Below, in pieces: positions 1 through 38,010 of a stretch of 38,010 bases of DNA. Source of the DNA: a virus. The position numbers were made by a program, and so were the translations under genes. The notes beneath the pieces were generated by a model that saw nothing but the letters and a program-made list of their open reading frames with translations, had not been told where the DNA came from and ran no database searches. Position 1 is the stretch's first letter. Each line of letters starts with the position of its first letter. The DNA lies in the IMG/VR virus record IMGVR_UViG_3300025593_000006, positions 1 through 38,010 of that record; one strand, 5' to 3'.

Positions 1-127
1 CATCTCGTGCGGTTGCTGGAATACGGCCGGGATGCTCTGTTTTTGTGTTGCTTCGTAGTACATACGGTCTATGTCTTCGGGCTTAAGGTTAGACCCCATA
101 TCCTGACCGAAATGCGTGTACAAGGCA
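1..127. repeat. Terminal direct repeat, left copy (circular genome overlap)
   Basis: Bases 1-127 are identical to 37884-38010. The terminase reading frame continues across the join and stops 21 bases beyond it, so the two ends belong together. A length of exactly 127 is typical of an assembler k-mer overlap on a circular or terminally redundant molecule, so this is probably not a biological terminal repeat. Confidence 0.95.
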
Positions 128-1284
128 TAGCGTTGAGCGTCGAGACTGTGGTCATGCTCCTTAACGGGCTTGTCCTCACCTTTCTCGGATGCTTTAACAT
201 CCCATACGTAAGTCCCATACTCTCGTATGGCGTTCTTGCAAGAGCCGCATATCTTATAGGTTCCATTAGCTAATAGTTGAGACTGAAATCGTATACCATT
301 GATAACGTCATTGTTGGCATCGCACACCTGATCGACTCCCTGTTTGTACAATTCAGCTTTAAAGCTTGCGGCCGAAGGGTCAATGTAGATTGCCTGTACG
401 TTGTAGCCTCTAACGAAGTTGATGAGATCTTCGGCATACTCGGTATCTGTCTTTTGTCGATTGTGCTTGCGTGAATCGTAATAGTATTCACGTTCAAGCC
501 AAATGTTGGGGTATTGGTTTGGATCGTATCCAATGAGAGCGAATACGGAAGGGTTGGCGGTTCCATAGTCCACGCCGCAAATATAATATTGCCCTCTTTT
601 AGAGGGAAAAGGGATGACATGTTCGTCATCGTTAAAGAAGTCGTATACGGTTCCTTCGGCTAGTACCCACTCGCCTTCAATAAATCGTTTGTACCATAGC
701 CCTTGATATTCGTTTTTGAGAGCATTGATATAGTCCTGTCCGAGACTTGGGTTGTCCTCAATGCGAAACTTCCATGTAGCTAGGTCAATGTTAGGGTTAT
801 CTAGGAACTCGGTTTTTAGCCAGTGAAAAGGAGAGTCGGGGTTTGTGGTTCCGAAGAGTCTAGCTCCCTGAACGGATAGACGGGATAGGAGCATCTTTAC
901 AAAGCCGTGAGGGATAAGGGCAAGCTCATCGACGTAGGCCATTGCAAGGGTTGCCCCTTGAATACGACGTTGCGCCCTCTCATCGTTAGCACCGACTAGG
1001 TACACTATACGGTCAAATATGACCATTTGAGTAGCTTTGGGGGTAGGAATAGGGAAGCCGAGCAATCCGCAAAGCTCAGCTACCACGTTACGTTGTATAG
1101 AGTCTCTTGTCGGCCCGACTACCATGCAATGGCCGGGTGGCCCTGACCGCAACTCCTTAATAAAACGCAAAATAGAAACAAAAGACTTGCCACTACGAAC
1201 ACTACCCTCCCAAATGTTAATACGGCGGTTAGACTCATGATAAGACCTTATTTGTTTATCACTCAGCGGAAGCGTCATCGACAT
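1..1284 (-). CDS. terL: Terminase large subunit (N-terminal 428 codons; continues at 37883)
   Basis: This is the ATP-driven DNA packaging motor and headful nuclease. Read across the circular join it is 434 residues, a normal length. The ATPase part shows Walker A GSVRSGKS (residues 27-34), Walker B AYVDELAL (116-123) and the coupling motif GTTNPD (145-150). The nuclease part shows GVDYGTANP (Asp239), YIDPSA (Asp302) and KEHDHSLDA (Asp378, Asp382), matching the RNase H-fold acidic set. Start ATG at 1284 has GGAG ten bases upstream; ATG at 1278 is an alternative. It overlaps the preceding small gene by 26 bases. The stop is at 37863-37865, after the join, so the gene appears cut in this linear view but is intact. 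Confidence 0.95.
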   Translation of the reverse strand, partial: MSMTLPLSDKQIRSYHESNRRINIWEGSVRSGKSFVSILRFIKELRSGPPGHCMVVGPTRDSIQRNVVAELCGLLGFPIPTPKATQMVIFDRIVYLVGANDERAQRRIQGATLAMAYVDELALIPHGFVKMLLSRLSVQGARLFGTTNPDSPFHWLKTEFLDNPNIDLATWKFRIEDNPSLGQDYINALKNEYQGLWYKRFIEGEWVLAEGTVYDFFNDDEHVIPFPSKRGQYYICGVDYGTANPSVFALIGYDPNQYPNIWLEREYYYDSRKHNRQKTDTEYAEDLINFVRGYNVQAIYIDPSAASFKAELYKQGVDQVCDANNDVINGIRFQSQLLANGTYKICGSCKNAIREYGTYVWDVKASEKGEDKPVKEHDHSLDAQRYALYTHFGQDMGSNLKPEDIDRMYYEATQKQSIPAVFQQPHEM

Positions 1285-1444
1285 GCGGCTCAAACTCCAA
1301 AAATTTAGCGTCGTGATATCTTTGTTTCATATCAGCAAGCGGAGCTTTTAGTTCTTCCATTAACTCCTCTACTGTTTCACTGACTACGGGTACAAGCACT
1401 TTGCAAGTGATCCATACTTTAGTCGTCTTCTTTTCCTTTTCCAT
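1259..1444 (-). CDS. Small hypothetical protein between the terminase genes (61 aa)
   Basis: I do not recognise this protein. It begins with a lysine-rich stretch (MEKEKKTTK), then a hydrophobic strand-like segment, then acidic helical sequence. It overlaps the small terminase gene upstream by 26 bases and the large terminase gene downstream by 26 bases, so it is embedded in the packaging operon and probably translated by coupling. The start is ATG; the upstream site is weak. It may modulate the terminase, but this rests only on position. Confidence 0.6.
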   Translation of the reverse strand: MEKEKKTTKVWITCKVLVPVVSETVEELMEELKAPLADMKQRYHDAKFLEFEPHVDDASAE

Positions 1445-1949
1445 CTAATAACCCATGTTGTTCTAGTAGTTTTTCGTACCTCATGACCCTTTCCATCAAT
1501 TCCATATTGATATCGAATTGGTCGATCTTGGCTTTAGCTGTCTCGTGGCTTGTCTGTCCGATCTCGTGCTTGTACTTTTCAAGTCTCTTTTGCCTGTCGA
1601 GTTTCTCTTCCTCTTGCTCTTTTAAATGGTCTTTAACGTCGCCGAGGTATTTAGGTATAAAGGTTTGGATGGCCCACGAGTTATTACATTCAAAGGCATT
1701 TTTAAGGATCTTATGGCCTAGTATTTCCTTGGCCTGCTCATGGTAAGCCTGTAATATTTCTTTATTCCCGTCTTTTAACGACTTCCACCAACCATAAGAA
1801 TACCCTTTACTTCGAGTCCATTCGCATAAATGGTATATGTCCGGATGCTTTACAAATTCGACTAGCTCTTCCCCGAGCTTCTTTAACATTGCCGGCGTAT
1901 ACTGCTTGGGCGCACCGAGTTTTTTAGGTTCCTTTTTCTTCTTATTCAA
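1419..1949 (-). CDS. terS: Putative terminase small subunit (176 aa, TTG start)
   Basis: It probably recognises the packaging site and loads the large subunit. The call rests on position directly upstream of the large terminase and on architecture: a basic N-terminus followed by GAPKQYTPAMLKKLGEEL, typical of TerS DNA-binding segments, a helix-turn-helix-like region (about 35-75), then a long charged coiled-coil-like region (105-170) suited to ring formation. The start is TTG at 1949, with GAGG eight bases upstream, overlapping the stop of the previous gene as TTGA. No strong family motif is visible. Confidence 0.7.
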   Translation of the reverse strand: MNKKKKEPKKLGAPKQYTPAMLKKLGEELVEFVKHPDIYHLCEWTRSKGYSYGWWKSLKDGNKEILQAYHEQAKEILGHKILKNAFECNNSWAIQTFIPKYLGDVKDHLKEQEEEKLDRQKRLEKYKHEIGQTSHETAKAKIDQFDINMELMERVMRYEKLLEQHGLLDGKGKEDD

Positions 1950-2248
1950 AACTCAAACCTCAGTTGTAACGATATCTCGTCAGCCATAGCGTGACGTTTG
2001 TTCCATAAATCGCCCCGGAGGTCTTCGCACTTCTCTTGTAGTGCCTGCCGACAACGCCTAATACTTTCTAGGCTTCCATAGTTGCCGGCTTTGATTCTAT
2101 TGACAAACTCCCGAGCGGTCATTGTATCGAGATCATTAGGCTCTAACTCTTCAAGCAATAGTCCAATGAGAAGGTTATCATTGTCCCTTGTGTCCGGGAC
2201 TGTCTTTAGTTTCTCCCGGACTTGGTGCTTTATAGTAAAAAAGCCCAT
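1946..2248 (-). CDS. Conserved-looking phage hypothetical protein (100 aa)
   Basis: The body contains DTRDNDNLLI (about residues 19-28) and GSLESIRRCRQALQE, a pattern I recall from uncharacterised small phage proteins. It is mostly helical with alternating charge and no membrane segment. The frame opens at an ATG at 2296, but that start lies inside the lipoprotein gene with GGAG only one base away. The ATG at 2248, eight bases after the lipoprotein stop, is the better start. Its stop overlaps the TTG start of the small terminase gene, so it belongs to the packaging operon. Function unknown. Confidence 0.65.
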   Translation of the reverse strand: MGFFTIKHQVREKLKTVPDTRDNDNLLIGLLLEELEPNDLDTMTAREFVNRIKAGNYGSLESIRRCRQALQEKCEDLRGDLWNKRHAMADEISLQLRFEF

Positions 2249-2255
2249 AAAAAAA

Positions 2256-2381
2256 TTACTCGCTCTTTTCCATACCATAGCGAAAAGCACCTTCATACTC
2301 CAAGTGTGTACGGCTGGCGCATCCGGTTAGCACTGTCATGCCTAGTAGTGCTAATGTTGTTGCTAAAACTAAACTTTTCAT
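2256..2381 (-). CDS. Tiny lipoprotein (41 aa)
   Basis: The protein has a classic lipoprotein signal: MKS, a hydrophobic stretch with leucine and alanine, then lipobox LTGC with Cys21. Cleavage would leave a 21-residue lipoprotein with charged, aromatic sequence (EYEGAFRYG). A good ribosome site, AGAAGGA, lies eight bases before the ATG at 2381, and the stop TAA is at 2256-2258. It would be anchored in the cell envelope. It could be an outer-membrane spanin subunit, but it is not proline-rich and no inner-membrane partner is nested with it. An envelope-modifying or superinfection-exclusion protein is equally possible. Confidence 0.7.
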   Translation of the reverse strand: MKSLVLATTLALLGMTVLTGCASRTHLEYEGAFRYGMEKSE

Positions 2382-2382
2382 T

Positions 2383-2475
2383 TTAATGTCCTTCTGTTAT
2401 CCATTCCCACCAACTCTTAACGAGCCACTCTTCGAGACCTTTAGGCATTGGTGTTACCGTGGTTAAACTGCTCAC
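2383..2475 (-). CDS. Possible 30-aa tryptophan-rich peptide (GTG start)
   Basis: A short frame begins at GTG, overlapping the previous stop as GTGA, and ends two bases before the lipoprotein start. Its C-terminal half, LEEWLVKSWWEWITEGH, is amphipathic and rich in tryptophan, and the frame spans the whole gap exactly. An ATG at codon 10 is an alternative start. The tight fit and coupling favour a real gene, but the size makes this uncertain. Confidence 0.4.
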   Translation of the reverse strand: MSSLTTVTPMPKGLEEWLVKSWWEWITEGH

Positions 2476-2609
2476 TTTTTTTTACTGACTTTCTTTTTGG
2501 TTTTTTTCCCGAGCTTTTTTATTAGCTCTTTATCTTCTTTGGCTTCTTCTTTAAACATCTTAATGTCGCCTTTGAGATGCTTTTTCACCATTTTTGCTTT
2601 ATCCTTCAT
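2472..2609 (-). CDS. Lysine-rich small protein (45 aa)
   Basis: A very basic helical protein: about half of its residues are Lys, and it ends in KKTKKKVSKKK. The ATG at 2609 overlaps the stop of the upstream gene as ATGA and is preceded by GAGG four bases away. The stop lies in AAGTGA, where a GTG start for the next small frame overlaps. Such a protein could bind nucleic acid, but no family is recognised. It is one of four genes here with a poly-lysine C-terminus. Confidence 0.6.
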   Translation of the reverse strand: MKDKAKMVKKHLKGDIKMFKEEAKEDKELIKKLGKKTKKKVSKKK

Positions 2610-2845
2610 GTTTCCTCACTGGATTGGTAAAGGGGTTCTTCTGAAACGATTAGATCTAGTCGGTCAAGTATGGCACTACATTCGAGATGAGAGCCGAAAA
2701 AGGCCGGGACTTTGACGTGGTTTTTGCACTCTACTTGAATAAACCAATCTCTATCATCGTGTGACTCGTGTCTCATGATACAGGCCGAAACAAAGTCATC
2801 AAACTTCACGACCCGTTGACCTATTCTAACTAGAGCTATTGCCAT
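2606..2845 (-). CDS. Hypothetical protein (79 aa)
   Basis: Not recognised. The sequence alternates hydrophobic and charged residues as in a small beta-rich domain (MAIALVRIGQRVVKFDDFV at the start, then DWFIQVECKNHVKVPAFFG). The ATG at 2845 follows directly on the TAG stop of the membrane protein gene, and its own stop overlaps the next start as ATGA. Tight packing and sensible composition support coding. Confidence 0.6.
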   Translation of the reverse strand: MAIALVRIGQRVVKFDDFVSACIMRHESHDDRDWFIQVECKNHVKVPAFFGSHLECSAILDRLDLIVSEEPLYQSSEET

Positions 2846-3031
2846 CTACTTACTTGCCTCCGCTATAATTGCCACTACTGCGATAACAAATAGGATGAGT
2901 AGTATTAGCACACCCATTGCCAACCCAATGAGCAATGGAGCAAATACCGCCCACCATGATAAAGCCGATGCACCGGTCAGCTTAATGATTAGGAGTACAA
3001 TGAAAACGAGGGTTAAAAGTCCGCAATTCAC
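2846..3031 (-). CDS. Small two-helix membrane protein (61 aa)
   Basis: Nearly the whole protein is hydrophobic: a first segment at about residues 3-18, a short SALSWWAVFAPLLIG link, and a second at about 32-56, then a short charged tail. The LIIKLTGASALSWW pattern resembles small phage membrane proteins that databases often label transmembrane Fragile-X-F protein; I infer this from memory of the pattern. GTG start overlapping the upstream stop as GTGA. It could act as a holin, but no endolysin is found nearby. Confidence 0.65.
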   Translation of the reverse strand: MNCGLLTLVFIVLLIIKLTGASALSWWAVFAPLLIGLAMGVLILLILFVIAVVAIIAEASK

Positions 3032-3327
3032 TTTTTCTTGTCTCCGTTAGCTTTTTTTCTAAGGTTTGGATACTTGGCGTAAACAGCTCGTTTGATTCCA
3101 GAGGGATTTGGAGAATTGTGAGCGAGCTTGAGCGCACTTTTAGCCCGCTTCTCGGTGTTAATTGGATAAGACCCCGCCGGCGCCCCGCCTTTTTTCCCAG
3201 CCATATCTTTTTGAGGAACTTTCTTATACTCCCCAACGTTAGACCCTCCGGCTTTCTTTCGCATTTGAGATGCTTTTTTGGGGGTAACTTTCTTCCCCTT
3301 GGAAATTGACACTGATTTTTTCGGCAC
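3028..3327 (-). CDS. Basic small phage protein (99 aa, GTG start)
   Basis: Strongly basic. The N-terminal half is Lys/Gly-rich and probably disordered; the C-terminal half contains SYPINTEKRAKSALKLAHN followed by a short basic motif ending AKYPNLRKK, a pattern I recall from small phage proteins of unknown function. Start GTG at 3327 has AGGGGG six bases upstream. The last codons are poly-lysine and the stop AAGTGA supplies the GTG start of the membrane protein. A nucleic-acid-binding role is plausible but unproven. Confidence 0.65.
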   Translation of the reverse strand: MPKKSVSISKGKKVTPKKASQMRKKAGGSNVGEYKKVPQKDMAGKKGGAPAGSYPINTEKRAKSALKLAHNSPNPSGIKRAVYAKYPNLRKKANGDKKK

Positions 3328-3580
3328 GGTTTCCCCCTTCTAATCTTGATTGGTTTCTCATGAAGCGGTTACGCCGAAGGTTCTTTTTGATCTCCGGGAA
3401 GTCAAAGTCAATAATTTGCTCCTTTGCTTTCCATAACCTCTTGTAAAACTGCATTTCGGTCATCCCGAAAGATCGCCAGAATTGGCGTAAAAAGAACGAT
3501 GTCTCGCATCTTGACCACCGTGTTAGAAGCGTTGCAAAGTTTTGCACGTCACTCGGAAGTATAGTTTTTTTCTTCGCCAT
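3239..3580 (-). CDS. Hypothetical basic protein (113 aa)
   Basis: Not recognised. It has a helical N-terminal region with many aromatic residues (RWSRCETSFFLRQFWRSFG, then MQFYKRLWKAKEQ), followed by a basic segment, and could be a small DNA-binding fold. Start ATG at 3580 follows GGTGAG by five bases. It overlaps the upstream gene by 32 bases and the next by 89 bases, so its last 30 residues share DNA with the start of the downstream gene. The long overlap lowers confidence in the C-terminal part. Confidence 0.5.
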   Translation of the reverse strand: MAKKKTILPSDVQNFATLLTRWSRCETSFFLRQFWRSFGMTEMQFYKRLWKAKEQIIDFDFPEIKKNLRRNRFMRNQSRLEGGNRAEKISVNFQGEESYPQKSISNAKESRRV

Positions 3581-3743
3581 CCACGCTCACCGTTATTTCA
3601 TATGGGATTTCAAGCTCTTGGTTAAGAGCCTTCACCCCGGCTTTAATCGGGATGCCCTGTTTAAGGTTCATTAGGTCTATCTGGGACAAATGCACCGTGA
3701 TAGACTTCTTTAGCTTTATATCTGCCTGCATCACACATCTCAC
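3549..3743 (-). CDS. Hypothetical protein (64 aa)
   Basis: Not recognised. The sequence has a strand-like N-terminus (KSITVHLSQIDLMNL) and a C-terminal EIPYEITVSVDGEE, typical of a small beta-rich domain. Two starts are possible: GTG at 3743, overlapping the upstream stop as GTGA, or ATG at 3731 with GTGAG seven bases upstream. Its end overlaps the next gene by 32 bases. Confidence 0.5.
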   Translation of the reverse strand: MRCVMQADIKLKKSITVHLSQIDLMNLKQGIPIKAGVKALNQELEIPYEITVSVDGEEKNYTSE

Positions 3744-3889
3744 TTTTTCTTAGTCCTCTTCTTAGGATTGCTTTGTTTCTTTTTGTCTGGCAACTTTTTT
3801 CCTTTCGGAGTTTTTTTTTCGAACTCTTTCGCTAAGGATGGACTAACCGTATACATGAAACGGCGTTGTGCTTCTGACTCAAACGGCAT
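3740..3889 (-). CDS. Small basic phage protein, PFxSEAQRRFM type (49 aa)
   Basis: The start, MPFESEAQRRFMY, followed by a short helix and TPKGKKLP, is a pattern I know from a very common small phage protein of unknown function found near packaging and head genes. The C-terminus is poly-lysine. ATG at 3889 has AAGAGG upstream. It is the first small gene after the HNH endonuclease, and a potential -10-like AT-rich tract lies just upstream (3900-3930). Confidence 0.65.
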   Translation of the reverse strand: MPFESEAQRRFMYTVSPSLAKEFEKKTPKGKKLPDKKKQSNPKKRTKKK

Positions 3890-3915
3890 GATATACCTCT
3901 TGTTATAACATCTTT

Positions 3916-3925
3916 TTACTATAAA
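3916..3925. promoter_or_regulatory. Copy of the recurrent 10-mer TTTATAGTAA (on - strand)
   Basis: This AT-rich site lies about 30 bases upstream of the small gene starting at 3889 and just after the HNH gene stop. The same 10-mer occurs at 2229, 13730, 30724 and 37531 on the + strand. It contains TATAGT, close to a -10 box, but no matching -35 box is seen. Confidence 0.35.
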
Positions 3926-3933
3926 ACCTATAT

Positions 3934-4470
3934 TTATAGAAAGGGTTTTGCAAGTCTTTCGGGTGCATACTCTTTAAGGAAATTTGTACACCATTCAATT
4001 TTATCGTAAAGTCTTGTGCCACAGGGTTGTGATCTTACCCACAATTCCAGATTTTCAATTCTATTGTCTGCTTTATTTCCGTTTATATGGTGTACTTGCT
4101 CGTAAGTCTTTAAAGGTCTTTTTAAATGTTCAGACATGACTAAAATATGCTGTTGAATATACCCACTTTTTTGTGCATTTGGGTGATCTGGACATAAAAC
4201 TCTTATATATCCCTGCTCGGTAATATGCCATCCACCTTTCCAGTTTTGATGTTTTTTACCTTTTCGCTTAACACTTTCACATCTTCTCAAACATCCGCAA
4301 CTTTTGGTTTTTCCTCTAACAAGTGATGCTGTTATAACGTTAGTTGTATTTCCACAATCACAAACACATTTCCAATATTTTTTTGTTCCCCCTTTTACTT
4401 TTTGACTGTAAGCCCATTCTAATACTTTAAGTTTACCGAATTTTTTACCCGTGAGATCGTACCACTTCAT
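3934..4470 (-). CDS. Free-standing HNH homing endonuclease with zinc N-domain (178 aa)
   Basis: The N-terminal module, DLTGKKFGKLKVLE with CVCDCG (C35, C37, C39) and SCGC (C58, C60), is the zinc-binding domain often attached to phage HNH nucleases. The HNH core is HHINGNKADNRIENLELW at 127-144. Such enzymes nick DNA and promote their own spread. The gene starts inside the end of the DUF1064-like gene (26-base overlap) and interrupts an otherwise tightly coupled operon. The DNA looks more AT-rich than the replication gene next to it, which suits acquisition by transfer. The start codon has only a weak ribosome site. Confidence 0.88.
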   Translation of the reverse strand: MKWYDLTGKKFGKLKVLEWAYSQKVKGGTKKYWKCVCDCGNTTNVITASLVRGKTKSCGCLRRCESVKRKGKKHQNWKGGWHITEQGYIRVLCPDHPNAQKSGYIQQHILVMSEHLKRPLKTYEQVHHINGNKADNRIENLELWVRSQPCGTRLYDKIEWCTNFLKEYAPERLAKPFL

Positions 4471-4789
4471 CTATTTCACTTGCCTTTCTTACCGTATGTA
4501 TCTTTATTGGAAAAAGAGCTTCTACCTGTTCTCTTTTCAGTTTTCCCATTGGCAAATCTTTGCCTTTGGATTCAATAAATAATACATTTTCTTTGGTAAA
4601 AATACAATAGTCAACTACATGCTTTCTAGCTCCCGGAATATCAAAAGGAACCTGTCTTATAAAAAAAAGTATATCTCCTATTTTCTTGAGAAGATTTAGT
4701 CTGTCATAGCACGCACGCTCTAACTTGCTAGGAAATTTTATTTCATCTCTCTCACATTTTTTCGCACCATATTTATGTTTTAGTTTCAT
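4445..4789 (-). CDS. DUF1064-type PD-(D/E)xK nuclease (114 aa)
   Basis: The sequence follows the DUF1064 pattern: N-terminal KYGAKKCERDEIKFPSKLE, then VDY (Asp60) and FIESKGK (Glu73, Lys75). With Glu24 these give the E-D-ExK set of a restriction-enzyme-like nuclease fold. Members of this family often sit with phage replication genes and are thought to resolve branched DNA. The start overlaps the initiator stop as ATGA, so the two are translated together. Branch resolution is an inference; the fold call is better supported. Confidence 0.78.
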   Translation of the reverse strand: MKLKHKYGAKKCERDEIKFPSKLERACYDRLNLLKKIGDILFFIRQVPFDIPGARKHVVDYCIFTKENVLFIESKGKDLPMGKLKREQVEALFPIKIHTVRKASEIDEVVRSHG

Positions 4790-5748
4790 TGGTCTTTGTA
4801 CATCTCCAAGTTGCGTTTAAATTGCTCCACAAAAACGTCATGGCTCATGGCAAATGATAGCTCCCGATCTATTCTTTTGACGACTATACAACGTTGATGC
4901 TCTTCATAGCTACCCGGCGGGTAATGGTGCTTATGCTTCTCCCAAAAGCTCTTGTTTGTCGAGGCTTGCGGAGGTAATGGCTCAAGACGCTTACCAAGGA
5001 AATCAAGGATCAAGGCTCCCGTGTTCTTGGGGTGTAAGCCTTCCTCAAGTTTCTGCTGATAGAACAAGATAGCTTTTCGTATAGCATCTATAGAGTAGTT
5101 TCTAACCACGTTTACGGCTGTTACTGGGTTAACCCTCTGGTCATCCTCGCTAACAGGTGGAACGCTCACCAAGAGGCTGAAAGCTCGTTTCTGATCGGCA
5201 TTAAGGTCGGTATAATCGTTCTTAAGCTTACCTCTCATTGGCGGGAGGTATTCGACATATCCCATTTCATTCATTTTAGAAAGAGCATCTCCCCCGTCAG
5301 GGCATATATGCTTTTTAGAAGATGGTTTAGGAGATGTTTTAGGATATGGTATTGGTTTGCCCGTTTGGTCACCTCCATTGCCCGTTTGGTCACCTCCATT
5401 GCCCAAATGGGCAGTCGTAAAAATTTCTTCATTTTCAAAGGCATACCAAATCGTTTTGTCGAATCCGCACTTGTTGTAATTACCCTTTTTCAATACTCCT
5501 AGTTTTTCTAACTTGTCGGTTATTTTTCTTACCTGTTTTTCACTAAAATAAGGAAACCAAGCCGCTATCTCCTTTCGGGTCTGATAGCACCAAGTGCGAC
5601 CGTCCTTGAAATTCCTTCCGAGCCTCTTGTTGTGATTAATCCAAGATTGAAAGTGGGCTATGATGATGGCTTCATGGACGCCATACATTGCGGCGAATAC
5701 GGTATTAAATGCGTGATTTTCTGCTTGAGACATAGGTAACTCGTTCAT
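4786..5748 (-). CDS. Replication initiator, winged-helix type (320 aa)
   Basis: The N-terminal domain (about 1-120) matches phage replisome organisers: YGVHEAIIIAHFQSWI, GRTWCYQTRKEIAAWFPYF, then EKQVRKITDKLEKLGVLKK, a winged helix that binds origin DNA. A linker (about 115-145) holds the perfect peptide repeat GNGGDQT twice. The C-terminal half is helical with VNPVTAVNVVRNYSIDAIRKA and probably recruits the host helicase loader, as lambda O or DnaD-like proteins do. No phage helicase or polymerase is seen, so host enzymes must be used. ATG at 5748 overlaps the upstream stop as ATGA with GAGGTG upstream. The repeat DNA inside the gene is a candidate origin. Confidence 0.8.
   Translation of the reverse strand: MNELPMSQAENHAFNTVFAAMYGVHEAIIIAHFQSWINHNKRLGRNFKDGRTWCYQTRKEIAAWFPYFSEKQVRKITDKLEKLGVLKKGNYNKCGFDKTIWYAFENEEIFTTAHLGNGGDQTGNGGDQTGKPIPYPKTSPKPSSKKHICPDGGDALSKMNEMGYVEYLPPMRGKLKNDYTDLNADQKRAFSLLVSVPPVSEDDQRVNPVTAVNVVRNYSIDAIRKAILFYQQKLEEGLHPKNTGALILDFLGKRLEPLPPQASTNKSFWEKHKHHYPPGSYEEHQRCIVVKRIDRELSFAMSHDVFVEQFKRNLEMYKDQ
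5359..5412. repeat. Two perfect 21-bp direct repeats plus palindrome: candidate replication origin
   Basis: Bases 5359-5379 and 5380-5400 are identical, and 5401-5404 begins a third copy before turning into the inverted repeat GCCCAAATGGGC (5401-5412). On the coding strand the repeats are followed by an AT-rich stretch (about 5285-5358). Repeats inside the initiator gene next to AT-rich DNA are the arrangement of the lambda O gene and its origin. Confidence 0.6.
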
Positions 5749-6008
5749 TGTCTCACCTCCACCTCTACAACGAAACCGGCTTCGATAAGAATGTCGAGTA
5801 TTCTATCTATTTCCTCTTTGGATTCTTTACATGTGTAGTATAGCTCTTTTCTTGTGTAGAGTTGTTTTGCGCATAAGCTTTCATACATCCCGTAAACATC
5901 GAGTCCAAAGTCTCTTGGCAAAATGGGGACGCTAGCATCTCGAACAAAAAGCCGAGTATGCTTCTCTTGAATTGTTTCTTTTGGCGTGTTATGGTATTCT
6001 GTGTTCAT
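5745..6008 (-). CDS. Small winged-helix-like protein before the initiator (87 aa)
   Basis: The C-terminal half, YTRKELYYTCKESKEEIDRI followed by LDILIEAGFVVEVEV, has the spacing of a winged helix-turn-helix ending in a beta wing. It is the first protein gene after the hairpin leader and overlaps the initiator start as ATGA. AAGGAG lies ten bases before the ATG. It may be a CII-like or replication regulator by position; no activation domain is visible. Confidence 0.6.
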   Translation of the reverse strand: MNTEYHNTPKETIQEKHTRLFVRDASVPILPRDFGLDVYGMYESLCAKQLYTRKELYYTCKESKEEIDRILDILIEAGFVVEVEVRQ

Positions 6009-6219
6009 AGGTTATCTGCTCCTTCAAGTTGATAATCTGACATTATCGTATCCTTGGTAAAGGGTTATGATATTCAACATGGTGAGTAACGCTCACCGTC
6101 GCTTGGCCTTATGGCCGTTACCGAGAGAAACCGCCGAGTCGCCAAACTACAGGGTTTCTCCCATTCTGCGAATGGGGGGCTTTTGCCCTCCGAATCAAAT
6201 GACTATAGAACCCTTTCCT
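6009..6219 (-). other. Non-coding leader with four hairpins between the regulator and replication genes
   Basis: The 211-base gap contains four compact inverted repeats: GGTGAG/CTCACC (6081-6097), GGCC/GGCC (6105-6116), a perfect 7-bp stem CCCATTC/GAATGGG with a 3-base loop (6160-6176) and GGGC/GCCC (6177-6188). No protein-like frame is seen apart from a 12-codon frame ending at 6006. Position corresponds to nutR/tR1 of lambda, so an attenuator or an RNA antitermination element (as the put sites of HK022) is possible. No clear boxA is found. Confidence 0.5.
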
Positions 6220-6477
6220 TTATAAGTCCACCTTTGGACAATTGGAAAGTCTCATTTGATCCCCCATCTCTGAGTGTTCGACAAAGTCTTCCGGGTATAA
6301 AGCTTCCATTCGGGATACTTTACCACCGGTGACTCTCTCTATTTTCTTAGCCCATTCTACGCCTACTCTTTTATGACCATTGATAACTTGAGTAGCATAG
6401 TTATAGCTCGTTCCTAATGAATCGGCGAAATCTTTGATTCTGATTCCGTTCGATTTAATATAGTCTTTTAATAACAT
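6220..6477 (-). CDS. Cro/YdaS-like transcriptional regulator (85 aa)
   Basis: A small XRE-type helix-turn-helix protein. The HTH spans about residues 14-38 (IKDFADSLGTSYNYATQVIN), followed by the YdaS/Cro-like motif VEWAKKIERVTGGKVSRME. It has no cleavage or dimerisation domain as CI has. A strong ribosome site, GGAGGA, lies seven bases before the ATG. It is divergent from the recombination operon across a region with three copies of TTACC-N5-GGTAA, which are its probable operators. It would be the master early regulator, since no other repressor is seen in the genome. Confidence 0.82.
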   Translation of the reverse strand: MLLKDYIKSNGIRIKDFADSLGTSYNYATQVINGHKRVGVEWAKKIERVTGGKVSRMEALYPEDFVEHSEMGDQMRLSNCPKVDL

Positions 6478-6506
6478 GTGGCGATCCTCCGGATAATTGC
6501 CTTACT

Positions 6507-6521
6507 TTACCTGATCGGTAA
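6507..6521. promoter_or_regulatory. Operator O1, TTACC-N5-GGTAA
   Basis: Perfect dyad TTACCTGATCGGTAA, 30 bases upstream of the Cro-like start, in the regulator's own leader. It is the first of three copies here; the others begin 54 and 100 bases further on. Autoregulation is likely. Confidence 0.7.
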
Positions 6522-6560
6522 TAGATTTTCCAGTATTCTTTCTGAGGTATCTGATCTTTT

Positions 6561-6575
6561 TTACCTATCGGGTAA
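6561..6575. promoter_or_regulatory. Operator O2, TTACC-N5-GGTAA
   Basis: Perfect dyad TTACCTATCGGGTAA in the middle of the divergent region. It overlaps the expected -35 zone of the rightward promoter whose -10 box is at 6590-6595, so occupancy should block that promoter. Confidence 0.72.
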
Positions 6576-6585
6576 CTTTTTCTAT

Positions 6586-6595
6586 TGCTATAAAT
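6586..6595 (+). promoter_or_regulatory. Rightward early promoter, extended -10
   Basis: TTGC followed by TATAAA (6590-6595) gives an extended -10 box. No good -35 box is present at the proper distance, where operator O2 lies instead. Transcription would start near 6602, just before operator O3, and lead into the acidic protein, Bet and exonuclease genes. Confidence 0.55.
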
Positions 6596-6606
6596 GTCTA
6601 CCCATG

Positions 6607-6621
6607 TTACCTTATAGGTAC
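6607..6621. promoter_or_regulatory. Operator O3, TTACC-N5-GGTAC
   Basis: TTACCTTATAGGTAC has one mismatch in the dyad. It lies just downstream of the expected rightward start site, 22 bases before the first gene, a place where bound protein would block escape. Confidence 0.65.
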
Positions 6622-6643
6622 AAAATGCAACAAGGAGACACAA

Positions 6644-6832
6644 ATGTCAAACGCATATTGGAGCCAGTGGAGTAGCACCGAATTAGATTCAATACACGGT
6701 ATCGAACCCGATGACTACCGTGATGATGAGCTAGACCCATCCGATTACATGGATGACGAAGATCATGAAGATGAGCATGATGAACCCCTATCTTTAGAGT
6801 CGCTTGGCATGAGCTGGCGAGACTTTATGTAA
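6644..6832 (+). CDS. Very acidic first early protein (62 aa)
   Basis: The central part is a run of Asp and Glu (DDYRDDELDPSDYMDDEDHE and on), with a few aromatic residues; over a third of the protein is acidic. No family is recognised. It is the first gene of the rightward operon, directly under the operator cluster, with AAGGAG six bases before the ATG. Extreme acidity and first-gene position are shared with DNA-mimic proteins that block restriction enzymes, nucleoid proteins or repair nucleases (Ocr and Gam are functional precedents). That role is an inference. It might also shield Bet or exonuclease. Confidence 0.7.
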   Translation: MSNAYWSQWSSTELDSIHGIEPDDYRDDELDPSDYMDDEDHEDEHDEPLSLESLGMSWRDFM

Positions 6833-6871
6833 ACTGAAACCCTAATCAAGTAAACACAAGAGGATTTGTAT

Positions 6872-7669
6872 ATGTCACACCAAACACAAGAAGTTGTAGC
6901 CTACGAAGATAACACCCTAGACTTGACCACTCAACCCAAGTCTCAATGGACACAGGCTCAATATGAGATCGTAAAGCGTACGATTGCCCCTGATCTCAAT
7001 GAAGATGAACTCATGATCTTCTCACACATTTGCCATAGAGTAAGACTTGATCCATTTGCCAGGCAAATATATGCGATCAAAAGAGGTGGTAAAATGTGCA
7101 TCCAAACCGGTATTGATGGATTCCGTCTTGTTGCCGAGCGTACCGGGAAATATGCTCCGGGTAATGATACCGAGTTTCTCTATGATGATAAGAATCGTCT
7201 AGTGGGTGCGAAGGTCTACGTTAAGAAACTTACACCTGACGGAACTTGGCACAATATCAGTGCTACGGCTTTCCTTAGTGAGTACAACCCCAATCAAGGT
7301 CTATGGCGCAAGATGCCACACGTCATGATTGAGAAGTGCGCCGAGGCTCGTGCATTACGTAGGGCTTTCCCGGCTGATCTAAGCGGTCTTTATAGCGAGG
7401 ATGAAATGGATCAAGCCGATTCGAAAAATCAACCCCCATTACCCCAAAAGGTCGAAGAGCCTCGCATTCCAGAGGAAAAGGCTAAGGAGATAGACGCATG
7501 GATTAACGGACGAGATGACATCCGTAAAGCCATATTGAATCTATGCAAGGTCAATACTGTCTATGAGATCAAGGAAAGTCAGCTTGAAGCGTGCCGAAAC
7601 TATGTAGCAAAAAGGAAGGGAACCAATGAAAACACAGCTCAAAAGCAATTGCCTGCTCCTACTGCGTAA
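6872..7669 (+). CDS. bet: Single-strand annealing recombinase, Bet/RecT family (265 aa)
   Basis: It coats single-stranded DNA and anneals complementary strands for phage recombination. The family is shown by DELMIFSHICHRVRLDPFAR, QIYAIKRGGKMCIQTGIDG, FRLVAERTGKYAPG, and KMPHVMIEKCAEARALRRAF followed by PADLSGLYSEDE, all close to lambda Red beta-like proteins. The C-terminal 80 residues are a charged, less conserved tail. A TTG at 6866 lies in frame, but ATG at 6872 with AGAGGA seven bases upstream is the better start. It is paired with a YqaJ exonuclease downstream, the usual two-component Red system. Confidence 0.93.
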   Translation: MSHQTQEVVAYEDNTLDLTTQPKSQWTQAQYEIVKRTIAPDLNEDELMIFSHICHRVRLDPFARQIYAIKRGGKMCIQTGIDGFRLVAERTGKYAPGNDTEFLYDDKNRLVGAKVYVKKLTPDGTWHNISATAFLSEYNPNQGLWRKMPHVMIEKCAEARALRRAFPADLSGLYSEDEMDQADSKNQPPLPQKVEEPRIPEEKAKEIDAWINGRDDIRKAILNLCKVNTVYEIKESQLEACRNYVAKRKGTNENTAQKQLPAPTA

Positions 7670-8051
7670 TGTAGGGGCTTTTAGGGAAATTGTGATGGTT
7701 GGGACTGTTCCGATCGTTCTTATGCCGGGCGACTGGTACTTGCTGGACAAGAACGGAGAACATATCCCAAACCGTACGGAAATATCGTACAACTCATTAA
7801 CAGTAAAAATCAAGGAATGCCATGAAGGTAGAAGTAGAAATCTGCACGATCGAGAAATCAGTGCTTATTGGCATGGTGAAAAGGCTAATAACCATATTCG
7901 CCATCGAAAACACAGTCATCACGCCGGAAGACAATTACATCAAAAGCTCATTGTCCGAGGAATTGACAAACTTAGAGAATCTTGGCCTTGTAAGCTATTA
8001 CAATTTCTCTTCGCTAATAGACGTGGAAAGTGCAATACAAAAACAAATTGA
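7626..8051 (+). CDS. Hypothetical protein overlapping Bet and the next gene (141 aa)
   Basis: The ATG at 7626 has a good site (GGAAGG) inside the end of bet. The segment from about residue 24 to 65 (VGTVPIVLMPGDWYLLDKNG and on) reads like a small beta-rich protein. After about residue 68 the frame overlaps the next gene and becomes His/Arg-rich, as a shadow frame would. ATG at 7695 with AGGGA upstream is an alternative start. The N-terminal part probably codes; the tail may be incidental, or a frameshift may join this frame to the following one. Function unknown. Confidence 0.4.
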   Translation: MKTQLKSNCLLLLRNVGAFREIVMVGTVPIVLMPGDWYLLDKNGEHIPNRTEISYNSLTVKIKECHEGRSRNLHDREISAYWHGEKANNHIRHRKHSHHAGRQLHQKLIVRGIDKLRESWPCKLLQFLFANRRGKCNTKTN

Positions 8052-8067
8052 ACATAAAGGAGAATAA
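7822..8067 (+). CDS. Small protein between Bet and exonuclease (81 aa)
   Basis: Not recognised. AAGGA lies five bases before the ATG, and the stop is one base before the exonuclease start, so it belongs to the Red operon. The sequence KSVLIGMVKRLITIFAIE is amphipathic and the C-terminal half, SLSEELTNLENLGLVSYYN, looks helical with a winged-helix-like end. It overlaps the longer frame from 7626 by 230 bases; of the two, this one has the more protein-like composition in the shared stretch. Confidence 0.6.
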   Translation: MKVEVEICTIEKSVLIGMVKRLITIFAIENTVITPEDNYIKSSLSEELTNLENLGLVSYYNFSSLIDVESAIQKQIEHKGE

Positions 8068-8068
8068 T

Positions 8069-8935
8069 ATGTCATTACCCGAACAAAATACACCCGAATG
8101 GCTTGAATGGAGAAAAGACAAGATCGGGGCTAGCGACCTTCCTATCATTATGGAAGTATCCCCCTACTCCACTCCTTTACAACTATGGAAACGTAAGCTC
8201 GGATTCTTAGGAGAACAACAACAACACGCTGGGATGAGGTGGGGTCATGAGAATGAGTCAGCCGTAAGGGAGCGTATGCAAATTAGGTACGGCGTACGCA
8301 TAGAGCCGGAGACTTGCGTAAGTAAAGATCTTGAGTGGGCTATTGCCTCCTTAGACGGAATTGATGAGGAAGGGGTGATCTATGAGATTAAGTCTTGTAA
8401 CGCCGATGACCATGAGATTGCAAGAAGTGGTAATATTCCCGAGAAGTATATCCCTCAAGTGGAGTGGCAATTGTTTTGTAAGGGAGCAAAGCTTTGTCGG
8501 TACGTAAGCTCTCATAAGGACGAGGATATCGTTGTTGAATGGCGGTCAGACCCCCTTTACCTTACAAGAATGATCGACAAAGCCACCGAATTTAAGCGTT
8601 GCCTTGATGAGTATGAAGAGCCGGCGTTAAGCGATAGGGATCATATGCACATGGACGACCCCGAGTTTGGAGAAGCCGCAATCGGTTGGATGAACGCTAA
8701 GCAAAACCTCGAGGAAGCCAAAAAACAAGAAGCTTACTGGAAACAACAACTCATTGATTTAACCGATGATTCAAATTGTGAGGGATTCGGTGTACGATTG
8801 ACAAGGGTGAACCAGCGAGGTAACATTGATTGGGATAAAGTCTGTGAAGTTCATCAAATAAATAAAAGTGACCTAGAGGAGTTTAGGAAACCACAAATTG
8901 GATTCTGGAAGGTCTCAGCCATTAAACCAGAGTGA
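8069..8935 (+). CDS. YqaJ-type lambda exonuclease (288 aa)
   Basis: A 5' to 3' double-strand exonuclease that feeds single strands to Bet. The YqaJ core is clear: TPEWLEWRKDKIGASDLP near the start, SLDGI (Asp96), YEIKSC (Glu106, Lys108) and YIPQVEWQLF, the usual D-ExK plus Q-E-Q pattern. A helical C-terminal part (about 195-250) follows. The start chosen is ATG 8069, six bases after AAAGGAGA; a further 13 codons upstream in frame lack a site. The stop overlaps the promoter for the next gene. Confidence 0.92.
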   Translation: MSLPEQNTPEWLEWRKDKIGASDLPIIMEVSPYSTPLQLWKRKLGFLGEQQQHAGMRWGHENESAVRERMQIRYGVRIEPETCVSKDLEWAIASLDGIDEEGVIYEIKSCNADDHEIARSGNIPEKYIPQVEWQLFCKGAKLCRYVSSHKDEDIVVEWRSDPLYLTRMIDKATEFKRCLDEYEEPALSDRDHMHMDDPEFGEAAIGWMNAKQNLEEAKKQEAYWKQQLIDLTDDSNCEGFGVRLTRVNQRGNIDWDKVCEVHQINKSDLEEFRKPQIGFWKVSAIKPE

Positions 8936-8959
8936 CAAAAACCTTTCCTTTGCTATAGT
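8932..8959 (+). promoter_or_regulatory. Sigma-70-like promoter before the HNH-like gene
   Basis: GTGACA (8932-8937), a 16-base spacer and TATAGT (8954-8959) preceded by TGC give a good -35/extended -10 pair. It overlaps the exonuclease stop and leads to the gene at 9002. No TTACC-N5-GGTAA dyad is present here, so this unit may escape the Cro-like control. Confidence 0.6.
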
Positions 8960-9001
8960 ATACTTGCGCTATATGGCAAAACATGAACCAAGGAGGAAGC
9001 A

Positions 9002-9490
9002 ATGCAAACCTGCAATAAATGCTTTAAAGAATTGCCTCTTACCGAGTTCCACAAACACCCCGGGTTTCCTCTCGGGGTGCGTAAGACTTGTAAAGCTTGC
9101 GCCTGTGCCAACTCTAAAAAATGGTATGAGGAAAATAGAGAACATCATCTCGAAGTCTGTAAAGAATGGCAGAAAAACAACCGACCTAAAATCTTAGAAA
9201 ATAAGAGAAAGGCTAGGGCGGAACGCAAAAAGCGAATGGAAATTGAATACACAAAAACACACTCTGACAGGATCAAAGCCAGACAACGACTCGGGTATCT
9301 TCTATATACCGGTGAAGTTAAAAAGCTTGACCACTGTCAGGTATGCGGATGTCATAGTGAGGAGATCGAAGGCCATCACTATGACTACAAAAAACCCGGC
9401 GAAGTAATCTGGGTATGCAAATCATGTCACGGGTGGATACACCGCAAGTACCGAATCCACGAAGTGGAAAAAGAACTTGCAACGGCATGA
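9002..9490 (+). CDS. Zinc-finger HNH-like endonuclease (162 aa)
   Basis: Two zinc modules flank a basic helix. The first is CNKCFKELPLTEFHKH with CKAC (C4, C7, C32, C35). The second is CQVCGCHSEEIEGHHYDY with VCKSCHGWIH. The HH followed by CxxCH is an HNH-type metal site. Such proteins are common stand-alone phage endonucleases; an endonuclease VII-like junction function next to Bet and exonuclease is possible. The ATG has AAGGAGG-like sequence upstream and its own promoter. A strong terminator follows. Confidence 0.75.
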   Translation: MQTCNKCFKELPLTEFHKHPGFPLGVRKTCKACACANSKKWYEENREHHLEVCKEWQKNNRPKILENKRKARAERKKRMEIEYTKTHSDRIKARQRLGYLLYTGEVKKLDHCQVCGCHSEEIEGHHYDYKKPGEVIWVCKSCHGWIHRKYRIHEVEKELATA

Positions 9491-9495
9491 TTCAC

Positions 9496-9524
9496 GGGGG
9501 CTATTTTTTAGCCCCCTTTTTTGT
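9496..9524 (+). terminator. Rho-independent terminator of the recombination operon
   Basis: Stem GGGGGCTA/TAGCCCCC followed by TTTTTTG, six bases after the HNH-like stop. It ends rightward transcription. On the other strand the stem is not followed by T residues. Confidence 0.9.
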
Positions 9525-9686
9525 TTCTAAAGCATCATGTGCGATTTTGTCTGTTTTTTCAACTCTTTCCTTGTCATCATTATCGACTTTACAACAACAA
9601 CAACAAAAGATCCTAAGTACTCTCGGACACCAACTCGAACAATTTGAATTACATGTTATGTTCAATCCTACGTTTGGACTTCCCAT
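9501..9686 (-). CDS. Nested cysteine-rich frame with five consecutive cysteines (61 aa)
   Basis: The frame starts inside the membrane protein gene in another frame, where GGAGGAGGGAGAGG stands directly before its ATG. The protein has Cys11, Cys15 and Cys19, then IFCCCCCKVDND, then a charged helical tail ending KKGAKK. The five cysteines come from a (TGT)5 tract. Such a cluster could bind metal or be modified. No family is known to me. The strong ribosome site supports translation; the simple repeat and overlap with the terminator argue for caution. Confidence 0.4.
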   Translation of the reverse strand: MGSPNVGLNITCNSNCSSWCPRVLRIFCCCCCKVDNDDKERVEKTDKIAHDALETKKGAKK

Positions 9687-9888
9687 CCTCTCCCTCCTCC
9701 GGACTATCCGGGGTAATATCCTTATCAATACCGGTGAGATGCTCGATCATTGGTTCAACAATCGTTTCCTCAAACTCGTTGTCATCCTCTTGCCCTGTCA
9801 TCTTGTTAATGAGGGAGTATCCCCCTGACAAAAAGAAAGCCAACACCAAGCCGATGCCTGTAATCTTCATAAATAGCTTTTTATCCAT
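9649..9888 (-). CDS. Single-pass membrane protein with acidic tail (79 aa)
   Basis: One membrane segment at about residues 8-26 (ITGIGLVLAFFLSGGYSLI) is followed by a strongly acidic stretch (EDDNEFEETIVEPMIEH) and a charged end. GAGG lies five bases before the ATG. The gene is divergent from the secreted protein at 10003, with an operator between them. It may act at the cell membrane in exclusion or lysis timing. It resembles an i-spanin in topology but lacks a long coiled coil. Confidence 0.6.
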   Translation of the reverse strand: MDKKLFMKITGIGLVLAFFLSGGYSLINKMTGQEDDNEFEETIVEPMIEHLTGIDKDITPDSPEEGEDGKSKRRIEHNM

Positions 9889-9949
9889 AATTACCTCTAT
9901 ATACTTTTTTCTTGTGTATACTCAAAAAAACATTTTGGTGGTAATATAA

Positions 9950-9964
9950 TTACCTGCCGGGTAA
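9950..9964. promoter_or_regulatory. Operator, TTACC-N5-GGTAA, between divergent small genes
   Basis: Perfect dyad TTACCTGCCGGGTAA. It abuts a perfect -10 box TATAAT (9945-9950) which itself sits in the inverted repeat GGTAAT-ATA-ATTACC (9940-9954). Bound regulator would cover the -10 of the secreted protein gene. No clear -35 box is seen. Confidence 0.68.
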
Positions 9965-10002
9965 GATGTTAATACACTTATCCACACACCTATCGGAGGA
10001 AT

Positions 10003-10275
10003 ATGAAAAAGTTACTAGCCATCACAACCCTTTTTGTAGGACTCACCGCAATGGTAAACGCTGAACCTGCTACGCCTATATGGGAGGAAACGGATCAGCA
10101 TTTTATCTATTATCGTGGTCTTTGTGCGGAGGGGAGTATTTCGAGTCTCGATAATCTGATTGATAATATAGACTATTACGCCGATCAACCCTATCGAGTT
10201 AGAGAATTATGCGAACAGGCGAAGCAACATATTGTGAATGCTCGCAACGCCATAAGTGGCGTAGATATTAACTAA
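10003..10275 (+). CDS. Small secreted protein with signal peptide (90 aa)
   Basis: A clean signal peptide, MKKLLAITTLFVGLTAMVNA, would be cut after residue 20, giving a periplasmic or surface protein of 70 residues. The mature part is acidic, rich in Tyr and helical, with two cysteines (about 44 and 65) that could pair. GGAGGA precedes the ATG. It stands alone among structural genes, on the opposite strand, with its own operator-covered promoter, the pattern of a moron. Superinfection exclusion or envelope modification is plausible. Its end overlaps the fibre gene by eight bases, tail to tail. Confidence 0.78.
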   Translation: MKKLLAITTLFVGLTAMVNAEPATPIWEETDQHFIYYRGLCAEGSISSLDNLIDNIDYYADQPYRVRELCEQAKQHIVNARNAISGVDIN

Positions 10276-11629
10276 GCAAGTTGCTGAAATATATCAAAGT
10301 TCCAGATAGTCCGGCGGCTGTATCCATAGCAACAAGAGATCTTGCGCCGCCGTCTATTAATCCCATAAGTTCGGCATAATTTTGATTGTTGACTCCATTG
10401 ATAATCAATTGAACAGTTGAAGCGGGCAACGTTAGGTTTTCGCTGAAAATTGTTCCAATGTATTCTGAACTTGCAAAACCAAACTTAATCGGGATGCCTC
10501 CCACCTGCATATTTCCGGTTCCTGTATGGGCTGACCAAATTAGATCGAATGTCACAATTAAAAGAGGCCCTATTCGCATGTAAACACCGTGTTGTCTTGT
10601 ATAGGTTCCCACCCCTGCGGCTGTAGATCCTTGTATTACTGGTGTCCAGTTGTTTGCACTTGGAGCAACGTAATTATTAACCCCTAATGTGATAGATCCT
10701 GCACCATTTGTAATAGCGATTAAGTCGGCGGCTGTAAGGGTTGCAAAGCTTGGCTCTCCGTTTGCTGTATGTCCAATAGGCAATTGACCATCAATATTAG
10801 GTTTCACTAATTTTGCACGTTGTGCATTAGATGCCCCCGCAAACGAAATAGCTTGTTGTGTAGCGTCGCCTTTTATATCTACGTTACCGCTTGCGTTAGC
10901 TCCGATTGCTCCGCCTGTATCTCCTGTAAGCGTTAAGATGCCTTTTTGAGTAGTGCTACCCTTAAGAGATACCATTCCGGAAGTTCCGTCCACATCGAAT
11001 TGATTAGTATTGTAGCTATTCATTCCAATTGCGACCCTGTCCGCCGGCGTTGGCGTGACGGCTTTACCTTGTTGTACCTCTATATTGTAGGCGTTAATAG
11101 CTCGAGAATGGGTTTCAATTGGTACGTCATGATTTGCAACGGCGGCTCCTGAGACGGTGACAATCCCGGCGGCTGTGGGTACAACTGGGTTCACTCCCGG
11201 AGCTGTAATTGATTGAACGGTGAACGAGTCAACCGCTCCTCCTCCTCCCGGAAGTGAAAAGACAAGTTTATGATTAATCGGATCAGACAATATGTCGATC
11301 TGTCCCGATGTCCCCTCTAATTGAATATTTCCCGTTCCATCCGTTGAAACTTTTGTACCTGCTGTATCGGACAGTGTCACGGTAGGGCCTGCACCCCCGG
11401 AGCCAATCTTTACCCAAATAGCTTGACCTGCGACAAAGTTTACAAGCTTCCAAAAGTCCCCTTCGGTTCCGCTTGATGGGCTGGCAGTTATGCGCCATTC
11501 CGTCCATAAAGGATACTTTGTATCATTAACCGTTGGCTCTCTGTTTCCTTCAACACAAGGAACATTACTTAACCTATCATCTGTGTAGGCTAGTGGGTTT
11601 CTATTGCTACTTGGTGTTCCAAATCTCAT
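10268..11629 (-). CDS. Tail fibre or appendage protein (453 aa)
   Basis: The N-terminal region has REPTVNDTKYPLWTEWRI and a Trp/Gly-rich segment like the start of the 12927-13691 protein, probably a shared virion-attachment fold. The middle is Gly/Thr/Ser-rich beta repeat sequence including LTLTGDTGGAIGANASG, also echoed in that protein. The C-terminal 130 residues (from about NNWTPVIQGSTAAGVGTYTR) look like a globular tip that could bind the receptor. The start overlaps the previous stop as TAATG. It is the last gene of the late operon. Confidence 0.72.
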   Translation of the reverse strand: MRFGTPSSNRNPLAYTDDRLSNVPCVEGNREPTVNDTKYPLWTEWRITASPSSGTEGDFWKLVNFVAGQAIWVKIGSGGAGPTVTLSDTAGTKVSTDGTGNIQLEGTSGQIDILSDPINHKLVFSLPGGGGAVDSFTVQSITAPGVNPVVPTAAGIVTVSGAAVANHDVPIETHSRAINAYNIEVQQGKAVTPTPADRVAIGMNSYNTNQFDVDGTSGMVSLKGSTTQKGILTLTGDTGGAIGANASGNVDIKGDATQQAISFAGASNAQRAKLVKPNIDGQLPIGHTANGEPSFATLTAADLIAITNGAGSITLGVNNYVAPSANNWTPVIQGSTAAGVGTYTRQHGVYMRIGPLLIVTFDLIWSAHTGTGNMQVGGIPIKFGFASSEYIGTIFSENLTLPASTVQLIINGVNNQNYAELMGLIDGGARSLVAMDTAAGLSGTLIYFSNLLS

Positions 11630-12585
11630 TAGCTATTCCTTAATCCATAAAGACGGAATGTTCCCGCTGTTATATTTCCCGCTGACATCAATAACCTATA
11701 TGAGTTTCCTCCAGTTGATCCGCCGTTTCCTCCAAATATTCCCATTGCGGCCGCCGAAGCTGTATTGTTCCAAAACGAACAAGTACCAGACACATAAGGA
11801 AAGTTACCAATATTAGCCATGAAGATTTTCACTTCTCCATGACCTAGCCTTGTAGAAACATCGGCATCAAGAGGGCCAGTTAAAACCCAATGTGCTGTTG
11901 AGTTTGTATTTGCCCATGTTGTGCTATTGAAAGATGCATAGTTGCATCCTGCTGAATAACCGGTGGTTATCCATGAGCTTCCATCATCGTTTGACATCTC
12001 CATCGTCAGGTAAGAACCGTCAGTCGCTGGCCTAACTCCTTCAAACGTAATCATGTAAACATCAAAATTAGGGATACTTGAAAATTCAATATTTGCTGAA
12101 GCACTTGCAGATTGCGAATCAATAAACACAAGGGCATCAGTTTGGAAGGTGGGTAAGGCTCCGGCTCCATTACTTTTTAGTGACTGGCCGTCCGACCCAA
12201 GACTTACAACCGATTGGTGCGCCCCGGTTCCAGTAGTGCCGCCGCAAATAACTGCATAGGCTGTCGCTGAGCTTCTACCTGTTCCCCCGTCTACAACTGC
12301 AAGATCTGTGATCCCTGTGATAGAACCACCCGTAATCGCTACATTGTTGGCCGCCTGCGTTGCTATTGTCCCTAAACCTAGATTACTTCGTGCTGTGGCG
12401 GCATCATTCAGGTCTGAAAGATCATTAGCCACCTTTAAAAAGCTTGTATCTGAAAACCCAGAGTCTTTAATTAGCTTGCCAGTTGTTCCGTCAAATGCCG
12501 CAAAATTGTCGTCAACTGCCGACGCTGGCCCGACAACATCTCCGGTAAAAGCCTCCGGCGAGCTTACTTGTGACCAAATACCCAT
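11629..12585 (-). CDS. Tail fibre protein (318 aa)
   Basis: It contains the common fibre motif NDLSDLNDAATARSNLGLG (about 54-72), then VDGGTGRSSATAYAVICGGT and SLGSDGQSLKSNGAGALP, seen in many phage fibres. A C-terminal beta-rich head domain with many aromatic residues follows (about 150-318). GAGG is seven bases before the ATG. It sits between other fibre genes and probably forms part of the host-recognition apparatus. Confidence 0.78.
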   Translation of the reverse strand: MGIWSQVSSPEAFTGDVVGPASAVDDNFAAFDGTTGKLIKDSGFSDTSFLKVANDLSDLNDAATARSNLGLGTIATQAANNVAITGGSITGITDLAVVDGGTGRSSATAYAVICGGTTGTGAHQSVVSLGSDGQSLKSNGAGALPTFQTDALVFIDSQSASASANIEFSSIPNFDVYMITFEGVRPATDGSYLTMEMSNDDGSSWITTGYSAGCNYASFNSTTWANTNSTAHWVLTGPLDADVSTRLGHGEVKIFMANIGNFPYVSGTCSFWNNTASAAAMGIFGGNGGSTGGNSYRLLMSAGNITAGTFRLYGLRNS

Positions 12586-12592
12586 AATTACC

Positions 12593-12916
12593 TCATCCGA
12601 ATAAATTTAAGACAATATCGCCTGTGCCGGCTCCGGTAACTTGCTCGATCTGCAATTGCGTGTTTGCGGAAAAAACAATACCTGTTGATCTCTGCTGTCC
12701 ATAAGACGAGACCCCCTCACCTACGTTAACCGTTGCGTTTGCTGGAACCCGGATATCGTCTTCGGTTGACCCATCCGAAATTAAAACATCTACATCAGAG
12801 GTGTTAATAATTGCGGCCTTTGATACTGCAAAATCAATGACCGCCCCTAGATTTTGAGGCGTTCCCGTAAGGGAAGCTGAATCAAATGTCCTTAATGCTC
12901 TTTTTAGCTTAGCCAT
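12593..12916 (-). CDS. Small virion-associated beta protein (107 aa)
   Basis: The sequence is a compact beta pattern (NLGAVIDFAVSKAAIINTSD, then DIRVPANATVNVGEGVSSYG) ending in LNLFG. AAGGAGG lies just before the ATG. It resembles small trimeric head- or tail-decoration proteins but no family is recognised. Location between two fibre genes suggests an adaptor or fibre cap. Confidence 0.6.
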   Translation of the reverse strand: MAKLKRALRTFDSASLTGTPQNLGAVIDFAVSKAAIINTSDVDVLISDGSTEDDIRVPANATVNVGEGVSSYGQQRSTGIVFSANTQLQIEQVTGAGTGDIVLNLFG

Positions 12917-12926
12917 TCATTCCTCC

Positions 12927-13691
12927 TTAAATAGATACTACTCGGTAAAGAACGCTAATGACTAATTGAGCGTCATCAGAGGCGTTACCTGTAAAGTTAT
13001 TTCCTAGGTTATCAAGTACCAAGGCTTGGTTTTCTCCGGATGCCGCCGCAACGATTGCATCGATAGCGGGTTCCGCATTATTGTAAGTATCAGCGGCTTG
13101 GTCAATAAATCCTGTACACTCAACGTTTTGGCTAACTTGAACGCCGGAAGCGTCAGTGTATTTGATTCCTAGGTTATCGCCTGATTCTGCTAGTACCTCA
13201 GATCCCGCAACAAGCTTTAAGGATGCGCCTAAAAATCTAAGAACATTACCAGCTCCGGGAGCGGCAACAAGTTCAATCTGAGTAGTTGCAAGAGCTTTAA
13301 TCTCTGTAGCTGATAACGTTACCTCTACATACTGTGGTAGGTTTTCATTAACGCTAAAGGCTAGCTGTCCGGCAGTTCCTGCCACGTCCACACTAGAGCT
13401 ACCAACAAGACTTATGTTTCCGGATACTGGGGCAATAGCTCCTCCGGTATCTCCTGTTAATGTGGCGACTGCTCCGGTATCTGATCCAAGAAGTTGCCAA
13501 TTTGCTGTAGCGGCGATGACGCTTGTTAATTGATATGAAGCGTTATTTGCTTTGTCGATCCAAAGAGTACCAATTTTGTATCTTCGGTCATTTGCTGTTG
13601 GCGCACGCTGTGCGACAATGTTTTTAGGTCTTTCGGATGGTACAACCCCTTGGTATACACCCGGGTCTAGTCCGTCTCTATCATTACTCAT
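12927..13691 (-). CDS. Tail fibre or adaptor protein with shared repeat (254 aa)
   Basis: The N-terminal RAPTANDRRYKIGTLWID and the Trp-containing strand that follows resemble the start of the 10268-11629 protein. TLTGDTGGAIAPVSGNISL follows at about residues 77-95, then a C-terminal beta domain (about 115-254) ending in VISVLYRVVSI. AGGAGG precedes the ATG. This may be the fibre part that attaches to the virion. Confidence 0.68.
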   Translation of the reverse strand: MSNDRDGLDPGVYQGVVPSERPKNIVAQRAPTANDRRYKIGTLWIDKANNASYQLTSVIAATANWQLLGSDTGAVATLTGDTGGAIAPVSGNISLVGSSSVDVAGTAGQLAFSVNENLPQYVEVTLSATEIKALATTQIELVAAPGAGNVLRFLGASLKLVAGSEVLAESGDNLGIKYTDASGVQVSQNVECTGFIDQAADTYNNAEPAIDAIVAAASGENQALVLDNLGNNFTGNASDDAQLVISVLYRVVSI

Positions 13692-13716
13692 CGGAAACCT
13701 CCTACGATGGTTACTA

Positions 13717-13741
13717 GATTACTTTTTGCTTTATAGTAATC
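13717..13741. repeat. 7-bp inverted repeat with a TTTATAGTAA copy, before the fibre genes
   Basis: GATTACT (13717-13723) and AGTAATC (13735-13741) form a perfect dyad with an 11-base centre, in the gap before the gene starting at 13691. The 10-mer TTTATAGTAA lies at 13730-13739. It is not followed by T residues on the - strand, so a promoter or protein site is more likely than a terminator. Confidence 0.4.
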
Positions 13742-13749
13742 GTATCAAA

Positions 13750-13890
13750 TTACTTTTTTTTCTTCTTGCTCTTTCGCCTTTTCTGCTCTTGTTTTAACAC
13801 CTGTAAAAAGATTCCCATTTCTTCCCTTGTCATCCTTTCCAAATGCTTATCAAGCTGACTTTTGAGCTTCCCTTCAATCTTACTAGCCAT
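13750..13890 (-). CDS. Small basic helical protein with poly-lysine tail (46 aa)
   Basis: A single amphipathic helix (SKIEGKLKSQLDKHLERMTR and on) followed by RRKSKKKKK. The ATG overlaps the stop of the large internal protein gene as TAATG, with AAAGGAG eight bases upstream, an excellent site. Not recognised. Being translated after the ejection proteins, it may be packaged with them. Confidence 0.65.
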   Translation of the reverse strand: MASKIEGKLKSQLDKHLERMTREEMGIFLQVLKQEQKRRKSKKKKK

Positions 13891-15578
13891 TAGAGAAACT
13901 CCTTTGTGATTTCTTTCTGTAGACGTTTCATAGTGGCCGGATTTTTTAGCTTAATCTTATCTTCTATGTAGTCGATCATATCGGCGACAAAATCATCGTC
14001 AACCTGCCTCAAAGTTGGCATTATCTTACGTAGCTCACTAGCCTTTGATAATTTTCGTCCTTTCTTTCGCATTTCCTCAAAAGGTTCAAAAAGCTCAGAA
14101 ACCAAAAATGTTCGGTCTGCCTCGGAAATCTGCTTTTCTTCTAACGTGTAATCCTCTGGGCCTACTTTTTCATAGGGGAATTTATCCGGGTTTTTACGTA
14201 TCTCCTTAGAGAAAGTTGCACCAATTGAAGGGTCTTTCTGGTTAAACCATAGACCGAATTTGTTTTCCCCTTCGGTAACTGGTCTAGCCTCTCCACTTAC
14301 CATCTTGTCAAACGTCTTCTTATCTACGTTGTCATAAGTGTAAACGGCTCCCGGCTCATTGCTTCCCTTTTTAGGTGCAAATATAACCCTCATCTTTTCC
14401 GTGTCAGCGTCGTAAAAAGCACCTCGTACATTAGAAGATTTTAAGGCTCCTGATAATGACTTAGGTTTTTTGTCGAGTTGTTTTCCTTCGCCTGTTGCTG
14501 GGGTTCTCTCTTTAAATAGCTCTATGTATTGAGCCATTCGGGGGTCTTCTGACTCTATTTGTCTAGCCCTTTCCTCGGTTTTCTCTGGTGAAACTTCCGG
14601 TTGCTCCGCCACCGTTTCGACGGACTCCTCTTCCTTGACGGCCCCTTTCTTTTGCCGGGCATATTCAAAAGCCTCGCTGATAATTTCTTCTGCTGGACGT
14701 TTGTATTGCCTTTCTAGATCTTTAATAAACTGTGGGCCGTATAGTTGCCTTATGGCCTTGAATTGGTCAAACCCTTCCACTTGATCGGCAATACCATCAA
14801 TGATTGTTGATACGCCAATCTTTTTGAAAATATCATAAGATGCTTTTATGTCTCTTTCGGGTGCGGCTTGTACGGGCGGCTCTTCTGCAACTGGTGTCAC
14901 ATCGGCTTCAATTACTTCTCCGCCTACTGGTGTAGGCCCTTCCGGCTCTGTCGGTTCCGTCGGTGGTTGCTCCCCTTCTTCTTGTGGTGGTGCTTCCTGT
15001 CCCGGCTTTAATGCGTTTAAAATGCTATTGAGTTGACTAAGCGAGAACCCTACCGCTGTACCTTTTGCGGCGGCCTGTGCCATATTCCTTACAAAGTCAT
15101 AAAATGTAACATCCGATCCACTAGCGACCTGTTCTTCGTACTTTTTAACTAAGTCATCATAAGCGGCCGACCCCCCTACCGCTCCCGATATAGCCCCCAT
15201 TGGGCCGCCTGTGGCATAGCCTATCGCCGCCCCGGCTCCCGTGCTAAGTAAATGCTTTGGATCTAATGTCTGTGTTAAGACATCTTGACGCTTAGCTTTT
15301 TTAGATGCTTTTTCTTGCCTTTGTGTTTCTACAAGCCTACCGGGTTCATCGGTAAATGGACGGCTCATTTGCTCTTCTCTAGGAGCGGCTTTTCTTTTGC
15401 TACCTCCGGCCCCTTGTCCCGTCTGCTTGAGAAACTGGAGTACCTCATCAGCGGTGTACCCCATCGCAAACGCCTTCTTAATCCTATCTCCCATGCCGGG
15501 AACATTTTTGATTAAGAATTTGAGGATCTCATCCGGCTTGTAACCGGCAATCGTTGCGTCTGCAAATGGTGAACTCAT
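13890..15578 (-). CDS. Internal virion/ejection protein with KTSC domain (562 aa)
   Basis: The N-terminus has a repeated helical motif (YKPDEILKFLIK and YTADEVLQFLKQ). At about 112-145 lies a glycine-zipper segment, GAGAAIGYATGGPMGAISGA and on, able to insert in membranes, as in ejected channel proteins. A Pro/Glu-rich linker (about 190-240) follows. Around 381-450, SSNVRGAFYDADTEKMRVIF then YTYDNVDKKTFDKMVSG match the KTSC domain found in phage and host proteins. The C-terminus is helical. The ATG overlaps the upstream stop as ATGA. Role in DNA ejection is inferred from context. Confidence 0.72.
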   Translation of the reverse strand: MSSPFADATIAGYKPDEILKFLIKNVPGMGDRIKKAFAMGYTADEVLQFLKQTGQGAGGSKRKAAPREEQMSRPFTDEPGRLVETQRQEKASKKAKRQDVLTQTLDPKHLLSTGAGAAIGYATGGPMGAISGAVGGSAAYDDLVKKYEEQVASGSDVTFYDFVRNMAQAAAKGTAVGFSLSQLNSILNALKPGQEAPPQEEGEQPPTEPTEPEGPTPVGGEVIEADVTPVAEEPPVQAAPERDIKASYDIFKKIGVSTIIDGIADQVEGFDQFKAIRQLYGPQFIKDLERQYKRPAEEIISEAFEYARQKKGAVKEEESVETVAEQPEVSPEKTEERARQIESEDPRMAQYIELFKERTPATGEGKQLDKKPKSLSGALKSSNVRGAFYDADTEKMRVIFAPKKGSNEPGAVYTYDNVDKKTFDKMVSGEARPVTEGENKFGLWFNQKDPSIGATFSKEIRKNPDKFPYEKVGPEDYTLEEKQISEADRTFLVSELFEPFEEMRKKGRKLSKASELRKIMPTLRQVDDDFVADMIDYIEDKIKLKNPATMKRLQKEITKEFL

Positions 15579-17056
15579 TCGGCAATCCTTGGAAATTCTT
15601 TTCTCATGTCGAAGCCACCCTCAAAGAAAATTTCATAAAGAGATGGTTTTACCCTTTCTTGCATAAAAGGAATTTCAGAGCTTTGCTCTTCGTTGAAGGT
15701 CTTACCAAGTTCCTTCATTTTCGTTTGAGTATCTTTTAATACTGTTTCAAAGTCTTCCTCGGTTAGACCTTTCTTTCTCACAAGTCTATCTCTCAAAAGC
15801 AAAAGAGAGTCTGTAGGCTTGATATTTTCGGCAATATCATCAGATAGCTTTGATAGATATTTAGATTGCTCCTCTGGCGTTCTAAGAGGCTTTCTAGGCA
15901 TCTGATCGGGACGCATAGGTAAATCTCTTTGGTGGGCTTTCTCTGTCTTATTAACGACATTTTGAAGACCACTAGACATAGGACGGACAATTGATTGAGA
16001 TTCTGTCCGAGTGAAACCTTGTTGCATAAGCATAGACATGAGCTTTTCCCTGTCTTGCCTAAAGTTTCCATACTTTTTTAGGTGATCTTGCGCCCATTCT
16101 CTAGCTGTATTTAAACGTCTCTGTACGTCTCCGGCAAATAGTCCCGGTCTCGTTAGCTTTTGTCCCGTTGCAAAGCTTTCTCTCATGTTATTATAGTCCT
16201 TACGGGCAAGGTTCCATAACTGCTGATCTGTAAGCTTCGGTGACTTTTCTTGATATTTCTTAAAGAGTTCATACCCTTTTTGCACTTCGTAAGGGTCTAA
16301 GTCAGCGGCTCCGACTCCCGACTCTACCGCTATCTTTTCACGGATAAAGTCAAGTTGCTCGTTTTCAAGCCCTCTTTCTTCTCTAAATTGCTCGGTACGT
16401 GCTTGCTTAGCCTTCGTTAGAGATTCCCAATTTTTGAAACGTCTGTCTTCCTCGTCTTGAACACCTTTACGGATCTCATCTGTAGAAGCTCCACCAAGTG
16501 CCATTTTCCTAGCAAAATCCTGTCTTTCCTTACGACTCATTGGTCTGTAAGCCGGGATATCTTCTTGTAGCCCGGGGACTTTTTGCATCTGAGGGGCAAG
16601 CTCTGGTCGATTGGTTTCGCTAATTCCAGCTTGTGGGGGCCTTTGTGCTGGCACTTGTTCCGAAACTGATATATCTTCCACGACCCTTTCTTGCGGCGAT
16701 CCCGTCCTATCAATTAGCTGGGAAGTCTCATCAAAATCTAACGATCCACCGGGTGCGCCCCCTTGACCGTCTTCACCGTAATCTTTTGCATATTCAAGAG
16801 ATTGTTTTTGTTTAAGTAGTCCGGGTAATAGCTCTTGTAAAACCTGCATACCCCCCGGGATACCGGCAAAACCTTTAGCCGATTCTCGAATGATCTCACC
16901 GTATGACATGTTTTCAAGGTCGAGTCCTGACAAAGCATCCAATCCGGAAAGCATACGTTTACGGTCTGCTACTTGGGTCATGCCCTGACCGACTCCGCTT
17001 CCGACCGATTTTCCTATTTGCCCGCCGGGATCAAAACGAGGTAGAATCTGTACCAT
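15575..17056 (-). CDS. Internal virion (ejection-type) protein (493 aa)
   Basis: The start is Gly-rich (GGQIGKSVGSGVGQGMTQVA) like P22-type ejection proteins, then helical segments, a Pro/Gln-rich stretch (about 95-165) and a long charged coiled-coil region (about 170-480). No enzyme motif is visible. AAGGAG precedes the ATG. It sits between a small and a large internal protein, matching the gp7-gp20-gp16 cluster of P22 in size order and position; sequence identity to these is not claimed. Confidence 0.66.
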   Translation of the reverse strand: MVQILPRFDPGGQIGKSVGSGVGQGMTQVADRKRMLSGLDALSGLDLENMSYGEIIRESAKGFAGIPGGMQVLQELLPGLLKQKQSLEYAKDYGEDGQGGAPGGSLDFDETSQLIDRTGSPQERVVEDISVSEQVPAQRPPQAGISETNRPELAPQMQKVPGLQEDIPAYRPMSRKERQDFARKMALGGASTDEIRKGVQDEEDRRFKNWESLTKAKQARTEQFREERGLENEQLDFIREKIAVESGVGAADLDPYEVQKGYELFKKYQEKSPKLTDQQLWNLARKDYNNMRESFATGQKLTRPGLFAGDVQRRLNTAREWAQDHLKKYGNFRQDREKLMSMLMQQGFTRTESQSIVRPMSSGLQNVVNKTEKAHQRDLPMRPDQMPRKPLRTPEEQSKYLSKLSDDIAENIKPTDSLLLLRDRLVRKKGLTEEDFETVLKDTQTKMKELGKTFNEEQSSEIPFMQERVKPSLYEIFFEGGFDMRKEFPRIAE

Positions 17057-17066
17057 AATTTTCTCC

Positions 17067-17582
17067 TTAACCTAAAAAGTATGACGTGGCCGCTTTTCCT
17101 GCCCCTTCGCCTGCTCCCTCTAAAAAACCACCAACTAGTCCGTACGACCCCGGATCGTAGAGGTTTTCTATTCCTGTTTGGAAGCCTTGACCTGTCAGAC
17201 CCTGCAATTGCTGTAATGCTTGATTTTTTAGCCCTGCTCTTAAAGCACCTAGCTGGGTAGACAACTCTTTTCCTGCACGGCCTAAAGTCTGTTGGAAAGC
17301 CGAAGAGTCTTGCGCTCCCCCTGTCCCCATTCCTGCGAATCTTTCCGATATACCCGGGATAACTTCTTGCTCAAACTGTTGCTTAATTGGTGCTTCAAAA
17401 GCCGCAAAAGCTTCGGGGTCTCCTGATAAAATCTGTTGGAGATACTCAAGACCTGAACCCATCGGCATACCTAAACCACCTAAAAGCTGTTGTTGAAACG
17501 CTTGTTGTTCTGGGCTAAAGCGGTTCGCCTGCTTCATTTCTGGGCTGTGTCCGAAGAGCCAATCCATGATGTCGAAAGCCAT
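17067..17582 (-). CDS. Small internal virion/DNA transfer protein (171 aa)
   Basis: Gln/Gly/Ala-rich helical protein. FSPEQQAFQQQLLGG near the start, APIKQQFEQEVIPGISERF and GAQDSSAFQQTLGRAGKEL in the middle form a pattern I recall from small phage injection proteins. The end is Gly-rich. AAAGGAG precedes the ATG, and TACTATATAGTA, a self-complementary -10-like tract, lies at 17601-17612. First of three ejection-type genes. Confidence 0.68.
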   Translation of the reverse strand: MAFDIMDWLFGHSPEMKQANRFSPEQQAFQQQLLGGLGMPMGSGLEYLQQILSGDPEAFAAFEAPIKQQFEQEVIPGISERFAGMGTGGAQDSSAFQQTLGRAGKELSTQLGALRAGLKNQALQQLQGLTGQGFQTGIENLYDPGSYGLVGGFLEGAGEGAGKAATSYFLG

Positions 17583-17613
17583 AATTTTCTCCTTTCCTTT
17601 ACTATATAGTACC

Positions 17614-18117
17614 CTAGTTTTGTATGTATTCCAAGACTATATAGCAATTAGTGTAAGCCGTATAATTCGCCGCCGTTGTCACATTTACATTGGTAGCGTC
17701 AACATTCAATTCTATTCCGTTTGCTAATGTTCCCGGATCTACATAAGGTATAGGTATAGCGGAAGTTATGGTCGATGCTCCGGGATCTGTAGCCGTTCCA
17801 TAAATCCTTGTAAATACCGTATTTTGCGTGGTTGATATACCGTGAGCCACGCTTTTAGTTGCGGCATTTGGTAGCGCACCAAAATCAATTACCTTGCGAT
17901 ATACATACCTTTCTTTGTTAGCGTCTCCCTGGGTAAACCATTTTTGCCCTGAAACAAGCTCAACTGTGTTGTATTGTCCGATCTCTTTATCGTTTAGAGC
18001 ATCAACGACGTTTCGCATGTAGTCGGTTAAAATGAGATTTGCTTCTTTTGGGTCTTCCGGGATGATAAGATCATTTGGAATGTAGGATTGAATTGAATTA
18101 GAAGGTAAAAAGCTCAT
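17614..18117 (-). CDS. Tail-associated protein (167 aa)
   Basis: The N-terminal PEDPKEANLILTDYMRNVVD is helical; the rest is beta-rich with IDFGALPNAATKSVAHGI and TRIYGTATDPG, a pattern common in small virion proteins next to tail or fibre genes of podoviruses. It ends CYIVLEYIQN. The ATG overlaps the upstream stop as ATGA. Exact position in the virion is unknown. Confidence 0.68.
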   Translation of the reverse strand: MSFLPSNSIQSYIPNDLIIPEDPKEANLILTDYMRNVVDALNDKEIGQYNTVELVSGQKWFTQGDANKERYVYRKVIDFGALPNAATKSVAHGISTTQNTVFTRIYGTATDPGASTITSAIPIPYVDPGTLANGIELNVDATNVNVTTAANYTAYTNCYIVLEYIQN

Positions 18118-20639
18118 CTTACGAGTCTTCCTCCTTTTTCATGCCAAATGATAATAGCGTTAAGCTGGAACTCACTATCGTGAATCTCTTTTGATACAAG
18201 TTGAGCGTCGCTTAAACCTACCTCATATTGGAAGAACTGCGCTTCAAGAGGACAATATAGTCTGTGCCACACCTTGTTTTCGTTTTGCATCGAAGCCTCT
18301 TCCGGGAGAATAGTTGTCTCAATACCCCAATTGAAAAAGGTGTCTCCACCCTTTGGATTTATGCGATCCTCGTTATTGTAATCGGCATAGATTGGAACAT
18401 CTACTTGACCACTGCTAGTTTTATCCACTAGGAAGTCTAAGTAACCAAGTTGGCTCTTTCGCCCTTGATTAAGCATATTGAACTTTTTAGATCGTATTCT
18501 AAATCCTGTAACACGGGTAATCTCTCCACCCTGTACGTATGTTCCTGCCGCAAGTACAACGTCGCTAAATATTGAGTCAAGGTTTTCAGCCTCACCGCCT
18601 GCCGGTGTACCTGTAAAGCCAGAACTATCTAGATCACAAGTAAAGGTGTTACCCTCTGTTAAAACTGTTGCTGTGCGGTTGTTAAATGCTGTTGCTCCGG
18701 TCACTGCGCTAAACTGTACAAGATCACCTACTTGAAGGGTGTTACCTGCACTTGTTACCGTAGTCGTCGTACCCTTTGTGATACTTGTAATCGCTGTACG
18801 GCTTTTCTGTTGTAGCTGAAATGTGTTAGTTGTCTTGTTTACAACCTGATATCTATACCCATTTAAAACGCTTGCTGTCCCTACGATTCCGTTGATCTCT
18901 ACGATTTCGCCATTTTCTAGGTTATGATTCGGGCTTGTTATCGTTGGAGGTGTGCCGGTTGCAATAGCCGTAATAGTTAGGCTTTTTTGATTAGCTACTA
19001 TTGAGTTTAGGATCGAAATATAACCTTGCTGGTTCCCTCCGACAATTAAAGGAAACTGGCTTTGCGTCCTTCCCGAACTCCATGCCTTTTTGTATTCCTG
19101 CCATGTAATACCCGAAAGGTCACTCCACCTAAGATCACTTGTCCTCTGATAATTTCCCAATGCGGTAAAATGATCGTTGAAGAAGCCCCATGTATTATTA
19201 TCGTAGTTGTAAAGCAAGATACGGTTTGGGTAGGTGGGATTTTCTGCGGCGGCTGGAAAAGTCCAATAGACTACTTGCTCAAAAAAATTACGGATTCCCT
19301 GTACTCTGCGTACCCCGCTATTTCCATTATGGATTTTAAATACCTCGTCCCGGATAGGGTCATCTATTCTACGAACGTTGTTTCCATCGCAAGATACGAT
19401 CCCTTTGTCTCCAACTGCAAGGACACCGTCGTCGAATCTGACGACCGAAAAGCGAGATTCAGCACCAAGCTCAATGTTAATCCTTTCCCAAACAAACGGT
19501 AAGATTTCATTTCCAGTATAGCGGAGTTTCCACGTACTGCGCTCAAAAAACACGATGAGAACGTCTCGGATAAATCCTGCACTGATAATATGCTCATTAG
19601 TCGGCGCATCGACGAAACCTCCTCGACCTTGTACATCGTCAACCCATCCACCGGTTGCGCTAGCTGTGATTACCGTTGGGTCTCCATTCTGGCTAAATCT
19701 AGCCCTATTTGGCTTTTGTACTGTAGCAACTGCCCCGGTATTAGCTGTAGACTCATAAGTGTTAAGAGCGACAAGCCTACCTCTATAGGGTACAATGATC
19801 TTGGCGGTCACCATAAATTGGCCGCCCGTGCTTTTTAACGCTGGTATAAAAGGTGTAGCGTTCCATGTTGCACCATTGTAGTAACGAATAGGATCGGAGG
19901 TATTTACTAGACCACCGCTATATCCATTAGTCGCCCAAAACAATTTGTTTTGATTAGCATCGAACCAATAATTTGTAGTCCAAAAAAAGTCAGTGTCTCC
20001 ACCTGTCCATGAAGTCGGTGTCGTGCTGGCCAGCTCTCCAAAAGTTCCCCCCGAAAAGGCATAGGCGTAACGGGTATCAAAGAAGATTGTGTCTTCTGCG
20101 TTAATGGCGTTTAACTCTCTCTGAAATATCCCCATTACCGGCTCGGTGGGGAAATAGCAAAAATCTACATTGACGGTTAGTCCCCCGGCTATGGGAGCGG
20201 CAAAAGTAATTGTGATATCTCCCGAAAAATAGTCTATTGTGCCACCCGTTGCGTTTAATGCGTTTGTGGCTGTCGTGCTTAACGTTCCGTCTTCGGATGA
20301 GTCATCTAAGATTGTTTCGCTACCGCCCCCCGGGTCAATTGTAATTTCAAAGCTCCCGGGTTCAATCTCTGAGTTTGTCTCAAGGGTCAGAGTGGTAAAA
20401 ATGCTCGTTCCGCCGTTATCATAAGTGGCAGAGGCGACCGTGTTACTCAATGCCTGACTGGTCAAGCATCGTTTCAGTCTGCCTAAAAACTCCGGAGCTA
20501 ACCGACGTTTCACTACCCCACGCCATGCGTAAGCATTATCAAGGTCAATATAAGCATCGTTAGGAGTGACATATGCTTGTTTGTCTCTCACTAACCCGCT
20601 TTCTTGATAGGCTATTGTCGTAGGCTGGTACTTTGGCAT
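18114..20639 (-). CDS. Large tail protein, P22 gp10-like propeller/stabilisation type (841 aa)
   Basis: The long beta-rich sequence with repeated Trp/Tyr/Phe strands (TDFFWTTNYWFDANQNKLFW, AGFIRDVLIVFFERSTWKLR, NRILLYNYDNNTWGFF) fits a propeller that plugs the portal channel. At about 565-680 are two small beta modules (SPNHNLENGEIVEINGIVG and the next) like those in the decoration protein. An ATG at 20657 is in frame, but ATG 20639 with GGAGG eight bases upstream and TAATG coupling is preferred. Function by size, position and composition. Confidence 0.68.
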   Translation of the reverse strand: MPKYQPTTIAYQESGLVRDKQAYVTPNDAYIDLDNAYAWRGVVKRRLAPEFLGRLKRCLTSQALSNTVASATYDNGGTSIFTTLTLETNSEIEPGSFEITIDPGGGSETILDDSSEDGTLSTTATNALNATGGTIDYFSGDITITFAAPIAGGLTVNVDFCYFPTEPVMGIFQRELNAINAEDTIFFDTRYAYAFSGGTFGELASTTPTSWTGGDTDFFWTTNYWFDANQNKLFWATNGYSGGLVNTSDPIRYYNGATWNATPFIPALKSTGGQFMVTAKIIVPYRGRLVALNTYESTANTGAVATVQKPNRARFSQNGDPTVITASATGGWVDDVQGRGGFVDAPTNEHIISAGFIRDVLIVFFERSTWKLRYTGNEILPFVWERINIELGAESRFSVVRFDDGVLAVGDKGIVSCDGNNVRRIDDPIRDEVFKIHNGNSGVRRVQGIRNFFEQVVYWTFPAAAENPTYPNRILLYNYDNNTWGFFNDHFTALGNYQRTSDLRWSDLSGITWQEYKKAWSSGRTQSQFPLIVGGNQQGYISILNSIVANQKSLTITAIATGTPPTITSPNHNLENGEIVEINGIVGTASVLNGYRYQVVNKTTNTFQLQQKSRTAITSITKGTTTTVTSAGNTLQVGDLVQFSAVTGATAFNNRTATVLTEGNTFTCDLDSSGFTGTPAGGEAENLDSIFSDVVLAAGTYVQGGEITRVTGFRIRSKKFNMLNQGRKSQLGYLDFLVDKTSSGQVDVPIYADYNNEDRINPKGGDTFFNWGIETTILPEEASMQNENKVWHRLYCPLEAQFFQYEVGLSDAQLVSKEIHDSEFQLNAIIIWHEKGGRLVR

Positions 20640-21340
20640 TACTGAACCCTCCAACATACGATAGACGCACCGGTCATCGCTGAGACTGTAGTATTATTTT
20701 GGTTCACAAATTCGATCTCAATGAAGGTTGAGTCGATGCGCAAATTATAGTTATTTGTGTTCTGTGGTTTTCCGATCAAAGGATTAGAGCTGTTATCGAA
20801 TCCATTAGCCACCCACATATATTTGTTTGTTGGGTTACCTGCTGAATCCACTACTTGATTGGTAAAAGCAAACCTATATCGACACTTTCCACTACTTAAA
20901 CGCCTTGTATTTGCTGTATCAAGGTTAAAGCTGTTGTTAACTGTAAAATTATAGGTTCCTGCGCCTGTATTACTATTAGGCGAGAGATCACTAATATTTA
21001 CGGCAAATACGGGGTGCATCCCGATGAAAAGCTCACCGTCACGAGTAAGTTGATTGACTGCCCCGTTGTTCTGTTCCCTTCCGTAAAGTTCGGTATCTGT
21101 CCCGTCCTCAAGAGCGAACATCACATATTCGTTTTCTCCAGTTTCCGGAGAGTCGTTATCTGGGTCACTTCCCTGACTAACAAAGGTGACCTTTTTGTGT
21201 TTCCCCTTATCGGATGAGGCATTAAAGGCGACATGATCTTCACTAAAGACCGTGTTAAGCTGTCCGAAATTTATCAAGAGGTCGCCTTGAGAATCGGACA
21301 TGTCATCCGTAGGCTGGGGAATGGCTGGATTAAATGTCAT
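20639..21340 (-). CDS. Virion protein, second of a tandem pair (233 aa)
   Basis: The N-terminal 110 residues are a diverged copy of the protein from the next gene upstream (FNPAIPQPTDDMSDSQGDLL, GKHKKVTF, ELYGREQNNGAV). The C-terminal half is unrelated and beta-rich, ending IVCWRVQ. GAGG lies before the ATG. It probably forms a ring or fibre-base component with its paralog. Confidence 0.66.
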   Translation of the reverse strand: MTFNPAIPQPTDDMSDSQGDLLINFGQLNTVFSEDHVAFNASSDKGKHKKVTFVSQGSDPDNDSPETGENEYVMFALEDGTDTELYGREQNNGAVNQLTRDGELFIGMHPVFAVNISDLSPNSNTGAGTYNFTVNNSFNLDTANTRRLSSGKCRYRFAFTNQVVDSAGNPTNKYMWVANGFDNSSNPLIGKPQNTNNYNLRIDSTFIEIEFVNQNNTTVSAMTGASIVCWRVQ

Positions 21341-21347
21341 AATTTCC

Positions 21348-22052
21348 TCACGCTACTGTAAAAATTTGTACCTGTATCACCTTAGTGATAAGCTGGCTTG
21401 CTGTACTTAGGCCATTAATGTTTTTTGTCATCAATCTAAATTGCCCAGTTTGGACAGCGTCTCCGTAACTCCCAAACTTGTAAGGGGTAGTCGAGGTAAA
21501 TAATGACTGCTCAAAAACGGGCGATCCCGGGATTCCATAAAATGCTCCGATTACCCAAAAATATTTGTCTGTGCTTATGTTGTTTTCAAAAACAACAATC
21601 CAATCATCCCTAACATTACGGCCGTTAAATAATGGATTAGGTATCGTTATTTCACTTACATTATATTTAAGCTCTTCTCCATTTGGGTTCTTTAAAATGT
21701 TTCCGTCGATGTCAAAAATGACATAAGCTTCTAATCGTAAAGACGGAGATAATCGACCGTTTTTTGTCCATCTGTAGACGGTTCCGTCGTTCTCTTCTCT
21801 TCCGTATAACTCGGGTATACCTGCATTGTCCTTCGTGTAAATCGAAAAAACATTCGCTGAGGTTGTCGGATCTCCTGATTGTTCCGAAAAGCCTACCTTA
21901 AAATGTTTACCCCGTTCGCTTTCCATCCCGTCTTCAAGTGGATTATGGTTTCTCTCAAAAATAGAACTAAGAGCGTTGAAATTCTGGAGAAAATCAACTT
22001 GTGAAACCGAGATAAAATCACCTGTTTGAGGGACGTTGGGGTTATAAGACAT
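21348..22052 (-). CDS. Virion protein, first of a tandem pair (234 aa)
   Basis: MSYNPNVPQTGDFISVSQVD, NFNALSSIFERNH, GKHFKVGF and ELYGREENDGTVYRW form an N-terminal domain shared with the following gene; this is a recurrent podovirus structural pattern. The C-terminal 110 residues are beta-rich and specific. The ATG overlaps the upstream stop as TAATG. Confidence 0.66.
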   Translation of the reverse strand: MSYNPNVPQTGDFISVSQVDFLQNFNALSSIFERNHNPLEDGMESERGKHFKVGFSEQSGDPTTSANVFSIYTKDNAGIPELYGREENDGTVYRWTKNGRLSPSLRLEAYVIFDIDGNILKNPNGEELKYNVSEITIPNPLFNGRNVRDDWIVVFENNISTDKYFWVIGAFYGIPGSPVFEQSLFTSTTPYKFGSYGDAVQTGQFRLMTKNINGLSTASQLITKVIQVQIFTVA

Positions 22053-23008
22053 TAATAATTCCCCCTGTATGGATTACCTAAAAGGTTGGTTACCTGTTCA
22101 GTGTAAATCGTAGCCGTTCTTTCTGGGGTCTGCTGAAGGATTGTTCTATGTAAAGCCAGTTGTTTTTGCTCGTCATATCTTGGGATCAGAGTTGCCAGTG
22201 TCTCGGTATCCTGCCTATCTTCTAAAACTTTCAAGGCCGCACCAAATGCAATTAACTGCCACCACTGCGCTAAGTCTGGTGAGTCATTATCTGCATCGAG
22301 CAACTGGGTAGGCTTGAGGTAGGCTTCAATCACGACCTTGTATGCTCTGTCCGGTACTGGCCTCAAAAGGAAGTAGTCATCGTAAAATAGCATTGCAGTC
22401 GGCCGGGATGGTTCGTACGGGAGATATGATCCTCTAATTGTAGAGCTGGCCGGTATTGTGTCGGAAAAAGTCATGGTGACCGCTCCCGTATCATAATTAA
22501 TTGTCCCTACTGCTGGGGTGGTGGTTCCATCTGCTACAAGATTACCTGTGGACTCTGTCACCGGTATATCCACAAGAGTTTGTGTCACGTCGTTAGAGTC
22601 TAACGCCGAAGCGTAAAAGCTTCGACGTAGGACAGGTGTGTTTGACAAAGTGAAACTAAAAGGCCCGGCACTAGCGTCGCCTGACCCGAGATCTTCTTCA
22701 TACTCATCTATTGGGTAAAGCCGGAAAAACTGCTCTCGGCTCTGAGTGTAAAATGACTGGTAACCCGCTATGTATACGGGTGGGTTTACTCCAAGGATCG
22801 AATTAACAGGGAGAGTATAGCGGTCTTCATTGGGGGAGGTGTAAAAAGTATAAGTTTCGTGAAGATTCCACAATTTAAGCTCCGCTGGCATATCTTGCTC
22901 GTAATAAGTATCAATGTACTCATCAATCTCCGAATCTGGAAGTTGTAAAGCCGAAGGTGTTGCGGTAAGTCGTCGCACCTTACGTCTGATTTTAACTAAT
23001 GTAGTCAT
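22052..23008 (-). CDS. Head-tail adaptor or tail tube-like protein (318 aa)
   Basis: Helical N-terminus with KIRRKVRRLTATPSALQLPD followed by EIDEYIDTYYEQDMPAELK, then a beta insert (about 100-200), then a helical end with QWWQLIAFGAALKVLEDRQD. The arrangement is that of adaptor proteins that bind below the portal. AAGGGG precedes the ATG. Confidence 0.62.
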   Translation of the reverse strand: MTTLVKIRRKVRRLTATPSALQLPDSEIDEYIDTYYEQDMPAELKLWNLHETYTFYTSPNEDRYTLPVNSILGVNPPVYIAGYQSFYTQSREQFFRLYPIDEYEEDLGSGDASAGPFSFTLSNTPVLRRSFYASALDSNDVTQTLVDIPVTESTGNLVADGTTTPAVGTINYDTGAVTMTFSDTIPASSTIRGSYLPYEPSRPTAMLFYDDYFLLRPVPDRAYKVVIEAYLKPTQLLDADNDSPDLAQWWQLIAFGAALKVLEDRQDTETLATLIPRYDEQKQLALHRTILQQTPERTATIYTEQVTNLLGNPYRGNY

Positions 23009-23010
23009 GT

Positions 23011-23364
23011 TTAAGCCCCTTGCGTTGCGGTATTATTTTCTACCCCCGTAATCGGCACGACATGAGCTTCGGTAAAGGCTGGGGGAGCGGTAGGGGTTAC
23101 GAACGTAAACAAAGGTCTCGTGTCCACATCTACCGTAAACGTTGTAGTGCTAGGGACGGTAAGGATTATTCCTTGAACACCGTTAAGCACCATTCCATAA
23201 GCGGCGGGGACATGAAGCCGAACAAGTTGCCCTACTTCGTACCCGTGATCTTCCGTTGTTGTTACCTCTGCTTGCTCAGCATTAGTAAGGGCGGAAATCT
23301 CACGCCTCTTAGGGACAAAATCAGCCGGCGGAAGCTTGTAAAAGCTTGGCTGATATATTGTCAT
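23011..23364 (-). CDS. Small structural protein with FCCH-like beta module (117 aa)
   Basis: Residues about 30-105 (TTEDHGYEVGQLVRLHVPAA followed by YGM) repeat the C-terminal module of the 23791-24750 protein, including VRL.VP.AYGM and the final AH.(V/I)PI. Such modules resemble the FCCH-type beta domain seen in phage structural proteins. The ATG overlaps the upstream stop as ATGA. Confidence 0.66.
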   Translation of the reverse strand: MTIYQPSFYKLPPADFVPKRREISALTNAEQAEVTTTEDHGYEVGQLVRLHVPAAYGMVLNGVQGIILTVPSTTTFTVDVDTRPLFTFVTPTAPPAFTEAHVVPITGVENNTATQGA

Positions 23365-23723
23365 CCGTAGAACTCCATTGATTCAAAGTTCATTCGGGAA
23401 ACTGATTTATTTTGCTTGTCAACAAGCGGGTTTCCGTCTGGCCCTAAGATATGACCGTGAACTGAATAGCAACAATTCTTGTTAAGATGCTTTGCTAACC
23501 CGATAGGTAACTCATATTCCTGACCATCTCTTAATGTCCAACGACGGATTGGATCTCCCTTGTATTCTTTCCATACAAGCGTAACCTCTCCACCCCTTGG
23601 CTCGTGGCAACGAAATACACCTTTTACCGTACGGTTTGCGTCTTGTCTCATCTTTTCTATTTCATCGGCGGTTTTCTTCTTACCCTTCGGGGTAATTACG
23701 CCTCTTGATGCGATAATTTCCAT
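23361..23723 (-). CDS. Hypothetical structural-operon protein (120 aa)
   Basis: Starts MEIIASRGVITPKGKKKTAD, then a beta-rich central part with Trp and Cys (VFRCHEPRGGEVTLVWKEYK) and a HGHILGPDGNPL turn. It may be a head completion or capsid-associated protein. The frame is open from ATG 23768, but that codon lies in a hairpin loop; ATG 23723 has AAGGAG six bases upstream and is preferred. Confidence 0.6.
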   Translation of the reverse strand: MEIIASRGVITPKGKKKTADEIEKMRQDANRTVKGVFRCHEPRGGEVTLVWKEYKGDPIRRWTLRDGQEYELPIGLAKHLNKNCCYSVHGHILGPDGNPLVDKQNKSVSRMNFESMEFYG

Positions 23724-23755
23724 TAACTTCTCCTTGTAAAGCGGCTTTACATTTA

Positions 23756-23782
23756 AGGAAGGGGACATGTTGTCCCCCTCCT
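23756..23782 (-). terminator. 11-bp hairpin between the decoration gene and the next gene
   Basis: On the - strand, AGGAGGGGGAC pairs with GTCCCCTTCCT across a 5-base loop, with one G-T pair. It begins nine bases after the decoration protein stop. It is followed by TTAAATG rather than a full T tract, so it may be a partial terminator or a 3' stabiliser that raises capsid over downstream products. Confidence 0.6.
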
Positions 23783-23790
23783 ACCCAAGA

Positions 23791-24750
23791 TTACTCTTGG
23801 TTAACTACTGCGGACTTAAACGCCTGCCAGTAGATCACATCACTAGTGGAACCTGCGGGACTGTCAACACCTGCGGCAAGGCGCATCTTGATCTCTGCTT
23901 GGTTGTCTAATGCTTGATCTACCCCATTAGCTACATCACCGTAAGGGATGAGCTGTGCGTGTGTGAAAGGCACACTTGCAGAGGCTGGGAAGGCGAACGC
24001 TGTGAAAGCAGAGCTATCTAGGTCTAAAGTGACCGTGTTGTTAGCTGTGCTTACTGCGACAACCTTAGCAACCTGCTGGTCTGCTTGAACCATTCCGTAA
24101 GCGGAAGGAACAATCAAACGCACTTGGTCGTTTACTGCCAGATTGTGGGTTACTGAAAGAGTTACGACCGATTGAGCGGCTTGTGTAATCTTTGTAATCC
24201 AGTTTTGTGCTGGCACATACGACGGGTTGTTGGGGATGCGGCGAGCTGTGATCGCTGTAGCTGGGGCCGCAAAACCTGACGCATCGAGATACCCGAGCGT
24301 GAAGTTGTTGGCTCCTCCTACTGCTGTGACTGTAAACTCCATTCCTGCTACTTGTAACATTCCAGTAGTTGAATAGATTCTCAGTCTATCGCCGACACTG
24401 TAGCCGTGTGAGTTCAGCGTTGCCACTGCCGGGTTAGCGGCTGTGAGTGCTGTTCCTGTTTTTGCGGCTTCAGGCGTTTGAACGCTGGTATCTTTTCTAG
24501 TGAAACCACCGCTAGTAATAGTCTCAAAAGTGACCGTACTAGCTCCGTTTTCCTTAGAAATCATGAAACCTGCGTCATCTGCTAGCCCACGTTGCCATTC
24601 AAACTGAATACCTCTTCCGGTAGCCTGAGTGGTGGCTTGTTGGGTGAAGTTAACGACTCGCATGAAATCGAAATCTGATCTCAAAACGATATCTTTTGCG
24701 CTTCCGTCCGACGTAAAACGTCCGGAAGCAACCAATTGACCTAAAGACAT
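23791..24750 (-). CDS. Abundant head protein with repeated beta modules, probably decoration (319 aa)
   Basis: Directly downstream of the capsid gene with a strong AAGGAGG site. It holds two small beta modules: about 105-160 (TLNSHGYSVGDRLRIYSTTG) and about 195-270 (SVTHNLAVNDQVRLIVPSAY), each like the domain of the 23011-23364 protein. The N-terminal ASGRFTSDGSAKDIVLRSDF is likely the capsid-binding part. A hairpin follows its stop. Confidence 0.66.
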   Translation of the reverse strand: MSLGQLVASGRFTSDGSAKDIVLRSDFDFMRVVNFTQQATTQATGRGIQFEWQRGLADDAGFMISKENGASTVTFETITSGGFTRKDTSVQTPEAAKTGTALTAANPAVATLNSHGYSVGDRLRIYSTTGMLQVAGMEFTVTAVGGANNFTLGYLDASGFAAPATAITARRIPNNPSYVPAQNWITKITQAAQSVVTLSVTHNLAVNDQVRLIVPSAYGMVQADQQVAKVVAVSTANNTVTLDLDSSAFTAFAFPASASVPFTHAQLIPYGDVANGVDQALDNQAEIKMRLAAGVDSPAGSTSDVIYWQAFKSAVVNQE

Positions 24751-24760
24751 GATTACCTCC

Positions 24761-25714
24761 TTATACGCTTAGGGTTACTCGATAACGGATTACCCAAGCA
24801 TCGTTAGTGATACGTGGGACTTCTGCAAATTTGTATCCAACACTTGAGTTCAGAGCTAAAGGCCCATCATAGATAGGTGGTCTATAGATAAACTGTGCTG
24901 AATAACCGTCTTGCTCGATGCAAGCGTACGCCTCAAGACCGCAACAAAATACGTCGTAAACGTCTGCTCCGTTCATTGATGCGTTTTGCTCAACGACACC
25001 GATTGAAGATAGTAAGAAACGCAAATTTGACACTGAGCCATACTCGGGTCTCAAAACTTTATCTTGGTTTGGATACTGAACTTTAGCGATAAAGCCAGTA
25101 ACACGATCAAGATCGCCTACGAGTTGAGTTGAGCCAAGCGCAAAAAAAGCATCCCTGACCGGTGCAGATCCGAAACGGTCTTCACCTTCGATTCCATCAG
25201 AGATAGAGTATGCGTTGTTAGAGAGCAAAGTACGGATGATATCGTCGATATCTTCCCTAGCTAGCTCCGTTGGATTATCGCCATTTACTCCCGCCGTTCC
25301 ATTAATAAAACTGGCGGAACTTCTTAACATTGAGGAAGTTAGCTCGTCCTCAGTTTGGCGAAGTGAAACCCCTAATCTTTGAGCGGCTTCGTTCAAAACA
25401 GGGTCTTGGTTCTGCAAGGTGACCTGTTCGTTGAGATAGATATACGTTCCGTAAAAATCCATCTCGGCATCAATATTAACGGCTGTTAGTTGCTGTGGAG
25501 GCGGGTGAATCCCTGAGTTGCCAAGTGGTACTGTGGCAGTATTCAGAGGATTGTAGCGTCTCATCCGTAGCGTAGTTCCACCGTTTCTCGGCATTTGCTT
25601 AAGCATCGCCGGGATCTTATGGATCATGTACGGAGTTGGCACAGACAACAATTTATAAGAAAACGACTGTTGCACCGGAGCGGGCAAAGTCGAAGTCGTT
25701 GTGATTGCTGACAT
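24761..25714 (-). CDS. Major capsid protein, N4-gp56 type (317 aa)
   Basis: The N-terminus (PAPVQQSFSYKLLSVPTPYM followed by RMRRYNPLNTATVPLGNSG) matches the N4-gp56 capsid family: a basic RRYNPL motif, long E-loop and DMDFYGTYIYLNEQ-like strand, here AEMDFYGTYIYLNEQVTL. Helices with EAAQRLGVSLRQTEDELTSS follow. It forms the icosahedral shell. GAGGAG precedes the ATG. The scaffold gene lies just upstream, as expected. Confidence 0.85.
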   Translation of the reverse strand: MSAITTTSTLPAPVQQSFSYKLLSVPTPYMIHKIPAMLKQMPRNGGTTLRMRRYNPLNTATVPLGNSGIHPPPQQLTAVNIDAEMDFYGTYIYLNEQVTLQNQDPVLNEAAQRLGVSLRQTEDELTSSMLRSSASFINGTAGVNGDNPTELAREDIDDIIRTLLSNNAYSISDGIEGEDRFGSAPVRDAFFALGSTQLVGDLDRVTGFIAKVQYPNQDKVLRPEYGSVSNLRFLLSSIGVVEQNASMNGADVYDVFCCGLEAYACIEQDGYSAQFIYRPPIYDGPLALNSSVGYKFAEVPRITNDAWVIRYRVTLSV

Positions 25715-25770
25715 TGTTTTCTCCTCAAGTTAATGAGGCTATAAACACTCAGCTAGACCGATGGGGTTGC

Positions 25771-26544
25771 CTATCGAGATCTTGCGGCGGCGATCATCTC
25801 TTGTTGCAACTTGCGTTTCATTTCAGGGGTAAGCTTCCCAGATTCAAACTGCTTTGCTTGAGAAAGGGGGCTTGCTCCCTGCGCATTACCTAACGTCCCG
25901 GGTTTTTGAGCATTTTTAATCGCTTTTTCCTTGTCCTCGGCACTTCCGACGGAAGGGACATAAGCTTTAATATACTCGTAGGCTGCTGCCGCCTGAGCGT
26001 AAGGGTCTTTAGTAGCTGCAAGGGTCGCCGCTATATGAGGTTTATTAGCCTTCAAATAGTCCACGTTTTCCTTGGTCACTACGTCGTCGAAATCGTTAAA
26101 CTGCTTCTTGAGCATGTCGGGTAACTGCGCTTTGTATCTCTCTTCACGATCTTTTCTAAGGGCCTCTTCAACAATCTGTCTTGCCTGACGCTGTGCGACA
26201 GTTTCGACATGTTTTCTTGTCGTCCAGTCTTCTTCCCCTAAATCTGCTAGCTCATCGACCTCGGGTGCGGGTTCGGGAGCTTTAGGCTTGATCGAGTCCA
26301 TCAATACTTTGCGGTACTCTTCATTCTCTCGGGCGAGTTGCTCTTTCTGCGACTCAATGACCCGCAACTGATCCCTCAACGCTTTAAAGTTCAATTCCTT
26401 GCTATCCTCTTGCCCTTGTGGGACGTCCTCGGTAGATTGGCTCTGAACTTCTTGGCCCTGAGCATCTAGTTGCTCAGAGGCTTGATCTTCAACAGTAGGA
26501 GCGACGGCCTCCTCTTGTACGTCATGATTTTCTGTTTCTGTCAT
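25771..26544 (-). CDS. Scaffolding protein (257 aa)
   Basis: Acidic disordered N-terminus rich in Glu/Gln, coiled coil at about 55-90 (KALRDQLRVIESQKEQLARE and on), then charged helices and a basic C-terminus (KLTPEMKRKLQQEMIAAARS), the part that usually binds capsid. An in-frame ATG at 26631 would add 29 residues, but ATG 26544 with AGAGGA is the better start. It is the first gene of the late head operon, immediately before the capsid. Confidence 0.8.
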   Translation of the reverse strand: MTETENHDVQEEAVAPTVEDQASEQLDAQGQEVQSQSTEDVPQGQEDSKELNFKALRDQLRVIESQKEQLARENEEYRKVLMDSIKPKAPEPAPEVDELADLGEEDWTTRKHVETVAQRQARQIVEEALRKDREERYKAQLPDMLKKQFNDFDDVVTKENVDYLKANKPHIAATLAATKDPYAQAAAAYEYIKAYVPSVGSAEDKEKAIKNAQKPGTLGNAQGASPLSQAKQFESGKLTPEMKRKLQQEMIAAARSR

Positions 26545-26695
26545 GAATCCTCTTTTACTTGGCTTTGCGAGAGCCTTACAGCATTTGAACAGACCCGTTA
26601 ACGCCGGGATGCGAAAATCTGTTCTTACCACTAAATTACTGTTAAGATGAGTTTTTTGTCTATAAATGAAAGGTATTTCTAGTAAAAACTTTCTC

Positions 26696-26724
26696 TTGTT
26701 GCTAAATTAGATCTTCACTATATT
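26696..26724 (+). promoter_or_regulatory. Promoter of the accessory early region
   Basis: TTGTTG (26696-26701), a 17-base spacer and TATATT (26719-26724). It reads into the gene at 26741 and is overlapped at its -10 by the operator at 26723-26737. The opposite strand of this 196-base gap should hold the late head promoter; TTTACT-16-TATAGA is a weak candidate at about 26665-26692. Confidence 0.6.
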
Positions 26725-26737
26725 ACCCTGTAGGTAT
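26723..26737. promoter_or_regulatory. Operator, TTACC-N5-GGTAT, before the accessory region
   Basis: TTACCCTGTAGGTAT overlaps the end of the -10 box and the start site, and ends three bases before the first gene. One dyad mismatch. Placement is the same as O3 at the recombination operon. Confidence 0.65.
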
Positions 26738-26740
26738 GAG

Positions 26741-27025
26741 ATGTTAAAGATTAAGAACTATACGCCGACAAACGACCCGCAATCCTCCACCGTTGGTTAC
26801 GTGAGCTTTTACGTTACTGATTGGGGATTACACTTAAATGGATGCCGTTACATTAGAAAAAGAAACGGTGGCTTTTTTGTTGCATACCCGTCAAGGAAGA
26901 TTGAAAAGGATGGTCAAGATCCTGAATACATGCCTTATTTCACATTTGATAAGGATCGTAACGACCGTTTTCAATCAGCGGCTCAAAAGGCAATAAATGA
27001 ATGGATACAAAACAATGGTAACTAG
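26741..27025 (+). CDS. SpoVG-like small protein (94 aa)
   Basis: KIKNYTP at the start, VGYVSFYVTDWGLHLNGCRY and GGFFVAYPSRK, then helical AAQKAINEWIQ, follow the layout of SpoVG-family nucleic-acid-binding proteins (strand, NGLFVAMPSR-type motif, C-terminal helix). First gene of the accessory unit. The ATG has AGG six bases upstream and lies against the operator. A regulatory RNA- or DNA-binding role is inferred. Confidence 0.6.
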   Translation: MLKIKNYTPTNDPQSSTVGYVSFYVTDWGLHLNGCRYIRKRNGGFFVAYPSRKIEKDGQDPEYMPYFTFDKDRNDRFQSAAQKAINEWIQNNGN

Positions 27026-27032
27026 GGGAGAG

Positions 27033-27173
27033 ATGGAAGATTTTCTTAACAAAATGACCTATGAAGAGAAAATCTTACTCATAGAACTCATTTACGAGGC
27101 TTTCAAGGAAGAGATTGAAAATAGCCCAAATTTGAAAGAGTTAGCACTCATTGATAAGGAGTGCTTGTTATGA
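27033..27173 (+). CDS. Small acidic helical protein (46 aa)
   Basis: MEDFLNKMTYEEKILLIELI and a Glu-rich remainder suggest a short helical hairpin. GGGGAG lies just before the ATG; an ATG at 27015 is an alternative. It ends in ATGA overlap with the next gene. Not recognised. Confidence 0.55.
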   Translation: MEDFLNKMTYEEKILLIELIYEAFKEEIENSPNLKELALIDKECLL

Positions 27174-27358
27174 TTTATAAGTTGAACGAAAGAGACTGCG
27201 AAGTCATTGAACAATCATATAAAAATTACGGCGAAGTCAGTGCGCCATTTTTGATGATTAAATTAAGATGCTCAGTCCACAAAGCTAAATGGATTTGCGA
27301 AAACATTAAGACAAGAGAAGATTTGAAACGGTATACAAGGAGTCCGGCAAATGTTTGA
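27170..27358 (+). CDS. Small helix-turn-helix-like protein (62 aa)
   Basis: SAPFLMIKLRCSVHKAKWIC followed by ENI resembles the recognition part of a small HTH or FtsK-gamma-like winged helix (xLxRxLxVSxxxAxxIxxxM pattern). AAGGAG lies eight bases before the ATG, which overlaps the previous stop as ATGA. The GTG at 27161 is in frame but less likely. Confidence 0.55.
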   Translation: MIYKLNERDCEVIEQSYKNYGEVSAPFLMIKLRCSVHKAKWICENIKTREDLKRYTRSPANV

Positions 27359-27647
27359 TGAAGTGTACAGAGAAAAACAACGCATGCACGACAAGACTAA
27401 ATATCTTAAAGAGCTAGGTTGGCATGAGTTTGATGACGATGGAGATAAAATTTGTTGCCTTATTTTCGTTATGGATATTGACCTTGGTTATGGTGTTTTT
27501 AGACAAGGTGCTGAAGGGAAAAAACTATTGTTTCATACTATGAAGCAAGACGAAGCCGTTGAATGGGCCGTTGATAGAGCTAGACAAGAGATTGCCGACC
27601 ACGAAATTAAACAAGTAAATCGAGAGGTTAAAAAAGATGTTAGCTAA
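27351..27647 (+). CDS. Hypothetical protein (98 aa)
   Basis: A soluble protein with a charged helical start, a central beta part (KICCLIFVMDIDLGYGVFRQ) and a helical end (EAVEWAVDRARQEIADHEIK). AAGGAG lies eight bases upstream, and both ends overlap neighbours. Not recognised. Confidence 0.6.
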   Translation: MFDEVYREKQRMHDKTKYLKELGWHEFDDDGDKICCLIFVMDIDLGYGVFRQGAEGKKLLFHTMKQDEAVEWAVDRARQEIADHEIKQVNREVKKDVS

Positions 27648-27885
27648 GGGAGCATACATTATCGCATTTGAGAACGAGAAAGGTGAAAACGATTGGATTA
27701 TTCCTGTAAAATCAAGAGAAAACCCACTCGAAAAAAGTGCTTTTCTGACTGATTATCTTGAAGTTGAGGATTACATTAAAAAACACATGAGTCATTTACG
27801 ATCTAACCTTGCTATATGCAAAGTCAATGAGCTAGTGAATGTTACCGTTAATCGTTTAATTGATCGACCATTCAAGGATATTTAG
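27637..27885 (+). CDS. Hypothetical protein (82 aa)
   Basis: A small alpha/beta protein (GAYIIAFENEKGENDWIIPV at the start, NLAICKVNELVNVTV near the end). AGAGG lies nine bases before the ATG, and it overlaps the upstream gene by 11 bases. Not recognised; it is part of the same early operon. Confidence 0.58.
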   Translation: MLAKGAYIIAFENEKGENDWIIPVKSRENPLEKSAFLTDYLEVEDYIKKHMSHLRSNLAICKVNELVNVTVNRLIDRPFKDI

Positions 27886-28380
27886 GTGAGAAAGTGGTTC
27901 ATTGCAGATACACACTTTGACCATGACAACGTGGTTGAATACGACGCTAGACCTTTCGGTAATGCTGAGGAAATGAATGAGGAGATTATTAAACGGTGGA
28001 ATAACAAGGTTTCGCCGGATGATCTTGTCTACCACCTTGGCGATTTTGCTTTATCAAATTTCGAGAAGTCTAAGGAAATGCTCACAAGACTCAACGGAAT
28101 AAAGGTCTTAATCCGTGGTAACCACGATCGTTCAACGGCACAATGCTGGAAAATGGGGTGGAACTATGTAAACGATTTTGGCCTCATTAATATAGCCGGG
28201 AATCTAGTTATACTAGTTCACGATCCTAAAGATATACAGGGATGGGACGGTTATATTTTACATGGCCATTATCACAGGCAGACACCTTATAACAGTTGCT
28301 TTTGTGTTTCCTGCAATATTCATGATTATGAACCCGTGCCAGAGAAAAGGTTGATTCAATGGGTATCAGGAAAACGATGA
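27886..28380 (+). CDS. Calcineurin-like metallophosphoesterase (164 aa, GTG start)
   Basis: All metal-binding motifs are present: ADTHFDH (Asp8, His10), GDF (Asp53), GNHD (Asn79, His80, Asp81), VHD (His112) and HGHYH (His126, His128). Short phage members of this family act on nucleotides, 2',3'-cyclic phosphate ends or phosphodiesters. The GTG start has AAGGA seven bases upstream. The presence of an RNA ligase and tRNA cassette further on makes RNA end processing an attractive substrate guess. Confidence 0.88.
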   Translation: MRKWFIADTHFDHDNVVEYDARPFGNAEEMNEEIIKRWNNKVSPDDLVYHLGDFALSNFEKSKEMLTRLNGIKVLIRGNHDRSTAQCWKMGWNYVNDFGLINIAGNLVILVHDPKDIQGWDGYILHGHYHRQTPYNSCFCVSCNIHDYEPVPEKRLIQWVSGKR

Positions 28381-28703
28381 GAACTTTACTAGGCAAGATC
28401 GACCCGAGAGCTGAAAAATGGGAATACCTAATCGCTCCTTGTCCTTGGTGTCGGAAAACTCCGTTTTTAGACGTTAACTATCATGAGAACTCAGGTGGGA
28501 CGTGGAGATGGGGGATACAGTGTACAAATGGACGATGCAAGATCAGACCACATACAAGACTCATTGGAATACGCAAGACATGTAAAGCGGATTTACAACG
28601 CCAAAAAGAAAAAATTCAAACGATTGTCGATGAATGGAACGAGATGAACCCATTTGAGGCGTACGAAATAACAATATTTTACCCTCATGTGAGGTCAACA
28701 TGA
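28377..28703 (+). CDS. Lar-like zinc-ribbon protein (108 aa)
   Basis: CPWCRKTPFL and WRWGIQCTNGRC provide four cysteines with the spacing and Trp of Lar-type restriction-alleviation proteins (CPxCG...W.V.C..C). The end is helical (LQRQKEKIQTIVDEWNEMNP). ATG 28377 overlaps the previous stop as ATGA; an ATG 18 bases earlier is also in frame. Anti-restriction function is a family-based guess. Confidence 0.62.
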   Translation: MRTLLGKIDPRAEKWEYLIAPCPWCRKTPFLDVNYHENSGGTWRWGIQCTNGRCKIRPHTRLIGIRKTCKADLQRQKEKIQTIVDEWNEMNPFEAYEITIFYPHVRST

Positions 28704-29410
28704 TTATAGACATTATCAGCGGATTAAGTGCGGTAGGATTTGCCGGATTAATTGCATGGACGCATTACCGATCTGAAAAAGCATATAAGCAATTAAACAA
28801 TGAACTTTGCGGGACAAAAGCTTTTTGTAGTCGTAGAGAGAATATGATTTATGATCGCTTCGACGATCTACAATGCAAACTCAATCACCTACTAGACAAG
28901 GTCGTTGAGTTGGAAAACATCCAGCAAAAGACGTTTGAGGATTTACAGGGTGTTACTGCTGACTTAGCTATGGTTAGACACCAAGTAACTGAGCATAGCG
29001 ATAGCATCAAAAAGAATGACTGGACTATGCAAAGCTGGAACAAATACCTTAAAAAAATTGAAAAGGAATGGCCGAAGTTTAGCTTAGTTGAAAAGCGTTA
29101 CGATAAGCTTAAAGCCGATTATCGAGAGTTTCGGAACACTATCAATGAAGAGTCCAAGAGACTTGATAAAGTGATCCAAGAAGCTTACAAAAAGTTTGCC
29201 GATGTTGGTACTAAAGTAGCTTTAATGGAACAGAACTATTTCACAGCTACAAAGTGGATTAGCGATATAGCCCGTGACTTTCATAAGCTTGCCATTGTTT
29301 TCAAGACAGGGGAGATAAGAAAGATTAAGGTGTTGACCGAAGAGCAATACATGGACATGAGGGGCGTACCTATGTTCAAGAAGGAAAATGATGACCAAGA
29401 CGAAGTTTGA
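28700..29410 (+). CDS. Membrane-anchored coiled-coil protein (236 aa)
   Basis: A membrane segment at about 4-22 (DIISGLSAVGFAGLIAW) is followed by a long heptad-rich region (about 45-190) with LDKVVELENIQQKTFEDLQG and similar stretches. It would project into the cytoplasm or periplasm like a rod. Not recognised. The ATG overlaps the previous stop as ATGA. Confidence 0.65.
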   Translation: MIIDIISGLSAVGFAGLIAWTHYRSEKAYKQLNNELCGTKAFCSRRENMIYDRFDDLQCKLNHLLDKVVELENIQQKTFEDLQGVTADLAMVRHQVTEHSDSIKKNDWTMQSWNKYLKKIEKEWPKFSLVEKRYDKLKADYREFRNTINEESKRLDKVIQEAYKKFADVGTKVALMEQNYFTATKWISDIARDFHKLAIVFKTGEIRKIKVLTEEQYMDMRGVPMFKKENDDQDEV

Positions 29411-30185
29411 AAAGCCACATTGGGCGCATACGCAACTCACTAGATGGGATCGGGGAGGCATGGTCGAAGACATATGTTGTCTTCATGGAGTGGGTCACCC
29501 AAATAAAGAATGGATGAACTCGCCAGCCAATAAGAATAAGGACGGCTCTTATAAGGATACCGGTGTTCATGGTTGTTGTGGATGTTGCCGAGATGGAGTT
29601 CCATACACAAGCCCACCCCCTGAACAAATGTTCAAGGCTGGCGATAAGGATTGGTACAAGAAAGGTGTACGTATCTTAATGATGATCCATAGACAAAAGG
29701 ATGGGGGATCTAATCGAACAGACAGGGGATCAACACGCTTTGTCTCACGGAATCCGAAGGAATTTAATGAGTTTCACACACTTTTAGTTAAGGAAAAGGG
29801 CTTGTCGAAAGCTCCTTTGCGCATATATTCGAGCGCAAACGCTCGTAATATCCCTAAAGCTATCCGGCTTTTTAAGATGCAACAAATAGAGCTGGAAGGA
29901 CAATCACTTGAAAATCAGACAGCTTTCTACACTCAAGCCAAGTCGCAATTTTTAAGCTGTCTTGCTAAACCTCAATGTGCAGACTCTAAGCTTTTTTTAG
30001 TGGACGTTGATAAGAATGAGGGACAAGACCTTAATTCTACCATAGAGCAATTACAGACAGAGACTCAAATACTAGACGTTAGAGAAACCCCGAATGGTTA
30101 TCACGTCATAGTCGAGCCTTTCAATCCGGCATTGACTCCGGAGTTAGATATCAAAAAAGACGCTATGATCCTCTTAGACTGGTAA
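29388..30185 (+). CDS. Two-domain protein: Cys/His-rich N-domain and primase-like C-domain (265 aa)
   Basis: The N-terminal part has GGMVEDICCLHGVGHPNKEW and GVHGCCGCCRDG, a metal-binding module found as a short phage protein on its own. The C-terminal part (about 140-245) reads RIYSSANARNIPKAIRLFK, LFLVDVDK (Asp206, Asp208) and TPNGYHVIVEP (His239): a DxD followed by a G-x-H, in the order of archaeo-eukaryotic primase catalytic motifs. A third acidic residue is not obvious. This may be a fusion; a primase or nucleotidyltransferase activity is a hypothesis only. Confidence 0.6.
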   Translation: MMTKTKFEKPHWAHTQLTRWDRGGMVEDICCLHGVGHPNKEWMNSPANKNKDGSYKDTGVHGCCGCCRDGVPYTSPPPEQMFKAGDKDWYKKGVRILMMIHRQKDGGSNRTDRGSTRFVSRNPKEFNEFHTLLVKEKGLSKAPLRIYSSANARNIPKAIRLFKMQQIELEGQSLENQTAFYTQAKSQFLSCLAKPQCADSKLFLVDVDKNEGQDLNSTIEQLQTETQILDVRETPNGYHVIVEPFNPALTPELDIKKDAMILLDW

Positions 30186-30415
30186 TGAAAATAGACATGG
30201 TTAACCTAGTACATTTTTGCATGAAAGAAAATATCTCGTGTCGATTGCGAAAGCCAACTCCCGAAGACCCAGAGCCTTTATTTGTAACTGATATAAAATG
30301 GCGGGATGGTTCGGTTTATCGTCGATACGGCATGGAGTGTACATTATGCGGGGCTGACTGTGGTTATAGAGATCTAGGTAAAATGACTAAGTGTATGGAT
30401 AAGTTAGATGACTGA
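30185..30415 (+). CDS. Small zinc-finger-like protein (76 aa)
   Basis: Four to five cysteines, with CTLCGADCGYRDLGKMTKC near the end, suggest a zinc-bound fold. The ATG overlaps the previous stop as TAATG. Not recognised. Confidence 0.58.
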   Translation: MKIDMVNLVHFCMKENISCRLRKPTPEDPEPLFVTDIKWRDGSVYRRYGMECTLCGADCGYRDLGKMTKCMDKLDD

Positions 30416-30677
30416 TAAAGATAAGTTAGGAAGTGCGCCCTTTGAAGACCCCGACATCATGGAGATGCACAAAATAAGGCTAAAGTTTTTTAAAGATAGG
30501 GATTATACCCCACCTCAAATGATGGCATTTCTTTCGTGTGAGTTTGTCGGTTCTCTTGCATTAGGTGGTTATTCTGATGAATTTGTCAGGAAAACATTTG
30601 ATCGAATGTATGAAGCTTTTTTAGATCATCCTTTAAGAAAACATCATCTGAGACAAAAGAAAGATCCGATAGTCTGA
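30408..30677 (+). CDS. Hypothetical helical protein (89 aa)
   Basis: Charged helices: IMEMHKIRLKFFKDRDYTPP and EFVRKTFDRMYEAFLDHPLR. It overlaps the upstream gene by eight bases. It is the last gene before a gap holding a new promoter. Not recognised. Confidence 0.58.
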   Translation: MTDKDKLGSAPFEDPDIMEMHKIRLKFFKDRDYTPPQMMAFLSCEFVGSLALGGYSDEFVRKTFDRMYEAFLDHPLRKHHLRQKKDPIV

Positions 30678-30739
30678 TAATGTTGCTTATGTTGTTTTGG
30701 AAAGGGATTTAGGGCAATCGGGATTTATAGTAAAAACCC

Positions 30740-30768
30740 TAGACTTCCAGTAATCGGTTGGCTATAAT
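30740..30768 (+). promoter_or_regulatory. Promoter before the RNA ligase
   Basis: TAGACT (30740-30745), a 17-base spacer and a perfect TATAAT (30763-30768). Transcription would start near 30775, inside the operator at 30770-30784, and lead to the RNA ligase, methylase and tRNA cassette. A TTTATAGTAA copy lies at 30724-30733. Confidence 0.7.
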
Positions 30769-30769
30769 C

Positions 30770-30784
30770 ATACCACTACGGTAA
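30770..30784. promoter_or_regulatory. Operator, ATACC-N5-GGTAA, at the RNA ligase promoter
   Basis: ATACCACTACGGTAA begins two bases after the TATAAT box and covers the start site. One dyad mismatch. The placement repeats that of other sites of this family. Confidence 0.62.
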
Positions 30785-30811
30785 TATTCGTTCAATGCAA
30801 GAAAAGGTTTT

Positions 30812-31468
30812 ATGGAAGCAAAACAAGAGCAACATTTCCCCGTCATAGACTTTCCGAAGGTTAAGTCCCCTTTTGTTAGAGAAACTATTAATGGAAGGTA
30901 TGTTGTTACACCTAAGATTGAGGAAGGGTATGAGTGGGTCTTTGAGGAGCCGGGCGTAAGAGCGGTTGACAAGCTCCACGGGACTAACGTATGTGTACAC
31001 TTCAAAAACGGCATCGTCTCAGCTATTGATAATCGTAAAAATAGAGTGATGCTTAACCCGTTCGTCTCTCTTTACATTCCAAAAAATACTACTCGCATGT
31101 TGGCCGGTATCATCAATTCGATGGAAAAAGGCTGGATACCGGATATAGAGACTGGAAGCATGTACGGAGAGCTTATTGCACCGGAAATCAACGGAAACCT
31201 CCACAAGGTGGATAGACCCTACTTTGTTCCGTTTGAGTGGTTATATCAGAAAGCGCACTGGAAAAGCTGGGTACAAAACAAGTACCCCAAGACTTTTGAC
31301 TCCATTTCGTCTTGGTTCCGTGAGCTTCCGTCTCTATTCACCCAAGACAGAGCTAAACAAGAAGGAATGGCCGAAGGTATTATGTTCACACATCCCGATG
31401 GACGCATGGCGAAACTAAGAAGAGATATGTTTGATTGGTATGAGGTAGTAGGTCACAATGAATTATGA
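30812..31468 (+). CDS. RNA ligase, nucleotidyltransferase superfamily (218 aa)
   Basis: ATP-dependent strand joining through a lysine-AMP intermediate. Motif I is VDKLHGTN (Lys54), followed by the strand VCVHFKNG; motif III-like SMYGELIAPE (118-121), motif IV EGIMF (188-192) and motif V MAKLRR (Lys201) follow in order. The length fits a catalytic core without a large C-terminal domain, close to T4 Rnl2-like RNA ligases rather than DNA ligases. It opens the operon that ends in the tRNA cassette, which suggests tRNA repair or processing. Confidence 0.85.
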   Translation: MEAKQEQHFPVIDFPKVKSPFVRETINGRYVVTPKIEEGYEWVFEEPGVRAVDKLHGTNVCVHFKNGIVSAIDNRKNRVMLNPFVSLYIPKNTTRMLAGIINSMEKGWIPDIETGSMYGELIAPEINGNLHKVDRPYFVPFEWLYQKAHWKSWVQNKYPKTFDSISSWFRELPSLFTQDRAKQEGMAEGIMFTHPDGRMAKLRRDMFDWYEVVGHNEL

Positions 31469-31757
31469 ATTGGTAAATTACAAATTACCGACATCGGGTC
31501 ATATAGTTAAATGCTATGGATATAAAACATACTGCTGTAAAGAATATATGGATGAAAAACCTGATTGGCATACGGTTCATTTTACTTTAAGAGTTAATTC
31601 TTATCGTTTGAAAAAAACACCTCCCACTGATCCTGAAGATACTATTTTGGAAGAATATACCGTTAAAGAATCTTGGGATTGTTTAGAAGATGGGCAACCA
31701 GCACATGTCATTGGTGTTACTAAATGGAGAATGTTGTGCGAAGGAGAAAATAATTGA
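31458..31757 (+). CDS. Hypothetical protein (99 aa)
   Basis: Beta-rich, with Tyr and Cys clusters (IVKCYGYKTYCCKEYMDE) and WHTVHFTLRVNSYRL. It overlaps the ligase end by 11 bases, and its stop supplies the TTGA start of the methylase. The DNA is AT-rich relative to its neighbours. Not recognised; coupling suggests work with the methylase or ligase. Confidence 0.58.
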   Translation: MNYELVNYKLPTSGHIVKCYGYKTYCCKEYMDEKPDWHTVHFTLRVNSYRLKKTPPTDPEDTILEEYTVKESWDCLEDGQPAHVIGVTKWRMLCEGENN

Positions 31758-32476
31758 ATGGTTTGGATTTATTTAGCGGTATCGGTGGAATCACCTACGC
31801 TTTGCAAGAATGGGTCAAACCAGTCGCATACTGCGAAATCGAGACTTACTGCCAAAGCATCTTATTGCAAAGAATGCAAGAGGGGCATCTGCCCAAAGCA
31901 CCAATTTGGGACGATGTTAGATCCCTTAAATATGCGTTTCCCCATGGATTTATTGACATTATCTATGGAGGATTCCCATGCCAGGACATCAGTATTGCAG
32001 GAGCTAGAAAAGGCTTGGAAGGAGAGCGAAGCGGATTATTTTTCGAGATCATGCGCTTGGCCAAAGAAATCAAGCCCACTTACATATTCCTTGAAAACAC
32101 AAAAGGGATCTTGTCAAAAGGGGGGTTGCAAGTCATGGAGTCGATTGCCAACATCGGGTATAATGCAAGATGGATTACTAAGAGCTGTCGAGAGGAAGAT
32201 TCCCCACAACACAGAGAACGATGGTTTTGTCTTGCCTACTCCAACGGCAAGAGCGGCACCGGATTGCCCTGCGGAAAGAAGAAGGGACAGTCCCAGCTTA
32301 GAATGTGTACTCAACATAAAAAATGGAACCAGTGGCCTGAGAACGAATCCCCGCTTCTTGGAGTGGATGATGTCATACCCTTTAGGCTGGACAGAACTAA
32401 GGCGTTAGGTAACAGTGTATGTCTTAAACAAACAAAAGAAGCTTTTAAAGAATTGATTGGATTAAGTAAGGAATAA
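31754..32476 (+). CDS. DNA (cytosine-5) methyltransferase (240 aa, TTG start)
   Basis: Motif I DLFSGIGG (5-12), motif IV GGFPCQDISIAG with catalytic Cys76, motif VI ENT (114-116), motif VIII QHRERWF (152-158) and motif X ALGNSV (217-222) are intact. The target-recognition region between VIII and IX is short (about 160-205). It protects phage DNA from restriction. The TTG start at 31754 has AAGGAG seven bases upstream and overlaps the previous stop as TTGA. No paired nuclease is seen, so it is an orphan methylase. Confidence 0.92.
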   Translation: MNGLDLFSGIGGITYALQEWVKPVAYCEIETYCQSILLQRMQEGHLPKAPIWDDVRSLKYAFPHGFIDIIYGGFPCQDISIAGARKGLEGERSGLFFEIMRLAKEIKPTYIFLENTKGILSKGGLQVMESIANIGYNARWITKSCREEDSPQHRERWFCLAYSNGKSGTGLPCGKKKGQSQLRMCTQHKKWNQWPENESPLLGVDDVIPFRLDRTKALGNSVCLKQTKEAFKELIGLSKE

Positions 32477-32477
32477 A

Positions 32478-32672
32478 ATGAGTGAATGCCCTTGTGAAGA
32501 TGCACGACGTTTTAACCATTTAGTTAGATTATTTAGAGATCCGTTAAAATGGTATGAAAATAACAAAACCGATAAAGATTTAGTTTATGATGAATGTTTT
32601 ATAGAATTTACACTTTTATCTAGAGGTCATTACCAAGAAATTTTAAAAGTACTTTCAAAAGAAATATTATAG
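32478..32672 (+). CDS. Hypothetical protein (64 aa)
   Basis: A short helical protein with two Cys near the start (CPCEDARRFNHLVRLF). AAGGAA precedes the ATG. AT-rich. Not recognised. Confidence 0.58.
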   Translation: MSECPCEDARRFNHLVRLFRDPLKWYENNKTDKDLVYDECFIEFTLLSRGHYQEILKVLSKEIL

Positions 32673-32681
32673 GAGAAACAC

Positions 32682-32873
32682 ATGTCAGAACAAAAAACAC
32701 AAGTTGATCCAGTACAAGAAGAGATGAAGCGCCGTGAGGAGATGTTACACAATCTTAGCCCTCAAGGTATCATCGAGGCTTTACAAAAGGAGCTGAAACA
32801 TTCAGAGGAAAATAAGAAGTTCTTTGAAGATAAGATCGCTCGTATCAACGAATCGTTATCAAAGTTATCGTAG
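32682..32873 (+). CDS. Small coiled-coil protein (63 aa)
   Basis: Charged throughout with one coiled coil (IIEALQKELKHSEENKKFFE and on). AGGAGAAAC before the ATG is a good site. Last protein gene before the RNA cassette. Confidence 0.62.
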   Translation: MSEQKTQVDPVQEEMKRREEMLHNLSPQGIIEALQKELKHSEENKKFFEDKIARINESLSKLS

Positions 32874-32879
32874 CTTCCA

Positions 32880-32996
32880 AGCCCCTTACCCGGGCTGTTG
32901 CGCTACGTGGGTAGCCGTAGGGTCGAGGTGATGGCTAGTAAGGGAGAAGCCCTAGCAATCGAGAGATTGGTTATACTTACTAGCTCCCTTTTTTAC
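32880..32996 (+). ncRNA. Structured RNA segment R1 with terminator-like end
   Basis: No protein frame. Hairpins: AGCCC/GGGCT (32880-32896), GCTAC-GTGG-GTAGC (32902-32915), CAATC-GAGA-GATTG with a GNRA loop (32956-32969), all before or within a 9-bp stem GCTAGTAAG/CTTACTAGC (32934-32942 with 32976-32984), then TCCCTTTTTT. AAGGGAG (32940-32946) can instead pair with CTCCCTT (32984-32990), a mutually exclusive fold. It may terminate the protein operon or be a free RNA. Confidence 0.5.
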
Positions 32997-32997
32997 C

Positions 32998-33137
32998 GCT
33001 GGATTGGCAGAGTTTGGCCAAATGCGACCGGCAATAGAATAGTTGCTAGAGCTAATTGTGCGGCTTCGGTGAGTCTCGCCCCGGTGTTTCATTGTAGGGG
33101 GATCGGGACTCCGTGGGTTCGAATCCCACATCCGGCT
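32998..33137 (+). tRNA. tRNA-like element 1, Ser-like ends, enlarged middle (140 nt)
   Basis: Acceptor stem GCTGGAT/ATCCGGC pairs over seven bases, the D arm (GCAGAG...ATGC) and T arm (GTGGGTTCGAATCCCAC) are normal and resemble tRNA-Ser. ACCGG (33027-33031) can pair with CCGGT (33081-33085) as an anticodon stem, but 49 bases lie between them, including a hairpin (CAAT...TAGTT/AGCTA...ATTG). A 27-base variable region follows. No standard 7-base anticodon loop is found. Ten T residues follow directly. Confidence 0.5.
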
Positions 33138-33146
33138 TTTTTTTTT

Positions 33147-33206
33147 GCTAGTTCCGGGATAGGATCGCCCGGATAATGACTGATCGCCTTCGTCGCTAGC
33201 TTTTTT
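33147..33206 (+). ncRNA. Structured RNA segment R2 with terminator-like end
   Basis: GCTAG (33147-33151) pairs with CTAGC (33196-33200), followed by TTTTTT; inside is CCGGG/CCCGG. The same GCTAG...CTAGC-T6 plan ends R1. The next tRNA-like element begins at the following base. Confidence 0.45.
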
Positions 33207-33319
33207 CACTGGGTGACCAAGGTAAGGCAACCATGAGCCGAAAGGTGATAAGAGGTATGGTGGCAAGTGTGCGTGTAACCTCGGCCGCTTGTCTGTGAGT
33301 TCGATTCTCACCCCGGTGG
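33207..33319 (+). tRNA. tRNA-like element 2, enlarged middle (113 nt)
   Basis: Acceptor CACTGGG/CCCGGTG (one G-T pair) and T arm GTGAGTTCGATTCTCAC are intact; the D arm has a mismatch. ACCAT (33230-33234) can pair with ATGGT (33257-33261) around 22 bases. GGCAAG...CTTGTC forms a six-pair variable arm with a 20-base loop. No standard anticodon loop is visible, so an amino acid cannot be assigned. Confidence 0.45.
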
Positions 33320-33325
33320 TATTTT

Positions 33326-33426
33326 GCATGTGTAGCTTATTGGTAAAGCGTCTGAAACTGACTTGGTGGTTGCAAACACTGACGAAGGGGATGAGAGTAA
33401 TGTGGGTTCGATTCCCATCGCATGCA
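33326..33426 (+). tRNA. tRNA-like element 3, enlarged middle (101 nt)
   Basis: Acceptor GCATGTG/CGCATGC, D arm GCTTATTGGTAAAGC and T arm GTGGGTTCGATTCCCAT are good. The middle is about 28 bases too long. TTGGTG/CACTGA can form a stem around GTTGCAAA, which contains a Cys-like GCA triplet, but its position relative to the D arm is wrong for a normal cloverleaf. Confidence 0.45.
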
Positions 33427-33428
33427 AT

Positions 33429-33500
33429 GGCCTTGTCGTCTAATGGTTAGGACAACGGGTTTTCAATCCGTGAATCACAGTTCGACTCTGTGCAAGGTCA
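33429..33500 (+). tRNA. tRNA-Glu (UUC)
   Basis: Complete cloverleaf: acceptor GGCCTTG/CAAGGTC, D arm GTCTAATGGTTAGGAC, anticodon arm ACGGG-TTTTCAA-TCCGT with anticodon TTC, T arm CACAGTTCGACTCTGTG. CCA is not encoded. Confidence 0.95.
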
Positions 33501-33516
33501 AGCGTAATAACGACAC

Positions 33517-33547
33517 GATGTCGGGATTTTTGTTTGTCTTCGACATC
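33517..33547 (+). other. Hairpin spacer R4 between tRNA-Glu and tRNA-Asp
   Basis: Perfect 7-bp stem GATGTCG/CGACATC with a T-rich 17-base loop. It may help separate the tRNAs during processing. Confidence 0.45.
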
Positions 33548-33551
33548 ATTT

Positions 33552-33622
33552 GGCTCTATAGTGTAAAGGTAACACGCTGGGTTGTCAGTCCAGAATTGAA
33601 GGGTCGATACCTTCTAGGGCCG
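33552..33622 (+). tRNA. tRNA-Asp (GUC)
   Basis: Acceptor GGCTCTA/TAGGGCC, D arm GTGTAAAGGTAACAC, anticodon arm CTGGG-TTGTCAG-TCCAG with anticodon GTC, T arm GAAGG-GTCGATA-CCTTC. The T loop begins with G instead of T, a slight oddity. CCA is not encoded. Confidence 0.93.
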
Positions 33623-33623
33623 T

Positions 33624-33732
33624 TCTCCCCTCGCTTACGATGCTAGCTCGTTGCTAAGGATCAAACGTGATGTATCTTCGGACTGCGGGAGTGACTAGGT
33701 GGCCTAGGCCGGGGCGGCGATAAAAGGGGAGA
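33624..33732 (+). ncRNA. Structured RNA segment R3 between tRNA-Asp and tRNA-Gly
   Basis: TCTCCCCTCGC (33624-33634) pairs with GCGA (33717-33720) and GGGGAGA (33726-33732), an 11-bp closing stem with a 5-base bulge. Inside are CGTT/AACG and CTAGG-TGG-CCTAG hairpins. No T-loop is present, so it is not a tRNA. No protein frame of note. Confidence 0.45.
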
Positions 33733-33736
33733 TTGT

Positions 33737-33807
33737 GCCACCGTATGTTAATGGTAAACTCTCTGGCTTCCAACCAGATTATGAGCGTTCGATTCGCTCC
33801 GGTGGCT
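33737..33807 (+). tRNA. tRNA-Gly (UCC)
   Basis: Acceptor GCCACCG/CGGTGGC, D arm with AATGGTA loop, anticodon arm TCTGG-CTTCCAA-CCAGA with anticodon TCC, T arm GAGCGTTCGATTCGCTC. CCA is not encoded. Confidence 0.95.
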
Positions 33808-33811
33808 TTAC

Positions 33812-33882
33812 TGCCTTGTGGTGTAATGGTAACACACCTCACTTTGAATGAGGCATTTTTGGTTCGAGTCCAGACGAGGCAA
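33812..33882 (+). tRNA. tRNA-Gln (UUG)
   Basis: Acceptor TGCCTTG/CGAGGCA, D arm GTGTAATGGTAACAC, anticodon arm CCTCA-CTTTGAA-TGAGG with anticodon TTG, T arm TTTGGTTCGAGTCCAGA. CCA is not encoded. Confidence 0.95.
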
Positions 33883-33922
33883 TACATAATCGAAAAAATG
33901 TTTGCACTTAACCCAGAATAGT

Positions 33923-33937
33923 TTACCGTATGGGTAT
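33923..33937. promoter_or_regulatory. Operator-like dyad TTACC-N5-GGTAT
   Basis: TTACCGTATGGGTAT overlaps the start codon of the zinc-ribbon gene at 33930. One dyad mismatch. No clear promoter is seen just upstream, so this member is weaker than the rest. Confidence 0.45.
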
Positions 33938-34130
33938 GTATAGATATGCTTGCCCAAATTGTTCACGCTATTTTATGGATGAAATATTCAATCCATGCCG
34001 TATTTGTTGGGGATGCGGCGATAATCTCGTTGTTATTCCTTCAAAGCCAACTGAGCCGGTTTCTCCGTGTCCACGTCCACCGGTATGCCGAAAGTGTGGC
34101 ATGCCTGATGATACAAATGTCCGCTCATAA
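33930..34130 (+). CDS. Zinc-ribbon protein after the tRNA cassette (66 aa)
   Basis: CPNCSRYF, CRICWGCGDN and CRKCGMPD give three Cys pairs, typical of a double zinc ribbon. It is the last + strand gene before the terminator. The second half overlaps the opposing gene (34033-34548) by 98 bases. A role with RNA is possible from context only. Confidence 0.55.
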   Translation: MGMYRYACPNCSRYFMDEIFNPCRICWGCGDNLVVIPSKPTEPVSPCPRPPVCRKCGMPDDTNVRS

Positions 34131-34548
34131 AAGAATTAACTAGCTGTCTTAGCCACGCCTCTTCTTGTGGGACTCTTTCGGGGTGATTGTAAATTTCCTG
34201 ACATGTATTGTGATCGGGAACAACCCAGATGAACTCAAGCTCGCCACCCTTCCTATATCGCCAGACTGTTTGATCGTAAGCCGGAGTCGGGAGAGACCTA
34301 CGAGGCACGAAATAACGCCTAATGACGTTCTCCATGAGACGCTCTTTCTTAACGATGACCACGATGAAAAAATCCTCATCAATGCCACTTTTGGCTTTAA
34401 ATCTCTTGACGCACTCTTCAATCTCTTTGAAATAGTCTTTATCAATTTCACGTTGCGTATCAATGATCCCTTGTTTAGTATCGGGATTAAGAAGACGTTT
34501 ATAAGCTTCTTCCCCGACTGAGGTTTTTTCCATTTTCTCCTTGGTCAA
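34033..34548 (-). CDS. Hypothetical protein upstream of the late small genes (171 aa, TTG start)
   Basis: A soluble alpha/beta protein with ECVKRFKAKSGIDEDFFIVV, RRYFVPRRSLPTPAYDQTVW and FIWVVPDHNTCQEIYNHPER; I recall similar sequences next to portal genes of P22-type phages. The TTG start has AGGAG six bases upstream. Convergent overlap with the zinc-ribbon gene. Confidence 0.65.
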   Translation of the reverse strand: MTKEKMEKTSVGEEAYKRLLNPDTKQGIIDTQREIDKDYFKEIEECVKRFKAKSGIDEDFFIVVIVKKERLMENVIRRYFVPRRSLPTPAYDQTVWRYRKGGELEFIWVVPDHNTCQEIYNHPERVPQEEAWLRQLVNSFMSGHLYHQACHTFGIPVDVDTEKPAQLALKE

Positions 34549-34584
34549 CTTTCACTCCTAGTTGTTGGTTTCATGATAATAAGC

Positions 34585-34612
34585 GGGCCGCCCTAAAGCG
34601 GCCCTTTTTTTT
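34585..34612 (+). terminator. Rho-independent terminator ending the rightward accessory region
   Basis: GGGCCGC-CCTAAA-GCGGCCC followed by eight T residues on the + strand. It would stop transcription from the tRNA cassette and zinc-ribbon gene; the - strand side lacks T residues. Confidence 0.9.
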
Positions 34613-34796
34613 AGCTTCTATCAGCCCAGTTAACCCGTTTGTCCTGACCATAAGCATCACAAGCATACTCTTGCTTACCTACTGGATCATTTTTTGCGGG
34701 CTTCCCGTGTTGAAAGTTAGGCATCTTGCCAAATGGCATATCCCTCTCTTTCGGGCCTTTAGCCGCCTTGCGGTGGTCTCTTTCGCTCTTGTACAT
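34611..34796 (-). CDS. Small charged protein (61 aa)
   Basis: Basic, probably disordered, with DMPFGKMPNFQHGKPAKNDP. Excellent ribosome site AAGGAGG five bases before the ATG. Its style resembles the next gene; both may be small head proteins. Not recognised. Confidence 0.62.
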   Translation of the reverse strand: MYKSERDHRKAAKGPKERDMPFGKMPNFQHGKPAKNDPVGKQEYACDAYGQDKRVNWADRS

Positions 34797-34806
34797 GAGA
34801 ACCTCC

Positions 34807-35034
34807 TTAAGATGGTTCCGAAGCTGATCTCTTTTGCTTCATTACAATCTTATGATTCTCACGAGCGTAAGCGTCGATCCCCTCAACATTGTCACGGTAG
34901 TGACAATCAAGTCCGTAATTTGCTTTAGGATAAGCCTTGTGCTTAACTTCCTGTGGCATATTAGCAAACTCATTTTTCTCTGAGCGGATCATTCCGCCCT
35001 TTTGTTCCATCTTATCATGGTATCTTTTTGCCAT
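34807..35034 (-). CDS. Small charged protein (75 aa)
   Basis: Starts MAKRYHDKMEQKGGMIRSEK and contains KANYGLDCHYRDNVEGIDAY. AGGAGG six bases before ATG 35034 sets the start; the frame is open for 13 more codons. Position after the portal suggests a structural accessory. Not recognised. Confidence 0.63.
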   Translation of the reverse strand: MAKRYHDKMEQKGGMIRSEKNEFANMPQEVKHKAYPKANYGLDCHYRDNVEGIDAYARENHKIVMKQKRSASEPS

Positions 35035-35095
35035 TGTTTCCTCCTGTGGTGAAAACTGCGGATGGCTCCGCACCGTTTAACGTCTAATCACCTCA

Positions 35096-37207
35096 TTAAA
35101 AGGACAATGCGCCTAACCCTGCCGCTGGCGGCGATTGCTCACCTATTAATGGTGTGGGCGAGAAATCTTCCTCGATCTCTCGTTCCTTCATATTAACAGT
35201 TTCAGACTGTGATTGCGAGTTTAACTCTTTCAAGTGCTGAACTAACGCAAACAATCTTTCTATCTGTGTAATATCTAAGTCCTCTAGCTCTTTCATGGTT
35301 CTTGCCATGTCTAAGTTAGCGGACTCTCGGTCTTTTTTGGCTTCGGCAATTCTTTCGACTGCCAAGGCCCTATTTTCTTGAACTCTGGAGAGTCTCTCAA
35401 CACCAAGGCCCTTATCCGCAAGAGATTTACTTCCAAGTGATTCAATTTGGGCTTGAAGTACGGCAACCTCTGTTTGTGCTTTTTGTTGTGCCTGCTGGTT
35501 AGCTTGTTGCTCAGCTTGTTGCACAGCTTGCACAAGCATGTTTTTATTTTGCAATGTAGATGACTCCAACAAGATACCTGCCGGGATTGGCACTCCGACC
35601 TCTCTAAGTTGTAATAACTGAGCGAATTGTAATTGTCTTTGAGTTGTAGTATTAAGACCCTCTTCAATCTCCACGTCGAATTTAGAAAATGAACGTTGGA
35701 AAAATTGTTGTGTGGGTTCTTCTCCGATAACACGTTTAACCTTCCCGGGGCTAAAATTTTCTTGGATTAGATCCATGTAAACCCTACCCATTAGTTTAAC
35801 GCTGTTATCCAATTGGTCAAACAATATTTGCAGTGTAGTGAGTCCCGCTCCCTGCCTTAGCATAGACAAAATACCCGGTTTGTCATCGTCTGCCATACCG
35901 AGAAGCTCTTCGTTGACACCGCTAATCTCTTGAACTTCACGACCTAAAAGCTCAGATAATTGAATCATTGAAGGTGGAATTTGTGCCGGTTGAATCTTTT
36001 CAACGTCTGACATATCCGCCCCTTTCTTCAGAGCAATACCTTTCCCTTGTCCCTCAAGATAGATATCTTTTGGGTTTACAAGGCTGTCAACTTTATACTT
36101 AAATCCGCTGTTAACCTGTGATTCTAGAATGTCAAGCTCAATGACTTTTCTACGATTGTAAAGGAACTGTGCATCTCGAAGACCTCTTACCACCCCTTGA
36201 ACTCTCCAAGGGAAATACGCTAATTCCGGTTCATAGTATCCAAGAAAAGGGACGAATGGGTATTTGTCGATTCCCATTGGGTTAGGGCCGTTGTACATGA
36301 CCTTACCCTCAACAACAATAGCTAGCTTTGTCGTCGGAACCATCGTCTCTTTACGGTGAATCTGAGGATACATAGCTAAAAACTCATCTAGCTCCTCATC
36401 CTCGCCTTTCCACTCAACCACCTCACCCGTCTTAAGATCTTGTAGTATTGTTTGTTCTCTTAGGTCTCTATACCAATACTCATCATAGCTATGTAACTCA
36501 TACATGCCGTAATTGTACGCTTCGGCCTGAAACTGGAACTTACCATCACGGTTTCCTCGTGCTGTCATTTGTTCGATGTCGCTTTCCCGACCCGGAAGTA
36601 AAGCCATTAGTTGTTTTTTGCTTAGCCACTGTCTTCTCCAAATGAAATTACAGTCGCTTAAGTCCTGCTTCTTAAAATAGGGGTCTATGAGAAACCCCGA
36701 ATATGGGACGTGGTCACAGCATATATCGCCCGAGACTGGGTCTCTTGAATAGTCCATCCAAATATTAATTAAACTCATCCCCGTGGTGACTGTACCGGCA
36801 TCGAAAGCACGGCTAATACACTCTTGAGCGTTAGACCGGTTAAAGGCCCACATAAGAAGCTTTGAGTATTGATCGGATGTTTCTTGATCGTTGTTTTCTA
36901 CGGGGATAGCTACAACACTTTTTCGGTGCTTACGCTGATATCCCGTAATCATGTTTGTGATGCGTCTAATCCTATTGAAATAGAATTGTTTTTTTCTGAA
37001 CGCTGGTAGATTGCCGTAAATGTCATTCCACAACGTTTGATCGCCTGCTTTGAAACGTGTATCAATGTCGGCCTCAGACCAAAACGATTGATTGAGTGTC
37101 ACCGCCTCGGCGTACTTGTCATCCATAATTTTGAGGATTTGTCTTTCGTCATCCCCGTGGCCATCACAGTAGTACCACTCGTCTACGTTTTGTCTGTTCA
37201 TCGTCAT
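35096..37207 (-). CDS. Portal protein, P22 type (703 aa)
   Basis: The dodecameric entry port for DNA packaging. The N-terminal pattern (RKKQFYFNRIRRITNMITGY followed by QRKHRKSVVAIPVEN, then DQETSDQYSKLLMWAF) and size match P22-like portals. The core continues with ISGVNEELLGMADDDKPGIL and LDNSVKLMGRVYMDLIQENF. From about residue 555 a Gln/Glu-rich coiled coil forms the barrel. ATG 37207 with AAGGTG five bases upstream. Confidence 0.88.
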   Translation of the reverse strand: MTMNRQNVDEWYYCDGHGDDERQILKIMDDKYAEAVTLNQSFWSEADIDTRFKAGDQTLWNDIYGNLPAFRKKQFYFNRIRRITNMITGYQRKHRKSVVAIPVENNDQETSDQYSKLLMWAFNRSNAQECISRAFDAGTVTTGMSLINIWMDYSRDPVSGDICCDHVPYSGFLIDPYFKKQDLSDCNFIWRRQWLSKKQLMALLPGRESDIEQMTARGNRDGKFQFQAEAYNYGMYELHSYDEYWYRDLREQTILQDLKTGEVVEWKGEDEELDEFLAMYPQIHRKETMVPTTKLAIVVEGKVMYNGPNPMGIDKYPFVPFLGYYEPELAYFPWRVQGVVRGLRDAQFLYNRRKVIELDILESQVNSGFKYKVDSLVNPKDIYLEGQGKGIALKKGADMSDVEKIQPAQIPPSMIQLSELLGREVQEISGVNEELLGMADDDKPGILSMLRQGAGLTTLQILFDQLDNSVKLMGRVYMDLIQENFSPGKVKRVIGEEPTQQFFQRSFSKFDVEIEEGLNTTTQRQLQFAQLLQLREVGVPIPAGILLESSTLQNKNMLVQAVQQAEQQANQQAQQKAQTEVAVLQAQIESLGSKSLADKGLGVERLSRVQENRALAVERIAEAKKDRESANLDMARTMKELEDLDITQIERLFALVQHLKELNSQSQSETVNMKEREIEEDFSPTPLIGEQSPPAAGLGALSF

Positions 37208-37216
37208 ATTATCACC

Positions 37217-37513
37217 TTATGCAAATAGCTTTTTCCACCAGCTCTTCGGCTGGTCTTCCTCGGGCATAATTTTATTGAGGGGTTCGCAACAATAACTTTC
37301 ACACTCAAACTCTGGGAGTTGAGCGGAGTAATACACCCAATAAAACACTTCGATAAAGTCACAACGGTGTAACTCCCATCCCCTACCTCTATTAAACTTT
37401 GTAAAGCCAATGCCCCTCTTGCCGTAGTTGTTACAACCACAGACCATTACTTCCTCATCGTCCTTTGGTAATTCATCATTTACGCTTACCCATTCTACGT
37501 TTACAAAATCCAT
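37217..37513 (-). CDS. DUF551-like small protein (98 aa)
   Basis: WVSVNDELPKDDEEVMVCGC, then a central Trp and WVYYSAQLPEFE, follow the DUF551 layout (W.sv.e.lP.dge.Vlv ... hW.plPepP). Extra cysteines (CESYCCEP) and a basic WWKKLF end follow. Function of the family is unknown. The TTTATAGTAA 10-mer lies 18 bases upstream at 37531-37540. Confidence 0.7.
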   Translation of the reverse strand: MDFVNVEWVSVNDELPKDDEEVMVCGCNNYGKRGIGFTKFNRGRGWELHRCDFIEVFYWVYYSAQLPEFECESYCCEPLNKIMPEEDQPKSWWKKLFA

Positions 37514-37530
37514 TGCTATATAACCCTTAT

Positions 37531-37540
37531 TTTATAGTAA
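37531..37540. promoter_or_regulatory. Copy of the recurrent 10-mer TTTATAGTAA
   Basis: In the 53-base gap between tRNA-Asn and the DUF551-like gene. On the - strand it reads TTACTATAAA, with TATAAA as a possible -10. Confidence 0.35.
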
Positions 37541-37566
37541 TTGACAAAAAGTTTCTCCTTCAATCT

Positions 37567-37639
37567 CTGCCCGAGAGGGTCTCGAACCCCCAACCTAGCG
37601 GTTAACAGCCGCTTGCTCTACCGATTGAGCTACCGGACA
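37567..37639 (-). tRNA. tRNA-Asn (GUU)
   Basis: Acceptor TGTCCGG/TCGGGCA, D arm GCTCAATCGGTAGAGC, anticodon arm AGCGG-CTGTTAA-CCGCT with anticodon GTT, T arm with TTCGAGA loop. It lies alone on the - strand, inside the packaging operon, and its 5' end overlaps the stop of the upstream gene by ten bases. Confidence 0.94.
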
Positions 37640-37866
37640 TCGTTTAATTCTTTTACTTTGGCCCACTCTACTATTGCATTTGAGTAAAAAAACCCCTCTT
37701 TTGTGTTTTTATCAACTACAACAAAGTTCCAATGTCTGTTTTGTGGTACGGCATATTTGGGGAGGTTTTCAGTTCTAAAGCCTAAATACTCGTTCCCTTC
37801 ATACTTTACCCAAACTATCTCGCCTTTATCCGGTTGCTTCCTTGTTATTCGATGCCATGTCTTCAA
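37630..37866 (-). CDS. DUF551-like small protein after the terminase (78 aa, TTG start)
   Basis: WHRITRKQPDKGEIVWVKYE, a mid-sequence HWNFVVV and IVEWAKV resemble a short DUF551-type fold, like the gene at 37217. The TTG start overlaps the terminase stop as TTGA. The stop lies inside tRNA-Asn. Confidence 0.6.
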   Translation of the reverse strand: MKTWHRITRKQPDKGEIVWVKYEGNEYLGFRTENLPKYAVPQNRHWNFVVVDKNTKEGFFYSNAIVEWAKVKELNDVR

Positions 37867-38010
37867 TAGTAGGCCCCCGCTGCCATCTCGTGCGGTTGCT
37901 GGAATACGGCCGGGATGCTCTGTTTTTGTGTTGCTTCGTAGTACATACGGTCTATGTCTTCGGGCTTAAGGTTAGACCCCATATCCTGACCGAAATGCGT
38001 GTACAAGGCA
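37863..38010 (-). CDS. terL: Terminase large subunit, C-terminal end
   Basis: This continues the gene that starts at 1284. Bases 37884-38010 duplicate 1-127; the last seven codons, including the TGA stop at 37863-37865, are found only here. The protein ends AGAYY. Confidence 0.93.
   Translation of the reverse strand, partial: ALYTHFGQDMGSNLKPEDIDRMYYEATQKQSIPAVFQQPHEMAAGAYY
37884..38010. repeat. Terminal direct repeat, right copy
   Basis: Identical to bases 1-127. See the left copy: it marks the circular join of a 37,883-bp genome. Confidence 0.95.

Follow-up and report, generated by a model that had tools for sequence, protein, structure and literature searches.

The window analysed here is the whole 38,010-nt stretch of an IMG/VR virus record with a P22-like portal; a second IMG/VR record (L005) carries the same DNA at 99.99% identity. 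Within the window, the tRNA array spans approximately 32,870 to 33,890 (Table 1). ARAGORN called four tRNAs in the array and a distant Asn tRNA. The four array tRNAs, which span 33428..33882 on the plus strand and do not encode CCA, are recognized by both ARAGORN and Rfam. Adjoining them are three tRNA-like elements, E1, E2, and E3, none of which was called in the ARAGORN scan of the window. An RNA ligase gene upstream, identified by its PHROG match, is the sole recognized RNA-repair gene near the array and is also present in L003 (74%) and L006. An earlier note on this DNA, drawn up from the letters, had placed the three elements next to four normal tRNAs and downstream of an RNA ligase, and both placements agree with these annotations. 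A protein-coding reading of the E1-E3 region was rejected, as its 125-aa minus-strand and 92-aa plus-strand open reading frames score as non-coding DNA.

Table 1. Positions of the tRNA array, its tRNA-like elements and their parts, and the RNA ligase gene in the window
Feature	Position	Strand	Basis
RNA ligase, KLHGTN motif	30812..31468	+	PHROG 14301, E=1.3e-7
S0, conserved leader RNA	32874..32997	+	kept in L003 and L132 with compensatory changes
E1, tRNA-like RNA, 140 nt	32998..33137	+	scan, fold, L203 homologue
E1 acceptor, GCTGGAT/ATCCGGC	32998-33004/33130-33136		
E1 D arm, 3-bp stem, 13-nt loop containing GG	33007-33025		
E1 extended anticodon arm, ACCG/CGGU enclosing two inner hairpins	33027-33070		
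E1 long variable arm, 12 bp	33071-33111		
E1 single C48	33112		
E1 T arm	33113-33129		
S1, structured spacer E1-E2	33147..33206	+	sequence and fold
E2, tRNA-like RNA, 113 nt	33207..33319	+	scan, fold
E2 acceptor, CACTGGG/CCCGGTG	33207-33213/33312-33318		
E2 ACCAU/AUGGU	33230-33234/33257-33261		
E2 GCC-GAAA-GGU hairpin	33237-33246		
E2 variable arm, 8 bp	33262-33269/33286-33293		
E2 T arm	33295-33311		
E3, tRNA-like RNA, 101 nt	33326..33426	+	Rfam tRNA, 47.7 bits
E3 T arm	33402-33418		
tRNA Glu(UUC)	33428	+	ARAGORN and Rfam
tRNA Asp(GUC)	33551	+	ARAGORN and Rfam
S3, structured spacer tRNA-Asp to tRNA-Gly	33624..33736	+	sequence and fold; z-score not significant
tRNA Gly(UCC)	33737	+	ARAGORN and Rfam
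tRNA Gln(UUG)	33812	+	ARAGORN and Rfam

Further structured RNA surrounds these elements. The leader S0, for which Rfam gave no match, ends in CCC-T6 immediately 5' of E1, and its counterparts at L003:7275-7405(-) and L132:14090-14200(-) end in CCC-T(n). Its motif is GTGATGGnTARTRAGGGAGAA, with a terminator-like U run. The S0 pairings GCTAGTAAG/CTTACTAGC and AAGGGAG/CTCCCTT are crossing or alternative: a 9-bp pairing preserved via compensatory changes crosses a terminator-like pairing. Such a leader would suit a switch or attenuator of the tRNA array. An HDV-like fold for S0 was rejected by inspection, since the required P2 pairing is not preserved in L003. The spacer S1 is closed by GCTAG/CTAGC followed by a terminator-like T6, and S3 is closed by an 8-bp stem, UCUCCCCU/AGGGGAGA.

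Each of the three elements has 7/7 acceptor pairs (six Watson-Crick and one G-U) and a T arm with 5/5 stem pairs and a TTCRANY loop; their lengths count the base 3' of the acceptor. A scan for a 7-bp acceptor plus T arm at 95-200 nt gave four matches in the window, namely E1, E2, E3, and an alternative 5' end of E3, against 0.027 per dinucleotide-shuffled window. The tRNA-like ends are therefore real rather than chance pairings, which bears out the three elements with 7-bp acceptors and T arms, of 140, 113, and 101 nt, that the earlier note had described. Adding a D-arm requirement left three matches (E1, E3, and the E3 alternative) against 0.003 in shuffled sequence, and E1 and E3 have G18G19 D loops. 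The note's D-arm-like element in each thus stands for E1 and E3 but not for E2, whose D arm is weak and fails the scan's D-arm test. Folding energy alone is not significant for any of the three (z of -0.7 to -1.7). E3 scores above the gathering cutoff of the Rfam tRNA model (RF00005), and E1 and E2 score below it. Rfam matches to tmRNA and YrlA were rejected at 21.8 and 21.6 bits, below their cutoffs of 47 and 69; the YrlA match is attributed to chance because it covers the T arm of E2 plus the D arm of E3.

Between these ends, the anticodon arm of E1 and E2 is replaced by an extended stem with inner hairpins, and one pyrimidine separates a long variable arm from the T stem. With the acceptor, D, and T arms enforced, E1 folds to -49.5 kcal/mol with the 4-bp ACCG/CGGU stem and the 12-bp variable arm, compared with -42.6 kcal/mol with a 5-bp ACCGG/CCGGT stem. 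The pentamer matches pointed out previously (ACCGG...CCGGT with a spacing of 49 nt and ACCAT...ATGGT with one of 22 nt) do exist, and the accompanying caution that one such match is weak was justified, as the pentamer pairing is not in the best fold of E1. In E2, ACCAU/AUGGU encloses the GCC-GAAA-GGU hairpin and a 10-nt 3' bulge, and the cloverleaf containing it (-37.7 kcal/mol) is as good as the minimum free energy (MFE) structure (-38.0 kcal/mol). Because a good D arm is missing, a tRNA tertiary fold is uncertain for E2. In E3 the acceptor (GCATGTG/CGCATGC), D arm, T arm, and 5-nt variable loop are all normal. Its anticodon stem pairing is limited to UCU/AGA with a 36-nt loop, position 33 is A, not U, in the sole aligned mature loop (AAGGGGA), and the Rfam tRNA match leaves 40 bases unmodeled. 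A hammerhead in E3 was rejected by inspection: the core CUGACGA is present, but no GAAA partner is.

We examined relatives supplied by a portal alignment (80 contigs). Most are without such enlarged elements; among the tRNA-bearing contigs, enlarged tRNA-like elements not called by ARAGORN are present in the window group, L003, and L203. The portal relative L203 carries a homologue of E1 at L203:1931-2069(-) with the same D-arm design of a 3-bp stem and 13-nt loop (TGGCAGAGTCTGGCTTAATGC versus TGGCAGAGTTTGGCCAAATGC), and within IMG/VR only the window's record group and L203 show the D-arm pattern of E1 combined with a large gap. Between E1 and L203, 3/7 acceptor pairs and 2/5 T-stem pairs are altered on both sides with pairing kept. 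Without constraints, the MFE structure of the L203 homologue runs from the acceptor and D arm to a GUAGG/CCUAC stem, on which AGUUA-GAAA-UAGCU forms the cap, and then through a long variable arm and a single C to the T arm; the best fold of E1 has the same order with one extra hairpin. The anticodon and variable arms of these two sequences, which make up the whole of this support, were matched by structure and not by sequence alignment, so only the acceptor and T stems are counted as independent covariation. Covariation in relatives, which the earlier note had named as a check, is thus present for the ends of E1, but no homologue of E2 or E3 was found among the relatives examined. Searches of plasmids and, by blastn, of phage isolates returned only tRNA-arm matches to the E1-E3 region. 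The L003 array holds a 122-nt tRNA-like element whose D loop has an insert following the GG and which shows a C33 loop. An RtcB ligase gene, L003:7595-8770(-), separates the RNA ligase from the tRNA array there, and at its position the window has a C5 DNA methylase. Adjoining the E1 homologue is a 65-nt tRNA-Cys-like gene, L203:1787-1851(-), with a nearly absent D arm and an Rfam score of 45.3 bits.

These comparisons bear on whether E1-E3 are degenerating tRNA genes, acquired by the phage and now drifting. The differences in size and insert among the three, the weak D arm of E2, and the scarcity of E1-E3 in relatives would all fit decay. The fully intact acceptor and T-stem pairs in all three elements and the compensatory changes between E1 and L203 argue against it, and we consider decay unlikely.

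Enlarged tRNAs in other phages allowed E1-E3 to be compared with interrupted tRNAs. We surveyed IMG/VR for an abnormally long spacing between a tRNA D arm and a downstream T loop, which gave at least 120 loci and, among the matches listed, a set of 102 elements with intact ends (104 minus the window's own two). An anticodon arm was taken as usable after one excision if it had a 5-bp stem, a 7-nt loop, U33, and a purine at 37. A perfect interrupted arm was present in 49 of the 102 elements among the matches listed, with 0.9 expected by shuffling, and the recovered anticodons varied. Neither directly nor after a single excision was an arm with a 5-bp stem, U33, and R37 found in E1, E2, or E3. 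Phages thus commonly carry interrupted tRNAs, and single-intron tRNAs of this kind do not include E1-E3. Assignment of E1 and E2 to class II (Ser/Leu/Tyr) was likewise rejected, as no 5-bp anticodon arm with U33 was found with variable regions of 10-36 nt allowed.

The suggestion that E1-E3 are pre-tRNAs with unusual inserts, whose short introns would be cut out and the ends resealed by a phage RNA ligase (RtcB in L003), is disfavored by this result, and intronless alleles were not found. The upstream RNA ligase, the RtcB gene of L003, the many recoverable arms in other phages, and the UCU/AGA pairing and GGG triplet that E3 retains speak for it. So do the introns reported in Lak phage tRNAs (PMC6784885), the sole such report that we found among open-licence papers; these tRNAs are enlarged by an insert, as E1-E3 are, but their anticodons were assigned after excision, and E1-E3 give none. 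Weighing both sides, we regard the intron reading as quite improbable.

The survey inserts (L010-L129) are about 25-55 nt long and interrupt the tRNA at positions such as 28/29, 29/30, and 33/34; L016:9702-9825-, L047:1461-1578+, L082:2558-2681-, and L114 are examples. In L024:3871-4021(+), the insert of an enlarged tRNA itself holds a T-arm and acceptor-like stem, comparable to a nested tRNA reported from Lak phages. A recurrent enlarged tRNA-like family of 98-121 nt (L042, L070, L079, L089, L092, L096, L097, L083, and L122) has a UUCA..UGAA hairpin plus GGACCnAAAnGC within a covarying CCnC/GnGG stem, and its anticodon arm was not recoverable.

E1-E3 keep the features used by processing enzymes and have lost the feature read by the ribosome, and on this basis we read them as tRNA-bodied RNAs with another job. 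This was one of three options raised earlier, alongside decoys and pre-tRNAs, and it is the best supported, given the tRNA ends and elbow, the missing decoding loop, and the conservation of E1 in a relative. E1-E3 are thus probably non-decoding tRNA-bodied phage RNAs. Judging from tRNA biology, RNase P, 3' trimming, and CCA addition would act on them by virtue of their ends and elbow; they would build up as stable RNAs alongside the phage tRNAs, and codon reading would be impossible. The stable body might then present the enlarged arms to a protein. We lean toward this full account, of stable non-decoding RNAs showing enlarged arms to a protein, a little less firmly than toward its core. A point against a tRNA body is that the base after the E1 acceptor is U, followed by a T10 run 3' of E1 that could be a terminator.

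The enlarged arms could serve in two ways. E1-E3 may be carriers for a protein-binding hairpin, or decoys or competitors for enzymes that grip the tRNA elbow and acceptor, such as tRNA nucleases, repair ligases, and tRNA sensors. The decoy reading strikes us as doubtful. With a second such phage group besides T4, it becomes testable whether RNAs of this type draw nucleases or repair enzymes away from host tRNAs. Phage tRNAs resistant to anticodon nucleases (PMC10264068) and the T5/T6 tRNA-Tyr acting against retron/Septu (PMC13096335) have been proposed to counter tRNA-cleaving defenses, but those are functional tRNAs, whereas E1-E3 are incapable of decoding. Theta ribozymes at phage tRNA 3' ends (PMC10879173) also add structured RNA to tRNA arrays; unlike them, the 3' ends of E1-E3 showed no HDV-like fold on inspection.

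The closest known architecture is that of T4 species 1 RNA (rnaC), a stable tRNA-like RNA of the phage tRNA cluster to which, to our knowledge, no function has been assigned. Like E1, rnaC lies in a phage tRNA array, and at 139 nt it is near E1 in length. It shares with E1 and E2 an acceptor-size closing stem and a long variable-arm-like hairpin before a T-arm-like hairpin, and with all three elements a large central domain and a missing anticodon loop. An A-U to G-C change in relatives keeps its closing stem paired. Unlike in E1-E3, this acceptor-like stem is broken by two U-U mismatches that aligned relatives retain; no tRNA D loop is recognized, in contrast to E1 and E3, and sequence similarity to E1-E3 is nil. 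Because the T loop is replaced in two relatives, rnaC is an analogue, not a homologue. In these relatives, L207 and L208 (Serratia phage LC53 and Enterobacter phage IME523), the T loop TTCGAAT is lost and the stem kept. Most listed records that hold rnaC leave it unannotated. E1-E3 would then represent a second phage group, unrelated to T4, in which non-decoding tRNA bodies are conserved and lie next to RNA-repair ligases. As E3 passes Rfam as a tRNA, phage tRNA counts combine functional tRNAs with interrupted ones and with tRNA mimics.

The survey also yielded a second family, probably a more important result than E1-E3 themselves. In many survey elements the insert includes a hairpin with (U)AACAGCAA, or a closely similar sequence, on its 3' side. 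Among the matches listed, A[CT][AT]GCA[AG] occurs in 29/102 elements (3.8 in shuffled sequence) and the looser motif CNGCA in 52/102 (16.6 shuffled). The motif pattern matched the GTDB genome set at 62 places, almost exclusively in Lachnospiraceae and other Clostridia, with a chance expectation below one by a rough estimate from base composition. A 30-sequence alignment showed strong covariation in the acceptor, T stem, and inserted hairpin, with 97.4% of cells paired and a covariation score of 0.745 versus 0.189 shuffled. We found no paper describing this ACAGCAA family of tRNA-bodied RNAs among open-licence papers.

A gene with the Pfam domains DUF2828 and DUF7788 accompanies the family at 48/62 GTDB loci, on the same strand and mostly just downstream. 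Among phages it is present at 10 of 13 loci with the motif, compared with 7/107 without it and 0/76 portal relatives. The predicted structure of the protein (pLDDT 83.5) best matched Ro60/TROVE proteins, with a Foldseek E value of 2.5e-6 to Ro60 and VIA-align Z values of 13-17, mostly over ~400-420 residues, to TROVE/Ro60 entries, among them Ro60 from Thermus phage phiLo. Nothing convincing came from a profile search of PDB sequences with the protein, and the Ro60 likeness is therefore one of fold only. From these predictions, the ACAGCAA RNAs may possibly be Y RNAs built into tRNA bodies.

Could E1-E3 be Y RNAs as well, tRNA mimics that bind a Ro60/TROVE protein, possibly one encoded by the host? 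YrlA-type bacterial Y RNAs contain tRNA-like domains, as cited in PMC7790460, and other phages and Clostridia have tRNA-bodied RNAs beside Ro60-fold genes; in both, as in E1-E3, a non-tRNA domain is inserted in or attached to a tRNA-like body. In contrast, no TROVE or DUF2828 gene was found in the window and seven related records (partial), and the ACAGCAA hairpin is absent from E1-E3. The ACAGCAA-family model scores E1 at 16.8 and E2 at 14.4 bits, within the 14-23 bits of the ordinary neighbor tRNAs, and E3 reaches 40.5 bits with the inserted hairpin largely deleted. Lacking the gene and the motif, and with E1 and E2 scoring as ordinary tRNAs, E1-E3 are not members of the ACAGCAA/Ro60-fold family, and a Y RNA identity for them appears highly improbable. 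Tentatively, and with more doubt than confidence, phages may employ tRNA bodies as an all-purpose chassis in which the anticodon stem is replaced by protein-binding cargo. If so, E1-E3, read as non-decoding tRNA-bodied RNAs, would be one instance and the ACAGCAA family another, for which the neighboring gene hints at the partner.

Members of the ACAGCAA family are about 105-125 nt long and carry a covarying hairpin plus UAACAGCAA in the 5' half of the anticodon arm; many give an intact anticodon arm once the insert is removed. They occur at the GTDB loci L210-L271, for example L217:6555-6670+, L213:1954-2068+, and L244 (three copies), and at the phage loci L029, L046, L051, L068, L104, and L129.
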